A stretch of DNA of 64,000 bases. It comes from Akkermansia muciniphila (GTDB lineage: Bacteria; Verrucomicrobiota; Verrucomicrobiia; Verrucomicrobiales; Akkermansiaceae). The DNA lies in the NCBI RefSeq assembly GCF_900184965.1, contig NZ_FXYA01000215.1:186001-250000 (forward strand), given 5' to 3'. Made by a program: the position numbers and the translations under genes. This document shows, one piece after another, positions 1-64,000 of this stretch (position 1 is its first letter; the number at the start of each line of letters is the position of its first letter). A model generated the notes under the pieces. It did not search any database, was not told where the DNA came from, and saw nothing but the letters and a program-made list of their open reading frames with translations.

Positions 1-457
1 CCAGGCGGGGAGCCTCTCCCAGCGTAACGGGGACCAGCTTGTCCAGGAAGGAGGCATCTTTCCCGTTTTTCAGACGCAGAAGGGCAAGATTGGCTTCCGG
101 GTCAAAGGCGGTTACGGTCACGGGAACCGTCCGGGCGCCGTCCGCGGAAGTTATTTCCACAAAACTGGCGGAATAAACGATGTTGGCGGCCGTCAGGATA
201 TTGCCGTCTCCCAGATAAATACCGAAACCCTGGCTGTATGCCGGGTTTTCCTTGCTCCACGGCTGGATCATGGCATAGCCCTGGTTAGTGGCGTTGATGC
301 CGACCATGGAGCCGGTGGGGGAGGGAAGCGGGGCCGGTTCGGGCGTTTCCGCCTGTTGTTCAGGCTGGGGTGCGGGAGCAGTCCGGCCGGCTTCGCGCGG
401 CTGGCAGCCGCCAAGCAGGATCAGGGAACCGAGGAAGAAAGCAGAAAGAATTTTCAT
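1..457 (-). CDS. lipoprotein with degenerate trypsin/HtrA-like domain (partial)
   Basis: The gene runs off the left edge, so only about 152 N-terminal residues are visible. It opens with a lipoprotein signal peptide (MKILSAFFLGSLILLGGC, lipobox Cys18), then a Pro/Glu/Ala-rich linker, then the first half of a trypsin-like beta barrel. The segment that normally holds the catalytic His (usual T-A-A-H-V-V) reads T-A-A-N-I-V, so His is Asn92, and the usual D-x-x-x-D-L-A-L-L segment reads DPEANLALL, so Asp is Asn123. The serine region lies outside the window. Its start is 5 bases after the stop of an intact HtrA-type protease, so the two are probably co-transcribed. It is likely a membrane-anchored, proteolytically inactive relative acting as a binding or regulatory partner; that role is inference. 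Confidence 0.8.
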   Translation of the reverse strand, partial: MKILSAFFLGSLILLGGCQPREAGRTAPAPQPEQQAETPEPAPLPSPTGSMVGINATNQGYAMIQPWSKENPAYSQGFGIYLGDGNILTAANIVYSASFVEITSADGARTVPVTVTAFDPEANLALLRLKNGKDASFLDKLVPVTLGEAPRL

Positions 458-462
458 GGCGG

Positions 463-2037
463 TTAACGGGCGGGAGTGGTGTTGCGGTCAGGCTGGCGGC
501 CGGGAATGGCGCTGTCCAGTCGGGCGTTTTTCGGAATGTTGTAGGTTTTGGCGATGCGCTTGTTGGCCGCCTCCATGGCCTTGCCTTCAAAGACGAGGGG
601 GCGTTCTCCGTTTTTCAGTTCGATGACGACGTATTCCGGCATGTTCTCCGGGTAAAGGAGTTCATAGGCGTGGGTGAGGCCCTTAACTTTCACGCCGTTG
701 ATTTTTTCCACAATGGAGTTGGAGACGGCGCCGGACAGGCGCGCGTTTACTTCGTCATCCAGCACCTTGGTGATGATGACCATGTCTTCATGGTCCACGC
801 AGCCGCCGTCTTCCTGGTAGTTCCGAATATCCAGCGCGACGTCCAGCATGGAGATGGCCGCCGCCGCGAGCACGTTGCGCTGGATGGGCTGGAACACCAG
901 GCCGCCAAAGACGACGTAACGGGGCATTTTATCGTATTCCGCCATCAGAAGGTCTCTGGAGGGGGATGGTTTTATCACCATTTCCACCTTCATGGGCTTG
1001 CCGTCGCGAATGATGTCCAGCGGAAGCCGGTCGTCTTTAAAACAGCGCTCAATGAGTTCCTTCATGCTGATTTTCTGGCCGTCCAGTTCAATCATGGCGG
1101 AACTGTCCACATCATAGCCGTCCACTTTCATCAGCAGATCCCCGTTGCGGAGCACGCCGTCGGCGGAAGACCCCTTGAGCACTTTGCCGATGAGAACGCC
1201 CTTTTCGTCGTCCGGCAGGCCGAACGCCTTGCGCATGGCCGGGTTCAGGATGGGCGCAGCCTGAATGCCCATGTCCACATAGCCGTCATAGACGCCGTCC
1301 TTGATGTCTTCCAGAAAGTGGCGGATGACGGGGGTTGGAATCACGTACCCCGTGTTATTGGCGTTGTTCAGGCCCTGGAATGCCACGCCGATGACTTTGT
1401 TCCCCATCAGGACGGGACCGCCGCTGTTGCCCGGGTTAATGGCGGCGTCCACCTGGATGGTCAGGTGTTCCGCGTTGCGGGGGTGGGCGTACGCGGTGAA
1501 ATCAATGCGGGAGACCACGCCGCGCGTGACGGAAAGCCTGTTGCCGCCGATAGGGTAGCCGATCACCCTTACCTCGTCTTCCAGATGAGGCAGGCTTTTA
1601 CTGAATTCAAAGGGTTTGATGCCTTTGAAGGAGTGAGGGGGGGCCGCTTCCAGCAGGGCCAGGTCCGCGTCATGAGCGATGAATTTGACCCTGGCGGGGA
1701 TTTTGCGGGAATCTCCGTACATGGAGATGTAAATGCGTTCCGCGTTGCTGACGACGTGGGCATTTGTCATGAAGGCGTTTTCCCCGATCAGGAAACCGGT
1801 GCCGAAACTGCTCTGGTACCGGCCGGCGTTCCATGGGGTGGCATAATCGGGCGTCAGAGAATCCACTTCAATTTTCACGACGCCCTTGTACTGGTCATTG
1901 ATGGAAACGACGGGGCCGGACATGACCTTGTCCACCCCGAAGTCCGAAATGGAGACGGCCGGCTCATCCGCGTGGGAAAGAGCGGCGGCGGCCAGGACTG
2001 CGCACAGCCCTTGAAAACAGGTATGGGAATGTATCAT
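463..2037 (-). CDS. HtrA/DegP-type secreted serine protease with PDZ region
   Basis: Predicted envelope serine protease of 524 residues. The start chosen is the ATG giving MIHSHTCFQG with a short signal peptide ending near SHA; a longer upstream reading has no signal-like sequence. The S1C triad is intact: His94 in TNAHVV, Asp125 in HDADLALLE and Ser205 in NPGNSGGPV. The C-terminal half contains PDZ-like segments around residues 250-350 (G-V-L-I-G-K-V-L-K-G) and a further divergent region seen in DegP-like proteins. Family role: degradation or chaperoning of misfolded exported proteins. It lies directly upstream of a lipoprotein whose matching catalytic positions are mutated. No clear Shine-Dalgarno sequence precedes the start. 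Confidence 0.85.
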   Translation of the reverse strand: MIHSHTCFQGLCAVLAAAALSHADEPAVSISDFGVDKVMSGPVVSINDQYKGVVKIEVDSLTPDYATPWNAGRYQSSFGTGFLIGENAFMTNAHVVSNAERIYISMYGDSRKIPARVKFIAHDADLALLEAAPPHSFKGIKPFEFSKSLPHLEDEVRVIGYPIGGNRLSVTRGVVSRIDFTAYAHPRNAEHLTIQVDAAINPGNSGGPVLMGNKVIGVAFQGLNNANNTGYVIPTPVIRHFLEDIKDGVYDGYVDMGIQAAPILNPAMRKAFGLPDDEKGVLIGKVLKGSSADGVLRNGDLLMKVDGYDVDSSAMIELDGQKISMKELIERCFKDDRLPLDIIRDGKPMKVEMVIKPSPSRDLLMAEYDKMPRYVVFGGLVFQPIQRNVLAAAAISMLDVALDIRNYQEDGGCVDHEDMVIITKVLDDEVNARLSGAVSNSIVEKINGVKVKGLTHAYELLYPENMPEYVVIELKNGERPLVFEGKAMEAANKRIAKTYNIPKNARLDSAIPGRQPDRNTTPAR

Positions 2038-2078
2038 ACGCAAAGATGAAGATTGTGTTGCCAGGGAAGGTATTGTTG

Positions 2079-3200
2079 TTACAGGTTGCTTTTGCGGCTT
2101 TGGGTTGCCAGGCTTTCCTGGAAGGAATTGACTTCCTCCAGCAGGGATGAAAAACGTTCCGCCACTTCGCCGTCCACCTGGCAGCCGCAGTTGTCCAGCG
2201 CAGCTACCGTCTGGCGCGTTTGTTCCACGCACAGGGCCATGCGGGCGGCCATGGTGCAGTAGTCCGCAGCGTCCTCCTTCTCCTGGAGGAGGCAGGAAAG
2301 AATGCGCGGGGTGATGTAGCGGATGCAGTAAAAAATCTGGTTCAGGGGTTCCGGCGGCCCTGTCCTGTTTCTCTGGGCTTTGTTGATTTCCCGGCTGAAC
2401 CGGTGCTGGCACAGGTCCGTCAGCTCCATCACCTGCTGGAAAAGGGGGTGGAACATGCAGGACTGCACTTCCTGGGCTTCCTGTTCGTTGAGAATGTCAA
2501 ACAGGCTGAGCATGCCGGTGCTTTTGCAGGAGCAGGGCGTCCCCGTTTCTTCCGACTGGGCGATGTTGTCCAGCACTTCGTCCCAGCCCATGACAAAAGC
2601 CACACGGATGTCGCCGCTGGGGTTCAGCCTGTATTTTTGGAATACCTCCTGGTAGGCGATGGCGATGGCTTCCGCTTCCCGCAGGCGTTTGTCCCAGTGG
2701 TGGTCGGGCAGGTTGCCGTCCTCCTGGTGGTTGGAATAGGCCCTGGACCATTCCTTTACCTGAGTCCGCAGCATCTGCTGGTTCGCCATGATCTGGGCCT
2801 GTTCTTCGCAGGAATCCATTATCCATTCGGGAAGGGAGACTTTGATGGAGAAGGCCGTACTTTCCAGCAGCACCATATCGTGGTGGCTGGTGAACCATTC
2901 CAGGTACAGGGCGTTTTCCATGGTTTTCCTGCCTTTGACAGGCATGCGCCGGCTGGCCGTCATATCTCCCACCACCCCCAGGATATGTTCCGGGATCTGG
3001 GTAAGTTCCGCAGGAAGCATTTGGGGAGAAGGATTCCTGAAGTCAATCACGCAACCGGCCAGATCCTGGAGGCAGTCCCCCTGCAGGGTGATGTTTACCG
3101 GATGAGGCATCCCCATGAGCTGCAGCGTAAGATGGACGGTTCCGCGTTCGCGGTTGTCCAGCGTGCCGTAGTGGACGTAGTCTGTAATTCTGAAAATCAT
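2079..3200 (-). CDS. conserved protein of unknown function
   Basis: A 373-residue protein without signal peptide or membrane segments. It begins MIFRITDYVHYGTLDNRERG and is rich in acidic and helical sequence, with a Cys cluster (TPCSCKS) near residue 240 and scattered Cys in the last third. I do not recognise a family. The reading frame is long, free of stops and has codon use like its neighbours, so it is a real gene. It lies between leuD (43 bases upstream) and the HtrA-type protease (41 bases downstream), all on the same strand, so co-transcription is possible, but the context does not suggest a function. Confidence 0.7.
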   Translation of the reverse strand: MIFRITDYVHYGTLDNRERGTVHLTLQLMGMPHPVNITLQGDCLQDLAGCVIDFRNPSPQMLPAELTQIPEHILGVVGDMTASRRMPVKGRKTMENALYLEWFTSHHDMVLLESTAFSIKVSLPEWIMDSCEEQAQIMANQQMLRTQVKEWSRAYSNHQEDGNLPDHHWDKRLREAEAIAIAYQEVFQKYRLNPSGDIRVAFVMGWDEVLDNIAQSEETGTPCSCKSTGMLSLFDILNEQEAQEVQSCMFHPLFQQVMELTDLCQHRFSREINKAQRNRTGPPEPLNQIFYCIRYITPRILSCLLQEKEDAADYCTMAARMALCVEQTRQTVAALDNCGCQVDGEVAERFSSLLEEVNSFQESLATQSRKSNL

Positions 3201-3243
3201 ATGGGGAAGGGGGGAGAAGGGGAGGAAAAAGGTGAATGCTGAA

Positions 3244-3852
3244 TCAGCAGGAGGCTGAGACCCGGGGCAGTTCTTCGTTTTTCTTTTCTACGGCGTCCAT
3301 GTTGACAAGCAGTTCCGCAATGGAATCCCATCGGCCCCGGGTCAGGGCTTCGCGGGCTTCCGCCGGCATCCGGATGGGGAAGGAGCCTTCCTTCCAGGAA
3401 ACTGTCATGTCCAGGAGGTCAATCGTCACTTCCGTTTCCGGGTGATCGGAAATGTGCCGTGCCAGAGCGGCAATATCGGCGGCAGACGCGCACACGCAGG
3501 GCAAACCGATGCCGGTGCTGTTGCCGAAGAAGATTTCCGCGAAAGACTCCGCGATGACGGCTTTGATGCCGGAACGCCTGATAGTTTGCGGGGCGTGTTC
3601 GCGGGAAGAACCGCAGCCGAAGTTGGAGCCGCCCAGAATGATGGAAGCCCCTTTGAAGCGGGGATCGTCCACCGGGTGGGATTTGGATTGCCCGTTTTCG
3701 TCGAAGCGTTCGTCCCAGAACATGACTCCCGCCAGTTCGTCAAACGTGATGCATTTGAGGAAGCGGGCAGGGATGATGCGGTCCGTGTCCATGTCCGGTC
3801 CCGGGACGGGAACGCAGGTGCCGGTGATGGAGGTGAATTGGGTCAGAGACAT
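3244..3852 (-). CDS. leuD: 3-isopropylmalate dehydratase small subunit
   Basis: Small subunit of isopropylmalate isomerase, which interconverts 2- and 3-isopropylmalate in leucine biosynthesis. The 202-residue length is typical. Diagnostic stretches are DTDRIIPARFLK near the N-terminus, GGSNFGCGSSREHAP (the swivel-domain substrate loop) and AVIAESFAEIFFGNSTGIG. It starts 18 bases after leuC ends, so both subunits are made from one message, as is usual. The last ~20 residues (Glu/Lys-rich) are an unremarkable extension. Confidence 0.95.
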   Translation of the reverse strand: MSLTQFTSITGTCVPVPGPDMDTDRIIPARFLKCITFDELAGVMFWDERFDENGQSKSHPVDDPRFKGASIILGGSNFGCGSSREHAPQTIRRSGIKAVIAESFAEIFFGNSTGIGLPCVCASAADIAALARHISDHPETEVTIDLLDMTVSWKEGSFPIRMPAEAREALTRGRWDSIAELLVNMDAVEKKNEELPRVSASC

Positions 3853-3870
3853 AAGGAGAAAATTGGAAAG

Positions 3871-5283
3871 TTAATTCAGGGAGAATACTTCGCGGGCATC
3901 GGAGACTTTCCCGGTCAGAGCGGCGGCGGCCACCATGGCCGGGCTCATCAGCAGGGTGCGCCCGGTGGGGCTTCCCTGCCGTCCCTTGAAGTTCCGGTTG
4001 GAGGAGCTGGCGCAAAGCTGGTCTCCCTGGAGTTTGTCCGGATTCATGGCCAGGCACATGGAACAGCCCGCCAGGCGCCATTCAAAGCCGGCTTCACGGA
4101 AAATGTCCGCGATGCCTTCCTCCTCGCATTGCCGGGCAGTCATCTGGGAACCGGGAACGGCCAGAGCCCTGATGCCGGGGGCCACATGGCGACCCTTGAT
4201 GAGGGCGGCCACTTCCCGGAAGTCTGAAATGCGGCCATTGGTGCAGGAACCTACGAAGCACACTTGAACCGGCAGTCCTTTAAGAGGCATGCCCGCGGGG
4301 AATTTCATGTATTCCAGCGCTTCGTTGATCATCTTCCGTTCATCGTCGTTCGCGGCGTCGGAAGGATTGGGCGTGCTGCCGCTGATGCCCGTATTCTGGT
4401 CCGGAGAAATGCCCCATGTCAACGTAGGCTCAATGGAGGCCCCGTCAATTTCCACGATTTCATCGTATTCCGCATCTGCGTCGGAGGCGAAGCCCAGCCA
4501 GCGTTCCACGGCTTTGTCCCAGTCTGTGCCGGTGGGGGCGAACAGGCGTCCTTTGATGTATTCCACCGTGGTTTGGTCGGGGTTCACGTAGCCGCAGCGC
4601 GCCGCGCCTTCAATGGACATGTTGCAAAGGGTCATGCGTTCGTCCATGCTCATGGCGTCAATGACGTCGCCGCCATATTCATAGGCGAAGCCCAGGCCGC
4701 CCTTGGCTCCCAGAAGGCCGATGATGTGCAGGGCCACATCCTTGGCGCGTACGCCGGGGGCCAGTTTTCCGTTCACATTGATGCGGCGCACCTTGAGCGG
4801 GCTGAGGGCCAGGGTCTGCGTGGCCAGCACATCGCGCACCTGCGTGGTGCCGATGCCCATGGCAATGGAGCCAAAGGCTCCGTGCGTGGCCGTATGGGAG
4901 TCTCCGCATACGATAGTCATGCCCGGCTGGGTGATGCCGAGTTCCGGCCCCACCATATGCACGATGCCCTGGAGGCCGGTGGGGATGTCGAAGAAACGGA
5001 TGCCGTTTTCAGCGCAGTTCCGGCGCAGTTCCCTGATCATGGCGTCCGCCGTGGCGTCCGCGAACGGTTCCGCCTGGTTGTCCGTGGGAATGATGTGGTC
5101 CACGGTGGCAAAGGTACGTTCCGGGTGACGCACGGTCAGGCCCAGGTCCCGGACCATTCCGAAAGCCTGCGGAGAAGTGACTTCATGCAGCAGGTGCGTG
5201 GCGATGAATATTTGCGTTCTCCCATCCGGCAGGATGCCGACGGTATGAGCGTCCCAGATTTTTTGGAAAAGCGTTTTCCCCAT
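3871..5283 (-). CDS. leuC: 3-isopropylmalate dehydratase large subunit
   Basis: Large, [4Fe-4S]-carrying subunit of isopropylmalate isomerase. I chose the ATG giving [13 protein letters not shown] because family members begin with this pattern; the frame stays open for 21 more codons upstream with other ATGs, so the exact start is uncertain. The product is about 470 residues, matching the usual ~466. Signature regions include [36 protein letters not shown] and [14 protein letters not shown], the last two carrying the cluster-ligating cysteines. It is followed by leuD after 18 bases. A ~200-base gap separates it from lipB. Confidence 0.95.
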
Positions 5284-5485
5284 AGCTGGCATAAGCATCC
5301 GTCCGTTCGGGAACCGCGTCAAGATGCAAGGACGTATTGCTGACACGGTCTGTGTCTTACAGAAGGCGTTTTTTTGAACATTTCCTCTGCATTCATGGTC
5401 TGATTGGGCCTCTTTCCAGCCTTTGGCGCCTTTCCGCCTTTAAGGAAAGGATGGTTTTCGTGCCCTCTGCACGTTTCGGATTCTT

Positions 5486-6124
5486 TTAATGCCGGTGAAA
5501 TTTTTCTTCCCACAGCGCTGCAAAAACGTCTCCGAAACATTTCAACAGGTTTCCTTCCGGCGGGGGGGAGGACATTTCATCCTCCAGGCAGGTCATTTGT
5601 ACGCCCTGGATGCCGCAGGGGGTAATAGCAAGGAAGGGAGGCAGGGATTCCCGGGTTACATTGAGGGCGAAGCCGTGCATGGCAATCCATTTTTTCACCC
5701 CGACGCCGATGGAGGCTATTTTGCGGTTTTCCACCCAGACGCCTACCAGCCCTTCCCGGATGCGGGCCTGCACGCCGAACCGGGCACAGGTTTCAATCAG
5801 GGTATGTTCCAGGGTGGTGACGTAGCGGTGCAGATCCCTGCCGCAGCGGTTCAAATCCGTAATGGGGTATCCGACCAGCTGGCCGGGGCCGTGGTAGGTG
5901 GCCTGGCCGCCGCGGTTGATTTCATGAACGGGAAAGGGAAGCACGGAACCGGGGTGCAGGCTGGCATGATTCCGCGTGCGTCCGATGGTATAAACCCCGG
6001 CATGTTCCAGCAGCAACAGGTCGTTTTCCCTGTCCGGATCTTCCTGATGAGCCTGAACCAGTTGTTCCTGGAGCCGCAGGGTTTCCTGGTAATCTGCCAG
6101 GCCGGGAATGCGGATGATGTTCAT
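5486..6124 (-). CDS. lipB: octanoyltransferase
   Basis: Transfers octanoyl groups from acyl carrier protein to lipoyl domains, the first step of lipoate cofactor assembly. The 212-residue length fits the family. The core motif RGGQATYHGPGQLVGYP starts at Arg71; the catalytic pair is Lys135 in NRKIASIGV and Cys170 in ITPCGIQG. It sits 35 bases downstream of the amidase gene on the same strand; the two functions are unrelated. No lipA is seen in the window. Confidence 0.95.
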   Translation of the reverse strand: MNIIRIPGLADYQETLRLQEQLVQAHQEDPDRENDLLLLEHAGVYTIGRTRNHASLHPGSVLPFPVHEINRGGQATYHGPGQLVGYPITDLNRCGRDLHRYVTTLEHTLIETCARFGVQARIREGLVGVWVENRKIASIGVGVKKWIAMHGFALNVTRESLPPFLAITPCGIQGVQMTCLEDEMSSPPPEGNLLKCFGDVFAALWEEKFHRH

Positions 6125-6159
6125 GCTGCTGAAGGGAGGCCCCGGGACAGTTAGGGAAC

Positions 6160-7215
6160 TCAGCGCGTTCTGCGCACTTGCTGGCCAAGGGCGGTGCGGT
6201 ATTGATGCACGGCGGCGGCCAGGGAAGAGGCCATGAAATTCTGATAGCGCTCCGTGGCGATAAGCAGGGCCTCCTGCGGGTTGGACATGAAACCGCCTTC
6301 CACCAGAATGGCGGGATGCTTGATGGTGCAGAGCACGGAATAGCGCGCGCGCTTGATGCCGCGGTCCACCATGGAAATACCCTCCTTGATGGCAAGCGGC
6401 CCTTTCAGCATGTGCCCCTGAACGGCTGTAGCCAGGGCGATGTTCATGCTGTCCTGGGCGTTGCCCTGCAGAGCGTCGTGGCGGATATTGCGGGACATGG
6501 AGGAGGAAGTGCCCGCGGGCGCCAGCGTGAAGGTTTCCACCCCGCGGGCAGAGGAGCCCCCGTCATTGAAGTGGATGCTGATGAAGATGGCGTTGTTGTG
6601 CCTGTTGGCAATGCGGACGCGGTCCTGGAGGGCAATGAAGTTGTCCGTGTCACGGGTCATCACCACCTGGTAGCCCATGGCTTTGAGGCGATCGCGCAGT
6701 TTTTTGCCCACGGAGAGGTTGATATCCGCTTCCCTGTTGATGCGGTTGCGCGTGCCGCTGTCATGTCCGCCGTGGCCGGGATCAATGACTACTGTGTTGA
6801 AGCTGCGGCGGTTGGCGATGTAAGTGGGACGCAGAACCGGATCAATGATTTTGTGCAGGTCCATATTGGAAACCATCAACCCCTTGGAGGGATGGTCAGC
6901 CACAGGATAGGACAGCACGAACTTCATGTTGTTCATGAACATATCCTGGCTGCGCGCCTGGATACGGATTTGAACCTTTTCCGGCACCTCGTAAACTTTT
7001 TGACGCCCTTCCGTGCGTTCCCTGGTCAGTTTGTAATGGGTGCGCACCTCGGACATCGGAATATACTGCACTCCATTAATGATTTCCGGATTCCATCCGA
7101 AGGCCGTGGACAACGTCAGCAGAAACATGCCCACAACGCCGAGCACGGCTGCAAATGATGTGCGAGAGGTCGGATACATAGGAAGATATCGCATCCAGAC
7201 TAACGGATTTTTCAT
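6160..7215 (-). CDS. N-acetylmuramoyl-L-alanine amidase (Amidase_3)
   Basis: Zinc amidase that cleaves the bond between muramic acid and the peptide stem, typically for daughter-cell separation. From the chosen ATG (MKNPLVWMRYLP) the product is 351 residues with one N-terminal membrane or signal segment (about residues 18-38, AAVLGVVGMFLLTLSTAFG). A ~100-residue linker domain precedes the catalytic domain: VVIDPGHGGHDSG (first zinc His), a Glu in READINLSV, ISIHFND (second His) and the catalytic Glu in LVEGGFMSN. Upstream in-frame starts exist (one at 7239) and no Shine-Dalgarno sequence decides between them. It follows recA across a strong terminator, so it probably has its own promoter. Confidence 0.88.
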   Translation of the reverse strand: MKNPLVWMRYLPMYPTSRTSFAAVLGVVGMFLLTLSTAFGWNPEIINGVQYIPMSEVRTHYKLTRERTEGRQKVYEVPEKVQIRIQARSQDMFMNNMKFVLSYPVADHPSKGLMVSNMDLHKIIDPVLRPTYIANRRSFNTVVIDPGHGGHDSGTRNRINREADINLSVGKKLRDRLKAMGYQVVMTRDTDNFIALQDRVRIANRHNNAIFISIHFNDGGSSARGVETFTLAPAGTSSSMSRNIRHDALQGNAQDSMNIALATAVQGHMLKGPLAIKEGISMVDRGIKRARYSVLCTIKHPAILVEGGFMSNPQEALLIATERYQNFMASSLAAAVHQYRTALGQQVRRTR

Positions 7216-7270
7216 GACGCACAAGGGAAAAGTTCCCATGAAAGATTCTTTTGCGCTTCTGGTTCCGGAA

Positions 7271-7303
7271 AGAAAAAAAGCGGCTCCCGGGAGGGGGAGC
7301 CGC
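7271..7303 (-). terminator. Rho-independent terminator after recA
   Basis: Read on the minus strand, GCGGCTCCC pairs with GGGAGCCGC across a six-base loop and is followed by a run of seven T. It lies about 37 bases downstream of the recA stop, the standard layout of an intrinsic terminator. Confidence 0.88.
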
Positions 7304-7339
7304 CCTGGAATGGCGGTGAGGGGGCGGGAACAGGCGGGA

Positions 7340-8380
7340 TTATTTGGCGGTTTTCTCGTCCATTTTGGCCTTGACCTGTTCTTCAATTTCCGCGTACAGC
7401 TCCTGGTTGGATTTGAGGGCTTCCTTGGCGGCGTCGCGGCCCTGGGCGATCTGGCTGCCGTTATAGCTGATCCAGGAACCGCGCTTCTGGATGATGTCAT
7501 ATTCCATCGCCAGGTCCAGCAGGCTGCCCACGGAGGAGATGCCTTCATTGTACATGATGTCGAATTCGCATTCCGTGAAGGGAGGGGCTACCTTGTTCTT
7601 GACTACCTTGATTTTGGTGCGGTTTCCGGCCACAACGCCGTCGCTGCCCTTGATCTGGCCGGTGCGGCGGATGTCCACGCGTACGGAGGCGTAGAATTTC
7701 AGGGCGCGGCCGCCGGGGGTGGTTTCCGGACTGCCGAACATAACGCCGATTTTTTCACGGATCTGGTTGGTGAAGATGCAGACGGTGCGGGCCTTGGAGA
7801 TGAAGCTGGTGAGCTTGCGGAGGGCGGCGGACATCAAACGGGCCTGGGCTCCTACCGTGGAATCCCCGATTTCTCCTTCCAGCTCCTGCTTGGTGACCAG
7901 TGCGGCCACGGAGTCCACCACGATGACGTCAATGGCGTTGGAGCGGACAAGAGCCTCGCAGATTTGCAGGGCTTCTTCGCCGGAGCTTGGCTGGGAAACC
8001 AGCAGGTCGTCCAGGTTCACTCCCAGGCGGGCGGCATACTGGGGATCCAGCGCGTGTTCCACGTCAATGAACGCAGCCAGGCCTCCGGATTTCTGGGCCT
8101 GAGCAATAGCCGTCAGGGTCAGTGTGGTTTTACCGGAGGATTCCGGGCCGTAGATTTCCACAATCCGGCCGCGGGCAAAGCCGCCCACACCCAGGGCGCG
8201 GTCAATCAGGAGGTTGCCCGTGGGAATGACGTCCACTTCCATTTTGGCGTTGTCTCCAAGGCGCATAATGGCGTTTTCGCCGAAGTCTTTCTGGATTTGG
8301 GAGAGGGCCAGGTCAAGGTTGCGCTTGCGGGCTGCCGCCAGTTTTTCCGCTTCGGGGGATAAAGGTGTTTCGTTGCTCAT
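7340..8380 (-). CDS. recA: recombinase RecA
   Basis: ATP-dependent strand-exchange protein and SOS co-protease. From the ATG giving [10 protein letters not shown] it is 346 residues, the usual size. Visible motifs: Walker [18 protein letters not shown] (Walker B), the L1/L2 DNA-binding loops around [16 protein letters not shown] and [22 protein letters not shown], and the acidic-lysine-rich C-terminus. A -35/-10 pair lies only a few bases upstream of the start (separate entry) and no Shine-Dalgarno sequence is present. It stands where ftsA-ftsZ would usually continue the dcw cluster, 225 bases after ftsQ. Confidence 0.98.
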
Positions 8381-8385
8381 ATATT

Positions 8386-8420
8386 GTGGCACAGTATAGC
8401 CGGCACAGCTTTATTGGCAA
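8386..8420 (-). promoter_or_regulatory. candidate recA promoter, nearly leaderless
   Basis: On the minus strand TTGCCA (8420-8415) and TATACT (8398-8393) are 16 bases apart, a good sigma70-type match. The expected transcription start near 8386 leaves about six bases before the recA ATG. I see no full LexA box of the type TGTTC-N4-GAACA here, only an isolated GAACA half-site just upstream. Confidence 0.6.
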
Positions 8421-8605
8421 GTGTTCTGTAGGTCTTCACAGACGCATTCCCCATTGAGAAAGAACAGAATTCTGACATGGGGAGAATCTTGTGAAAACCG
8501 GGTGGCCCGTTCGGCTGGAAATTAGGGAAAACCGGGAAACGGGAGAGGAAAAGAAGTCTGGAACCGGGGAAGAACCCGTCTTTTCCGGAGAGCGTCCGGG
8601 CAGCA

Positions 8606-9556
8606 TTATTCTGCAATCGGCTCCGCGAGGGGAATATCTTCGTAGGAATCGTCAAAGATGACGGGAATGTTGTGCTCCGGAATCAGGTTGATGGAACTGA
8701 TTTTACGGTGCGTCTGGCGTGCGTGCCGGAGGGCGCGGGACAATTTTTCCACCTGGTGTTCCAGGCCGTAGTGGCTGAAAGTAGCCTGGCAGTCATTAGT
8801 AAAACGCACACAGAAAGACCAGTCGTTGGGTGTCGTGATGGAGACGATGCTGGGGAGGTATTCCGTTACTGTGCCGGAAAGCAGCTCAATCAGTTTCATG
8901 GGCGCTTCCAGTTCCCGGATGCTGACGCCATAGCTGAGTTTGCCGGAACTGGGCGGCCTGAGCGTCACGGAAGGCATGCGCTTTTCCCGGATATAAGGCA
9001 TGTGGACTTGCTCCATGCAGGGGAAGATAACGCCCTCCTTGTCTGCCAAAGCGCCGTATTTGGCGTCTCCCGGGTGAATTCCGAGTTCCGGGCAGTCAAT
9101 CCAGGCTACGGGGATGCGCGCGTCAATGTCCACCAGCAGCGTGGGGTTGGAGGATATCTGGCGCTTGACGGAAGCCCGGCGGATGGCGGGACATTTTTCC
9201 AGGCGCTGTTCCAGCTCTTCGGCGTCTATGGAAAAAATATTGTCCTGTGGACCTATGCCCATGACGGAAAAGGCCTGTTCAGAGTTGAAAATGCCGTTGC
9301 TTTTCAGGGTGACGGTATCGATGGAAAGCCAGTCGTATTTGAGGATATAATCTTTCCAGAGAAAAACGATCGCCCCGATCAGGCCGAAAATAAGCGCATA
9401 AACGGTGACAGTGTGGTACAGCTTGCGCCGGAAGAGCCAAAAACGGTAGTTTTTGCCCTTGCGTTCGATGGTCTCTCTTCTGGCCTCCCGTTCCAGAAGA
9501 AGCATTTCCGGCCTTTTGGCGGAACGGGGGACTGGCGTTGTGGCTTTGTGCGACAT
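8606..9556 (-). CDS. ftsQ: cell division protein FtsQ (POTRA domain)
   Basis: Bitopic divisome protein that links FtsB/FtsL to the rest of the septal machinery. The 316-residue product has a basic cytoplasmic tail (residues 1-48), one membrane helix (about 50-68, YHTVTVYALIFGLIGAIVFLW) and an extracytoplasmic POTRA-like segment starting around Leu77 (WLSIDTVTLKSNG...). Identification rests on topology and position after ddl in the dcw cluster, because FtsQ sequences diverge strongly. It begins 44 bases after the ddl stop. The following gene is recA rather than ftsA. Confidence 0.82.
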   Translation of the reverse strand: MSHKATTPVPRSAKRPEMLLLEREARRETIERKGKNYRFWLFRRKLYHTVTVYALIFGLIGAIVFLWKDYILKYDWLSIDTVTLKSNGIFNSEQAFSVMGIGPQDNIFSIDAEELEQRLEKCPAIRRASVKRQISSNPTLLVDIDARIPVAWIDCPELGIHPGDAKYGALADKEGVIFPCMEQVHMPYIREKRMPSVTLRPPSSGKLSYGVSIRELEAPMKLIELLSGTVTEYLPSIVSITTPNDWSFCVRFTNDCQATFSHYGLEHQVEKLSRALRHARQTHRKISSINLIPEHNIPVIFDDSYEDIPLAEPIAE

Positions 9557-9600
9557 CGGGGGGTGCGGGGGCGACTCCCCGCCCTCTGTCAGATATTACG

Positions 9601-10536
9601 TTATTTACGGGGGGTGGCTAGCGATAATTCCGCTATTTTTTCGCAAAGGTTTTCGTAGGGCCATCCAGAGGCCGCCGCAGCCTTGGGAAGCAGGCTGGAA
9701 GGGGTCATGCCGGGAATGGTGTTGATTTCCAGCACGAAGGGGGCGCCGTCTTCTTCGCGCAGCAGGACGTCCACGCGGCCGTACACTTCCACGCCGGCGG
9801 CCTTGTAGGCTTTCAGGGCCGCTTCCTGCACCTTGGCGGCGGTTTCTTCCGGGAGATCCGCCGGGCAGATATAATCCGTGCCGCCGCCCATATTCATCCA
9901 CGGGTATTTGTTGCTCAGGTCGTAGAAGCCGGAGCGGGGGCAGATATGAATGACGGGAAGGGCTTTCCCGTCCAGGATGCCGACCGTCAGTTCCTTGCCT
10001 TGAATGAACTCTTCCACCAATACGGTGGTGCCGTGGGTTACGGCTTCCTCCATGGCGGGGAGCACATCCTCCTGCCTGCGGACGATGTGAACGCCTACGC
10101 TGGAGCCCTCACAGGGAGGCTTAATGACGAAGGGCAGGGGAAGGGACGGCATCACGATGCCGTTGGAACAGTCCAGAATTTCCGCTTGCGGTGTAGGAAC
10201 CCCCGCATCCAGAAATACTTTCTTGGATGCGGATTTGTCAAAGCACAGGGCGCTGGCACGGGAGCCGGCCCCTGTGTACGGAATGCCGCGTTCTTCCAGA
10301 ATAGCCTGAAGGGTTCCGTCCTCGCCGAACGTGCCGTGGATAATGTTGTAGGCCAGCTCCGTGCCTTCCGGCAGCCGGAAATCCGGGCCGTGCACGTCCA
10401 CCTTCGTTACATCGGTGAATCCGGCCCGGCACAGGGCGTCGTAAACGGAGTTGCCGGAAACGAGGGATACTTCTCGTTCTGCCCCCGGGCCGCCGAGCAG
10501 GAGGGCGATTTTGAGGTCGCGCTTGAGAGTGTTCAT
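9601..10536 (-). CDS. ddl: D-alanine--D-alanine ligase
   Basis: ATP-grasp enzyme making the D-Ala-D-Ala dipeptide that MurF adds to the murein precursor. It has 311 residues, at the usual size. Visible landmarks are GGPGAEREVSLVSG at the N-terminus, YNIIHGTFGEDGTLQ, PFVIKPPCEGSSVGV (ATP-grasp lysine and serine loop), LVEEFIQGKELTVG and the metal-binding VLEINTIPGMTPSS. It starts 22 bases after the murC-murB stop and precedes ftsQ, the normal dcw order. Confidence 0.96.
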   Translation of the reverse strand: MNTLKRDLKIALLLGGPGAEREVSLVSGNSVYDALCRAGFTDVTKVDVHGPDFRLPEGTELAYNIIHGTFGEDGTLQAILEERGIPYTGAGSRASALCFDKSASKKVFLDAGVPTPQAEILDCSNGIVMPSLPLPFVIKPPCEGSSVGVHIVRRQEDVLPAMEEAVTHGTTVLVEEFIQGKELTVGILDGKALPVIHICPRSGFYDLSNKYPWMNMGGGTDYICPADLPEETAAKVQEAALKAYKAAGVEVYGRVDVLLREEDGAPFVLEINTIPGMTPSSLLPKAAAASGWPYENLCEKIAELSLATPRK

Positions 10537-10558
10537 ATGAGAATAAATAGTGAGTGGG

Positions 10559-12856
10559 TTAAAACTGAGGGTCCCGGTCTCCGATGACCTGGGCTTCCGA
10601 TTTCAGGCCGATGCCGCGGTTTTCCATAGCCTCCTTGCGGATCATGTCGATCAGGATGGTGATGTCCCTCGCTCTGGCATGACCCCGGTTGATGATAAAA
10701 TTGGCGTGCACGTCTGATACGCAGGCGTCTCCCACGCAGGCGCTTTTCAGCCCCAGTTCATCAATGAGCCTGCCTGCCGGGATTTCCGGCGGGTTATTGA
10801 AGATGCAGCCGGCGCTGGCCCCGACGGGCTGGGAAAGCTTCCGCTTGGCCCGCGCCGCCTCCAGAAGCCGTTCCATTTCTTCCGCAGGGGCGGGCCGCGC
10901 CTCAAACACGGCCTGAAGCACAAAGTTGTGGACCAGGTCCGGAATGGAACGGTACTGGGCATTCAATTCTTCCCTTGTATGGCTGCGGATTTCCCCGTCT
11001 TCATCCAGACAGGTGACGGAGACGAGGTTGTTGACCATGTCCGTGCCCATGGCTCCGGCGTTCATGCGGAGGCTTCCCCCCACGTTGCCTGGGATGCCGT
11101 CCATCCATTCCAGGCCGCCAAGGCCGTTCTGGACAGCGGCGGAAACCAGTTTTTTCAGCCGCACGCCCGCTCCGGCGGTGAGGCGGTTCCCCTGGATTTC
11201 CAGCACATCGAATTCTCCCCCGGAGGGGTGGATGACGGCGCCGCGCAGGCCTCCGTCCCTGACAATGATGTTGGAGCCGCGGCCAATGACGTGTACGGGG
11301 ATATTCCTGTCCCGGCAATAATTGACGGCAGCCTGCATTCCGGAGAAGGTGGAAGGTTCCAGCCAGTATTGGGCGCAGCCGCCTACCCCCATGGTCGTAT
11401 GGCGTGACATGGGTTCGTACAGCTTGCCTTCCAGAGAGCCGCCCGCAGTGCGTTCCAGGTCTTCCAGCAGGGCCAGGTCGTGCGCGATGCGCATGCCGCA
11501 TTCATGGACGTTCCCGGCTCCCAGCGTCAGGAACAGGTCTCCCGGTTTCAGTTCGTTGCCGATGGCATGGTGGGCTGTGCCCAGGTCGGGAAGGTAACGG
11601 GTTTCCACAGGGCCGTGCCTGTGCATGGCGTTAATGATCGTCTGCCCGCTTACCCCTTCAATGGGCAGTTCGCTGGCGGGATACACGTCCGCCACAAAAA
11701 CGAGGTCCGCTTCCTGAAGCACCTTGCCGAAGTCATCCGCCAGGAGCTGCGTGCGCGTGTAGCGGTGCGGCTGGAAGTAAACTACCAGACGGTTCGGCTG
11801 GAGGGAACGGGCAGTTTGGAGCGTGGCGGCTATCTCCGTGGGGTGGTGGCCGTAGTCGTCCACAATCCGGATGGAGGTGGAAAGATATTTGGTTTCAAAG
11901 CGCCGTTTGGCTCCCGCGAAGGAGGCCAGGCCCCGCGTCACCGCCGGGAAATCCACGCCCAGTTCCGTTGCCAGCGCAATCGCAGCCAGGGAATTCAGGA
12001 CATTGTGGCGTCCGGGGATGCCCAGTTCCACGCGGCCCAGTTCCTCTTTCCCCTTCAATACGGTGAACAGGGTGCGGCCGCGGCGTTCCTGCACGTCCGT
12101 AGCGGTATAGTCCGCATCGGACCAGCCGTAGGAAATGGAATTGGGGTATTTGGCGCAGACATCCGCAGCGCCGGGATGCGCGCGGCAATAGATAATCTTG
12201 CCGCGCGTCTGCGAACAAAGCTGGTCGAACACGGCTTTGATTTCATCCAGATCCCTGTAGTGGTCCAGGTGTTCCGGTTCAATGTTGAGGACAATGCTGT
12301 GTTCCGGAATGTAATTGACCAGCGTGCCGTCGCTTTCGTCCCCTTCCGCCACCAGGTATTCGCTGTCTTCATTCCAGTGGGCGTTGGTTCCCAGCACGGG
12401 AATTTCCGCCCCCACATAGTGGCACGGGCGCATGCGGCCTTCCCTCATCAGGTGCGCGCAGAGGGCTGAAGTGGTGGTTTTCCCATGCGTGCCGGAGACC
12501 ACGACTCCTTTCTTCCCGTTCAGAATGGCCGCCAGGCATTCCGCGCGGCGCATGCAGGGAATATTCAGCTTGCGAGCTGCCGCCAGGGCCGGATTGTCCG
12601 CCCGGATGGCGCTGGAATAAATGACAATTTCCGCATCGGAAACGGCGTCTGCGGAATGCGGGCAGGAAAAAGACAGTCCCAGGCTTTGGAGCCGTTCGGT
12701 CTCCGCGCTGGTCACCCGGTCGCAGCCGCTCACCCGGTGCCCCATTTCCATCAGCATGAGCGCCAGGCCGGACATGCCTGACCCGGCTACTCCAATGAGA
12801 TGGAGGCGTGCCGGGTGTTCCCTGTCTGTCAGTCGTTTGCGTAAGGTCTCAATCAT
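10559..12856 (-). CDS. murC-murB: bifunctional MurC-MurB fusion
   Basis: One 765-residue polypeptide joins UDP-N-acetylmuramate--L-alanine ligase (N-terminal ~455 residues) to UDP-N-acetylenolpyruvoylglucosamine reductase (C-terminal ~290). MurC landmarks: LIGVAGSGMSGLA, ATP loop SGTHGKTTTS near residue 122, and DDYGHHPTEI. MurB landmarks: GRGSNIIVRDGG and GIPGNVGGSLRMNAGAMG for FAD, AGCIFNNP with Cys where E. coli MurB has the catalytic Ser, and a C-terminal Glu in LKSEAQVIG. The chosen ATG (MIETLRKRL) overlaps the end of murG by 8 bases, suggesting translational coupling; in-frame codons upstream inside murG look like read-back. The fusion would put MurB's product directly beside MurC. Confidence 0.94.
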   Translation of the reverse strand: MIETLRKRLTDREHPARLHLIGVAGSGMSGLALMLMEMGHRVSGCDRVTSAETERLQSLGLSFSCPHSADAVSDAEIVIYSSAIRADNPALAAARKLNIPCMRRAECLAAILNGKKGVVVSGTHGKTTTSALCAHLMREGRMRPCHYVGAEIPVLGTNAHWNEDSEYLVAEGDESDGTLVNYIPEHSIVLNIEPEHLDHYRDLDEIKAVFDQLCSQTRGKIIYCRAHPGAADVCAKYPNSISYGWSDADYTATDVQERRGRTLFTVLKGKEELGRVELGIPGRHNVLNSLAAIALATELGVDFPAVTRGLASFAGAKRRFETKYLSTSIRIVDDYGHHPTEIAATLQTARSLQPNRLVVYFQPHRYTRTQLLADDFGKVLQEADLVFVADVYPASELPIEGVSGQTIINAMHRHGPVETRYLPDLGTAHHAIGNELKPGDLFLTLGAGNVHECGMRIAHDLALLEDLERTAGGSLEGKLYEPMSRHTTMGVGGCAQYWLEPSTFSGMQAAVNYCRDRNIPVHVIGRGSNIIVRDGGLRGAVIHPSGGEFDVLEIQGNRLTAGAGVRLKKLVSAAVQNGLGGLEWMDGIPGNVGGSLRMNAGAMGTDMVNNLVSVTCLDEDGEIRSHTREELNAQYRSIPDLVHNFVLQAVFEARPAPAEEMERLLEAARAKRKLSQPVGASAGCIFNNPPEIPAGRLIDELGLKSACVGDACVSDVHANFIINRGHARARDITILIDMIRKEAMENRGIGLKSEAQVIGDRDPQF

Positions 12857-13973
12857 GGGGGGCTGCATGGGACGTATGTTCAATGACGTTGGCGATGCGG
12901 GATACTGCATCAGGCATGTCCAGACGTAAAGCACATTCATTCATGGAGGCCAGCAGGGAAGAATCCTTGAGTACTTCATTCAGAAAGGCCGTAATATCGT
13001 CCGGCGTGAGGGTGTTTTCACGCATCATGCGCGCCGCTCCGTGGGCCGCGAAAACGCGTGCATTGTGCGCCTGGTGATCGTCTGCGGCGAAGGGATAGGG
13101 AACCAGCAGGGCGGCCTTCCCCATGTGGGCCAGTTCCGTCAGGCTGGATGCCCCGGAACGGGAAATGACCACATCCGCTGCGGCGTACGCGGCAGCCATG
13201 GCGGAACAGAATTCAATGACGTGCACGTGGGGCATGTCCGCCGTCAGCTGACTGACGCGCGCAAAGTCCGCGGAGCCGGTGATGATGAGGAAGTCGCACA
13301 GGTCTGCGCATTGACGGGCGGCTTCAATGACCAGGGAGTTCAGATTCCTGGCCCCCTGGGAACCGCCCATCACCAGGGCCACGCGGCGGTCCCGGGGCAG
13401 ATTGAGTTCCGCCCTGGATTCGTTTTTGTCTTTCCGGGCCACCATTTCCTGGCGTACCGGGGTGCCGGTGACAATGCATTTGGCGGGATTGAAGTAGTGC
13501 CCGGCTTCTTCAATGCCCAGCAGCACGTTCGTGCAGAATTTGGCGGTCATGCGGTTGGCCTTTCCGGGCAGCGCGTTGGAATCGTGCACGTAGGTGCGGA
13601 TTCCCTTGCGGTGGGCGGCGTAAACGGGAGGGAATGAAGTGAACCCCCCCATGCCGATGACGACGTCCGCTTCCACCTCATCCAGAAGACTGCGGCTGAA
13701 ACGGACGGCCTGATACAGCCTGACGCCGAAGCCCAGCAGGGCCAGGGATGGGATTTTGGGCATCGCGATGGCCTCAATGGTGCGGAAATCAAGATCCCCG
13801 TAATTTTTGCTGGCCTGAGCGTCCACTTTCTTCTGGGAGATGAGGAGCGTGACGCGATGACCGCGCTTTTTAAGTTCCTGGGCTACGGCTATGCCGGGAA
13901 AAAGGTGCCCTCCCGTGCCGCCGCAGGCGATCACGATGTTCAGGGGGGGATGTTTGAGAGAGGGTTCAGTCAT
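12849..13973 (-). CDS. murG: MurG lipid II synthase (GT28)
   Basis: Adds N-acetylglucosamine to lipid I at the inner face of the membrane. The product has 374 residues. The N-terminal loop ACGGTGGHLFPG is diagnostic, followed by MGGFTSFPPVYAAH, and the C-terminal domain carries MGGSQGARNLN and SRSGASSLTELAHMGKAALLVPYPFAADDHQ. Its ATG overlaps the ftsW stop as ATGA and its end overlaps murC-murB, so three genes are tightly coupled. Confidence 0.97.
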   Translation of the reverse strand: MTEPSLKHPPLNIVIACGGTGGHLFPGIAVAQELKKRGHRVTLLISQKKVDAQASKNYGDLDFRTIEAIAMPKIPSLALLGFGVRLYQAVRFSRSLLDEVEADVVIGMGGFTSFPPVYAAHRKGIRTYVHDSNALPGKANRMTAKFCTNVLLGIEEAGHYFNPAKCIVTGTPVRQEMVARKDKNESRAELNLPRDRRVALVMGGSQGARNLNSLVIEAARQCADLCDFLIITGSADFARVSQLTADMPHVHVIEFCSAMAAAYAAADVVISRSGASSLTELAHMGKAALLVPYPFAADDHQAHNARVFAAHGAARMMRENTLTPDDITAFLNEVLKDSSLLASMNECALRLDMPDAVSRIANVIEHTSHAAPHD

Positions 13974-15112
13974 AATCTTACGTCAATGGAGCGTTCGTCT
14001 TTGCGGGTGATTTCACAATTGGGCTGGGCTCCGGTGGAAAATCTCTGGATGCTGGTAAGCATGCCCAGGGCAGCCAGCGTAAAAACCAGGTTGGTGCCCC
14101 CGAAGCTGATGAAGGGCAGAGGCAGGCCGGAGTTGGGCACGGCGTTGGTTACTACGGCGATGTTCAGAATGGCGGGACAGAAAATGGTGGCGACGATCCC
14201 CACGGCCAGAAACCGTCCGTAGGCGTCCCGGCACTGCATGGCTACGCCGATGCCGGCATACGTCATCAGGAAATAGCAAAGCAGGACGAACATGGTCCCG
14301 TAAAAGCCGAATTCCTCTCCCAGCGGCGCGAAAATGAAGTCCGTATGAGCAAAGGGAAGCGTGCCGTGCTTTTCCGCGCTGTTTCCCAGGCCCACCCCGT
14401 CCAGCCCTCCACGGGACAGGGCGATGGAAGCCCGGTATTGCTGGAGGCCGGCGCCCAGGCGGTGGGCGTCCAGGTCTTTCCAGGCCAGGAAACGTTCCAG
14501 GCGGTTGGCGTTGCTCTGCACCAGAACGTACAGGGCCGTTCCGGCCAGGGCGAAAGCCCCGCCCAGGTAAATTTTGCGCGTCCCGGCTACAAACATGACG
14601 CAGAACGCGGCCAGGGCCAGGGCTACGGAGGTTCCCATGTCCTTTTCAAAGAGAATCAGGGCAAGAGGAAGGCCGAAGATAAGGCCGGGCATCACAAACC
14701 CCCACCAGAAAGAGGTGGTGCGGTCCCGGTACAGGGCCAGCCAGTTGGCCAGGGCCATCATCATGCAGAGTTTGGCGCATTCGCTGGGCTGGAACTGCAT
14801 GCCGATGGTGATCCAGCGGCGTTCCCCGTTGATTTCCTTCCCGATGCCGGGCACATAGCACAGAACCAGCAGAAAGCAGGCCCCTCCAAGAATCCACCAG
14901 ATATATTTCCTCCATATCCGGTAATCTATACGGGAAAGAATCATGGCCCCCACCAGACCGGCGCAGGCAAAGGCGGTCTGCTTGAACAGGGGTTCGTACG
15001 GGTGCTTGGTTTCTTCCGCCCACGCCGCCGTGCTGGATACCATCACCAGGCCTACGACCAGAAGGCAGATGACGAAAAACCAGACCAGAATCATGCAGAC
15101 TTTGGAAGACAT
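13970..15112 (-). CDS. ftsW: FtsW septal glycan polymerase (SEDS family)
   Basis: Multi-pass SEDS protein (380 residues, about ten hydrophobic segments) that polymerises lipid II at the septum with its partner FtsI. Recognisable family stretches include RRWITIGMQFQPSECAKL, LILFEKDMGTSVALA, the extracytoplasmic loop with HTDFIFAPLGEEFG and the C-terminal PNSGLPLPFISFGGTNL. The catalytic Asp candidate lies in the loop FEKDMGT. It overlaps murG by 4 bases and follows the LysM gene. Position between murD and murG supports FtsW rather than RodA. Confidence 0.95.
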   Translation of the reverse strand: MSSKVCMILVWFFVICLLVVGLVMVSSTAAWAEETKHPYEPLFKQTAFACAGLVGAMILSRIDYRIWRKYIWWILGGACFLLVLCYVPGIGKEINGERRWITIGMQFQPSECAKLCMMMALANWLALYRDRTTSFWWGFVMPGLIFGLPLALILFEKDMGTSVALALAAFCVMFVAGTRKIYLGGAFALAGTALYVLVQSNANRLERFLAWKDLDAHRLGAGLQQYRASIALSRGGLDGVGLGNSAEKHGTLPFAHTDFIFAPLGEEFGFYGTMFVLLCYFLMTYAGIGVAMQCRDAYGRFLAVGIVATIFCPAILNIAVVTNAVPNSGLPLPFISFGGTNLVFTLAALGMLTSIQRFSTGAQPNCEITRKDERSIDVRL

Positions 15113-15136
15113 GGCGGCGGAAGGGCAGGAAGAGGC

Positions 15137-15937
15137 CTACTTTTTGGGGATCATGATTTTTTGCCCAATCTTGAGACGCGCTACGTCCCGGTCATTCATC
15201 TTGTTGAATTTCTGGAGGGCGCGCCAGTTCATTTTATATTTGCGGGCGATTACGGAGAGGGTTTCCCCTTTCTTCACAATGTGGGGCACGCCTTCCGGCT
15301 CCATTTCCTCCGCGGCGGGCTTTTCCGGTTCAAGTTTGTCTCCGGGCCGTGCCGGGATGACGAGCGTGCTTCCGCTGACAAGGCGCTGCACTTTGGGATT
15401 GACGGCTTTCAGGTCATTGACGGCCACCTGGTTGTCACGCGCGACGCGTTCCCAGGTATCTCCCGTGCGCACGATGTGGCGCGCAGGACCTGCCACCGGA
15501 GCCGCATCCGGAATGTGTTCCTCCGCCACGGGGGCCGGCTGCCTGTTGGGGCGCGCGTCCACTACCTGTTCCGGCTGCGTGATGGTGACCGGGGCCGCGG
15601 GTTGGGCCTGGGGAACCTGGGGCAGGGCTGCCGGGGGCGCTGTGGGAGCGGGACGCTGCGGGACGGTGGGCGGCGCGGGCAGGGCGGCCGCCATTTCTAC
15701 GGTTTCCGTCGTGTTTCTGAACCAGGTGCTGCGGACGTAAACGCCGCCGATGACGAGAAGGTGAAGAAGAAGAAGGACGACGAGCCAGCGCACGACGGTG
15801 CTGCTGGGCGCATCGTCTTCAAATTCGGAGACGCGTGCGCGGTATTTGCTGAGTTTGGCCCGGAGTACGGTGCCCATTTTGCGTTTCGGACGGGTGCGTC
15901 CGGTCGGATTGTGATCAGGTGTCTTGGTCGTTTTCAT
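15137..15937 (-). CDS. membrane-anchored protein with two LysM domains
   Basis: A 266-residue bitopic protein: basic cytoplasmic tail (1-50), one membrane helix (about 52-68, VVRWLVVLLLLHLLVIGGVYV), a Pro/Ala/Gln-rich spacer (75-155) and two LysM repeats, one beginning HIVRTGDTWERVAR and one beginning HIVKKGETLSVIAR near the C-terminus. LysM binds N-acetylglucosamine-containing glycan, so the protein probably tethers the inner membrane to murein. It sits between murD and ftsW (23-24 base spacings), inside the dcw cluster, where most bacteria have no such gene. A divisome or septal-murein role is inferred from position. Confidence 0.85.
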   Translation of the reverse strand: MKTTKTPDHNPTGRTRPKRKMGTVLRAKLSKYRARVSEFEDDAPSSTVVRWLVVLLLLHLLVIGGVYVRSTWFRNTTETVEMAAALPAPPTVPQRPAPTAPPAALPQVPQAQPAAPVTITQPEQVVDARPNRQPAPVAEEHIPDAAPVAGPARHIVRTGDTWERVARDNQVAVNDLKAVNPKVQRLVSGSTLVIPARPGDKLEPEKPAAEEMEPEGVPHIVKKGETLSVIARKYKMNWRALQKFNKMNDRDVARLKIGQKIMIPKK

Positions 15938-15960
15938 GATGGTCGTTTTCTGGTGAATTG

Positions 15961-17271
15961 TCAGGAAAGGGGGGAGAGGGCGTTCACCGCGTCCCGGAAG
16001 GCCTGGCCGCGCTGGACATACCCGGTGAACATGTCAAAGGAAGAAGTGCCGGGGGAGAAGAGGACGGTGTCTCCCGGCCGGGCGAGAGAGCGGGCCTTTG
16101 CCACGCAGGCCTCTACATCTGCGGCTTTTTCCGTGGGGACTGCGGGGGAAAAAGCATGCTGGAGCTGGTCCGCAATCTGGCCGAATACCACGCAGGCGCG
16201 CACTTTTTCTTTCAGCATGGGCTGCAGGGGCACGTAATCCAGCCCCTTGTCCTTGCCTCCGGCAATCAGGATGACGGGGGAATGCTGTGATTTCAGAGCC
16301 GCTTCCAGCGCATGCAGATTCGTGGCTTTGGAATCGTTCAGCCACAGCACGCCGTCCAGTGTTCGGACGGTTTCGCAGCGGTGGCCGGGGGGCGTGAACT
16401 CCTTCAATACTTCTGCGGCTGTTTCTGCGGGAATTCCCAGGTGGCGGCATGCTAGGACGGCGGCCATGACGTTTTCCGCATTATGGCGCTGGTTCAGGGC
16501 GGTCCCTTCCAGGTTCAGCAGGGGGGCGTCGCCCTCCATGATCAACGGTTCGCGGTAATAAAGGTCAGCCGCCGGATCTTCCGGACTAAAGGTGAGCACG
16601 GAGGCTTTCAGGTGTGGAAGCCGTTCTCCGGAGCGAACGACGGCCAGGTCTTGTCCCGTCTGGTTGTCAAAGATATGGAGTTTGGCGCGGTGGTAATCCT
16701 CCACGGATTTGTAGCGGTCCATGTGGTCCGGCGCAAAATTGAGCCATACGGCCACGTCCGGATGAAAATCGCGGATGGTTTCCAGCTGGAAGGAGCTGAC
16801 CTCCAGCGCCAGCACGTCCGGCACGGAATCCCGGAGCAGGATTTCCGCCATCGGCACGCCGTAATTGCCGCAGGCAACGGCGGTCTTTCCGGCACGCAGC
16901 AAAATCTTTTCCACCAGGGATGTGGTGGTGGTTTTGCCGTTGGTTCCGGTGATGGCGATGATGCGGCCATGGTAAAAGCGGCATGCCAGCTCCATTTCAC
17001 CGATGGTTTCCACGCCTTCCCGGCTAAAGGATTTGACAAAGGGGCTGTCCGTCTCAATGCCGGGGGAGATGACTACAAGGTCCGCGTGGAAGGCGCGCCC
17101 GCCTTCTTCCGTGGCGGCGGTATGCAGGGGAATGTCTTCCGGCCATCCGCCAATGGAGGCGGAAGCGTCAAACACGCATACCCGTGCGCCATGCTTCATG
17201 GCGAGGCGCGCCGCGGCGCGTCCGCTTCTTCCCGCTCCCAGAACGGCGATGTTGAGGTTATTGAGCTGCAT
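15961..17271 (-). CDS. murD: UDP-N-acetylmuramoyl-L-alanine--D-glutamate ligase
   Basis: Adds D-glutamate to the murein precursor. It has 436 residues, as usual. Landmarks: N-terminal VLGAGRSGRAAARLA, ATP loop AITGTNGKTTTTSLVEK, LEVSSFQLETI, and the ligase C-terminal domain with NDSKATNLHALEAAL and LIAGGKDKGLDY. It follows mraY after 12 bases and precedes the LysM gene. Confidence 0.97.
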   Translation of the reverse strand: MQLNNLNIAVLGAGRSGRAAARLAMKHGARVCVFDASASIGGWPEDIPLHTAATEEGGRAFHADLVVISPGIETDSPFVKSFSREGVETIGEMELACRFYHGRIIAITGTNGKTTTTSLVEKILLRAGKTAVACGNYGVPMAEILLRDSVPDVLALEVSSFQLETIRDFHPDVAVWLNFAPDHMDRYKSVEDYHRAKLHIFDNQTGQDLAVVRSGERLPHLKASVLTFSPEDPAADLYYREPLIMEGDAPLLNLEGTALNQRHNAENVMAAVLACRHLGIPAETAAEVLKEFTPPGHRCETVRTLDGVLWLNDSKATNLHALEAALKSQHSPVILIAGGKDKGLDYVPLQPMLKEKVRACVVFGQIADQLQHAFSPAVPTEKAADVEACVAKARSLARPGDTVLFSPGTSSFDMFTGYVQRGQAFRDAVNALSPLS

Positions 17272-17283
17272 GTTCGTGGTTTG

Positions 17284-18387
17284 TCAGGCGGTGGTTATCA
17301 GGAAAAGGCCCAGGAAAGCCAACAGGAGGCTGATCATCCAGAAACGGGCAATCACCTGCGTTTCCTTCCAGCCCTTGAGTTCGAAATGGTGGTGGATGGG
17401 GGCCATGGCGAAGATGCGTTTGCCGTGGCGCAGCTTGTAGCTGCCCACCTGCAGGACGACGGACACGGCTTCCATGACGAAGACGCCCCCGATGACGATA
17501 AAGAGAAGCTCCTGCGCCGTGCAGACGGCAGCCATGCCGAACGCGCCGCCCAGGGCCAGGGAACCGGTGTCTCCCATAAATACCCTGGCCGGGTAGCAGT
17601 TGTGCCACAGGAAGCCCAGGCAGGCCCCTACCAGGGCCATCATGAAGACGCTGATTTCTCCCGCGCCGGGATGGAAGGGGATGTCCAGGGAATCCGCCGT
17701 CAGCCAGCTTCCGCAAAGGGCGGCAATGATGGCGTAGGAGATGCCCGTGGCGACGGAGCAGCCGGAAGCGAGGCCGTCCAGTCCGTCCGTCAGGTTCACC
17801 GCATTGGAGGCGGACATGACCACCACGACGCCAAAGGGAATGTAAACGAACCATGGCAGGTTTACCTGGCCGTAGAACGGGATGAACAGGGAGGATATGT
17901 AGTCGTGAAGTTCCACCCGGGGGCTGCCTTCAGGGTACAGGTACAGGAAGGTGACGCCGGCCAGGCCGGCCAGGAACTGGACGAGGAGTTTTTTACGTGC
18001 GGAAATGCCGTCCGAGGTTTTTTTCGCCACCTTCAGGTAATCGTCCCGGAATCCCAGCAGGCCCAGAGCCAGGGTGACGATCAGGCAGGCGATGATGAAA
18101 GGATTGCCCATTCTGGCGCACAAGAGGGTGGCCGCCGTCATGGAACCCACGATCAGCACGCCGCCCATGGTGGGCGTTCCCGCCTTGGCCCCGTGGAGTT
18201 CCGCCAGTTTGTGCACCTCTTCCGCCGTCCTGATGGGCTGGCCGATTTTCAGGGAAATCAGCTCCCGGATGACCCGTGGGGCGAGGATCATCGTCAGGAC
18301 AAAAGAAACCAGGCAGGCCAGAAGGGCTCTCCCTGCCGGTCCTGCAAATGCCCCCGAGGGGCTGAACTGTTCAATGAGGGAATGCAT
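17284..18387 (-). CDS. mraY: phospho-N-acetylmuramoyl-pentapeptide transferase
   Basis: Polytopic membrane enzyme that makes lipid I from UDP-MurNAc-pentapeptide and undecaprenyl phosphate. The ATG giving MHSLIEQFSPSG yields 367 residues; the open frame continues upstream inside murF but with no family-like sequence. Conserved stretches: GTPTMGGVLI, the aspartate cluster in NLTDGLDGLASG, FMGDTGSLALGG and APIHHHFELKGW. It begins 5 bases after the murF stop. Confidence 0.97.
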   Translation of the reverse strand: MHSLIEQFSPSGAFAGPAGRALLACLVSFVLTMILAPRVIRELISLKIGQPIRTAEEVHKLAELHGAKAGTPTMGGVLIVGSMTAATLLCARMGNPFIIACLIVTLALGLLGFRDDYLKVAKKTSDGISARKKLLVQFLAGLAGVTFLYLYPEGSPRVELHDYISSLFIPFYGQVNLPWFVYIPFGVVVVMSASNAVNLTDGLDGLASGCSVATGISYAIIAALCGSWLTADSLDIPFHPGAGEISVFMMALVGACLGFLWHNCYPARVFMGDTGSLALGGAFGMAAVCTAQELLFIVIGGVFVMEAVSVVLQVGSYKLRHGKRIFAMAPIHHHFELKGWKETQVIARFWMISLLLAFLGLFLITTA

Positions 18388-18392
18388 ACAAT

Positions 18393-19766
18393 TTACTGTG
18401 GCGGAAAGGTGAGGTTCATGACTTGCTCCATCCGGGTAAAACGGCTGCCTTTGAAGAGGACGACGTCTCCCTGCGCCGTATGGCCGCGGAGCCATTCGGC
18501 CGCTTCCTCCGCGGAGCCGAAGTTCAGGCGTTGAGTGAATGAATTGGGAGAAATAGCGTCCGTAATCCGGGCGGCGTCCGTTCCCACGCTGACGACGCAG
18601 TCAAGATGGAGCTCTTCCGCCGTGCGGCCCACCAGAACATGCCCTTCCTCGGAAAACACGCCCAGTTCCCCCATTTTGCCCAGCACCGCAAAGCGTCTGC
18701 CGGCGCAGGAAAGCTCTGCTAAGGTACGCAGGGCGGCCTGCATGGAATCCGGGTTGGCGTTGTAGGTGTCATCCACTACCAGAATGCCGTTGATCCGGGC
18801 GCAGTGAAGCCTTCCGTTCGTGAGCCGCGCCTGGGTGAGACCGGAGGCGATTTGCTCTTTCGCAAGACCTGCCACCCAGCCGGCGGCGGCGGCCAGAAGC
18901 GCGTTGGTTACCATGTGCCGCCCGTGGATGGGCAATTCCACCTCTTCCCAGCAGAAATTCGGAATGGAAAGGGTGAAGCGTGTCCCTTTTTCCGTGGAGA
19001 CGGGATTTTCCGCGCGAACGGTTCCGGCGCCAATGCCGCAGTCAATACAGGCGGCGCGGGTGGATTGACGGATCATATCCGCATAATCGCAGTCCGCCGG
19101 AAAAATCATGAAGCCGTCTTCCGGCAGGCAGCGTGCCAGCGTGCATTTTTCCCGGGCGATGTTTTCCCGGGAGCCCAGGTATTCCATGTGGGAAGTGCCG
19201 ATGCTGGTGATGATGCCGATTTTCGGGCGCGTCATCTCACACAGGGGGGCCAGTTCCCCGGAGTGGTTCATGCCCATTTCCCACACGGCGGCTTCGTCCG
19301 ACGGCGCGGCGCGGAGGATGCTGAGGGGAACGCCGATGTGGTTGTTCAGGTTGCCCTGCGTGGCGATGGTGCGGAGCCCCTGTGAAAGAATGGAAGCCGT
19401 CAGGTCCTTGGTGGAGGTTTTTCCGTTGGAACCGGTCAGGCCGATGACGGTGAGGGGCAGCTCGGAACGCCACCAGGCGGCCAGCTTCTGAAGGGCTTTC
19501 AGCGTGTCCTCCACCAGAATGACGGCGCAGGAGGGATCCATGCCTTCCTCCACACGGCTGACGACGGCGGCGGCCGCAGTGCGGGATGCCTCCGGCGCAA
19601 ACAGGTTGCCGTCAAATTTTTCTCCCCCCAGCGCGAAGAAAACGGCATGTGGGGGCAGATGGCGGCTGTCCGTGCACACGCCTCCGGAAGCGACCCTGTC
19701 GAAGGGGCCGCTGACCAGTTTTCCGCCGATGACGTTGCAGATGCCGTGTGCCGTGAGGGAAATCAT
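18393..19766 (-). CDS. murF: UDP-N-acetylmuramoyl-tripeptide--D-Ala-D-Ala ligase
   Basis: Completes the pentapeptide by adding D-Ala-D-Ala. The ATG giving MISLTAHGICNVIGG is preferred (457 residues, standard); the frame is open further upstream into murE but that part is not family-like. Landmarks: TDSRHLPPHAVFFAL, ATP loop GLTGSNGKTSTKDL, MGMNHSGEL and VVDDTYNANPDSM. It starts 22 bases after the murE stop. Confidence 0.96.
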   Translation of the reverse strand: MISLTAHGICNVIGGKLVSGPFDRVASGGVCTDSRHLPPHAVFFALGGEKFDGNLFAPEASRTAAAAVVSRVEEGMDPSCAVILVEDTLKALQKLAAWWRSELPLTVIGLTGSNGKTSTKDLTASILSQGLRTIATQGNLNNHIGVPLSILRAAPSDEAAVWEMGMNHSGELAPLCEMTRPKIGIITSIGTSHMEYLGSRENIAREKCTLARCLPEDGFMIFPADCDYADMIRQSTRAACIDCGIGAGTVRAENPVSTEKGTRFTLSIPNFCWEEVELPIHGRHMVTNALLAAAAGWVAGLAKEQIASGLTQARLTNGRLHCARINGILVVDDTYNANPDSMQAALRTLAELSCAGRRFAVLGKMGELGVFSEEGHVLVGRTAEELHLDCVVSVGTDAARITDAISPNSFTQRLNFGSAEEAAEWLRGHTAQGDVVLFKGSRFTRMEQVMNLTFPPQ

Positions 19767-19788
19767 GAAAGAAAGATGGAATAACGTG

Positions 19789-21294
19789 TTATGCCTGGGG
19801 GAATTCTTCCCGTTCCTTGATGAACATGTTGCGGCGCACTTCCTTGGCGTCGCTGAAATCAATGCGGCCGGTGGAAAGTTCCTGGTAATTTTCATGACCC
19901 TTGCCCGCAATGAGGACGATGTCCCCCAGGCGGGCCTGGTCGATGGCCGTGGCAATAGCCCTGGCGCGGTCCGGAATGATGGCGTATCTGCCTTCCGGCA
20001 TGCCCGCCGCAATCTGGTTGATGATGGAGAGGGGTTCCTCGCTTCTGGGATTGTCGGAGGTGACGATGCAGGCGTCCGACAGGCGCGCGGCTGCGGCTCC
20101 CATCAGCGGGCGTTTTCCCCTGTCCCGGTCCCCTCCGCAGCCGAATACGGTAATCAGGCGGCGGGAGCACAGTTCCTTGAGCGTCTTGCAGACGTTTTCC
20201 AGAGCGTCCGGCGTGTGGGCGTAGTCAATGAAAATCTGGGCTCCTCCGGGGTGGGTGAATAGTTCCAGCCTGCCGGGAACCTGCGGAATATTCTGAAGGT
20301 TCGCAATGGCGTCCCGCACGGGGATGCCGGCGCAAATGACGGCGGCCAGCGCGGCCAAACTGTTGTACATGTTGAACTTGCCGATCAGGGGAACGCGGAC
20401 CAGATAGCTTTTCCCTTTGTATTCCAGTTCGTACTCGCTGCCTTTGGCGGTGGCGTGGTGCACCAGCATGCGGAAATCCGCCCCCAGGGCGGACCCGTAG
20501 GTCTTTACGGTCATGCGGCCGGAAAACATTTCCGCCAGCCGGCGGCCGTAGGCGTCGTCGATGTTGATGACGGCCACGGGTTTTCTCCGGGATCCGGTGT
20601 CCTGCGCCATCTGTTCGAACAATTTCGCTTTGGCCTGGAAATAATTCTCCATGGTATGGTGGTAATCCAGGTGGTCCTGGGTCAGATTGGTGAAAATGCC
20701 CACGTTGAAATTGATGCCGGCCACGCGTTCCTGATCCAGCGCGTGGGAGGAAACCTCCATGGAGACGCCGCGGCAGCCGTTTTCATACATTTCCTTCAGC
20801 AGGTGTTCCAGTTCCAGCGGACCGGGCGTGGTATGGGTGGAAGGGATGATTTCCTCCCCGTTGTCATAGGCGATGGTGCCGATCAGCCCCGCGCGCAGCC
20901 AGGACTGCTTGAGCAGGGAATGGGCAATGTAGGCCGTTGTGGTTTTTCCGTTCGTTCCCGTCACGCCGATCATGGTCATGTGGCGGGAGGGGCGCCCGTT
21001 CCAGACCGCGCCCATCAGGCTGACGGCCAGACGGGAATCGTTTACTTCCACCCAGCTGACTCCTGCCTCCCTCGCTTCCTGCGTGCAGGGCATTTCCGCG
21101 ACGACGGCACAGGCCCCGCGGCGAATGGCTTCCGGGATGAATTCGTGGCCGTCCGCCCGGGTCCCCTTCAGGGCAATGTAGCAGGAGCCGGGCAGAATGC
21201 GCCGGCTATCGCATTCCAGATGTGAAATTTTCACCTGGGGGGAGCCGGTGAGCGTATGGGAGGGAAGGTCTTTGAGTAAGGTAAGTAGCTTCAT
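19789..21294 (-). CDS. murE: UDP-MurNAc-L-Ala-D-Glu--meso-diaminopimelate ligase
   Basis: Adds the third residue of the stem peptide. It has 501 residues. The ATP loop is GVTGTNGKTTTAYIA. The motif DNPRSEEP is the diaminopimelate-specific DNPR signature, so the murein should be meso-DAP type, as expected for a Gram-negative. Other landmarks are SMEVSSHALDQERV and GCGGDRDRGKRPLM. It starts 7 bases after the ftsI stop. Confidence 0.97.
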   Translation of the reverse strand: MKLLTLLKDLPSHTLTGSPQVKISHLECDSRRILPGSCYIALKGTRADGHEFIPEAIRRGACAVVAEMPCTQEAREAGVSWVEVNDSRLAVSLMGAVWNGRPSRHMTMIGVTGTNGKTTTAYIAHSLLKQSWLRAGLIGTIAYDNGEEIIPSTHTTPGPLELEHLLKEMYENGCRGVSMEVSSHALDQERVAGINFNVGIFTNLTQDHLDYHHTMENYFQAKAKLFEQMAQDTGSRRKPVAVINIDDAYGRRLAEMFSGRMTVKTYGSALGADFRMLVHHATAKGSEYELEYKGKSYLVRVPLIGKFNMYNSLAALAAVICAGIPVRDAIANLQNIPQVPGRLELFTHPGGAQIFIDYAHTPDALENVCKTLKELCSRRLITVFGCGGDRDRGKRPLMGAAAARLSDACIVTSDNPRSEEPLSIINQIAAGMPEGRYAIIPDRARAIATAIDQARLGDIVLIAGKGHENYQELSTGRIDFSDAKEVRRNMFIKEREEFPQA

Positions 21295-21301
21295 GACGGG
21301 A

Positions 21302-23401
21302 TTATCTGCGCGGCGGTTTGGATGGAGTAGAAGAGGTCTGGGTTCGGGAGGCTTTTTTATTGGTCTCCGCGGAAGGGGAATTTTTGGGGATGTTCATGGC
21401 GGCCGCCAGGCGGGTGGCCAGCTTCTGGAAGACCGGGGCGCATACGGTGCCGCCTCCGGGGTGGCAATGCTTGGAAGTGGGGTCGTCAATGACGACGAGG
21501 CAGACGAAGGCCGGGTCCTCCACCGGGAGCATTCCTACGAAGGAGACGGTGTAGCGGTTTTCAAAGTAGCCGCCTGTAGGCTTCACCTTGTGGGCGGTTC
21601 CGGTTTTGCCTCCCACGTTGTAGCCTTCAATCCGCGCTCTTTTGGCGGTTCCGTCCAGATCCGTGACGTGGAACAGGGCGTTCCGAAGGTCCCGGGCCGT
21701 CTTGACGCTCATGACCCGGCATACCTCCACGGGAGGGGAAGGCTGGAAGTTCTTGTCATCCACGTAAATGCCGTCAACCAGCCGGGGGCGCATGCGCACG
21801 CCGTCATTGGCGATGGCGGCGTAAGCCATGGCGACCTGCAGGGGGGAGACCATCAGGGAATAGCCGAAGCTGATGCGGGAAAAGTTGACGAAGTTGCTTC
21901 CGTCCTGGCACTGGCTGTTGGTTTCCCCCGGCAGGTCGATGCCCGTTTTGGAGGAAAATCCGTACAGGTCAAAGTATTTTTTATACGTGGGCCAGCCCGA
22001 TTTCAGCGCAATGCGGAAAGCGCCCGGGTTGCTGGATTTTTTCAGCACGCCCGCTACGGTCAGACCGCCATAGGAACGGGGGGCATCCGTGACGGGACGG
22101 GAACCGGGAACCGGATAGGGGGTGCAGTTGATCATGGTGTCAAACGTGGCCTTTCCGCTGTCCACGGCGGATGTGACGGAAACGATTTTAAAAGTGGAGC
22201 CGGGTTCGTACAGGGACTGCACGGCGAAATGGTAGGCGCCTTCCTGAAGGCCCTCGCGCGTATTTAAATTATAGTGGGGCCGGCTGGCCATCGCCAGAAT
22301 GCTTCCGGTCTTGGGTTCCACCACAATAATGCAGCCGCGGGGTTTGTGGGTCTGGTCCGTGTAAAAAGAGATGGCGGCGTCCAGCTCCTCCTCCACGATC
22401 GTCTGGTACTCCATGTTTACCGTCAGGCGCACGTTCAGCCCGTCAACGGCATCCTTGAAGCGGGAATCCGCGGAGGGAATGATGCGTCCGCGGCTGTCTT
22501 TCCGGTACTCCCTGATGCCGTTGTGGCCCAGCAGCTGGTCGTCCAGCTGTTTTTCCAGGCCGGAAAGGGCCACGGGCCGGGGGCCGCTGTCCTTCGTCTG
22601 GGCGATGTAGCCCAGAATATGCACCATGCATTCCGGCACGGAATAAACGCGTTTGGAGGAGGTCTCAAAACGGAACCCCTGGACGCGGGCGTTCTGGATA
22701 GCCTGCCGCAGCAGTTCCGCTTTTTCCTCAGACAGGTTTTTGGCAATGACGATGCGCTTCTTGGGAATCGCCCCGTCTTTTTCCACCGTATTGATGATAT
22801 CCTGCACATTCATGTCCGGCAGGAAGGGGGCAATCACTTTGGCGGCGTATTCCAGGTGCGCCTGCACGTATTCTTTTACCATTTCCGGCTCATAAAGCTC
22901 TTCCAGCTTTTTCCTGGCCATGTCCACCCCTTCCGGTCCGTTTTCAGGCTCTTCCAGCAGGATTTTCGCCAGGTTGTGTTCCTTGCTGCCATCCTTTTTA
23001 CTGGCGGCCTGCCCCAGAATCTTGCTGCGGAAGCCGGAAACGAGCTTTTCCTTTTCCTTATCCGTTGCGGCTTTCTCCCAGAAGGGGGAATGGACGGCCT
23101 TGGAATAGGCCAGAGCCCAGCTGATGGTCTTGGGATCGTTCAGGTGATAGCCGTCCGCAATCAGCTCGGAACTTTGCATGTTGCTGGTGAGGATTTCCTC
23201 ATTGGCGTCCATGATGCGTCCGCGCTGGGGCAACAGAACCTCCCGTTCAATAATGCCGCCGCTGGAAACGCCGCTCGTTTTCTGGGGGGAAACCAGCTGA
23301 AGATTGACCAGCGACAACATCAGCCAGATGACCGCCGCGCCCGCCACGCCGCACAGGACGAGGCTTCTTCTGGCGAATCTGGACTTCGTGATCGTGATCA
23401 T
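21302..23401 (-). CDS. ftsI: FtsI, class B penicillin-binding protein (PBP3)
   Basis: Septal transpeptidase working with FtsW. It is 699 residues, longer than E. coli FtsI (~588), owing to an extended segment (about residues 100-190) in the pedestal region. N-terminal membrane helix at about 14-34. Catalytic motifs: Ser402-x-x-Lys405 in EPGSTFKIV, KKSSNPGAF (SxN) and GGKTGTAHK (KTG). The C-terminal tail is Ser/Thr/Lys-rich. It follows the FtsL-like gene after 16 bases. Confidence 0.95.
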   Translation of the reverse strand: MITITKSRFARRSLVLCGVAGAAVIWLMLSLVNLQLVSPQKTSGVSSGGIIEREVLLPQRGRIMDANEEILTSNMQSSELIADGYHLNDPKTISWALAYSKAVHSPFWEKAATDKEKEKLVSGFRSKILGQAASKKDGSKEHNLAKILLEEPENGPEGVDMARKKLEELYEPEMVKEYVQAHLEYAAKVIAPFLPDMNVQDIINTVEKDGAIPKKRIVIAKNLSEEKAELLRQAIQNARVQGFRFETSSKRVYSVPECMVHILGYIAQTKDSGPRPVALSGLEKQLDDQLLGHNGIREYRKDSRGRIIPSADSRFKDAVDGLNVRLTVNMEYQTIVEEELDAAISFYTDQTHKPRGCIIVVEPKTGSILAMASRPHYNLNTREGLQEGAYHFAVQSLYEPGSTFKIVSVTSAVDSGKATFDTMINCTPYPVPGSRPVTDAPRSYGGLTVAGVLKKSSNPGAFRIALKSGWPTYKKYFDLYGFSSKTGIDLPGETNSQCQDGSNFVNFSRISFGYSLMVSPLQVAMAYAAIANDGVRMRPRLVDGIYVDDKNFQPSPPVEVCRVMSVKTARDLRNALFHVTDLDGTAKRARIEGYNVGGKTGTAHKVKPTGGYFENRYTVSFVGMLPVEDPAFVCLVVIDDPTSKHCHPGGGTVCAPVFQKLATRLAAAMNIPKNSPSAETNKKASRTQTSSTPSKPPRR

Positions 23402-23417
23402 GAACGGCTCAACGCGT

Positions 23418-23762
23418 TTAATGGCCTGCCGCGGCGATTCGGGAGGCGTTTTCGGAAGAAATGTATTCTACGGCTGAGGGCTCGATAGGCTGTAGATTGG
23501 ACTTGTCCTGAGCCAGCCTGTCGCGGATGGCCCAGCGGCTGGTCAGGGAGGAAGTCTTGGAGCGGTAATATTCCTTTGTGAGTTCGCAGGAGGCGATCTC
23601 TTCATTCATCTGCTTGATGTCGCGCGCGACCTGGATCTGGTCGTTTTTCAGAACGGCATAAGTGATGCCCGCTCCGCAGGTAAGGGAGGCGAAGGCAATG
23701 AGCCACATGATCATGCTCACGCTGATCTGGTGGCCGGTGAAACGCTGTTTGAATCTTTTCAT
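23418..23762 (-). CDS. ftsL: FtsL-like divisome protein
   Basis: A 114-residue bitopic protein: basic cytoplasmic tail, one membrane helix (about 15-38, VSMIMWLIAFASLTCGAGITY), then a helical, probably coiled-coil stretch (QVARDIKQMNEEIASCELTKE). Sequence similarity within FtsL is minimal; the call rests on size, topology and position between rsmH and ftsI, which is the conserved FtsL site. Spacings of 16-22 bases on both sides. Confidence 0.8.
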   Translation of the reverse strand: MKRFKQRFTGHQISVSMIMWLIAFASLTCGAGITYAVLKNDQIQVARDIKQMNEEIASCELTKEYYRSKTSSLTSRWAIRDRLAQDKSNLQPIEPSAVEYISSENASRIAAAGH

Positions 23763-23784
23763 GGCGGTGGGGAAAGAGAGATAG

Positions 23785-25347
23785 TCAGATGATTTTTTCC
23801 ACGCCGCGCAACTTGGCGCTGCGGGAACGGGGGTTGGTTGAAAGTTCTTCTTCTCCCGCAGTGACGGGCTTGCGGGAAAGCGGGCGGAAGCAGTAATCCG
23901 GGTTGGGCCGGGGAGCCGGCCATTCCGGGCGGTCTATTTCCGGACGGCTCCGCAGCTCAAAGAACTGCTTGACCCGGCGGTCTTCCAGACTGTGGAAGGT
24001 GATGACGGCCATGCGGCCTCCCTGCCCGAGCAGACGCACGGAGGAATCCAGCAGGGCGTCCAGAGCATCCAGCTCGCCGTTGACGGCTATTCTCAGGGCC
24101 TGGAACGTGCGGGTGCCGGGGTGCTGCCTTCCTTTGCGCGGCAGGACGGATTCCACGATGCGGGCAAGCTGTGCGGTAGTGGTGATGGGGGCCTGGGCGC
24201 GGGCTTTCCCAATGGCGCGGGCAATGGCGCGGGAAGCGCGTTCCTCTCCGAATTGCCAGAGAATGGCTGCGATTTCTTCTTCCGGGGCCTCATTCACCAG
24301 GTTCCGGGCGGAAAAGGCGGCGCGGGTATCCATCCGCATGTCCAGAGGGCCGTCTTCCCGAAAAGAAAAACCGCGGGAGGCGGTGTCAAGCTGGTGGGAG
24401 GAAACGCCCAGATCCGCCAGCAGCCCGTCCACCCGGGAAACCCCCTGCTGGGAAAGAATGCTTTCCACATCCTGGAAGTTGCCGGCGAGCGCCTTGAAAC
24501 GGGAACCGAAGCGCGCCAGCCTGAGTATGGCGGCGCGGCGGGCATCCGCATCGCGGTCAATGCCCCAGACGGTGGCGCCCTGTTCCAGCAGAAGCTCCGT
24601 GTGGCCTCCGCCGCCAAGCGTGCAGTCCACGATGAATTTGCCGGGGCCCGCTTTCAGCATGTCCACCGTCTCATGCAGCAAAACGGTAATGTGCCGGAAA
24701 CCGTTTCCGGAGACGGTTTCGTCCGCTTCCGCGTCAACAGCGGCAACGGCGTCATCCCCAAGTTCGGAAATCAGGGCATCCGCCCTTGCCGCGGCTTCCC
24801 GGGCTTTCAGGGCTTCCGTGTGGTACGCGTTTTCCCAGTTCATGGAGGGGGCCAGCGCCTTCCAGGAGCAGACCAGTTCATCCACTCCCTTCTCCTCCGT
24901 CAGCTCCGCAACCACATGCACATGGTTGCGGCAGACGCTCCACGCCAGTACGCGGCAGGACGTTTCTTCCGCGAGTCCGTTTGCCAGGGCCTGCACTTCC
25001 TCCGTGCGGATGTGCGTACCCGCGCCCGCGCGTAAAGAAAGCTCAATATGGTCGTCAAAAGCCCGGTTCAGGTCGGAGGACAATGCGCCCAGCTTGCCAT
25101 AGGCGCCCTTTTGCCCGGCCAGGGACATTTCCTCCATAAGGCGTGCTTTTTCCTGTTGCCAGGCAACCATATCCTGCGCCGGAAGGGCGTCGTGCCCCCA
25201 GAAAACGATGGAATAAGCCGTGAGTTCCGCATGCAACCCGGTTCTGGCGCCGACGCCCAGGCCGGAAGCGAGCCAGCCCGGGCGCAATGCAAGCGTTGCG
25301 CAGGGGCGTGCCTGGGGATCGGGCGGAATGGAAGAATCTGGTGGCAT
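23785..25347 (-). CDS. rsmH: RsmH 16S rRNA methyltransferase fused to a transposase-like HUH domain
   Basis: RsmH methylates N4 of C1402 in 16S rRNA. The usual ~310-residue enzyme occupies residues ~215-520, with VDCTLGGGGHTELLLEQGA (SAM loop, GGGGHT at 245-250), LADLGVSSHQLD, GPLDMRMD and FHSLEDRRVKQFF. Residues ~40-180 are unusual for RsmH and match the pattern of REP-associated tyrosine transposases (Y1_Tnp): YSIVFWGHDALPAQDMVAW, then SVCRNHVHVVAEL with an HUH pair His142-Val143-His144, then SWKALAP. I see no convincing catalytic Tyr after the HUH pair, so the domain is probably inactive for DNA cleavage. The frame is continuous; an internal ATG (Met169) could yield an enzyme of near-normal size. 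The gene starts 9 bases after mraZ. Confidence 0.9.
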   Translation of the reverse strand: MPPDSSIPPDPQARPCATLALRPGWLASGLGVGARTGLHAELTAYSIVFWGHDALPAQDMVAWQQEKARLMEEMSLAGQKGAYGKLGALSSDLNRAFDDHIELSLRAGAGTHIRTEEVQALANGLAEETSCRVLAWSVCRNHVHVVAELTEEKGVDELVCSWKALAPSMNWENAYHTEALKAREAAARADALISELGDDAVAAVDAEADETVSGNGFRHITVLLHETVDMLKAGPGKFIVDCTLGGGGHTELLLEQGATVWGIDRDADARRAAILRLARFGSRFKALAGNFQDVESILSQQGVSRVDGLLADLGVSSHQLDTASRGFSFREDGPLDMRMDTRAAFSARNLVNEAPEEEIAAILWQFGEERASRAIARAIGKARAQAPITTTAQLARIVESVLPRKGRQHPGTRTFQALRIAVNGELDALDALLDSSVRLLGQGGRMAVITFHSLEDRRVKQFFELRSRPEIDRPEWPAPRPNPDYCFRPLSRKPVTAGEEELSTNPRSRSAKLRGVEKII

Positions 25348-25356
25348 GAAGGAAAG

Positions 25357-25812
25357 TCAGAGAATGCCGTAGGATTGGTTGATGTCGGAGATGCTGGCGT
25401 TCTCACGCCGGGAAACTTCTTCATAGAGAGAGGGTTCCCACAATTCAAAATATCCTCTCCGTGCGGCGAGCCGGACGGAGGAACTGAGCTGTGCGTGTTC
25501 GCACATTTGTTTGGGTATCAGCAGCTTGCCTTGAGCGTTGATGACAGCCTCCACACAGTTGGCGTATAATTTGCCGATGAACAGGTCGATTTGCGCTTCC
25601 GTATAGCCGGGAGTTGCTTCTATCTTGTCAATGAGTTGCTGGAATTTTTCCCGCGTATAGGCTTTGACGGTCGGCAAATCAAGGCGCCGGCCGGATAACA
25701 GGAGCAGGGCGCAACCTTCGGAGGGCCTCCATTCTGCCGGAATGGCAATCCGGTTTTTGGGGTCCAGCTTGTGCGTGTATGCACCAAAAAGGTTGTCTGA
25801 TACACTGCTCAT
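25357..25812 (-). CDS. mraZ: MraZ transcriptional regulator of the dcw cluster
   Basis: AbrB-like double-domain DNA-binding protein of 151 residues, first gene of the dcw cluster. Start set at the ATG giving MSSVSDNLFGAYTHKLD; the frame opens five codons earlier with a GTG. Each half contains a recognisable module: HKLDPKNRIAIPAEW and AVINAQGKLLIPKQM. MraZ commonly represses its own operon by binding short repeats in front of mraZ, and such repeats are visible here (separate entry). Confidence 0.93.
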   Translation of the reverse strand: MSSVSDNLFGAYTHKLDPKNRIAIPAEWRPSEGCALLLLSGRRLDLPTVKAYTREKFQQLIDKIEATPGYTEAQIDLFIGKLYANCVEAVINAQGKLLIPKQMCEHAQLSSSVRLAARRGYFELWEPSLYEEVSRRENASISDINQSYGIL

Positions 25813-25822
25813 CGCATGCAAG

Positions 25823-25870
25823 TACACTACGTAGTGACTTCAATACACTTTAATGCACCTGAAATGTCAA
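25823..25870 (-). promoter_or_regulatory. mraZ/dcw promoter with phased MraZ-type repeats
   Basis: On the minus strand TTGACA (25870-25865) is 17 bases from TGTATT (25847-25842), a consensus -35 with a fair -10. Overlapping and following it are three related hexamers, AGTGTA, AGTCAC and AGTGTA, whose starts are spaced 10 and 11 bases apart, i.e. on one face of the helix. The first is part of AAAGTGT, which resembles the AAAGTG boxes reported for Mycoplasma MraZ. The last two form a palindrome, CACTACGTAGTG (25825-25836), at the expected transcription start. Autorepression by MraZ is the likely meaning. Confidence 0.65.
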
Positions 25871-25933
25871 TCCCGTACTGGAAAAAAGTATTTTTTCATA
25901 TGCCCATATCCTGAAAAAAGCATGGATACGGTC

Positions 25934-25962
25934 TTGCTCCCCACCGGGGGCGGTATTATATT
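25934..25962 (+). promoter_or_regulatory. candidate promoter of the walJ-like gene, leaderless
   Basis: TTGCTC (25934-25939) and TATATT (25957-25962) are 17 bases apart. A start seven bases after the -10 would fall on the A of the ATG at 25969, predicting a leaderless message. It is divergent from the mraZ promoter. Confidence 0.45.
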
Positions 25963-25968
25963 CCGCGC

Positions 25969-26748
25969 ATGATGCAGTTTTGCGTGTTGGGCAGCGGCAG
26001 CGGGGGAAATGCCACCATTGTCAGGGCGGGGGAAACCGTCCTGCTGGTGGATGCCGGGTTCAGCGCCGCCAGACTGCGGGACAAGATGAAGTCCGCCGGC
26101 GTAGAACCGGATGAGCTGGCCGCTATTCTGCTCACCCACGAACACGCGGATCACATGAAAGGCGTGCACCAGTTCACCAGAAAGCATGCCGTGCGTGTTT
26201 ACGCCACCCGCCATACGGCCATGTGCGTCCAGGAAAAAGCACCGGAGGCCCCCTGGGCCTATTTTGAAAAGGGCCAGTCTTTCAAAATAGGGGATATCGT
26301 CATTACTCCCTTCCCCACTTACCATGACGCCGTGGACCCGGTGGGATTCAAATTTGAAACAGAACGGTCCAGTCTGGGTTTTATTTCTGATACGGGGCAG
26401 GCTCCCGGCTGCATCGCGGAATATCTTGCCATGGTGGATAGTCTGGTGGTGGAATCAAACTATGATCCGGACATGCTGGCGGCCACTCCCAAGAGGCCCT
26501 GGCCGCTGAAACAGCGCATCGCCTCCGCGCACGGGCATCTGTCCAATGAGCAGGCGTGCGACCTGCTGAGGCGGATTGCCCATGACGCCCTGAAAAACGT
26601 GGTGCTGGCTCACCTGAGCGCAGAAAGCAATTCTCCGGCATTGGCAGAAAGCCTGATGCGTGATACCCTGCATGACATGGGGCTGGCTTCCACCTCCCTG
26701 TTCTGCGCCAGCCAGGACTCCTGCCTGCCGTGGATACGGGTCTGCTGA
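25969..26748 (+). CDS. MBL-fold metallo-hydrolase, WalJ/YycJ-like
   Basis: A 259-residue metallo-beta-lactamase-fold hydrolase. It opens with CVLGSGSGGNATIV, typical of the YycJ/WalJ branch, and has the metal-binding LTHEHADHMKGV plus later His/Asp ligands (TYHDAVDPVGF, ISDTGQ, SAHGHLSNEQA). Family members are linked to cell-wall homeostasis and DNA double-strand processing in Firmicutes; the substrate is unknown. No WalRK two-component genes are nearby. Two ATGs are adjacent at the start; the first is used. It is divergent from mraZ. Confidence 0.85.
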   Translation: MMQFCVLGSGSGGNATIVRAGETVLLVDAGFSAARLRDKMKSAGVEPDELAAILLTHEHADHMKGVHQFTRKHAVRVYATRHTAMCVQEKAPEAPWAYFEKGQSFKIGDIVITPFPTYHDAVDPVGFKFETERSSLGFISDTGQAPGCIAEYLAMVDSLVVESNYDPDMLAATPKRPWPLKQRIASAHGHLSNEQACDLLRRIAHDALKNVVLAHLSAESNSPALAESLMRDTLHDMGLASTSLFCASQDSCLPWIRVC

Positions 26749-26776
26749 ATACGCCTCTTTTCCTGTTCCTCTCGCC

Positions 26777-27463
26777 ATGTTCCTCTCCACCTGTGAAATC
26801 ATGAGCACGATCATTGGAGCCTTGGCGGGTTCCATCGCTTCCTCGCGGGTGAAGATGGACCTGTTCGGCGTGATTGTCTGCGGCACCCTGGCCGCTCTGG
26901 GCGGAGGAACCGTGCGCGACATCCTGCTGGACATACCGGTGTACTGGACGCTCCCCACCGGGGAAATTTTTGTTCTGGCCTCCGTCGTCACCAGCCTGGC
27001 AACCTTTTATGTGGCCCAGAAATATCCGCCTCCCATGGGCACTATCCGCGTGGCGGATGCCATCGTTCTGGCTCTTTTCGGCATGATTGGCACGGAAAAA
27101 TCCTATCTCCACGGCTATACGCCTACTGTTTCCGTGATGATGGGCATTTGTACCGGCGTGGCGGGAGGCCTGCTGCGCGACGTGCTTACCGGCAACGTTC
27201 CCTACGTGTTCCGTCCCGGGGAACTGTATGCCACCGCGGCCCTGCTGGGCGGCGTGGCGTACGCCATGCTTTACTATGCCGGAATTGATTCTTCCACCTG
27301 CTTCGTGGCTGGTTTCATAGTCACGCTTTCCGTGCGTTTGGCGGCCATCCGCTGGAACTGGAACCTGCCTTCCTACATTCCGTTATTCACCTCGGATGCG
27401 GAGCCGGAAGCTCTGGAGGAAGAGGAAAAGGAAATTTTTTCCGGGAAGCCCGGCGCGCGGTAA
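26777..27463 (+). CDS. TRIC/YadS-type (UPF0126) membrane protein
   Basis: A 228-residue polytopic protein with about seven hydrophobic segments arranged as two homologous halves. Each half has a Gly-rich RD motif: GTLAALGGGTVRDILLD and GVAGGLLRDVLTG. These are the UPF0126 repeats shared with the TRIC cation channels; prokaryotic members conduct monovalent cations, though other solutes such as glycine have been proposed for some. A Glu-rich tail follows the last helix. The start is the ATG giving MFLSTCEIM, 28 bases after the preceding gene; the open frame extends upstream into that gene but is not family-like. Confidence 0.85.
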   Translation: MFLSTCEIMSTIIGALAGSIASSRVKMDLFGVIVCGTLAALGGGTVRDILLDIPVYWTLPTGEIFVLASVVTSLATFYVAQKYPPPMGTIRVADAIVLALFGMIGTEKSYLHGYTPTVSVMMGICTGVAGGLLRDVLTGNVPYVFRPGELYATAALLGGVAYAMLYYAGIDSSTCFVAGFIVTLSVRLAAIRWNWNLPSYIPLFTSDAEPEALEEEEKEIFSGKPGAR

Positions 27464-27469
27464 TGCGCG

Positions 27470-28018
27470 CTACTTGTGGAAGCACCCTTCTATGCAGTAA
27501 ACGGAAAGCTTCTCCACTGACCCGTCCCGTTCACAGCAGGAGCGCATGTTGCAATGCGGGCACAGCTCCCGCACATTTGTTACGTCCAGGGTTCCCCGTT
27601 TTTCATGAAGGGAATAAAGGTATTTCAGGTATTTTCCTTCCGCGATACGGTGGTGGTTATCCTTTTCCTTTAATCCCTTCCATTCGTAAAGCCGTTTTCC
27701 CCCCTTGGAAGAATTGCAGGACTTGCATACTCTGACGACGTTGTCCGTGGTATCTTCTCCCCCGCAGTTGCGCGGCAGGATATGCTCCGTGGTCAAATCC
27801 TTTTTTCCGCCGCAATAAATACATTCCCCGGGATGTTCCATTTCCCTGACCCATTCGCGTACGGAGGAAGACCAATGTATGGTCCCTGCGCAAAGCTCTT
27901 TCCATTTGCTCATAACCATGCCGTAATGAGCCTTCCCAAAACCGGAAGATGAGGCAATGATTTTGGCATATTGGTAATAAATGATCTGGCGGACGGATTT
28001 GACGGCGGGAGGAGGCAT
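27470..28018 (-). CDS. HNH endonuclease-domain protein
   Basis: A 182-residue protein with a clear HNH nuclease core: CIYCGG (first Cys pair), TTEHILPRNCGG (the H of HNH), DNVVRVCKSCNSSKG (N plus second Cys pair) spanning about residues 66-106. A second Cys cluster (CPHCNMRSCC) near the C-terminus may bind another zinc. It is convergent with the TRIC gene (6 bases between stops). Such stand-alone HNH proteins occur as restriction-like defence or mobile-element nucleases; nothing adjacent reveals which. Confidence 0.82.
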   Translation of the reverse strand: MPPPAVKSVRQIIYYQYAKIIASSSGFGKAHYGMVMSKWKELCAGTIHWSSSVREWVREMEHPGECIYCGGKKDLTTEHILPRNCGGEDTTDNVVRVCKSCNSSKGGKRLYEWKGLKEKDNHHRIAEGKYLKYLYSLHEKRGTLDVTNVRELCPHCNMRSCCERDGSVEKLSVYCIEGCFHK

Positions 28019-28071
28019 GGTAAAAAGATAAGAGCTGTTTGTTGAATCAGATGTCCGGATTTTCCGGAGCT

Positions 28072-29421
28072 TTATTTCCCCAGGCAGAAGGAGGAAAAAA
28101 TGGCGCCCAGCACGTCTTCCGTATCCACGGCTCCGGTGATTTCCCCCAGGTGCGTCAGGGCCTCCCTCAGCTCCAGGGCCGTGAATTCAGGACTTTCCTG
28201 GCGGGAAATGGATTCCGAAGCCAGCCGGACATGCTCCCGGCAGAGGCCAAGTTCATGCTGGTGGCGGGCATTGATGGCTACCAGGGAACTGCCCGTTTCA
28301 CCGGGCAGGGAGGAGGCAAAGGCCTGAACAATGGCTTTCTCCAATTCTTTCCTTCCTTCCCCGGTGGCGCAGGAAAACCGGATGCCGGGCACGGCCTCCC
28401 AGTCCGGGTGGATTCCGAGGTCGCACTTGTTCAGAATAAGCAGCCGGGGGGCGGTGAGAGCAGGGGAGGGGAGGTCTTTTACCCGGGGCATGGAGGCATC
28501 CGCCACTTCCAGAACCAGATCCGCGGCTTCAAGCGCCCTGTTGGTGCGGGTAATGCCAGCCTGTTCAATGACGTCGGAAGATTCGCGGATGCCTGCCGTA
28601 TCAATCAGCCGCAGGGCCAGCCCGGCCAGTTGAACGGATTCCTCCACCGTGTCCCGCGTGGTTCCGGCAATATTGCTTACAATGGCCCGGTCATACCCCA
28701 GCAGGGTATTCAACAGGCTGGATTTTCCCACGTTGGGAGGTCCGGCGATCGCCGTGCGGATGCCTTCCCGCAGCAGGCGTCCGCCTTCGGCAGTTCGGAG
28801 AAGGGCGGAAAGCTTTTCCTCCATGCTCCGGAGGCGCGCCAGCAGATCGGAGGCGGTGTCCGGGGAGATGTCTTCATCCGGAAAATCAATATAGGCTTCA
28901 ATATGGGCCAGCACATGAACCAGGCTGTCTTTCAGTGCGTCCACCTGGGCGCCGACGCCTCCGTCCAGCTGGGTTTGCGCGGCTTTCAGAGCCAGGTCGC
29001 TACCGGCGGAAATCACATCCATCACGGCTTCCGCCTGGGTCAGGTCCATGCGCCCGTTCAGGAAGGCCCTTTTTGTGAACTCTCCCGGTTCCGCAGGGGA
29101 GGCCCCGCATTGGTAAAGGCGTTTCAGCAGGCGGTCCGTCACCAGCATGCCGCCATGGCAGGAGATTTCCGCGGTGTCTTCCCCCGTATAACTGGCAGGG
29201 GCGGGGAACCAGGTGACAAGCGCCTGGTCAATGGCGGCTCCTTCCGCGTCCCGGATGCGGACCAGCGTCGCCCTGCGCGGCCGGAGGCGTTCCGTGAAAG
29301 CCGCGGGGGTGCATTGTTTCAGGATGTCCATGCAGCCGGGGCCGCTCATGCGGATGACGGCGATGGCTCCCTGTCCTGCGGCGGTGGCCTGCGCGGCTAT
29401 GGTGCGTTCCGGGTCAGTCAT
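28072..29421 (-). CDS. mnmE: tRNA uridine-5-carboxymethylaminomethyl GTPase MnmE
   Basis: With MnmG it modifies U34 of tRNAs reading two-fold split codon boxes. It has 449 residues. N-terminal tetrahydrofolate-binding domain (IAAQATAAGQGAIAVIRMSG), a central helical domain, and an inserted G domain with AGPPNVGKSSLLNTL, DTAGIRES and NKCDLG. The C-terminus ends in FCLGK, the CxGK motif essential for activity. Its ATG overlaps the mnmA stop by 4 bases, coupling two enzymes acting on the same wobble base. Confidence 0.97.
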   Translation of the reverse strand: MTDPERTIAAQATAAGQGAIAVIRMSGPGCMDILKQCTPAAFTERLRPRRATLVRIRDAEGAAIDQALVTWFPAPASYTGEDTAEISCHGGMLVTDRLLKRLYQCGASPAEPGEFTKRAFLNGRMDLTQAEAVMDVISAGSDLALKAAQTQLDGGVGAQVDALKDSLVHVLAHIEAYIDFPDEDISPDTASDLLARLRSMEEKLSALLRTAEGGRLLREGIRTAIAGPPNVGKSSLLNTLLGYDRAIVSNIAGTTRDTVEESVQLAGLALRLIDTAGIRESSDVIEQAGITRTNRALEAADLVLEVADASMPRVKDLPSPALTAPRLLILNKCDLGIHPDWEAVPGIRFSCATGEGRKELEKAIVQAFASSLPGETGSSLVAINARHQHELGLCREHVRLASESISRQESPEFTALELREALTHLGEITGAVDTEDVLGAIFSSFCLGK

Positions 29422-30491
29422 GGTTCTATGGATTCAAAAAAGCCGCCCCCGAGCAACTTGCCTCCGTCGTAAAAGGCGCAGACCTGTCCCACGGCCAGTG
29501 CCCGCAGGGGCGTGTCAAAGGCCAGGCGCACTTTCCCTTCTTCCAGATATTCGCAGGATGCCCATTCCGCCTTGGCCCGGTAGCGGGGCTGGGCCATGAC
29601 GCGGGCCGGCAGGGGGGCGAGCGTGTTGGAAATGCCGCCGACCACGGCGCGGGACGCGTACAATCCCCGCGTGGACGCGTCTTCATATCCCAGAATCAGG
29701 CGGTTGCGTTGGACGTCCTTTCCCACCACCACATAGGCGACTCCCTCCCTCGGGGAGGCGACGCCGTGCCCCTTCCTCTGGCCCATGGTGAACAGATGCA
29801 GGCCGTTGTGCGTGCCGAGCGTTCTGCCTTCCGTGTCCACGATTTTGCCGGGCTTGTCCGGTAGGTAGTGGCGCAGGAAATCGCTCATTTTTACCTGGCC
29901 GATGAAGCAGATGCCCTGGCTGTCTTTCTTGCGTGCCGTGGGGAGCCCGTATTTTTCCGCGAGAACGCGCACTTCCGGTTTCAGCAGATCCCCAAGGGGA
30001 AATACGGCGCGGGCTATCTGGTCCGGGCGCATCAGGGACAGGAAGTAGGACTGGTCCTTGTTCGGGTCCCGCCCACGCAGGATAAAAGCCCCTTGCGGCG
30101 TGTCCATCCTGCGGGCGTAATGGCCGGTGGCGACGCAGTCAAATCCCTGTTCCAGGGCATAATCCAAGAAGACGCCGAACTTCATTTCCCGGTTGCACAA
30201 TACGTCCGGGTTGGGCGTATATCCGGCGCGGTAGCCTTCAATCAGATAATTCACGATGCGGGCGCGGTATTCGTCCACCAGGTCGATGACCCGGAATTCA
30301 ATACCTGTTGTTTTGGCGACGGCCAGCGCGTCCTGAATGTCCTGTTCCCACGGGCATTCTCCGGGAATGCCTTCGTCATTCACCCAGTTTTTCATGTAGG
30401 CCCCCACTACGTCATGACCCTGCTCCACGAGCAGGGCCGCTGCCACGGAGCTGTCCACTCCGCCTGATAAGCCTACAAGGATGCGTGCCAC
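29418..30491 (-). CDS. mnmA: tRNA-specific 2-thiouridylase MnmA
   Basis: Adds sulfur to position 2 of U34. The P-loop ILVGLSGGVDSSVAAAL begins almost at once after a GTG start, which I prefer because the sequence upstream of it is not family-like; the product is then 357 residues (family ~360). The catalytic cysteines lie in NPDVLCNREMKF and SQGICFIGQVK. The C-terminal beta-barrel with RALAVGQVCAFYDG is complete. It is translationally coupled to mnmE by an ATGA overlap. Confidence 0.95.
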   Translation of the reverse strand: MARILVGLSGGVDSSVAAALLVEQGHDVVGAYMKNWVNDEGIPGECPWEQDIQDALAVAKTTGIEFRVIDLVDEYRARIVNYLIEGYRAGYTPNPDVLCNREMKFGVFLDYALEQGFDCVATGHYARRMDTPQGAFILRGRDPNKDQSYFLSLMRPDQIARAVFPLGDLLKPEVRVLAEKYGLPTARKKDSQGICFIGQVKMSDFLRHYLPDKPGKIVDTEGRTLGTHNGLHLFTMGQRKGHGVASPREGVAYVVVGKDVQRNRLILGYEDASTRGLYASRAVVGGISNTLAPLPARVMAQPRYRAKAEWASCEYLEEGKVRLAFDTPLRALAVGQVCAFYDGGKLLGGGFFESIEP

Positions 30492-30769
30492 GATGCTGGA
30501 AAAGATATGGGGGTGATAAGGCGGACCGCTTTGAGAAAGGCTTTGCCGCCTGCCCCTGTAAACCAAAGATGTTTCCGTAAGCCAAGACAAAAAGCGCGGA
30601 AGACAGGCATCCTGATCCGGTTATTCGGCGGAGCTTTCGACAGATCTCTGGCTTTTAAGCGGGTGGCGTAAGCTCAATTTGCCATGCGCATCCTGTGTTC
30701 AAGGTTCGTTGCGGCATGCATCATGGATGGCGTCTGGCATTTTCCCCGTTGTGGGACGGTTCCGGATAT

Positions 30770-31714
30770 TTACTGCCGTATGGACAAGGGTGAATGTTCC
30801 AGTTCTTCCATGATGCGTTCTGCAAGAGCCCGGGGAGAGTCGGAAGGGGAAGCCGGAAGTTTCCGAAGCCATTGTTCGCGTTTCAGCCAGGTGCGCTGCC
30901 GTTTGGCGTATTGCCGGGTGGCGAGGGCCAGCTGGCCCTGGCAGTTTTCACGGGAGATTTCCCCGCGCAGCATGCTTCGTATCAACGCCAGGCCCAGGGT
31001 GCGTTCCGCTGTGGCGGAGCATGGGCCGAGGGAAGCCGTTTCCTCCACGGCCCCCTCCTGCATCATGCGTGCGGCACGGTGGGCGATTCTTTCGTCCAGT
31101 TCAGGAACATCCCTGCTGATGACCCAGCCGGGCCCGCGCGGCGGGGTCAGCCAGTTCCTCTTCCAGAAGGAAAGAGGTTTCCCTCCGGCAAGGACGATTT
31201 CCAGATTGCGTTCCACATAACGCCGGTTGGAGGCATCCGTCGAGGCCGCTCCTTCCGGATCCAGGGAAGAGAGTCTGGCGTATAGCGCTTCCGTGGAACA
31301 GTTCGCGAAAGCGGCGCGGAGAGCAGCGTCCCCCGGCGGCGCTTCCGACAGGCCGTGGGAGAGGAATTTGAAGTACAGGCCGGAACCGCCCGTGACGATG
31401 GCGATTTTTCCGCGTGCGTGAATTTCTTCCATGCAGCGCATGGCGCGGTGGTAGTGTTCCGTGGCATTCCAGTTCCTTTGGACCGGAATGATGGAAACCA
31501 TGTGGTGGGGGACCCGTTCCCGGTCTGCCGGGGAAGGCGCCGCCGTCAGGATGGGCAGCTCCCGGTACACCTGGTAAGCGTCGGAACTGACGATTTCTGC
31601 GTCCAGCATCTCCGCCAGTTCCACGGCTGCCGCGGATTTGCCCGATCCGGTGGGACCTGCCAGAAACAGGGTCATGGGAAATGTTGCCTGCTGGGGTGGA
31701 GAAGATTCAATCAT
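30770..31714 (-). CDS. miaA: tRNA dimethylallyltransferase MiaA
   Basis: Adds the isopentenyl group to A37 of tRNAs reading UNN codons. About 314 residues from the ATG at 31714; a GTG one codon upstream and an ATG at 31675 right before the P-loop are alternatives. Landmarks: LFLAGPTGSGKSAAAVELA, SSDAYQVYREL, VTGGSGLYFKFL and the C-terminal ATRQYAKRQRTWLKRE. It is the third tRNA-modification gene in a row, 278 bases upstream of mnmA and on the same strand; whether they share a transcript is not clear. Confidence 0.95.
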   Translation of the reverse strand: MIESSPPQQATFPMTLFLAGPTGSGKSAAAVELAEMLDAEIVSSDAYQVYRELPILTAAPSPADRERVPHHMVSIIPVQRNWNATEHYHRAMRCMEEIHARGKIAIVTGGSGLYFKFLSHGLSEAPPGDAALRAAFANCSTEALYARLSSLDPEGAASTDASNRRYVERNLEIVLAGGKPLSFWKRNWLTPPRGPGWVISRDVPELDERIAHRAARMMQEGAVEETASLGPCSATAERTLGLALIRSMLRGEISRENCQGQLALATRQYAKRQRTWLKREQWLRKLPASPSDSPRALAERIMEELEHSPLSIRQ

Positions 31715-31758
31715 CACGTGGAGTAATGGCGGATAAAGTTTGTTGTTCCTGTGAAGCC

Positions 31759-32499
31759 CTAAAAGCTGCTCCTGCTTAAAAGCTGTTGGAGGAAGCGGAA
31801 AAGCGGAGGCGAAATGGCTTCATATCCCAGGGCGTTGAGATGGAGGCCGTCCCAAGTATAAAGGCTGGCGTCTTTTCCCGGAAGGAAGAAATGGAGGGGG
31901 AGGACATGGACATTTTCTCCAAAGTCGTGTTGCAGCAGACAATTCCTGAAGGTTTCCATGCGCGACCCTTTTTGTGCGATGAGCGGGGGAATGACAATGA
32001 TGGCAGTCGTTTCCGGGCTGTAAATCTCCCTGATTTTTTTGACGATGGCCACGTTTCCCTGAAAAGCCGTCCATCCCAGGCTTTTTTGTACTCCCAGATT
32101 GTTGACTCCCGAATACAGGACGATGATTCTGGGCGCCAGAGGGCTTGTCAGGCCGTCATTGAGGCGCCAGAGCAGGTTGCCCGTGGTCTCGCTCCTGGTT
32201 CCCAGGTTGAGGCATCCCAGAGGGGAAAACCAGGTTTCCCAGGAATGTTTCCCTTCTTTCAGCCAGAATTCCATGGTGGAGGAACCCAGGAACAACACGG
32301 GGGCATGGGGATTCAGCCGGGCATTGCGTTTGTCCTGCCGGTGTTTTTCCAGCAGGGCGCCCTGTTCCGGGGAATAGGGAAGGGGATGGACAGCCAAATG
32401 GTAGCGGTAGGCGTGTTTGGCGCACCAGACGGCGCCTAATGCGGCCGGAACGGTTAAAAGAAGAAAGAGGATCCAGGCCTTAATTTTTATTGGGAACAT
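31759..32499 (-). CDS. membrane-anchored SGNH hydrolase
   Basis: A 246-residue protein with an N-terminal signal anchor (about 8-28) and a GDSL/SGNH esterase fold. Block I is VLFLGSSTMEFW (nucleophile Ser), block II NLGTRSETTGNL, block III VLYSGVNNLG (Gly/Asn oxyanion) and block V WDGLHLNALGYE (Asp/His). Its start overlaps the end of the membrane acyltransferase frame by 20 bases. A membrane acyltransferase-3 plus an SGNH hydrolase is the two-part arrangement used to O-acetylate cell-surface glycans (fused in OatA), so this is probably the extracytoplasmic transferase or esterase of such a pair. Confidence 0.82.
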   Translation of the reverse strand: MFPIKIKAWILFLLLTVPAALGAVWCAKHAYRYHLAVHPLPYSPEQGALLEKHRQDKRNARLNPHAPVLFLGSSTMEFWLKEGKHSWETWFSPLGCLNLGTRSETTGNLLWRLNDGLTSPLAPRIIVLYSGVNNLGVQKSLGWTAFQGNVAIVKKIREIYSPETTAIIVIPPLIAQKGSRMETFRNCLLQHDFGENVHVLPLHFFLPGKDASLYTWDGLHLNALGYEAISPPLFRFLQQLLSRSSF

Positions 32500-33583
32500 G
32501 GGTGATGCGGTCGTTGGCGACGTAGGGCAGGCAGGCCGGGAAGAATTTTCTCAGGAAGAGATAGAGTGCGACGATAAGGAAAATGATGGCCGGTATTAAT
32601 ACAAAGGGTGCGAAAAAGGATTGTTTCCAGATGTGGGAGGGGATCAGCATGATCAAAGGATAATGAAGAACGAATATCAGGAAACAGGCGGGGGCATAGT
32701 TGGACAGCTTTCTGGCAACGGGAATTTTCTTTTCCAGCCAGATTCCAAGGGCCATGAGAAGAAGAGCCCCGAAGACAGGGCAGAGGGAATTCAAATGGAC
32801 AGCCGGCCAGGAGATATTTCATACTCCATAGGATGCCAGTATTTTGTGCATGTTCCATTCCGGGTTATTCTGGCAAACGCTCAAGTAATTGGTGATGCTG
32901 AGCAGAAACCCGGTTCCTACGGCGAGCAGGACAAGGGGAGTAAAGGAATTTTTGTAAACGTGTTTTACTTCAGCCAGTTTGATGGAAGACAGGAAAAGGC
33001 CCAGACTGAACAGGGAGACGGTGGATGGAGCAAGGGTAATCTTGTTGGCCGGCACGGGGTATTGGAGCCAGTCCGTGCTGAAGCAGATCAGGATCAGGAC
33101 AAAAACCGGATATTTCAATTTCAGCAGGATGGGGGAAATGAGGGAACAGAGAATGATATCCCTCAAAAACCATGTGGGAGGGGAAAAGGGTTCTCCCGTC
33201 AATCCATTGATGGAAAGAGGAATAAAATCGGGAGTGAAAAGGGAGCGGAAGCCTGCAAGGTTGCATAAGTATTCCGGCAGTCCCATATTCATGATTCCCG
33301 GATGGAGGAAAGAGATGACTACATTCCAGAACAGAAAGGGAATGAGAAGCGTATAACCCCGCTTGAACGCTTTTTTCCAGGAATTATTCCGGCCCATGAA
33401 ATAGCCTGCCAGAATCAGGAAAAATGCCACGCGGCCGTTGAAAACCGGAAGCTGGAACAGGCTGGCGAAAGAGAAGGCCGGCGCGTGGACGCATACAATC
33501 AGGCATGCCGCGAGGAAGCGGGATATGTCAATCCAATGTTCCCGGGATGAGGGTAATAAAATTGTAGGATTTTGCGGTGTCAT
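32480..33583 (-). pseudogene. acyltransferase-3 family membrane protein interrupted by an in-frame TGA
   Basis: One 368-codon frame encodes a typical acyltransferase-3 protein (about ten membrane helices): EHWIDISRFLAACLIVCVHAP at the N-terminus, NGRVAFFLILAGYFMGR, PPTWFLRDIILCSLISP, and after the break LCPVFGALLLMALGIWLEKK and FLIFVLHYPLIML. A single TGA at 32819-32821 splits it after residue 254, and the frame continues without any shift on the other side (GV-stop-NISWPAVHLNS). A TGG-to-TGA change is the simplest explanation. Everything else is intact, so the lesion is recent, a sequencing error, or a phase-variable state. The family transfers acetyl groups across the membrane onto surface polysaccharide. 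Confidence 0.8.
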
Positions 33584-33631
33584 GAAAGAGAGTCTGCCTT
33601 TGGAGCCCCCTGAGGCAGGCAGGGGAAATGC

Positions 33632-34249
33632 TCAAGGGCAGATGGCTTTTTGTGTTTCCCGGGGATGTATGAGACGTTCGGGGAGCGGTTTATTTACTGC
33701 GGGATTTCCGATGGCCAGGCAGCCGGGAGGCACATCCCGGGTGACGACGGCTCCTGCGGCGACTACGGAACCGGAGCCGATGGTGACTCCTTTCAAGATG
33801 GTGGCCCTGGCGCCGATGAAGCATCCTTTCCCGATGGAAATGGGTTGTCCCTGTTCGGGCTGTCCCAGGGTTGATCCCCACCTGGCGCCGCTCCGGGGAT
33901 AGTGCATGTCGTTGTCCAGAATCAGCGCGTCTGCTCCTATCAGCGTGTGGCGGCCGATGCGGATGCCGTTGACGCAGACCAGGGTGGCTCCGCTGATGCC
34001 GCAGCCGTCCTCCAGAATGATGCTTGCCTGATTGGAAAGGGCGGCCAGGCAGGTGTGATGGGAAAGTACCGGATTCATCCGGGTCAGGGAGTGGATGGTG
34101 ACTCCGTTGCCGATGGTGATGGACGCTCCCGGAAATTTTTTAATGAGGGGAAATCCGGAAAGAATGATGCCTGTTCCGGTGCGCACCCCCCTGAGCCTGA
34201 GCAGCAGGCGGCCTATCCCGGAAAGCAGATGGATAAGGAATAATTTCAT
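33632..34249 (-). CDS. hexapeptide-repeat acetyltransferase (LbH family)
   Basis: A 205-residue left-handed beta-helix acyltransferase. The hexapeptide pattern runs from about residue 45 ([14 protein letters not shown]) to 185, with the active-site His in DNDMHYPR and the closing [34 protein letters not shown]. It likely acetylates a sugar during polysaccharide assembly, using acetyl-CoA in the cytoplasm. The ATG overlaps the stop of the upstream glycosyltransferase as TGATG, so the two are translated together. Confidence 0.85.
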
Positions 34250-35394
34250 CAGCGTGGATACAGCATGGTATGATAACGTGACAGGCACCCGGTTACTGTC
34301 TGTTTTACGTCCAGCAGGCGGCGGCATTCCTGATGCCGCTCCATTCCCATGGACATGGTTTTATCCAGGCTGACGGAAAGTTTCTGCGCGGCCTCCCTGA
34401 TGGCGGCGCTGTTGCGGACAGGGACAATATAGCCGGATACGCCGTCCTGAACATATTGAGTCTGTCCGCCTTCTTCCGTGGTGATTACCGGAAGGCCCAT
34501 GACTCTTGCCTCCTTCACGATGTTGGGGCAGCAATCCCCCAGGGTGGGATGCACCAGGAACCACGCCGTGGAGAGGTGCTGCTGAAGTTCTGCGCGGGAA
34601 ATGCTGCCCAGCCAGTGGATATTGGGAGTGGACAGGGCTTCCAGCCTTTCCCTGAGGGCTCCGTTGCCCGCAATGAACAGCTGGACATGGGAAAGGGACG
34701 GATGCGTGAAAGCCTCCACCAGGTAGGAAATGCCCTTCAACTCGTAAATGGTTCCGGCAAAGAGGCAGGACGGTTCCGGGGAAGGTTTTCTGGCAAGATG
34801 GTAAAAGGAAGGTTCCACGCCGTATTCCATGCAGGATAGACGGGCATGGGGGGCAATTTCCGCAACGCGGCCGCACGCCCAGGGGGATTCGCACGTGATA
34901 AGATCATAATGTTTGACGGCCATCCGTTCCCAGAGGGCCTGCATATGGAGGAGGAAGGCCTGCGGAGCGCGCTGGCAGTAGGCGGTGAGGGCTCCCTGGT
35001 AGGAAAGGAGCTTCTTTCCCCGGAAGGCAATCCCCGCCAGAGCGTAAGCCTGCTCCACGCCCCATACGTGCAGGAGGTCCGGCTGGATATCGTTCAGGGT
35101 CTTGCGTATTCTCCGGACGGTCAGGAAATGGGCCGTCAGGATATTCCTGCCCATGCTGCCCAGGGGAAGAATGTGGATGGTCTGGTTGCGCATCCGGATG
35201 GTTTCCGGGGCAGAAACGGCTTTGCTGAGGGTGATCCAGTGGATGTCAAAATCTTCCTGAGATTCCAGAGCATGAAAAAGGGAAAAAATCCAGGGAATCG
35301 TACGCCGGTCTTTGTTACGGAAAGACGTCAGCAGCCGGCCCAGAGGGAGGTCCGCTGCTATGGCTAATACGGGACGGAGGCGTTTGAACGGCAT
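34249..35394 (-). CDS. glycosyltransferase family 4
   Basis: A 381-residue GT-B glycosyltransferase. The C-terminal domain shows the GT4 pattern: [53 protein letters not shown] and the nucleotide-sugar Glu region [18 protein letters not shown]. No membrane helix. Sugar specificity cannot be read from the sequence. It lies 22 bases after the next glycosyltransferase and is coupled to the acetyltransferase downstream. Confidence 0.85.
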
Positions 35395-35416
35395 GGATTG
35401 GAAAGAGGAGGCAAGG

Positions 35417-36682
35417 TTAGCAGGTGGGTAAATGCTCCCGGACGATGGAAGATGCGAACGGAGGCTTTCCTTCCGGGCGGATGGAGGAAAAAAGCAGTTG
35501 CTCCCATTCCTGGTTTACTGCGTCGGGGGCGTAACAGGCTTCCCATTGCCGGCGGCCTTTACTCCCCAGTAGTTTGCGTGTTTTTTCGTCCGTCAACGAT
35601 TCCACGGCTTTTCCCAGCACGGAGGGGGAAGTGTTTTTCAGGACGATTCCCCCCTCCAGGGTGGAAAGAGCTCCTGCGTCCGGAGCGAACCAGGGAACGC
35701 CGCATGACATCGCCTCCAGAATGGAGAGGGGCTGCTGTTCCTGATAAGAGTAAAGGAAAACGGCATCGCTTTCCATAATGGCGGCTTCTACTTCCAAACG
35801 GGGGAGCCTGTAGAGAATCCTGAATCTGGGGTCATCCCCGATGGCTTGTTCCATTTGTTCCGCGTAGGCATTGTGCTGGGGAATCAGAAAAAGAAAAATG
35901 ATATGCCGCAGACGGGAGCGTTTCACATGGCGGATGAAGAGAAGCTGCCGTTTCCTCATGCTGGCGCCGGCAGGGCAGGTAAAAACGGGGGCGGAGGAAA
36001 GTCCGTATTTTTCCCGGAAAAAAGGAGCGGTTCTTTTCAGAGCCGGGAAGGTGTTGGGAATGCAGGAATAATTGGAAAGTTTGCGTCTGGATGCGTAATA
36101 ATAATCAAAGCTTTTGAAAAGTGTTCCGTAAGGGTCGAGAAAAACGAGGCGGTTTAGAGGTGATTTCCGGCATACGTTGAGGATATTCCTGCGTATTTGG
36201 AAAAAGGAGCAGAGCCATTTTTTCAGACCGAAAAAAGGAGGGTAGTTAAGGCGGAAAAAAGAATGGAAATTGGTGGCTGTTCCATGGGAGCGGAGGAAAA
36301 ATGGAATGCCTGAATCCCGTGCCGCGTCCAGCAATTCTTCCCGGCACCAATCCGCCCAGGAGTGGTAGATAATAACATCCGGCCGGAAATCTTCCAGAAA
36401 CCCGTTCAGATATTCCCTTAAGCGGGCTCTGTTCTTAGTCAGGGTGTCCGGCAGGGTGGTGAGAGGGCTGTATGGGCGGGAGCGGAAAGAATCCTCCGGT
36501 GAATCCAGAGGGCGTGTGAGGACATGGATGTCCCAGCCCAGGGAGTTCAGGCTGCAGGCCATCTCATAGGCAGCCATGCCCACGCCTCCTTCTTCCGGAG
36601 GAAAAACATATGTAACGATGAGAATCCTGCCCTTGCTCACGGGCGGTAATGTAGATGAAAAGAAGAAATAAAACAAGGACAC
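35417..36682 (-). CDS. glycosyltransferase (GT4-like)
   Basis: A GT-B glycosyltransferase of 421 residues from a GTG at 36682; a second GTG at 36640 would give 407 residues starting right before the first beta-strand (GRILIVTYVFPPEEGGVG). No Shine-Dalgarno sequence decides. The N-terminal Gly-rich loop (EEGGVGMAAYE) and the C-terminal EAMSCGVPWFAPDAGALSTLEGG are typical. It is the first gene of the minus-strand polysaccharide operon, divergent from the flippase. Confidence 0.82.
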   Translation of the reverse strand: MSLFYFFFSSTLPPVSKGRILIVTYVFPPEEGGVGMAAYEMACSLNSLGWDIHVLTRPLDSPEDSFRSRPYSPLTTLPDTLTKNRARLREYLNGFLEDFRPDVIIYHSWADWCREELLDAARDSGIPFFLRSHGTATNFHSFFRLNYPPFFGLKKWLCSFFQIRRNILNVCRKSPLNRLVFLDPYGTLFKSFDYYYASRRKLSNYSCIPNTFPALKRTAPFFREKYGLSSAPVFTCPAGASMRKRQLLFIRHVKRSRLRHIIFLFLIPQHNAYAEQMEQAIGDDPRFRILYRLPRLEVEAAIMESDAVFLYSYQEQQPLSILEAMSCGVPWFAPDAGALSTLEGGIVLKNTSPSVLGKAVESLTDEKTRKLLGSKGRRQWEACYAPDAVNQEWEQLLFSSIRPEGKPPFASSIVREHLPTC

Positions 36683-36996
36683 TTTATGGAACTGTTCCGG
36701 ATCATGGCCCTGTAAAAATGCGGAATTTGTTTTTTATCCGGTGATCGGATAAGGAGGCGGCATGGGAACGGACAATTCTGTCCGGTTTCTATTCCCTGTG
36801 AAGGCCTGTTGGCCTGGGCTTCATAAAAAGATATTGATGCAGCAGAATGTTGTGTTAGATTGGCACCGCTTTCCGTACCCGTATGGCCGGCAATATCCCG
36901 TTGGCGTATTGCCGGTTGAATAAATAATCCGGTTATCAATAAAACAGGTATTTTTAACTTTTCCCGGGAAAGGATGAAATTGATGGAATAAATAAT
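36683..36996. promoter_or_regulatory. divergent promoter region between glycosyltransferase operon and flippase
   Basis: This 314-base gap holds no credible gene. On the plus strand TTGATG (36834-36839) and TAGATT (36856-36861) are 16 bases apart and could serve the flippase, leaving a leader of roughly 130 bases. The 40 bases before the flippase ATG are AT-rich. I see no obvious hairpin attenuator. Confidence 0.35.
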
Positions 36997-38556
36997 ATGG
37001 AAGAATCCCGCGTAAAGAAAAGCCTGTTGAACGCCAGGGTCAATCTCATTTTTTATGTTTTGATTCTTCTCATTTCCTTTTTTTCAAGGAAAATATTCTT
37101 GAATTGCCTGGGTGCCGATTTTGTCGGTTTGACGGGAACATTAATGAGTCTGCTGAATTTCCTCAATTTGGCGGAACTTGGCATAAGCACGGCTATCGGG
37201 TATGTGCTTTACAAGCCTATCTTTGAGCATGATGAAACCAGGATTAATGAAATTATCTCCGTGCTGGGATACATGTACCGGTGGATAGGGCGGCTGATCA
37301 TCGCGGCTGGAGTAGCGCTTTCCTGTTTCCTCCCGGTTATTTTCCCTTCCACGGGCTTTTCCTATGGAATCATCTATTTTGCTTATTATTCCTTTCTGGC
37401 CTCTTCCCTGATTGGGTATTTCGCCAACTACAGGCAGACCCTTTTGGGAGCGGACCAGAGGAATTACGTGGTGGCGTTTTATTTCCAGACGGCATCCATT
37501 ATCAAAATCATATGCCAGATGCTGTCAGCATGGTATACGGGAAGCTATTATCTATGGATAGGGATAGAACTGTTCTTCGGCATTATTTACTCCTTCATCC
37601 TGAATTGGAAGATCAATCAGGTATATCCCTGGCTGAAAAGCAATGTGGCCCTGGGGAAGGAACTGTTCAAAAAATATCCTGAAGTCACTAAATACACCAA
37701 GCAGCTGTTTATGCATCGGCTGGGAAGCTTTTTCCAGTTTCAGATGACGCCGTTTCTGGTATATGCCTTTGTTTCCCTCCAGATGGCGGCCTATTTCGGC
37801 AACTATTCCACCATTGTGGATAAACTGCACCTTCTGGTCAATAATCTGCTCGGCAGTACGGAAGCCAGTGTGGGCAACTTGATTGCGGAGGGAAATGCGG
37901 GAAAAATCCGCAAGGTGTTCAGTGAATTGTTTTCCCTGCGCATGCTGATTGCCGGGACGGTATGTTTCCCCCTTTACCAGCTTTTGGAGCCATTCATCAC
38001 GCTTTGGCTGGGAGCGGGCTATATCCTTCCCCGGGAAATCATGCTGCTGCTCGTTATCAGGCTGTTCATCACCATTACGCGGGGGGTTGTGGATCAGTTT
38101 TTGTACGGTTACGGTTTGTTCTGGGATGTGTGGGCTCCTCTTGCGGAAAGCGTGATCAACATTTCCGTGGCGATCATCGGAGGTTACTTATGGGGATTGC
38201 CCGGCGTTTTGCTGGGGGGCATTTCCAGCCTGATACTTATTGTGGGCATATGGAAGCCTTTCATGCTGTATAACTGGGGATTCAGGAAAAATGTGATGAA
38301 CTACTGGTTCCAATTCGGTTACCAGCTGGCGCTGATTTTGATTTCGGCCGTGTTCATGGACTGGATCTGGAAATTCGTTCCTCTGCAGCCTTCCGCATCT
38401 TTCTTCTCCTGGTTTTTATGCGCCTTTCTCATGGCCGTCTCCTATGGAGGAGTGACGGTTCTTTTAATGTATTGCGGTACGCAGGGCATGCGCGGCATGG
38501 CGCACCGCGCGCTGGCGATTGTGGAAACCCGGTTGCCGTGGCGGAAGAAAAATTGA
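36997..38556 (+). CDS. Wzx-like polysaccharide flippase (MOP superfamily)
   Basis: A 519-residue membrane protein with about twelve to fourteen hydrophobic segments, beginning MEESRVKKSLLNARVNLIFY. N-terminal features (SRKIFLNCLGADFVGLTGTLMSLLNFLNLAEL, GISTAIGYVLYKP) match the oligosaccharide repeat-unit exporters of capsule and O-antigen loci. It would move lipid-linked oligosaccharide across the inner membrane. It is divergent from the glycosyltransferase operon, the only transporter in the locus. Confidence 0.85.
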   Translation: MEESRVKKSLLNARVNLIFYVLILLISFFSRKIFLNCLGADFVGLTGTLMSLLNFLNLAELGISTAIGYVLYKPIFEHDETRINEIISVLGYMYRWIGRLIIAAGVALSCFLPVIFPSTGFSYGIIYFAYYSFLASSLIGYFANYRQTLLGADQRNYVVAFYFQTASIIKIICQMLSAWYTGSYYLWIGIELFFGIIYSFILNWKINQVYPWLKSNVALGKELFKKYPEVTKYTKQLFMHRLGSFFQFQMTPFLVYAFVSLQMAAYFGNYSTIVDKLHLLVNNLLGSTEASVGNLIAEGNAGKIRKVFSELFSLRMLIAGTVCFPLYQLLEPFITLWLGAGYILPREIMLLLVIRLFITITRGVVDQFLYGYGLFWDVWAPLAESVINISVAIIGGYLWGLPGVLLGGISSLILIVGIWKPFMLYNWGFRKNVMNYWFQFGYQLALILISAVFMDWIWKFVPLQPSASFFSWFLCAFLMAVSYGGVTVLLMYCGTQGMRGMAHRALAIVETRLPWRKKN

Positions 38557-38612
38557 ATAGGGACGTAGAGGCGTTGCCGGCAGCGGGAAGGGGAACGCTG
38601 CGTTATTCATGC

Positions 38613-39860
38613 TCATTCTTCGGTAGCCGTTTCGGCTTCCGGGTCAACAAAATCCTCCACCGCCTCGGAGACAATGATATTGCTCTCCATCGAGGAAAAC
38701 CCGTAATACGCCGGATTGACGTTATTGCAATGCAAGTGCATCGTCGCCGGAAGGAAAGCTCCGGACAGAGCCCAGCTATTGGCATTCTCCATATCAAGAT
38801 AGTATCCGGAAAAGGGATAAATACTCTCAAAGCAATGAACCCCCTTCACCGTAGCGATCTTGACGCAGCCGCGGGTGGAATTCCCGCCATGTAGCAGCCA
38901 TAACGCTCCCCTGTCTTCGGTATCGTATCCCCCGTCCTGGTATTGCTCGTAAACCACCGCGTACACGCAGACGGGATAACCGGAATTGATAGACCCCTCC
39001 GGCGCGAGGGCCTGCGTCGTCTTCATCTTCCATTTCTGCTCGGCATTGGAATAATAAATCTCCCGGACACGAATATGATACCCCCCTGCGGCTGCATCCC
39101 GGACATGATCAAACGTAATGTCAATAATCTCCCCAATCTTATATCCGCCCGCCGCCTGATCCGGTGCCAGCGTAAACGCGTCCCTGTCCCGTCCCATGCG
39201 CGCAATCGTCGTCATCTGTCCGAACCTGGCCGTGAATTTAGCGCTGACGGAAGGCAGGCGCACCGGAGCCACCCACCCCCGGATGCTGGAATAATTGTGC
39301 ATGGGTCTCGCGTTGGTCACGAGGCCGCATTTCACGGTAAAAGAGGAATTGGGAGGAACATTGAAATAAAGGGAATTGGGTTCCTTGTCTGTTTTGAAAA
39401 CCGTCCCGTTGGAAGACGAGCAATCCGCCGGGAGCGGATAACACCTGACGGAAAAAGCGTCCGTCACGGCGGCCAGCCCGGCGGCGTACAGGCGGTTGAC
39501 CGCTGACATATCCGTTGCCGCCCCCACGGCAAGCGGGATATTAATGCCGCCGTTGGCGTTGACGGTCCCCGTAAAAGTGCCGGATTCCGCCGTCAGGTTT
39601 TTTAATTCGGCATTTTCTCCTTGCCTGATGCCGTTCTGGCCCGGCAGCCCTGGAACGGCTGTTTTGAAAACCTGGGTGATCAAAGCGTCTTCATCGGATA
39701 CTTCTATGGCGTCCGTCGGGGCCGCAAAACCGTATTGCCCTTTTTTCTCTGCTTCCAGAATAAGCATGGACGTCTCTCCGGAATTGAAAATGGCGCTTAC
39801 AGTACAAGCTTTTGTACAGGTCATTACATAGGAACTTCCCTTAATAGTATCAACTTTCAT
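38613..39860 (-). CDS. phage tail-fibre-like protein, orphan
   Basis: A 415-residue protein from the ATG giving MKVDTIKGSSYVMTC. Its middle has the low-complexity phasing of tail-fibre or tail-tip proteins: NAELKNLTAESGTFTGTVNANGGINIPL, followed by beta-rich sequence with many Gly/Tyr/Asn and an acidic end. I cannot name a family. No capsid, tail, integrase or terminase genes flank it; it is convergent with the flippase and next to a glycosyltransferase remnant, so it is a relic of a prophage, a moron, or a structural protein reused by the host. No Shine-Dalgarno sequence precedes the start. Confidence 0.5.
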   Translation of the reverse strand: MKVDTIKGSSYVMTCTKACTVSAIFNSGETSMLILEAEKKGQYGFAAPTDAIEVSDEDALITQVFKTAVPGLPGQNGIRQGENAELKNLTAESGTFTGTVNANGGINIPLAVGAATDMSAVNRLYAAGLAAVTDAFSVRCYPLPADCSSSNGTVFKTDKEPNSLYFNVPPNSSFTVKCGLVTNARPMHNYSSIRGWVAPVRLPSVSAKFTARFGQMTTIARMGRDRDAFTLAPDQAAGGYKIGEIIDITFDHVRDAAAGGYHIRVREIYYSNAEQKWKMKTTQALAPEGSINSGYPVCVYAVVYEQYQDGGYDTEDRGALWLLHGGNSTRGCVKIATVKGVHCFESIYPFSGYYLDMENANSWALSGAFLPATMHLHCNNVNPAYYGFSSMESNIIVSEAVEDFVDPEAETATEE

Positions 39861-39982
39861 AAATGAATGATTTTTTACTATTGATAAAACTCCGGAAAAA
39901 TCATCAGGCATAAAACGTTGAGGCGTTCCTGAAGGCGTATACGGACGATTTTTCCCGGATTCGGGAAAATTCCGGAGGGGAG

Positions 39983-40330
39983 TTAAGTCGGCTTGTTAAA
40001 AAATAGTCGGCTCTGGCATTTCCCCATAAAAGGCGGCTTGTAAATGGCCGGGTAACAAAAAAATAAGGCATCTCCTTCCGTATTTTTATAGATGCCGGCC
40101 TTGTAAAAGCCGTTTGCCCTTTTCCAGGAGGCATCGCGGAGATTTCTTTCAATATTTGTAGAACAATCCGTTATCCTGGCGAATGCTGTTGGGATGATGG
40201 AAGCGAGCTCATCGGAAGAACCGATTTCAACATCCTGAAATGTTTGAACCAGTACTGACTGAAGGACGGCAGCAATATCATCTTTCAGATGATAAGCCGG
40301 AATCATAATGCTGAAAAACGGTTTCTGCAT
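39983..40330 (-). pseudogene. glycosyltransferase family 2 remnant
   Basis: A 115-codon frame starts like a GT2 enzyme: PFFSIMIPAYHLKDDIAAVL then QSVLVQTFQDVEI, the first beta-alpha unit of the GT-A fold. The expected continuation with DDGS and DxD motifs is missing; after VEI the sequence jumps to unrelated-looking GSSDELASIIP and ends after 115 residues against the usual 250-350. It looks like a gene that lost its middle. An intact GT2 lies 0.6 kb away on the opposite strand. Confidence 0.55.
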
Positions 40331-40889
40331 GTAAGGGGAATGATGAACTGCTTTGTGAATGGAATGGAAATCAGGATATGGAGGAAATGATCCGATGGTT
40401 CTGTAAGCATCATGACCGGTGAATGGCGGGAGGTAAAATACGTCGTCCCTCCTCCATGATTTATCGGCGCGTGAATGAACCTTTCACAGCGAATTCCAAA
40501 TCCGATTGGGAAATTCCGTATTCATCGCGAATCAAAAGAAAATTATCCCAATACCTCATGGAGCGTAGCGGGTTGTTGAGGTATTCCGGTTCGGTCTGGT
40601 TCAAAGAGTTCTATCATTTTAAAAAATAATTGTTTATGAAAAAATGAGTGGTTTGGAGGCAGTAATGGAAAGCAAAATCTTTCGCCCTGTTTTCCTGGCT
40701 TCGGGCTCCCTGCCCGCAAGGGGGGAGATTCTTGATGACAAAACGTCCGCGCCACATAAGTTCCTTGGTGTAAAAATCAACCCTTGACCCCGGATTTGGA
40801 ATCCGGTATGAACGTGACGCCTTATTAATGAATAGAGAAGGACATTGTCCTCTTCATGGTTGACGTTTTCTTTTCCGTGTTTTTTCTTC
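40331..40889. other. gap without a recognisable gene
   Basis: Between the GT2 remnant and the intact GT2. Only short frames occur; one of 68 codons on the plus strand (40423-40629) has no recognised similarity. The stretch is more AT-rich than its surroundings and may contain decayed polysaccharide genes. Confidence 0.4.
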
Positions 40890-41954
40890 ATGAACCCTTC
40901 GGAACTTCCTTCCATCAGCATTATCCTGACCGGGCATAATGAGGAGAGCTGCATCAGGGATGCTATCCGGAGCGTATTCGGGCAGGATTATGAAGGGCCG
41001 GTTGAAATCATCCTTTCGGACGACGGCTCTTCCGACGGGACCTTCGCCGTCATGCAGGAAATGGCGGCTCAATATAAGGGGCCGTACCGGGTAGTCCTGA
41101 ACCGGAATGAAACGCCGCTGGGGCGCGGGCCTCATATCCGGCAGGCGATTGGTCTGGCTTCCCATGAATGGATTCTCCGTCAGGATGGGGACGATTGTTC
41201 TTTTCCCTGGAGATGCAGGCTTTTTGCCTGGGCGGTGATGGAACGCCCGGATGCCGTGGCTATAGTCAGCCAGATGACCAGCGTCTATGAGGAACCGGGC
41301 GTTGCGTTTGAATTCCCGGCATTCCCTGCTGCTCCGCGGGAAATGCCGACTCTTGCGCTTCAGGAGGGGGCCTTTTCTTCTGCTGCCCATTACGGCGGAA
41401 GCATGATGATCAGGAAGAGCGCCTGCGAATGGGGCAACTCCCTGCGGATGACGGCCAGTTTTGAAGACGATTTGATGGGGTTTCACGCATGGCTTCAGGG
41501 CAATATTTATGAAATGCCGGGCATATCCTTATATTATTACCGGTTTGCCCTTAAAAATATTTGCGCCGTCAACAGCGCGTTTCGGTTTGCCGACATGCGG
41601 ACAGCGGAGGCATTTGAAAAAAGGGAGCTGGAAATGAAAAGCCAGTTGAAAAAAAGCAAGGAGGCGGGGCTGGAATTGTGCGGGGAATTACTGGAGGGCC
41701 TTGCTCCGATTTTTCGTTCGCGGGAAGAACTGCTTGCCGAAATGGAGGAGAGGAGAAAAATAATCAACAGCATTGACCGGCAGCAGGATTGGTGGAGTTA
41801 TTCCTTTGGGCGGAGATGGGCCTTAAGGCGGCCGGGATGGATGGGGATCGTCCACTGCCTGCCGCAGAAGCTGTATTTGTTCTGCATGGTCTTCTTTTTC
41901 AAGCTCAGGAAAGTAAAAAGGGCCGTTTGCGGAACTCGGCAGACTTTGGAGTGA
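40890..41954 (+). CDS. glycosyltransferase family 2
   Basis: A 354-residue GT-A enzyme; the ATG giving MNPSELPSISIIL is chosen because the GT2 fold begins right after it. Motifs: LTGHNEESCIRDAIRSVFGQ, LSDDGSSDGT (nucleotide-binding Asp), LRQDGDDCSFP (DxD-like metal site). After residue ~230 a charged, probably coiled-coil segment (EKRELEMKSQLKKSKE) leads to a C-terminal hydrophobic patch (LYLFCMVFFFKL) that may touch the membrane. It closes the polysaccharide locus. Confidence 0.87.
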   Translation: MNPSELPSISIILTGHNEESCIRDAIRSVFGQDYEGPVEIILSDDGSSDGTFAVMQEMAAQYKGPYRVVLNRNETPLGRGPHIRQAIGLASHEWILRQDGDDCSFPWRCRLFAWAVMERPDAVAIVSQMTSVYEEPGVAFEFPAFPAAPREMPTLALQEGAFSSAAHYGGSMMIRKSACEWGNSLRMTASFEDDLMGFHAWLQGNIYEMPGISLYYYRFALKNICAVNSAFRFADMRTAEAFEKRELEMKSQLKKSKEAGLELCGELLEGLAPIFRSREELLAEMEERRKIINSIDRQQDWWSYSFGRRWALRRPGWMGIVHCLPQKLYLFCMVFFFKLRKVKRAVCGTRQTLE

Positions 41955-42259
41955 GGGTAAGGAAACGCTTGAAGCGGGGGGAGAATTTTTGCTCGGATGG
42001 GTTCTTTTCAGGCCGGCGTTATTTTTTACGGAGAGGGGGAGCGGAAGATGGCTTTTCCGGATTGAAAGAAGCCGGCTTTCGGACAGGGGAGGTTGTTTTA
42101 TTCCGGCTGGGATTGACGGGAAAACAGCCGGAGCTGTCATGGAGGAAGCCGGGAGAGAGGCCGGATTGATGCGTAGCGGTTTTCTCTGGAAAAAGAAAAA
42201 GCGCCTTCCCAAAAATGATGGAAAGGCGCGGTAGCAAAATTAGGGGCGTGTCCCGGATA
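41955..42259. other. intergenic region ending in the reductase terminator
   Basis: A 305-base gap between convergent genes. Frames in it are GC-rich shadows without recognisable products. Its right end contains the terminator listed separately; nothing else is evident. Confidence 0.5.
42190..42230 (-). terminator. Rho-independent terminator after the flavoprotein reductase gene
   Basis: On the minus strand GCGCCTTTCC pairs with GGGAAGGCGC (one weak pair next to the loop, loop ATCATTTTT) and is followed by TTTTTCTTTTT. It lies about 30 bases after the stop of the reductase gene. Confidence 0.87.
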
Positions 42260-43390
42260 TTAGTACACGTCCCGCTGGTAACGGCGGTGCTGCTTCATGT
42301 CCGCCACATATTCTGCGGCTTCCTCCGGAGTCTTATGGCCCCAGGTCTGGATCACTTCATGAAGGGCGGCGTCCACATCCTTCGCCATGCGGGAGGCGTC
42401 TCCGCAGACATAGAAGCAGGCGCCGGCTTCCAGCCATTTCCAGAGCTCTTCGCCTTCCTGAACCATGAGGTGCTGCACATACACCTTCTTTTCCTGGTCG
42501 CGGGACCAGGCCACGGACAACTTCAGTTTACCGGTGCCGGTCAATTGGGTCAGCTCATCTTCATAACAGAAGTCAGTAGCCCTGTACGGATTGCCGAAGA
42601 ACAGCCAGTTGCCGCCCTTGGCGCCGGAAGCGATGCGTTCCTCCCAGAATGCCCGGAAGGGGGCGATGCCGGTGCCGGGGCCTACCATGATGATGGGAGT
42701 GTCCCCGTCTTCCGGCAGACGGAAATTCTTGTTGGTATGTACGAATACCCTGGCCGTATGGCCCGGCTGGAGGCGGTCCGCCATGTAGGTAGAACAGACG
42801 CCGCCGCGTCTGCGGTCACGGGCCGTGTAGCGCACCGCGCCCACGCACAGATGAACCTGTTCGGGATGGGCGTTCGGGCTGGAGGCGATGGAATAAAGGC
42901 GCGGCATGATCTTTTTCAGAATGCCGGTGAAAGCTTCCGCGGATTCGAAGGAAGCGGGGTATTCCGTGGCCAGATCCAGCACGTCCCGGCCCCACAGGAA
43001 ATCGTTGAGGGCGTCTTTATCCCCGGCCAGAAGCGCGTCCAGCTCCTGGCTGCCGGAGGCGGCGCCCCATTTGGTCAGCAGGGCTTTGTTGACATTGGTA
43101 ATGTCATAGCAGTGAACCAGAGCGTCCTTCAGGCTTGCGGTTTCCCCTTCCGGCGTGGGAACTTGGGAATTCGGGCTGAGGCCGAGCTTGTCAATCAGAG
43201 CGTCTGCCAGGGCCGGATCATTGGAGGGAATGACGGCCAGGGCATCCCCGGCAATGTAATTCATCCCGGAACCGTCCAGGCTGTATTCAATGTGGATGGT
43301 TTCCTTGGGACTGCCTTCCCCGGTGATGTGCTTGACGGAGAGGACGGGAGCGGGAAACGGATTTTTTTTGCCGTATGGTTCAGTGGTCAT
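42260..43390 (-). CDS. cysJ: sulfite-reductase-type flavoprotein (FAD/NADPH module)
   Basis: A 376-residue oxidoreductase of the CysJ/cytochrome P450 reductase family. FAD-binding motif RLYSIASSP, the GGVCSTYMAD loop, NADPH-binding GPGTGIAPFRAFWEER, FGNPYRATDFCYEDEL and the C-terminal VYVQHLM...RDVY aromatic end are present. The usual N-terminal flavodoxin (FMN) domain of CysJ is absent, so electrons must pass to a separate partner. It follows fabH after 27 bases on the same strand. No hemoprotein subunit (cysI) is in the window, so the sulfite role is an inference from family. Confidence 0.85.
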   Translation of the reverse strand: MTTEPYGKKNPFPAPVLSVKHITGEGSPKETIHIEYSLDGSGMNYIAGDALAVIPSNDPALADALIDKLGLSPNSQVPTPEGETASLKDALVHCYDITNVNKALLTKWGAASGSQELDALLAGDKDALNDFLWGRDVLDLATEYPASFESAEAFTGILKKIMPRLYSIASSPNAHPEQVHLCVGAVRYTARDRRRGGVCSTYMADRLQPGHTARVFVHTNKNFRLPEDGDTPIIMVGPGTGIAPFRAFWEERIASGAKGGNWLFFGNPYRATDFCYEDELTQLTGTGKLKLSVAWSRDQEKKVYVQHLMVQEGEELWKWLEAGACFYVCGDASRMAKDVDAALHEVIQTWGHKTPEEAAEYVADMKQHRRYQRDVY

Positions 43391-43417
43391 GATGATGGGG
43401 GAGTATGAAAAAGAATA

Positions 43418-44437
43418 TTACCAGCGGATAACGGCGGCGGACCAGGTAAGCCCGGCGCCGAACGTGACCAGGACGACATTGTCTCCCTTGCCGAATCTGC
43501 CGGAACGGCGCGCTTCGTCAAAGGCGATGGCGACGGCGGCCGCGGAAGTGTTGCCGTACTTCTCAATGTTCACGAATACCTTATCTTCAGGAATGGAGAG
43601 GCGCTGCGCTACGGCGTTAATGATGCGGAGATTGGCCTGGTGGGGAATAATCAGTTGAATATCGTCCGCCGTGAGGCCGGCGCGTTCAATGACGCTGGCG
43701 GCGGAGGCTTTCATGCGCGTGACGGCATGGCGGAAGGTTTCATTGCCGCGCATGGCCAGGGTGGCCAGGCGTTCATGGGCGTTTTCCGCGGTGGTGGGGC
43801 AACGGGAGCCGCCGCCCGGAATCTGGAGCAGGTCATGCAGGGAGCCGTCCGAACCGATATCCGTGGCAAGCACGGAGCCTTCCCCCTCTTCCCCTGTGGA
43901 GGCCTGGAGCACGGCTGCCCCGGCGCCGTCCCCGAACAGGACGCAGGTGCTGCGGTCCTCCCAGTTGACGACGGTGGAAAGTTTTTCCGCGGCGATGATG
44001 AGCGCCGTCTTCATCTGGCCGGTGCCGATGTACTGGACGGCGGTCTTCATAGCGAACAGGAAGCCGGAGCAGGCGGCGGAAATGTCAAAGGCGGCGGCAT
44101 TCTTGGCGCCCAGGGCATCCTGGATATAGCAGGAAGTGGAAGGGGTGAACGTATCCGGCGTGATGGTGGCGACGATAATCAGGTCAATATCCTCCGGCTT
44201 CAGCCCGCAGGATTCCAGAGCGCGCTGGGCGGCCTTCGTCCCCATATGGGAAGTGTACTCGTCAGGGGCGGCGATGCGGCGTTCCACAATGCCCGTGCGT
44301 TCAATAATCCATTCGTGGGAAGTGTCCACCATCTTTTCCAGATCCGCATTGGTCAGGCGGCGTTCCGGAACATAGGAACCCGTACCGATAATTTTGACGG
44401 GCAGTCTTTTAAAGGGAGTATCAGAATGTGCGGCCAT
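43418..44437 (-). CDS. fabH: 3-oxoacyl-[ACP] synthase III
   Basis: Condenses acetyl-CoA with malonyl-ACP to start fatty acid synthesis. It has 339 residues. The catalytic triad is visible: Cys123 in DISAACSGF, His in IIPHQANLRI and Asn in EKYGNTSAA. N-terminal GTGSYVPERRLTN and TGIVERR are typical. Upstream is ruvB (121 bases), downstream the reductase gene; no other fab genes are close. Confidence 0.97.
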   Translation of the reverse strand: MAAHSDTPFKRLPVKIIGTGSYVPERRLTNADLEKMVDTSHEWIIERTGIVERRIAAPDEYTSHMGTKAAQRALESCGLKPEDIDLIIVATITPDTFTPSTSCYIQDALGAKNAAAFDISAACSGFLFAMKTAVQYIGTGQMKTALIIAAEKLSTVVNWEDRSTCVLFGDGAGAAVLQASTGEEGEGSVLATDIGSDGSLHDLLQIPGGGSRCPTTAENAHERLATLAMRGNETFRHAVTRMKASAASVIERAGLTADDIQLIIPHQANLRIINAVAQRLSIPEDKVFVNIEKYGNTSAAAVAIAFDEARRSGRFGKGDNVVLVTFGAGLTWSAAVIRW

Positions 44438-44558
44438 AGCTTTGGGCGTATGATGAACAGAAAACGTCCTGACGTTTTATGTGGAAACAGTCTAAAAGAA
44501 AGCGGGCCTGATGACCAGCACAAAACGCAGCACTCCTTCCATGCCGTAAATGAATGGC

Positions 44559-45578
44559 CTACAACAGCCACCCCTGGCCGTTGGCGGGCGGCGCGGCGCC
44601 CATCTTGAGATAGGCGGAGGGCATCGCCACGCGCCCCCTGGGGGTGCGGCTGATATACCCCTGCATAATCAGGAAAGGTTCGTGCACGTCCTCCAGCGTG
44701 GAAGCGTCCTCCCCTACGGCCACCGCCAGGGAGGAAAGGCCCACCGGGCCGCCGTTGAACTTGTAAATCATTGCTTCCAGCAGTCGCTTGTCCATCTCGT
44801 CCAGTCCATCGTCGTCAATTTCAATCATGGTCAGGGCGTCGTGCGCCAACTGCTCCGTAATCACGCCGTCGCCGCGCACCTGGGCGTAATCCCGCACCCA
44901 GCGCAGCAGGGAATTGGCCACGCGGGGCGTACCGCGGGAGCGCAGCGCAATCTGCAGGGATCCCTCCGGGTCCACGGGCACGTTCAGCAGCCCCGCGGAC
45001 CGTTCGATAATGGCGCACAGCTCCTCCCGCGTATAATAATCCAGCCGGTTCACCAGGCCGAAGCGGGAACGCAGAGGGCTGGTCAGCATCCCGGCGCGGG
45101 TGGTGGCCCCCACCAGGGTAAACTTGGGCAGGTTGAGCTGGATGGAACGGGCATTCGGCCCCTGGTCGATGATAATATCCAGCCGGAAATCCTCCATGGC
45201 CGGGTACAGATACTCCTCAATGGCCGGGTGCAGGCGGTGGATCTCGTCAATAAACAGGATATCCCCCTTTTCCAGATTGGTCAGCACGCCGGCCAGGTCT
45301 CCCGCCTTTTCAATCTGGGGGCCGGAAGTCGTATGAATGCGGCAGCCGACGGCATTCGCGATAATATTGGCAAGCGTCGTCTTCCCCAGGCCCGGGGGGC
45401 CGCTCAACAGGATGTGATCCAGCACGTCGTCACGCTGTCTGGCGGCTTCCACCATCAGCATCAGGCGGTCCTTAATCTTCTCCTGCCCGCAGAACTCGCT
45501 GAAAGCGGGCGGTCTGAGGGACAAATCAAAAGCGGAGGAGGGGGCCTCCGTGGTGCGTGTGTAAAAGGACTCTCCCAT
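44559..45578 (-). CDS. ruvB: Holliday junction helicase RuvB
   Basis: AAA+ motor of branch migration. From the ATG giving [13 protein letters not shown] the product is 339 residues, as usual; the open frame continues upstream but is not family-like. Walker [14 protein letters not shown], Walker [11 protein letters not shown], sensor 1 [15 protein letters not shown], arginine-finger region LRSRFG, and the C-terminal winged helix ending [14 protein letters not shown]. No ruvA or ruvC is adjacent. Confidence 0.97.
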
Positions 45579-46284
45579 GCGCAGGACTAGCAAACCTGTC
45601 TTTGGGGCATCCGTCAAGGGGGAAGTGCGGTCGGGAAACGCCTTTTCCGGCACATGCCGGAAGCCTTTGGCCTTTTTTGAGGACGGGAGGAATGCGGAGC
45701 CGTGGAAATGATGATACGCGGTGAAACGGCATGCCCCGCCTTCTCTCCTTACAGCGTGGGTTCCCATGTCTGTCGCGTTTTCCCGGAACTCCCGGAACCC
45801 TGGGCTTCTGGAATCCTTCAATCTTCTCTTCCCGTCTCGCTCCTGAAATTCCTCAAACGTCTGCTGGTCAATTCTTGAGTCTGGACGGAAGCAAGTTTAT
45901 CAATAGAGGTTCTTGCCTGAACCTTGCCCGATTGCCCGGAAGCCGTAAAGGTGGAGAAAGAGAAAAATTCTTGTTTGCTCCGCGGGAAAAACAGGGCAGG
46001 ACGGGAGGAAATCTGCCATACTCTCTGGAGGATTTTTGTGAACCACGGAAACCTGTCCCTTTCCAAACTTCTCAAAATACGCTTTGTTTTTGCTTATGCC
46101 TGTTGAAGACTTCCTCGTGTTGTCGGGGCGCTGTCGGGGCGCTTTTCATCCTTTTCGAGCAACAACCGGAAACGTGAAAAACTCGAGGAAGACGGGAAAA
46201 TTCCTTCCGGATGAAAAAAAGATTGCCAAACCTCTCTTCTGCCATTATTCTGTCCTTGCTTTCCTATCTAGCACAATCTCCAAC
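45579..46284. other. intergenic region upstream of tRNA-Ser
   Basis: About 700 bases without a supported gene; short frames on both strands have no recognisable product. It contains a perfect 11-base tandem duplication (TGTCGGGGCGC twice, 46121-46142). The promoter of ruvB (minus) and of the tRNA (plus) should lie here, but I see no convincing -35/-10 pair for either. Confidence 0.4.
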
Positions 46285-46375
46285 GGGCAGGTGTCAGAGT
46301 GGTCGAATGAGCACGCCTGGAAAGTGTGTGTACCGCAAACCGGTACCGAGGGTTCGAATCCCTCCCTGTCCGCCA
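46285..46375 (+). tRNA. tRNA-Ser, anticodon GGA
   Basis: The acceptor stem GGGCAGG pairs with CCTGTCC (one G-U), discriminator G, CCA encoded. The D-arm begins GTCAGAGTGGTCGAATGAGC, the anticodon loop is CTGGAAA (anticodon GGA, reading UCC and UCU), a long class II variable arm follows, and the T-arm is GAGGGTTCGAATCCCTC. All features of a serine tRNA are present. It is followed at once by a terminator and the AT-rich island. Confidence 0.95.
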
Positions 46376-46386
46376 TCAATTTTTCT

Positions 46387-46424
46387 CCGCAATATATTCG
46401 TAATGACTATATTGCGGTTTTTGT
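46387..46424 (+). terminator. Rho-independent terminator of tRNA-Ser
   Basis: A perfect 10-base inverted repeat, CCGCAATATA and TATATTGCGG, encloses an 11-base loop and is followed by TTTTTGTTTG. It begins 12 bases after the encoded CCA. The restriction gene starts about 12 bases beyond the T-run. Confidence 0.82.
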
Positions 46425-46434
46425 TTGTAGGAAT

Positions 46435-47394
46435 ATGGGGAAGAAATGGGGAAAAGAGATTCTTGACTACATTTTAGGTTCATGCAATTCTTCTAGAATC
46501 ATGATGCCATTGTTAGAGGATTTACAAACGCCTAAAGGAAACATTCAAGATTTTTTTAATTTAGCTCAACGTACTATGGCGCATTTGGCTAATGTCGTGA
46601 ACGTTTCAATTGAAAGGAAAAATTATATTATTCAAGCAGCTGAAAGTGCTGGTCAAAAAAAGTATACTAGACCTATTAATAAATCTTTATATGTAACAGA
46701 CAAAAAACAATTTCAAGAAGCATATGATACTTTTTTGAATACGACAAAGAAAATTTCAAATCGATGCAGAACTTATTCTTTAAAGGAACAAAATAATATT
46801 AATTCATTTCTCTATACAATTCAACAAACTATAGGAGCAGGTTTCGATGTCTTAGCAGATCAGAATAGTGCACGTAAACATGTCGGGAACCGTTTTGAAG
46901 AGCTTATCAAATCAGTATTTAATGAATGTAGTATATCAAATAATCATATTACTCTTTGTATTCCTTACGATAGTGACGACGGGAAAAAAGAATATAAATG
47001 TGAGAATGATCTTGTCATTTCTGCCCAGAAAAGAGTTCTTTCTACAAATGATTCTTTAAATGAAAAAGAAGTTGTTGTCAGTGTAAAAACATCATCAAAA
47101 GATAGAATGGGTAAAATATTTATAGATAAAATTCTTCTTAACAATTTTGTAAAACATCCACAAAAAGTTATTGGTATTTTCAATAATGATGTCCAAAGAA
47201 AAGATTCCAATAATATTAGTTATACACTAGTATCTGGATTATTTATGGTTTATACTGAATTTCTCACGAAATTAGAGGGAATTTATTATTTAGATTTACC
47301 TCCGATAGCCAAAACTATTCCTTACAATCAGCATATAAAAAAGTTTTCGCAACTATTAACAAATGATATATTTTATTTGTTAGAATTATCTTAA
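46435..47394 (+). CDS. putative type II restriction endonuclease
   Basis: A 319-residue protein from the ATG giving MGKKWGKEILDYI, preceded by AGGA at short distance. It shows a PD-(D/E)xK-like arrangement: GNRFEELIKSVF (candidate Glu155/156), CENDLVIS (Asp192) and VVVSVKTSSKDRMGK (Ser216-x-Lys218, a Ser replacing the common Glu/Asp), followed by IFIDKIL. The gene is extremely AT-rich compared with the core genes around it, a sign of transfer. It is convergent with a DNA methyltransferase and overlaps its stop by 9 bases, the pairing expected for a restriction-modification system. The recognition site cannot be inferred. Open frame upstream runs through the tRNA and is not coding. Confidence 0.75.
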   Translation: MGKKWGKEILDYILGSCNSSRIMMPLLEDLQTPKGNIQDFFNLAQRTMAHLANVVNVSIERKNYIIQAAESAGQKKYTRPINKSLYVTDKKQFQEAYDTFLNTTKKISNRCRTYSLKEQNNINSFLYTIQQTIGAGFDVLADQNSARKHVGNRFEELIKSVFNECSISNNHITLCIPYDSDDGKKEYKCENDLVISAQKRVLSTNDSLNEKEVVVSVKTSSKDRMGKIFIDKILLNNFVKHPQKVIGIFNNDVQRKDSNNISYTLVSGLFMVYTEFLTKLEGIYYLDLPPIAKTIPYNQHIKKFSQLLTNDIFYLLELS

Positions 47395-48456
47395 TTTTTT
47401 ACGTCTACCTCTTGAGGCTTCTTCGTCACGACATGAAGCTATCCTCTTAAGATGAAGATTGTCTGATAATCTACTCTTAATTATTTCACAATAGTTCAAA
47501 TCTTTTTCAATACCTATCCATTTTCTGCCATAAGCTTCTGCAACTGCATATGTTGTTCCCGAGCCTCCGAACGGATCTAGTATACGGCTTTGTATATTGG
47601 AAGATGATAGTATGATTTTTCTCAATAATTCTACAGGTTTTTGAGTTTCATGTTGATATTTTTCCCATGATCCATTGGATATGGTCGGTATTTCAAAAAC
47701 ATCTTTAGGTTTAGCTCCTAAAGGATTAGGTTCCCATTGATAATTTTTTTTATTTGAACCTGAAAAATTCGATGAAAGCGCTTGTGTTCTTCTTGGATAT
47801 TTTACAGTATGTTCATTGTAAGGTATTCTTACTTCATCAATATTAAAAATTATATTATTTGATTTTCGAAGATGTAAAATGCTTTCATGCGATCTTCCCC
47901 AATCGTTACCCAAATTGGCTTTATTTCGATAAAACCAAATAAGCCATTTGCAACTTTTAAAGTAAGGTGCTGCTACATGTTTGATTTCTGCTAATATCTC
48001 AGAGAAACCACAAATATATAGAGACCCAGTCTCTGTCAAAATTCTTTGAGATTCTTTTATCCAGATTAAACACCAATTCAAATAGTCATTTTGAGAAGAA
48101 AAATAATCCCATTTTGCTTTTTTAATATTATAGGGAGGATCTGCAAATATTAAATCAATGGAATTTGATTCTATCGAAGCCAAAATATTATTAGCATCCT
48201 CATTATAAAGTTCCCCGTATTTTGTTTCGAAGCATGGGGAAAATTTCATATCGAATTTTTTTTTGGAGAAAGAGCTGCCATATTCCAATTGTAACGTTTC
48301 GGCCAAGCGGAATACTTGAGCTTGTGAGTACACTCTATAATTATTAATTGGATGTCTCAAAGAGGTAAATTTCCCCGTATTATCCCATCTCCTGAGTGTC
48401 TCTTGATTGACTCCAAGAATATTTGCTGCTTGTCCGATTGTTAGATAATCATCCAT
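47386..48456 (-). CDS. DNA methyltransferase with N-terminal MerR-like HTH
   Basis: A 356-residue beta-class amino-methyltransferase. Residues 1-55 (YLTIGQAANILGVNQETLRRWDNTG, then NYRVYS) form a MerR/excisionase-type winged HTH. The catalytic motif DPPYN is at 106-110 and the SAM motif DPFGGSGTT near 310, i.e. motif IV before motif I, as in many N6-adenine or N4-cytosine enzymes. A target-recognition region lies between. The ATG start is preceded on the same strand by a repeat array (separate entry). AT-rich like the partner nuclease. The HTH suggests the enzyme also controls transcription of the system, in place of a separate C protein. Confidence 0.88.
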   Translation of the reverse strand: MDDYLTIGQAANILGVNQETLRRWDNTGKFTSLRHPINNYRVYSQAQVFRLAETLQLEYGSSFSKKKFDMKFSPCFETKYGELYNEDANNILASIESNSIDLIFADPPYNIKKAKWDYFSSQNDYLNWCLIWIKESQRILTETGSLYICGFSEILAEIKHVAAPYFKSCKWLIWFYRNKANLGNDWGRSHESILHLRKSNNIIFNIDEVRIPYNEHTVKYPRRTQALSSNFSGSNKKNYQWEPNPLGAKPKDVFEIPTISNGSWEKYQHETQKPVELLRKIILSSSNIQSRILDPFGGSGTTYAVAEAYGRKWIGIEKDLNYCEIIKSRLSDNLHLKRIASCRDEEASRGRRKKLR

Positions 48457-48493
48457 AACCTTATACAAGATTATACAACCTTAGACGAACCTT
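48457..48493 (-). promoter_or_regulatory. repeat array in front of the methyltransferase, candidate operator
   Basis: Immediately upstream of the start codon are two direct copies of TTGTATAA separated by two bases (48478-48461 read on the minus strand) and three copies of AAGGTT (plus-strand AACCTT at 48457, 48477 and 48488). The AAGGTT spacing of 20 and 11 bases is close to whole helical turns. A protein bound here would block translation start or RNA polymerase. The HTH of the methyltransferase is the obvious candidate. Confidence 0.5.
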
Positions 48494-49503
48494 GCAATAC
48501 TTTTCATGAGGAGGCTCTAATTTTTCATCTCACCATTGGACATATACTTCTCTTCATTGATATAGTTTTTTTGCAATGGGATTTTTGATCTTAAACACGT
48601 TATAATCAAAGGTTCTTTTCTCTTGAATGGTTGTTCATATTTGGCTGTTTTGTTGATCCTATCGCTCTAGATTATTCCAAATTGATTTTAGTTCTCTCTA
48701 TTGTCATTTGTCGGTGATCTAATCTTCAGGAATTATTTTAATTAAAATGACTTCGTACAAGATCTTCATGGATGAATAATACCGTGTTTCTGGTTAATCG
48801 TACATTGTTTTCCTTGTTGTTGGTGGGTAATTTATTTTGAATGCCTCTAGGATCAGTTGTAAGGATTTCGGAGGAAGAACAGTTATTAACCTACGCAATT
48901 CTGAAAAATCGCCGTCAAAAATTATTTTTCCTTACATTGGAGCAAATAGACTTTCCTATTTTCTCATCTGATACATTTCCTAATAGAGAATTTTTCCCCA
49001 TTTTTCGGAAAAACAATTTTGGAGTGTTTGAGAAAGTACCTTCTTTATGCGGAGGACTCTCTGTATATGTTGAGATCAAATAGGGATAGGCTGCCGATGG
49101 AGGGGAGTGTGTTTGGTTTGGTGGGGGTACAGTGTCGTTTGCCGTACCCTGTATGATTTGTAATGGGGGCGTAGAAATGAAAAAGGATGGAACCATTGCC
49201 AGTTCCATTTCTTTATGACTATTATTGGATGCAATGAGAAGCTGTACCTTGCCGAAAGTGAGGCAGATTGATTCACCGGCTGCTTCTGATTTTCAGAGTG
49301 TAGAATGCTTTTATGCTCTAGTTCTAATTGATATTAAGTTGGTTACAGCTTTAACTATAAAGTGCTTCTGTCAAGATTGCTTCCTTCATGTTTGTTGTCG
49401 ATACCGTAGATAGTGGATTTGACCGAAGGATTTTTTTTGGATACATCGCTGACATAGAGACTGTCAATTCAGGAAGAAGAAGCTGTCCTTCTTCGATTGA
49501 TAC
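48494..49503. other. AT-rich island tail without a convincing gene
   Basis: About 1 kb. The longest frame is 80 codons on the plus strand (48841-49083, beginning MPLGSVVRISEEEQ) with no Shine-Dalgarno sequence and no recognised similarity. Around 49184-49212 an inverted repeat ATGGAAC/GTTCCAT is followed on the minus strand by CCTTTTTC, a possible weak terminator. GC content rises again after about 49080, suggesting the right end of the island is near there. Confidence 0.4.
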
Positions 49504-49788
49504 TTACTTTTTGACTGTAATACCTACCGGAACGCTCCATGTCTGCATGTTTTCATCCTTGTATTGGCGGTTGCCGTTGGAATATGTTTCGGTGAAGCTT
49601 CTTTGCGCTCTATGGATGTAATCAATCCCAATGAACAGCGTCAATGTGGTCTTGTCGGTGACTTTGATGTTCCAATCGGCTTTAAGGCCAAATGTGAATA
49701 CGTCGTCATTCCATTTTGCATGATCGGGAAGGTATGAGGAGTTACCGATGAGAGTATTGGCTCTGTTTCCCACGGAACTATAGGCGAA
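49504..49788 (-). pseudogene. C-terminal fragment of an outer-membrane beta-barrel protein
   Basis: About 94 codons bounded upstream by an in-frame TAA. The sequence alternates polar and hydrophobic residues like barrel strands (DVFTFGLKADWNIKVTDKTT, TLTLFIGIDYIHR) and ends WSVPVGITVKK, like the last strand of outer-membrane proteins or autotransporters. The rest of the barrel is missing. It lies between the AT-rich island and the M60 peptidase terminator, so the gene was probably truncated by rearrangement here. Confidence 0.5.
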
Positions 49789-49811
49789 TTATCCATTTAC
49801 ACCTAAATTCT

Positions 49812-49846
49812 AGAAAAAGGGTGGAATCAGCAATGATTCCACCCTT
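49812..49846 (-). terminator. Rho-independent terminator downstream of the M60 peptidase
   Basis: A perfect 13-base stem (AAGGGTGGAATCA with TGATTCCACCCTT) with a four-base loop; read on the minus strand it is followed by TTTC after CCCTT. It lies about 140 bases beyond the peptidase stop. Confidence 0.8.
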
Positions 49847-49984
49847 GGTGAGGGAGTTTAAGCTCTTAATAAGCTTCCATCATCAAAAATACTTTCAAAA
49901 GAATTAAACTTGGGTTCCTGTTTTTCTTACCCGTTCGCAGCATATTTGATGATTAAAAGGAATTGTCGGGATTGCCGAATCTCG

Positions 49985-51505
49985 TTACTCGCTTAATTCG
50001 GTGATGTCGGTTTCAGGTTTCGGGTAGCCTTTGCCGGCAATCCATTTTTTCGTTTCCGCCGCCATTTCGGGGGTGACGTTAAAGTCGTATTGGGCATAGT
50101 CGCCAATGTGGAATTTTCCGGGCTTGAAGAATCCCCATTTCTCAAAGAAGTCCGTCAGGTCGGTTTTTGTGACGTCACAGCATGCCTTGACGAATTCGAA
50201 CTGGTATTTGACGGTGTCGTTTCCTCCGTAGTTCCCCGCGTTGTTGCGCAGGTACTCCATGACGTCAGGATAGAAGTCGGGGTGTCCGTTTTTGGTAAAG
50301 TAAAGATGGAGTTGCCACAGGGGAACCAGCTTGTTGAAAACGTCCTTGGATTGCAGGTAGGCGATTTCCCCTTCGATGATTTCCTTACGCGCCTTGTTGT
50401 AGCTGCCCTGGCGCTTCAGGCGGCTTTCATTGCCTGTTTTGGCTGCGGCTTGCAGGGAAAAGATGTTGTTGCTGACTTCCGTCATGCCGCCCCAGGTCAT
50501 CGGGCGCATTTGCATGACGTGCCCTACTTCGTGGGAGAGTCCCCAGCAGGCGTCTCCCTTGAGAACGTTTTCAGGGTCGGTGACCATGCGCATTGTCCCG
50601 TCGTTTCCGAGGTAGGCGACTCCGTCTCCGTCGCGGAACATGTAGTAGTTGAAGTTCACGCGGGCCAGGACGCGGTTTTTCGGGATTTTGCCGTATTTAT
50701 CCAGGCCCATCAGCTGGTATTGGATGCCGATGAGCTTGTCGTAGGCGTTGATGAGTTCGGTTCCGCGGTCTTTGGTAAATTTTTTCAGGAATTCTACGGG
50801 GTAGGCAACCTGGATGTATTTTCCCCGGGCATCCATGATCGGAGAGACGGCCTGGTCAAGCAGGCGAACCCAATCTTTGTTGGTGTCGCCCCGGGTGGTG
50901 TCAAAGTAGCCGTTGGCTTTGCCGGTCACGAAGTGGACGGGGATTTTCGGGGCTTTGCCGGCGTTTTCGGAGAAGTAGCTGATATAGGCGTTGGCGGGCG
51001 TTTCCACGTCAATGATGTTGATTCCTTCCTTGAGCGGAATTTGCTTTTTGTGCAATCCCCAGCCATTGGGGTCTTTTGTGGGCTGCACTCCTTCGGCCGG
51101 CTTGCGCATCAGGTTCGGCAGCAGGAGGCTGATTTCCTGCCCCTCTGTCTTGCCGACCAGGACGATATGTTTCCCCTTTTCCAGATAGACGCCCGTCATG
51201 TTGTCGTATTTGCTGAATCCGTCGCCGATTCTGAGATTTTTCCCCGTCTGGCGCGGTGAGGGAAGAGCCCGGTATTCGGCATACAGGTAGTCCGGCTTGT
51301 AATGGCCTGCCAGAATTTTGTCTGCGAGTTCCTTCATCGCGTCCGACTGAAAAGCGGAGGTGTCTTTGACATCCGGCTTCAGGGAGGTGCAGGAGGAGTC
51401 TTTGAATAGTTTGAGGTCGTTGCCGATGTGTTCCGGTGTGTTGGCGGCAAAGGCCGCTGCGAGCGACAGCAGGGGCAGGGATAATAATGGAAGGATTCGG
51501 TTCAT
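49985..51505 (-). CDS. secreted M60-family (enhancin-like) metallopeptidase
   Basis: A 506-residue secreted zinc peptidase. Signal peptide of about 21 residues (MNRILPLLSLPLLSLAAAFA). The gluzincin motif HEVGH lies at 325-329, with the third ligand Glu343 in GGMTEVSNN, giving the HExxH-x(n)-E spacing of peptidase family M60. M60 enzymes cut mucin-type glycoproteins next to O-glycans; Akkermansia has characterised members of this family next to sialidases. It is divergent from a sialidase 412 bases away, matching a joint role in mucin degradation. A terminator follows downstream. Confidence 0.92.
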   Translation of the reverse strand: MNRILPLLSLPLLSLAAAFAANTPEHIGNDLKLFKDSSCTSLKPDVKDTSAFQSDAMKELADKILAGHYKPDYLYAEYRALPSPRQTGKNLRIGDGFSKYDNMTGVYLEKGKHIVLVGKTEGQEISLLLPNLMRKPAEGVQPTKDPNGWGLHKKQIPLKEGINIIDVETPANAYISYFSENAGKAPKIPVHFVTGKANGYFDTTRGDTNKDWVRLLDQAVSPIMDARGKYIQVAYPVEFLKKFTKDRGTELINAYDKLIGIQYQLMGLDKYGKIPKNRVLARVNFNYYMFRDGDGVAYLGNDGTMRMVTDPENVLKGDACWGLSHEVGHVMQMRPMTWGGMTEVSNNIFSLQAAAKTGNESRLKRQGSYNKARKEIIEGEIAYLQSKDVFNKLVPLWQLHLYFTKNGHPDFYPDVMEYLRNNAGNYGGNDTVKYQFEFVKACCDVTKTDLTDFFEKWGFFKPGKFHIGDYAQYDFNVTPEMAAETKKWIAGKGYPKPETDITELSE

Positions 51506-51917
51506 GACAGTGCGGGAAGCAGGTGATTCTGTGATGTTACAAGATACAGGTTTCGTTTTCTTCTTCTTTCACCATTTTTCTCTTGATGAGTAAATAGGCA
51601 GACAGTCCGTCAGGAAAAAGGCTGGGCGGTTGATGTGTGGAATGGTTTTGGCGTTGCGGCAGGGATTTTTTTCAGCCGATTTCACGTTCCCGGATATTTC
51701 CCGGTTCCGGCGGACGCTTTTCCGGGTTGCCGTATCCGGATGAGGACGTTCTCTGCCGTCGCGTTTGAGCTTTGAGCCGAAGTCTTCCGGCGTTTCCCGG
51801 CGGCGGTATCGCGTTTCTGCCGCGCGTTCCTCTTCCGTACTCCTTTTTCTCTGGTTTTTGCGCACATGCATGACATGGTTGTTGTGCGGAAGGGGAAAAT
51901 GGAATAGGGTGGAAGAG
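51506..51917. promoter_or_regulatory. divergent intergenic region between peptidase and sialidase
   Basis: This 412-base gap must hold the promoters of both mucin-degrading genes. Frames crossing it are shadows. Directly before the sialidase is GGAAGAG, a usable Shine-Dalgarno sequence. I see no clear operator palindrome and no confident -35/-10 pair. Confidence 0.4.
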
Positions 51918-53129
51918 ATGATGAATTCCGTATTCAAGTGTTTGATGAGTGCCGTATGCGCCGTGGCATTGCCGGCGTTCGGGCAGGAAAAGAAAAGCGA
52001 TTTCCCTACGGACAGGGCTGTGACCGTATTCAGCACCGGGGAGGGCAATCCCTATGCCTCCATCCGCATTCCCGCTCTGCTCAGTATCGGCAAGGGCCAG
52101 CTTCTGGCATTCGCCGAAGGGCGGTACAAGAATACCGACCAGGGGGAGAATGATATTATCATGAGCGTCAGCAAGAATGGCGGGAAGACCTGGTCCCGGC
52201 CCCGGGCGATTGCCAAGGCTCATGGAGCCACGTTTAATAATCCGTGCCCTGTTTATGACGCCAAAACCAAAACCGTGACTGTCGTGTTCCAGCGTTATCC
52301 TGCCGGCGTCAAGGAACGGCAGCCCAATATCCCGGACGGATGGGATGATGAAAAGTGCATTCGCAATTTCATGATCCAGAGCAGGAACGGAGGTTCCTCC
52401 TGGACGAATCCGCAGGAGATTACGAAGACGACCAAGCGGCCTTCCGGAGTGGATATTATGGCGTCCGGCCCCAATGCGGGCACCCAGCTGAAGAGCGGCG
52501 CCCACAGGGGGCGTCTGGTGATTCCGATGAATGAAGGGCCGTTCGGCAAATGGGTGATTTCCTGCATTTACAGCGATGACGGCGGCAAGAGCTGGAAGCT
52601 GAGCCAGCCGACTGCCAATATGAAAGGCATGGTGAATGAGACGTCCATTGCGGAAACGGATAACGGCGGCGTGGTGATGGTTGCGCGCCATTGGGGCGCC
52701 GGCAAATGCCGCCGCATCGCGTGGTCCCAGGATGGCGGGGAGACCTGGGGGCAGGTGGAGGACGCTCCGGAGCTGTTCTGCGACAGTACCCAGAATTCCC
52801 TGATGACGTATTCCCTGAGCAACCAGCCTGTTTACGGCGGCAAAAGCCGCATCCTGTTTTCCGGCCCCAGCGCGGGTCGGCGCATTAAGGGACAGGTGGC
52901 CATGAGCTATGACAACGGCAAGACCTGGCCGGTGAAAAAACTGCTGGGCGAGGGAGGTTTTGCCTATTCCAGCCTCGCCATGGTGGAACCCGGCGTCGTC
53001 GGGGTGCTTTATGAGGAGAACCAGGAGCATATTAAAAAGCTGAAGTTTGTTCCCATTACCATTGAATGGCTGACGGACGGGAAGGATGCGGGGCTGGCTC
53101 CCGGCAAAAAAGCTCCTGTCCTCAAATAG
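51918..53129 (+). CDS. secreted sialidase (GH33)
   Basis: A 403-residue exo-sialidase with signal peptide (cleavage after about residue 22, AFGQ). The Arg-Ile-Pro motif is at 50-52 (SIRIPALL). Five Asp-box repeats are visible: SKNGGKTW, SRNGGSSW, SDDGGKSW, SQDGGETW and SYDNGKTW, marking the six-bladed propeller. The nucleophile region contains YSSLAMVE and the acid region ENDIIMSVS. It removes terminal sialic acid from mucin glycans, exposing the core for other enzymes. Start: first of two adjacent ATGs behind GGAAGAG. Divergent from the M60 peptidase. Confidence 0.95.
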   Translation: MMNSVFKCLMSAVCAVALPAFGQEKKSDFPTDRAVTVFSTGEGNPYASIRIPALLSIGKGQLLAFAEGRYKNTDQGENDIIMSVSKNGGKTWSRPRAIAKAHGATFNNPCPVYDAKTKTVTVVFQRYPAGVKERQPNIPDGWDDEKCIRNFMIQSRNGGSSWTNPQEITKTTKRPSGVDIMASGPNAGTQLKSGAHRGRLVIPMNEGPFGKWVISCIYSDDGGKSWKLSQPTANMKGMVNETSIAETDNGGVVMVARHWGAGKCRRIAWSQDGGETWGQVEDAPELFCDSTQNSLMTYSLSNQPVYGGKSRILFSGPSAGRRIKGQVAMSYDNGKTWPVKKLLGEGGFAYSSLAMVEPGVVGVLYEENQEHIKKLKFVPITIEWLTDGKDAGLAPGKKAPVLK

Positions 53130-53831
53130 AGGAAAGCCGGCCAATACGTTTTTCCCTCCCGGAGGTGTTTCCGGGGGGGGAATTGAATTGCTTCTTTCCG
53201 TAGCGGAGCGTTATGGAAGAAAGAAGGTCGGACTTTATTGCCTGATAGCCTCAAAGGCGGGAGGAGCAGCGTACAGGTGGAATGGATTTTGAAGTAACTC
53301 TTTGAAGATGATATTTTTGGAAAGGATGAATCCCAGTAAAAGTGGTGTTGTCCGGTTTGCCGATAATGTTTTGGATACCGCCTCGTCTTTTCCAACCTCT
53401 CTTAAATTGAAATCAATGGACGTTAGCTGTGCTTCCGTATCCATTGGTTGAGAATGCGGCATGCTGGTCGTGACAAGCCTTGACTCTGCTTCTCCCAGGC
53501 AGAAAGACCATCCGGCGCACAGGTACCGGGATGTGGGGAGAGCGTGGCGGTGGCGCTTGTCCATGTAGTGGCCGCGATTCCCGTGGAAGCCATGTTCCGG
53601 TCAGAATGATGGCGGCAAGTGAATAATGAATAGCCATAACGGCGCCAGTATCACAGGGCTGCGGTTTCCGTCTCAAAAATGTTTGAGACGGTTTGAAAGA
53701 AGAAGAACCATTTTCCTAAAGCCGGTGAAACAGTGTGCGTCCGTATTTCATACGGGGTCATAAAAAATTATTGCCTTGATCGGAAACGCCGGGCAGATAT
53801 TCTGCAAGGCATCCGTTGCCCTTGGAGCTTT
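53130..53831. other. gap without a recognisable gene
   Basis: About 700 bases. Right after the sialidase a GC-rich hairpin (CCCTCCCGGA with TTCCGGGGGGG, around 53153-53178) may act as a terminator, though no T-run follows. Frames of 82-109 codons on the minus strand have no recognisable features. Nothing else is evident. Confidence 0.4.
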
Positions 53832-53859
53832 TTCCGTTCGGGAAGGCCGGCGAACGGAA
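53832..53859 (+). promoter_or_regulatory. 5' hairpin before the SMR exporter
   Basis: A perfect 9-base stem TTCCGTTCG/CGAACGGAA with a 10-base loop ends 21 bases before the SMR start codon; its right arm merges with the purine-rich GGAAGG, the nearest Shine-Dalgarno-like sequence. It could gate translation. Gdx-type exporters are often under guanidine riboswitches, but I cannot match the conserved cores of the known classes. Confidence 0.35.
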
Positions 53860-53880
53860 GGTGATTTCCCGTTTCAATAT

Positions 53881-54216
53881 ATGTCCTGGATTTATCTGGT
53901 GTTGGCCGGTCTCTGCGAGATCGGGTGGCCTCTGGGTTTCAAACTTTCTCAAACGCCCGGCACAGGGCCCGGCAAATTCGCCGCCTGCATCGCCTGCTCC
54001 GTTTTCAGCATGGTTCTGAGCGGTTTTCTTTTGTGGCTTGCCCAGCGGAGCATCCCCATCGGCACTGCTTATGCGGTGTGGACCGGCATTGGCGCGCTGG
54101 GAACGTTCCTGATTGGCATTCTGTGGTTCGGGGATTCCACCAATATCTGGCGCATGCTGGCGGCCTCCTTCCTTCTGATAGGCATTATCGGGTTGAAGCT
54201 GGCCCCCGGGCATTGA
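53881..54216 (+). CDS. sugE: SMR-family exporter, Gdx/SugE type
   Basis: A 111-residue four-helix small multidrug resistance protein. Helix 1 carries the essential Glu13 in LAGLCEIGWPLGFKLS. The third-helix signature AYAVWTGIGALGTFLIG is that of the Gdx/SugE subgroup, which exports guanidinium by proton antiport, rather than of EmrE-like drug pumps. Length is standard. The open frame extends upstream but is not family-like, and the start chosen begins at the first helix. Confidence 0.9.
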   Translation: MSWIYLVLAGLCEIGWPLGFKLSQTPGTGPGKFAACIACSVFSMVLSGFLLWLAQRSIPIGTAYAVWTGIGALGTFLIGILWFGDSTNIWRMLAASFLLIGIIGLKLAPGH

Positions 54217-54282
54217 TGCAGCCTTTGGCATCCTTGCCGGGTTCCGGGAAAAGCCGGTTCCGCAGCTTTCCGGGAGGAGGGT

Positions 54283-56217
54283 TTAGCGGCAGGGGATGGC
54301 TTTTTCCCACACGGTCCCGCAGGCGTCGGAAGGCATGCGCCAGTCCCCGCGCGGGGAAAGGGAAATAGTGCCCACCTTGGGGCCGTCCGGCATGCAGCTG
54401 CGCTTGAATTGCTGGCGGAAGAAACGGCAGATGAAGATGCCGAGGCAGCGGCGGATGAAGTCCGGCTGAAATTCGCCGCGGAAGGCATGTTCCGCCAGGT
54501 ACAGGATTTTATCCGGTTCCGCCCCGTATTTGATGAAGTGGAAGAGGAAAAAGTCGTGCAGGTCGTAAGGCCCAAGCACGTCTTCCGTTTTCTGTTCAAT
54601 GGTGCCGTCGTCCGACGGCGGCAGGAGTTCCGGGCTGACAGGGGTGCTGTTGATGTCCGCAAGGGTTGCGGCCAGTTCCGGGGATGATCCTTCCGCGATG
54701 TGTTCAATGAGGCAGCGTATCAGCGTCTTCGGAATGGAGCAGTTGACCGCGTACATGGACATGTGGTCCCCATTGTAGGTGCTCCATCCCAGAGCAATTT
54801 CCGACAGGTCCCCTGTTCCCACGACCAGCCCCCCGATTTTATTGGCCAGATCCATCAGAATTTGCGTGCGTTCGCGGGCCTGGACGTTTTCATAAGTGGT
54901 GGTGCGTTCGGCGGGGTCGTGCCCGATGTCGGCGAAGTGCCGGAGGCAGCATTCCGAGATGGGGATTTCCCGGAGTTCCACGCCCAGAAGGCGGCACATG
55001 GTCACGGCATTGTCATGGGTTCTGTCCGTGGTGCCGAAGCCGGGCATCGTCACGGCCAGAATGTCCGAGGCCGGCCGCTTCAGCGCCCGGCAGGCGCGGG
55101 CGCTGATGAGCAGGGCCAGTGTGGAGTCCAGCCCGCCGGAGATGCCGATGACGAGCCGTTGCGCGCAGGTATGTTCCATTCTTTTGGCCAGACCTGCCGT
55201 TTGGATGGAGATGATTTCCTCACACCGTTCCCGTCGGCGGGACGGAGAAGGCAGGAAGGGCCGCGCCGGGTTGAAAGCGTATTCCAGGCCGGGCGCTCCG
55301 GGAACCTGTTCCGGCAGGACCAGATGCAGGGCGTTCCCGGCGGGGAAAAGGGATTTGCTGTCATTGAAGGAGCTTTCAGAGAGGCGCGCCGCCTCCAGCC
55401 GTTCAAAATCCACGTCCGCAAAGATGAGGGTACTTTCCCTGCAGAACCGTTCCCCCTCCGCTGCTGGCCTGCCGTTGTCCGCAATGAGGGAATGGCCGCC
55501 GAATACGGTGTCCGTGGTGGATTCATGCACACCTGCGGAGGAAAGGACATAGGCGCAGAGGCATCTGCCGCTCTGCTGTCTGACCAGTTCCCTCCTGTAT
55601 GCTGCCTTACCGGTGAGTTCCGTTCCTGCGGAAGGGTTGAGAATGGCTCTGGCCCCCAGAAGAGCCAGTTGGGAACTGGGAGGAATGACGCTCCACAGGT
55701 CTTCGCATATTTCCACGCCAAAATTGAAGGGAGAGGATTCTTCATGAAAAACGATTCCCGTCCCGAACGGGATACGCATCCCATTGACTGTGACGTCCTT
55801 CACCCCTGTACCCAATTCCTTGCCGGAGGTGAATTGACGCTTTTCGTAGAATTCCCGGTAGTTGGGGAGCACGGTTTTGGGCACCAGCGCCAGAATGCGG
55901 CCGGACTGAACTATCGCCGCCGTATTGTACAGGGCGTCTTCATGAAGGAAAGGCAGGCCCACCACGGCAATCGTGCCGGAGCCTTCCGTGGCTTCCGCAA
56001 AGCGGAGCAGACCGTCCAGGGCCGCTTTCCTCAGGTTCGGCTGGAAAAAAAGGTCTCCACAGGAATAGCCCGTAATGCACAGTTCCGGGAAAACGACGGC
56101 CGCCGCCTGCTGTTCCGCGGCTTTCCGGAATCCCTCCGTAAGTTGGTTGACATTGTAGTCCACATCAGCCACGCGGAGCTGGGGGACGGCGGAGGCAAGT
56201 CTGTAATATCCGAACAT
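54283..56217 (-). CDS. nadE: glutamine-dependent NAD synthetase
   Basis: Amidates deamido-NAD in the last step of NAD synthesis. It has 644 residues in two parts: an N-terminal nitrilase-type glutaminase (Glu45 in FPELCITGYSCGD, Lys114 in VPKTVLPNYREF, Cys171 in GVEICEDLWS) and a C-terminal ammonia-dependent synthetase with the PP-loop GISGGLDSTLALL and GTGDLSEIALGW. The Cys-Glu-Lys triad means it uses glutamine directly. It is convergent with the SMR gene. Confidence 0.96.
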   Translation of the reverse strand: MFGYYRLASAVPQLRVADVDYNVNQLTEGFRKAAEQQAAAVVFPELCITGYSCGDLFFQPNLRKAALDGLLRFAEATEGSGTIAVVGLPFLHEDALYNTAAIVQSGRILALVPKTVLPNYREFYEKRQFTSGKELGTGVKDVTVNGMRIPFGTGIVFHEESSPFNFGVEICEDLWSVIPPSSQLALLGARAILNPSAGTELTGKAAYRRELVRQQSGRCLCAYVLSSAGVHESTTDTVFGGHSLIADNGRPAAEGERFCRESTLIFADVDFERLEAARLSESSFNDSKSLFPAGNALHLVLPEQVPGAPGLEYAFNPARPFLPSPSRRRERCEEIISIQTAGLAKRMEHTCAQRLVIGISGGLDSTLALLISARACRALKRPASDILAVTMPGFGTTDRTHDNAVTMCRLLGVELREIPISECCLRHFADIGHDPAERTTTYENVQARERTQILMDLANKIGGLVVGTGDLSEIALGWSTYNGDHMSMYAVNCSIPKTLIRCLIEHIAEGSSPELAATLADINSTPVSPELLPPSDDGTIEQKTEDVLGPYDLHDFFLFHFIKYGAEPDKILYLAEHAFRGEFQPDFIRRCLGIFICRFFRQQFKRSCMPDGPKVGTISLSPRGDWRMPSDACGTVWEKAIPCR

Positions 56218-56474
56218 GGGCGGCGCTGTCTGAAAAATGAAACCCGCAGATGTTCGTTTTTCCCGTAGTCAGGACGCAATCCGGGAAAGGCGGGCCTGAG
56301 CCGGATACTAAAAGTTCATGAAGGACTTGTAAAGCCATCTGTAGGGGCTGCTCCGCCCATGTCACCGGGGAATGAGCAGGGAACGCAATCTTTCCCGCCT
56401 GCCTTTCTGCATGACGGTCACCGGGCAAGGAGGAAGCGGAGAGACGGCTGGCCGCTTTTCCCCGTTTTCATTCC

Positions 56475-56966
56475 GTGAAGGGAACGGCGGAGCGCACCGG
56501 GCTCCCCGGAGCTTCGGTGGATCTGGTGACGGCGGCGCAGTCATTCCACTGGTTTGACGCCGCCGCGTTCAAGAGGGAATGCCGCCGTATTTTATCCGGA
56601 GGCGGCAGGGTCGCCCTGATTTGGAACTCCAGGGTGGAAGACAGTCCCGTTGTCCGGGAGGAAGGGGATATCCACCGTCTTTACTGTCCGCGCTTTGATG
56701 GATTCAGTGGCGGCCTGGCGACGTTGACGGACAGCATTGGAGCGTTTTTCAACCACCGTTTCCGGGTATTCCGCTTCCCAAATGATTTGTCCTACACGCG
56801 GGAGCAGTATCTCCGCCGCATGATGTCCGCCTCCTATGCCCTGACGGAGGGAGGGGAAGAGCGGTCCTCCTGGCTGGACGCCCTGGAAAGGTTGTTTGAC
56901 CGGTTTGAAACGGAGGGACGCGTTACGGTTCCGAATGAAACTGTGGTGTATCTGGGGAGCTGCTGA
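56475..56966 (+). pseudogene. C-terminal part of a class I SAM methyltransferase
   Basis: A 163-codon frame reads like the second half of a small methyltransferase: LPGASVDLVTAAQSFHWFDA, then KRECRRILSGGGRVALIWNSR, typical of UbiE-like enzymes after the SAM-binding motifs. The N-terminal ~80 residues with the E/DxGxGxG loop are missing: the frame begins at a GTG and the DNA upstream carries no matching sequence in any frame I can read. It is most likely a truncated remnant. Confidence 0.6.
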
Positions 56967-57080
56967 GGATGCGGCGTTCATTCATGGCTTCTGGAAAAAG
57001 CATTCCAGAAATCCAGTCAGGTTTTTTTGACATTCTTTCTTTATTCCGGCGGCTGTGCTGTAGTATAGTATTTCATTATC

Positions 57081-57860
57081 ATGATGCAGCAGTCTTTTTA
57101 TCAAGGGTCTTTTCAAGTTTCCGGATTGTGTGGAGACCAAATTCTGGGCGCCCGCGAAAACCAGCAGGATTCCTTTTCCATTCTGACCGGGGATGATTCC
57201 CTGTTGCTGGTATTGGCGGACGGCATGGGAGGGTATACTGGCGGAGAACTGGCCAGCCGTGCGGCCGTGGAAGGATTTTCCAAGGCGTTTAAACGGGAAT
57301 TCCCCACTCCCGGAGAAAGAATGAAGTCCGCGGTGGACGCCGCGAATGAACAGGTATGCGCTGTCCGGAAAAAAGGAGGAAAGGATGAAGAAATGGGAAC
57401 GACGCTGGTAGCGGCCTGGATAGGGAAGGATGGGCTACGTTGGGCCAGCGTGGGGGATTCCCTTCTTCTACTCATCCGGAAAGAAAAGATATTGCTGCTT
57501 AATGAGCTGCATCAGTATTCCTCTGAACTGGACCAAATGGCGGATGAAGGGATTATCAGCCGGGAGGAAGCTTTGAACCATCCTTCCCGGAATTTTTTGA
57601 CCTCTGCCCTGATGGGGGAGGAAATTCCTTTGGTGGATTTGCGGGAGGATTGCTTCCCGCTGGTTCCCGGAGACCGTCTTCTGGTCGCCAGTGACGGGGT
57701 AGAGTCTTATCTGCAATCCCTGGAGCCGGCGCGAATACTTTATTTATCCATGCTTCCCGCAGCGGAACTGGTATGTTCCATCCTGGGCGGTATTAGCCGC
57801 GAAAACTCCGCTGACCAGGATAACGCCACGCTGATTTGTGCGGAAATAGCGGGAATGTGA
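57081..57860 (+). CDS. PP2C-type protein serine/threonine phosphatase
   Basis: A 259-residue PPM/PP2C phosphatase. Metal-binding motifs: GARENQQDSF (first Asp), LADGMGGYTGGELAS (second Asp/Gly), MGTTLVAAW, SVGDSLLLL, and ASDGVESY and SADQDNATL for the C-terminal Asp residues. It would dephosphorylate Hanks-type kinase targets; no kinase is adjacent. A TATAGT -10 at 57064-57069 lies about 11 bases before the ATG, implying a very short leader. Confidence 0.9.
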   Translation: MMQQSFYQGSFQVSGLCGDQILGARENQQDSFSILTGDDSLLLVLADGMGGYTGGELASRAAVEGFSKAFKREFPTPGERMKSAVDAANEQVCAVRKKGGKDEEMGTTLVAAWIGKDGLRWASVGDSLLLLIRKEKILLLNELHQYSSELDQMADEGIISREEALNHPSRNFLTSALMGEEIPLVDLREDCFPLVPGDRLLVASDGVESYLQSLEPARILYLSMLPAAELVCSILGGISRENSADQDNATLICAEIAGM

Positions 57861-57930
57861 TTTATGCCTGCGGCGCGGGGAAGAAGAGAGGAGTTTCTCC
57901 AATTTCTCGTTTTTACGTTAGCCTGATGAT

Positions 57931-57967
57931 GAACAATGCCCCGCAGGGTCCATGCGGGGCATTGTTC
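57931..57967. terminator. strong hairpin between convergent PP2C and carB genes
   Basis: A perfect 15-base stem (GAACAATGCCCCGCA with TGCGGGGCATTGTTC) around a seven-base loop. No T-run follows on either side, so termination by this structure alone is uncertain; its place between two converging genes suggests a bidirectional terminator. Confidence 0.6.
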
Positions 57968-57989
57968 AAATAGAATGGATATTTCCCGT

Positions 57990-61184
<3,195 letters not shown>

Positions 61185-61438
61185 GGTATGATGCCTCTAT
61201 GTGGTCCGTGGTGGTTAAAAATAAATGCCGGAAACAAGGTCCGCCCAAGGTGCGTTGCCTCTCCGCTCCGCATACCCGGCGCGTGACCTGACGCACAGTA
61301 CGGGACGCCGGAAGATAAGTCCAGACAAAACAACAGGAATTCCGGGGAAAAGGCTATGGCCTTCTTTCCTTTTCGTACAGCTCCGTACGCAATCCGCCCT
61401 TGATATTTTCCGCTGTCCATATACCCTGCGGGGCAAGG

Positions 61439-62245
61439 ATGAGGAATGCCCTGACATTGATTTGTTGTCTCGGATTGCTGTGTTCCGCAGCCGCGGCTGC
61501 GGACCTGTCTTCCACGGGGCGGGGGAGCGCCGCGTCTTCGGGGGCGGCTTCCTGGTACCGGGCCCTGCGGACCGGGCTTTCTCAATTCCGGAACGGCGGC
61601 GGCTACCAGACAAGCAGGGAAGCCATGCAGGCCTTGGTGGAGAAAACCTGCCGCTGGGACCCCCGCGCGCGTCGTCCCGTTTTTCTTCTCCGTAACGCCG
61701 CGCCCTCCTTCTGTTCCTCCGCCTGCTACCTGCTCCTTTTGAAATCTTTGGAGATATGGGACTCTGCACAGCCGCGGCCCGTTATCTCCGAACGCGCGTG
61801 GCTGGCCCTCATCCCCCGCCTCGGCCAGCATGACGGGGAAGGGCCGTGGGGATGGGCGAACGCCAATGGCCCCGGCATGGCCGTCCTGGTGCACAGACTG
61901 GGGGCCGGCATCAACTTTGAGGACTGGAGAAAGGCCCGCCCCGGAGACTTTATGAAAATTTTCTGGACGGACCGCATCGGGCGCCGGGAATCCGGCCATC
62001 TGACCGTCCTGGTGAAGGACGGAGGGGAGCAGGTAACGTTCTGGTCCTCCAACATTCCGGACGGTTACGGAGTCAGGACGGTGCCCAAATCCCGAATCAG
62101 GCGCGTCATTTTCACGCGCATCACCAGACCGGAGCGGTTCAACCTGGCCCCCTCCGTGGGAAGCCACCCGTGGCTGTCCTCCCTGCTCCGGCAGGAAGTG
62201 AGTATGAAGGAAGTGCGCCGGCATTCCGGCATGCAGAACCCCTGA
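61439..62245 (+). CDS. secreted protein, possible NlpC/P60-like cysteine amidase
   Basis: A 268-residue secreted protein; the ATG giving MRNALTLICC is preceded by GGGGCAAGG. Signal peptide about residues 1-21. I do not recognise the family with certainty, but the layout FCSSACYLLLLKSLE (Cys92 or Cys96 at a helix start), RPGDFMKIFW, then SGHLTVLV (His187) and FWSSN recalls the Cys-His-polar order of NlpC/P60 or CHAP amidases. It may act on murein or peptide outside the cytoplasm. It is divergent from carB and 12 bases before the DNA glycosylase gene, so probably co-transcribed with it. Confidence 0.65.
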   Translation: MRNALTLICCLGLLCSAAAAADLSSTGRGSAASSGAASWYRALRTGLSQFRNGGGYQTSREAMQALVEKTCRWDPRARRPVFLLRNAAPSFCSSACYLLLLKSLEIWDSAQPRPVISERAWLALIPRLGQHDGEGPWGWANANGPGMAVLVHRLGAGINFEDWRKARPGDFMKIFWTDRIGRRESGHLTVLVKDGGEQVTFWSSNIPDGYGVRTVPKSRIRRVIFTRITRPERFNLAPSVGSHPWLSSLLRQEVSMKEVRRHSGMQNP

Positions 62246-62257
62246 CCGTTTCCAGCC

Positions 62258-62776
62258 GTGAAAAAATGCTCCTTCCCTCCTTCCGTCTCCCCGGACTGTT
62301 CCGTGCTGGTGCTCGGTTCCCTGCCGGGGGACGAATCCCTGCGTCAGGCCCAGTATTACGCTCATCCCCGCAACGCGTTCTGGAAAATCATGGGTGCCCT
62401 TCTGGGCTTTGATCCCTCCCTGCCATATGAGGAACGCCTGTCCCTGCTCAACCGGGGCGGGGTGGGGCTGTGGGACGTAGTGGCCTCCGGCGTCAGGCCC
62501 GGCAGCCTGGACCAGCACATCTCCCAGGAACGGCCCAACGATATTGCGGCCCTGCTGGATCGCTTCCCGGGCATCGGCGTGGTCTGCTGCAACGGCACCG
62601 CTTCCCATAAATACCTTAAACGGTATTTTCCCGAGTTGTTCCTTCGGGAAACGCTTTCCGTCATTCAAATGCCTTCCACCAGTCCGGCGGCGGCGCGGCT
62701 GACGTATGAGCAGAAATTCCGAGCCTATGAGGAAATCATGGCGCCCCTGCTCCGGAAGGAAAAGCAAGAATACTGA
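62258..62776 (+). CDS. hypoxanthine/uracil-DNA glycosylase-like protein (UDG superfamily)
   Basis: A 172-residue protein starting at a GTG. The motifs VLGSLPGDESLRQAQYYAHPRNAFWKIM and CNGTASHKYLKRYF and the late MPSTSPAAA are those of the DNA-deoxyinosine glycosylase (HDG, family 6) branch of the uracil-DNA glycosylase superfamily. Members remove deaminated adenine (hypoxanthine), and some remove uracil, from DNA. It follows the secreted protein gene after 12 bases. Confidence 0.87.
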   Translation: MKKCSFPPSVSPDCSVLVLGSLPGDESLRQAQYYAHPRNAFWKIMGALLGFDPSLPYEERLSLLNRGGVGLWDVVASGVRPGSLDQHISQERPNDIAALLDRFPGIGVVCCNGTASHKYLKRYFPELFLRETLSVIQMPSTSPAAARLTYEQKFRAYEEIMAPLLRKEKQEY

Positions 62777-62835
62777 CCTTCTGCGCCTTTTCCGGTGCGG
62801 GGCGCGGCCCAACGGTGGCAGGCGGGGTTGTTCGG

Positions 62836-63804
62836 TCAGCAGGACCCGACGGCCGCCAGCAGGTGGACATCCAGGGCCAGGGCTTCGTGAATATTGAAAT
62901 TCAAATCATCACGGAGCCTGTTGAGGGCCTCCATGCGCTTCAGCAATTCGTTCACGGGCATCTGGGCGGCCAGCGTGCGCACCTCCGGATGAATCGGAGT
63001 GACTCCCGGGGCTCCGGAGGCAATCAGGGCTGCCTGTCCGAACCAGCTGATGAGCAATTCCAGGGCCTGATTGCGCTGTTCCAGGTATTCCGTCTCTATC
63101 TGGGCGGCGTTCGCGTCCTTATTGCGGGCCTCCCAGTCGGAGGCGTCCGTACCCTGGGCCGCTTCCCTGGCTTCATCTTTCAGAGCCTGGTTCAGGTTTT
63201 TGGTGATGGCGGCCTTGGCTTCCGCCATGACGTCCATGAACCTGCTGCGGAAGGCCAGTGCTGCCAGGTCATTATTCAGATTGCGGCAGGTCTCCAGCCA
63301 GTGCGGGAGCAGGGCCTCCTGAATGGGGGTGAGCCTGAATTCCCCGGATTGCAGCAGATTGACGCGCACGCAGCGGGAAATAATCGTCTGAAGGAGCTGG
63401 TCCGGCTGGGAGGTGGACAAAATGAGCAGACACTGTCCGGGCGGTTCCTCCAGGGTTTTCAGGAAAGCGTTGGCGGCCTCGTCATTCATCCGCTCCGCAT
63501 CCATGAACACGGCTATCTTCCATTTCCCCTCCGCCGCGCGCTGTTGCAAAAAGGGTTCCACGGCCCGGATATCATCCCGCAGGATGCGGCGCGACTTGGA
63601 CTTGGGGCGCACCAGCCGGCAATACTCGTCCCTCACACTGTCCAGGTGGTCTGCCCGGATGCCGTTCATCAGCTCCAGCAATTGCAGGATCAGGCGGGAG
63701 GCTCCCTGGTGTTCGTCTCCCACAATGAGCAGGGCATGGGGAAGCCGGTTGCGGGAGAAGGCGGTGCGCAGCAGGTCGAACGCTTGGGATGCCGTAAATG
63801 CCAT
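62836..63804 (-). CDS. holB: DNA polymerase III delta prime subunit
   Basis: Clamp-loader stator subunit of 322 residues. Typical stretches: RLPHALLIVGDEHQGASRL where a Walker A would be but with a degenerate loop, as expected for delta prime, the block KIAVFMDAERMNDEAANAFLKTLEEPP and STSQPDQLLQTIISRCVRV (sensor region). The zinc-binding cysteines of classical delta prime are absent. It is divergent from hisI. Confidence 0.85.
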   Translation of the reverse strand: MAFTASQAFDLLRTAFSRNRLPHALLIVGDEHQGASRLILQLLELMNGIRADHLDSVRDEYCRLVRPKSKSRRILRDDIRAVEPFLQQRAAEGKWKIAVFMDAERMNDEAANAFLKTLEEPPGQCLLILSTSQPDQLLQTIISRCVRVNLLQSGEFRLTPIQEALLPHWLETCRNLNNDLAALAFRSRFMDVMAEAKAAITKNLNQALKDEAREAAQGTDASDWEARNKDANAAQIETEYLEQRNQALELLISWFGQAALIASGAPGVTPIHPEVRTLAAQMPVNELLKRMEALNRLRDDLNFNIHEALALDVHLLAAVGSC

Positions 63805-63890
63805 ATGCTCCTATGAAAACATTTCGTTGCGTCAGGGCAACAGAAAAGATTGGTATATGTCGGATATTTCATGTACTAAGGGGGCCGGTT

Positions 63891-64000
63891 ATGGAACAAA
63901 ACGACATCTCATCCCGGATTGTCTTTGCCGACCGCGGCAAGGTGAATGTGGAAAAAGGCGTGGAATTCGCCCCCAAATTTGACCAGAACGGCCTGATCCC
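63891..64000 (+). CDS. hisI: phosphoribosyl-AMP cyclohydrolase (partial)
   Basis: Only the first 36 residues are inside the window. MEQNDISSRIVFADRGKVNV leads to FAPKFDQNGLIP, the N-terminal pattern of HisI (usually followed by a metal-binding region). It performs the third step of histidine synthesis. The right edge cuts it. Confidence 0.7.
   Translation, partial: MEQNDISSRIVFADRGKVNVEKGVEFAPKFDQNGLI

Follow-up and report, generated by a model that had tools for sequence, protein, structure and literature searches.

The window, by which we mean the whole 64,000-nucleotide stretch of Akkermansia muciniphila DNA that was analysed, carries on its reverse strand a gene for the rRNA methyltransferase RsmH that is preceded, within the same reading frame, by a long N-terminal extension. 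The features of this gene and its nearest neighbours are as follows:

23785–25347, minus strand: rsmH with N-terminal extension, 520 amino acids, with the ends given by an earlier sequence-only reading
25222–25347, minus strand: leader, residues 1–42, pLDDT mostly below 50
24763–25221, minus strand: domain almost certainly derived from a REP-associated tyrosine transposase (RAYT), residues 43–195, delimited by profile comparison and predicted structure
24916–24924, minus strand: His142-Val-His144 (the HUH pair), read from the sequence and shared by 11 of the 44 genus rows
24835–24837, minus strand: Trp171, kept in 39 of 44 genus rows
24772–24774, minus strand: Leu192, which falls on the RAYT catalytic Tyr when Trp171 serves as anchor
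24700–24762, minus strand: acidic linker, residues 196–216, dN/dS about 0.7
23791–24699, minus strand: RsmH methyltransferase core, residues 217–519, by Pfam and TIGR00006
25357–25827, minus strand: upstream neighbour, presumably mraZ
23418–23762, minus strand: downstream neighbour, presumably an FtsL-like small protein
21302–23401, minus strand: downstream neighbour, presumably FtsI/PBP

The core matches Pfam Methyltransf_5 (E 2e-101, residues 217–519) and passes the TIGR00006 equivalog cut-off (306.9 bits against 154.3), which leaves ~216 residues ahead of it, close to the ~200 extra residues of the sequence-only reading. That reading had also placed the fusion inside the dcw cluster, and the neighbours agree: the ATG of rsmH follows the stop codon of the presumed mraZ by 9 nt, and the frames downstream are those that we take from their sequences to be an FtsL-like protein, FtsI/PBP, MurE and MurF. 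The leader is much shorter in most genus rows than in the window RsmH. A near-perfect 24-nt palindrome lies at the linker/core border of the gene (window 24697–24720).

The extension had been proposed to have a RAYT-type origin, to be checked by profile search. Such searches returned matches, all of them below the cut-offs. Pfam Y1_Tnp aligned with residues 115–165 (E 5e-4, 20.6–20.7 bits, curated cut-off 23 bits) and matched 7 of 35 genus extensions at E up to 1, and the NCBIfam IS200 and RAYT models gave weak matches that fell far short of their cut-offs (E 0.0017 and 0.0069, respectively). A profile of the Akkermansia extensions found no transposase among PDB sequences, its top rows being designed repeat proteins. 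The top match of the extension beyond Akkermansia was a RAYT inserted in IspG (E 6.3e-10, an E for one genome). Comparison by hhalign of a profile of 35 extensions with RAYTs gave P 98.9 and E 3e-17 for RAYTs embedded in other genes and P 98.1 and E 6.5e-14 for stand-alone RAYTs, each over ~120 columns and each a single comparison. The predicted motifs, N-H-V-H with the HUH pair His142/His144 and then S-W-K, are both present in the window sequence and lie within the RAYT homology. In the tree, a split joins the Akkermansia domain to the embedded rather than the stand-alone RAYTs (support 78/94, branch length 2.74). The window genome has only one other Y1_Tnp match at E up to 10 (L031 1381–2430, G000:C152), a 350-codon frame for a RAYT-like protein that stands alone and is of a different type.

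The predicted structure is in line with this origin. AlphaFold2, run on an alignment of two Akkermansia N-extensions without any RAYT (a contig scan by full RsmH had supplied a single Akkermansia locus), gave an extension model with a mean pLDDT of 66.6 and block means of 68–90 over residues 41–190; two of the five models reached a mean pLDDT of 66 and three only 49.5–53.0. Residues 43–195 follow the order beta1, two inserted helices, alphaA, beta2, beta3 (HUH), alphaB, beta4, alphaD (names by analogy), and the full-length model repeats the same elements (mean pLDDT 80.5, pTM 0.59). In a VIA structural comparison, ranks 1–11 were all IS200/IS605 TnpA (Z 7.8–8.5) and the RAYT 4er8 had Z 7.0, values near 8 being moderate. 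Ribosomal protein S6 (Z 7.8) and an ACT domain (Z 7.7) scored similarly, and as these ferredoxin-like folds are unrelated, the fold alone is indecisive. Foldseek gave no E below 0.001, with mevalonate kinases at ranks 1–2 and TnpA from rank 3. Prediction thus puts a Y1/HUH core fold in the RsmH extension with moderate confidence, and the unrelated fold that would have spoken against the proposal did not appear. Together, the profile–profile match, the match outside the genus and the HUH-like predicted fold leave little doubt that residues ~43–195 descend from a RAYT.

Next, we focused on the nuclease site. Genus rows were reduced from 47 to 44 by dropping L034, L043 and L044 (duplicates or same species). 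His-x-His is retained in 11 of these, the window RsmH included, and gone in 33, and in the RsmH core tree its loss falls on one branch (support 100/98), the ancestor of 33 genomes. The HUH pair therefore cannot be what maintains the domain genus-wide, so that the earlier reading, right about the presence of the pair in the window, does not serve as an account of the genus. The catalytic tyrosine of E. coli TnpA-REP is Tyr115. The Tyr of the RAYT profile corresponds to the E. coli TnpA-REP Tyr by alignment to 4er8. RAYTs have a Trp 21 residues ahead of this Tyr, and Trp171 is its best gapless partner, in a weak match; the alignment of beta4-alphaD around Trp171 to RAYTs is weak, with 117 of 2000 shuffles equally good. 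On this alignment the presumed Tyr position, residue 192, holds Leu in the window; over the 44 rows it is Tyr in three and another residue in 41. The RAYT catalytic tyrosine thus appears, as had been suspected, to have been lost in the extension.

No REP-like pair surrounds the window extension among the repeats listed, the REP pattern of the sister genera described below has no copy in the window genome (G000), and the fold z-scores of the leader DNA in three species were 0.40, -0.46 and -0.96. We consider it very likely that the extension is not a nuclease. As it has ceased to function as a RAYT, we do not class it as one but as the descendant of a RAYT within a genuine RsmH.

To place the extension in the genus and its family, we drew genomes twice. 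In the first draw, 34 of 37 genus genomes had an RsmH match, and all 34 matches start no later than query residue 45 and so include the extension. In the second, 142 of 145 family genomes had an RsmH match, among them 19 of the 20 Akkermansia genomes; 11 of these were new, and all 11 are extended. Over both draws the extension is found in all 45 genus RsmH matches, and Akkermansia sp. RGIG7755 carries the same kind of extension. G003, G007, G021 and G172 gave no RsmH match; G172, a complete single-contig genome of the genus that yielded no FtsI match either, was left out as likely missing a stretch. Outside the genus, no RsmH match in the second draw begins before residue 151 among the matches listed, and the search by the extension alone found no RsmH with the extension outside Akkermansia. 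As no RAYT-bearing RsmH was met beyond the genus, no intermediate was seen.

These searches instead led to RAYTs in other genes. We read 46 RAYT loci outside the genus, 40 listed in the search by the extension and six RAYT-like loci that the search by full RsmH listed in addition to RsmH and its paralogues. Eight are stand-alone RAYTs, and 38, all from sister genera, are in-frame parts of a larger protein (a few loci are truncated where a contig ends), as follows:

IspG, 13 loci (L065, L067, L069, L071, L072, L078, L080, L082, L083, L085, L086, L092, L095): RAYT in frame, in most cases flanked by inverted REPs
MetH, 19 loci (L063, L068, L070, L074–L077, L079, L081, L084, L087, L089, L093, L096, L098, L100, L102, L103, L105): RAYT in frame within the activation domain of the cobalamin-dependent enzyme, seen in two families of the order
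TPR/DUF5107 protein, five loci (L064, L066, L073, L088, L104): RAYT in frame with REPs nearby
Leucyl-tRNA synthetase, one locus (L099, 2663–5866): RAYT in frame after the editing domain, Y1_Tnp 45.8 bits

A Pfam scan of one embedded example per host found Y1_Tnp above cut-off in all four and a splicing domain in none of them. His-x-His is intact in all 38 embedded RAYTs, and the tyrosine in all 46 RAYTs compared. An exact stretch of at least 14 nt recurs inverted across the RAYT at 28 of the 38 loci; among 1840 codon-shuffled controls, for which all 46 loci were used, four show the same. Examples of the REP hairpins consist of GTGGC followed by a GGGGC..GCCCC stem. A count of one such REP pattern across nine genomes gave 18 copies in G148, 19 in G156, 13 in G173, five each in G104 and G186, one in G083, and none in G101 and two Akkermansia genomes, while the pattern read backwards as a control occurs twice in G156 and nowhere else among them. 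As the inserts are also present in single-contig genomes (G104, G153, G138), misassembly is unlikely. The RsmH domain is likewise in frame but N-terminal, so that it has one host half only, unlike the 38 embedded loci.

The IspG and MetH inserts come and go. Counting matches that run through the RAYT part, an insert is present in 15 of the 139 genomes that have an IspG match and in 22 of 137 genomes for MetH, both among the matches listed. In a tree of IspG built without the insert from 45 of 48 rows (15 filled; L227, L253 and L254, empty or unread, were left out), the insert state changes 12 times, of which at least nine changes are forced by strong branches; this is as frequent as with shuffled labels (mean 12.7). 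Close pairs differ in state, such as L241 (empty) and L086 (filled), with branches of 0.005 and 0.014, and L242 (empty) and L244 (filled), with branches of 0.028 and 0.031. Two of 30 empty IspG alleles retain REP sequence there: L243 has a complete REP of the counted type and L241 half of one. The hosts of L065 and L092 are 91% identical and their RAYTs only 48%, and for L085/L092 and L065/L086 the hosts are 84–85% identical and the RAYTs 72 and 64%, which means that RAYT and host have different histories. Repeated insertion, recombinational exchange and repeated loss are all possible explanations of the pattern at the IspG site. The empty IspG site of L242 (genome G183) contains a perfect 20-nt palindrome (CATCCCCACG and its complement); its close relative G138 is filled.

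We put at about an even chance that these loci form a class of gene-embedded REPtrons, in which RAYTs flanked by inverted REPs enter and leave housekeeping enzymes in frame at fixed places (IspG, MetH, TPR/DUF5107, LeuRS), so that an enzyme that is hard to lose contains the transposase as an internal domain, and in which one copy in Akkermansia was caught in RsmH, ceased to be a nuclease and is now part of the enzyme. We rank these relatives of the RsmH extension as a larger discovery than the extension.

The start of rsmH in sister genera was read at 20 loci, picked partly for long frames (L124 and L139 were not counted). At 11 loci of genera g22 and g29, 140–315 open codons, mostly repeat-rich, run from the likely ATG after mraZ to the core, whereas seven loci of other genera have 41–50 codons between the likely ATG and the core; some sister loci also have an ATG within 10 codons of the core. 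Such long and variable starts suggest that this place tolerates in-frame additions, the long stretches being open frames and putatively coding. The mraZ–rsmH junctions of L120–L131 consist of repeat-rich open frames, with units of ~110 nt in L120, and the PGWL of the sister repeats resembles residues 23–26 of the Akkermansia protein, in four letters only. These repeats were considered as REPs, but the repeat of G104 occurs five times each in two of five genomes searched (G104 and G156), only at that place, so that there it is a local tandem repeat.

To judge whether the extension is kept as protein, we compared its codon substitutions with those of the core. Over 36 pairs, dN/dS was 0.155–0.532 in the extension and 0.037–0.235 in the core, about 2–7 times as high in the extension. 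In six sequences of the muciniphila group, dN/dS was 0.26 in the leader, 0.07 in beta1, 0.18 in the inserted helices, 0.34 in alphaA, 0.085 in the HUH strand, 0.08 in alphaB, 0.37 in beta4-alphaD, 0.71 in the linker and 0.076 in the core. In six sequences without the HUH pair, it was 0.13 in beta1, 0.34 in the helices, 0.50 in alphaA, 0.33 in the HUH strand, 0.25 in alphaB, 0.47 in beta4-alphaD, 0.74 in the linker and 0.08 in the core; the domain segments are short in both cases (14–54 codons). From this pattern the extension looks translated and kept as protein. The HUH region appears to be tightly held only where HUH survives, and the HUH strand of the A. muciniphila group is as constrained as the core.

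Taken together, these results are best explained by the capture of a RAYT, of the lineage that sits in frame in housekeeping genes of sister genera, at the start of rsmH in the ancestor of Akkermansia, a route that we infer. The site of capture would have been one at which in-frame additions are tolerated in the family. The captured RAYT would then have lost its REP flanks and catalytic tyrosine and become a permanent, non-nucleolytic domain of RsmH. It may now serve RsmH as an accessory module for folding, partner contact or substrate positioning, with HUH unneeded in most species; this last step is the least certain. In the A. muciniphila group, where the HUH strand is conserved, that strand may have retained the binding of a metal or of a nucleic-acid hairpin. 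We regard this account as a whole, RAYT capture followed by service as an accessory domain, as moderately likely to be right, and the domain as probably useful rather than ballast. The RsmH extension looks like a fossil of the habit of in-frame RAYT insertion.

Tolerated ballast is the rival that survives best. It assumes the same origin with no benefit, in-frame removal being rare and a misfolded leader harmful, so that selection would act for foldability only. The loss of HUH in 33 of 44 rows fits this, as do the weaker constraint where HUH is gone (dN/dS 0.13–0.50 by segment outside linker and core) and the sister genera, which fill the same place with 41–50 codons or long repeat-rich frames and so seem to need no particular content. 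However, the extension was kept in 45 of 45 genus matches, and the core-like constraint on the HUH strand of the muciniphila group is more than foldability seems to need. We consider ballast rather unlikely. A second rival takes up the nucleic-acid binding proposed in the sequence-only reading and overlaps, for the A. muciniphila group, with the preferred account. Here the inactive HUH domain would recognise a hairpin, such as 16S helix 44 or one in the dcw transcript, and thereby steer RsmH or autoregulate it. A RAYT has been solved with a REP hairpin bound (title of 4er8), and the strong conservation of the HUH strand in the muciniphila group would suit such a role. HUH is gone in most species, however, and the extension is acidic (pI 4.76 in the window, also the median of 47 rows), which speaks weakly against binding of rRNA or dcw mRNA, although the embedded RAYTs of sister genera are mildly acidic too. 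We hold this second rival to be quite unlikely. The sequence-only reading had also named translation from an internal codon such as Met169, to be judged from peptides, in which case the extension would be untranslated. There is no clear Shine-Dalgarno sequence ahead of the rsmH ATG, and dN/dS peaks beside the core (0.71), but dN/dS is well below 1 in the other segments, leader included, the frame is open through the extension in every genus row read, and the ATG stands 9 nt behind the stop of the presumed mraZ; the substitution pattern argues against an internal start, which we hold to be very improbable. Least credible of all is a chance resemblance of ferredoxin-like folds, which the scores of S6 and ACT and the Pfam match under cut-off would allow but which does not explain sequence homology over ~120 columns including N-H-V-H and S-W-K.

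The preferred account, RAYT capture followed by service to RsmH, means that in a gut genus that has been studied a great deal a universal rRNA methyltransferase is permanently joined to a transposase domain. The embedded RAYTs that come and go at one site hint at how such fusions arise. If confirmed, the system would offer a natural setting in which to follow transposase domestication and suggest how single-copy RAYTs persist.

Several known systems are comparable. Inteins and homing endonucleases are alike in that a conserved protein contains a nuclease in frame, which close relatives may have or lack. Unlike inteins, the embedded RAYTs lack a splicing domain in the four scanned, so that the insert would stay in the protein. 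Compared with the RsmH (MraW) of other dcw clusters, the Akkermansia protein has the same core and gene place and adds ~200 transposase-derived residues; an mraW deletion in Verrucomicrobium spinosum is reported to be viable (PMC12283558). With RAYTs (TnpA-REP; PDB 4er8) the domain shares, by prediction, the core fold, as well as the HUH strand, S-W-K and clear sequence homology, but it is fused to RsmH, has no Tyr at the presumed position, lacks REP flanks and has lost HUH in most species. Searches of open-licence PMC papers listed no report of a RAYT fused to RsmH, IspG or MetH. A survey of the TnpAY1 superfamily, to which the domain belongs, discarded a few unexpectedly long proteins as gene fusions or annotation errors and, in the part of its text covered here, mentions no fusion to RsmH, IspG or MetH (PMC6006769). 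If our findings are confirmed, long RAYT-bearing proteins dropped in this way may be real. Palindromic elements in frame within ORFs, namely REPs and Rickettsia RPEs, have been described, in the part of the source covered here, in genes that include tRNA synthetases and genes of Opitutus terrae (Verrucomicrobia) (PMC3733652). Those elements are short, whereas the sister-genus loci contain an entire RAYT between two REPs.
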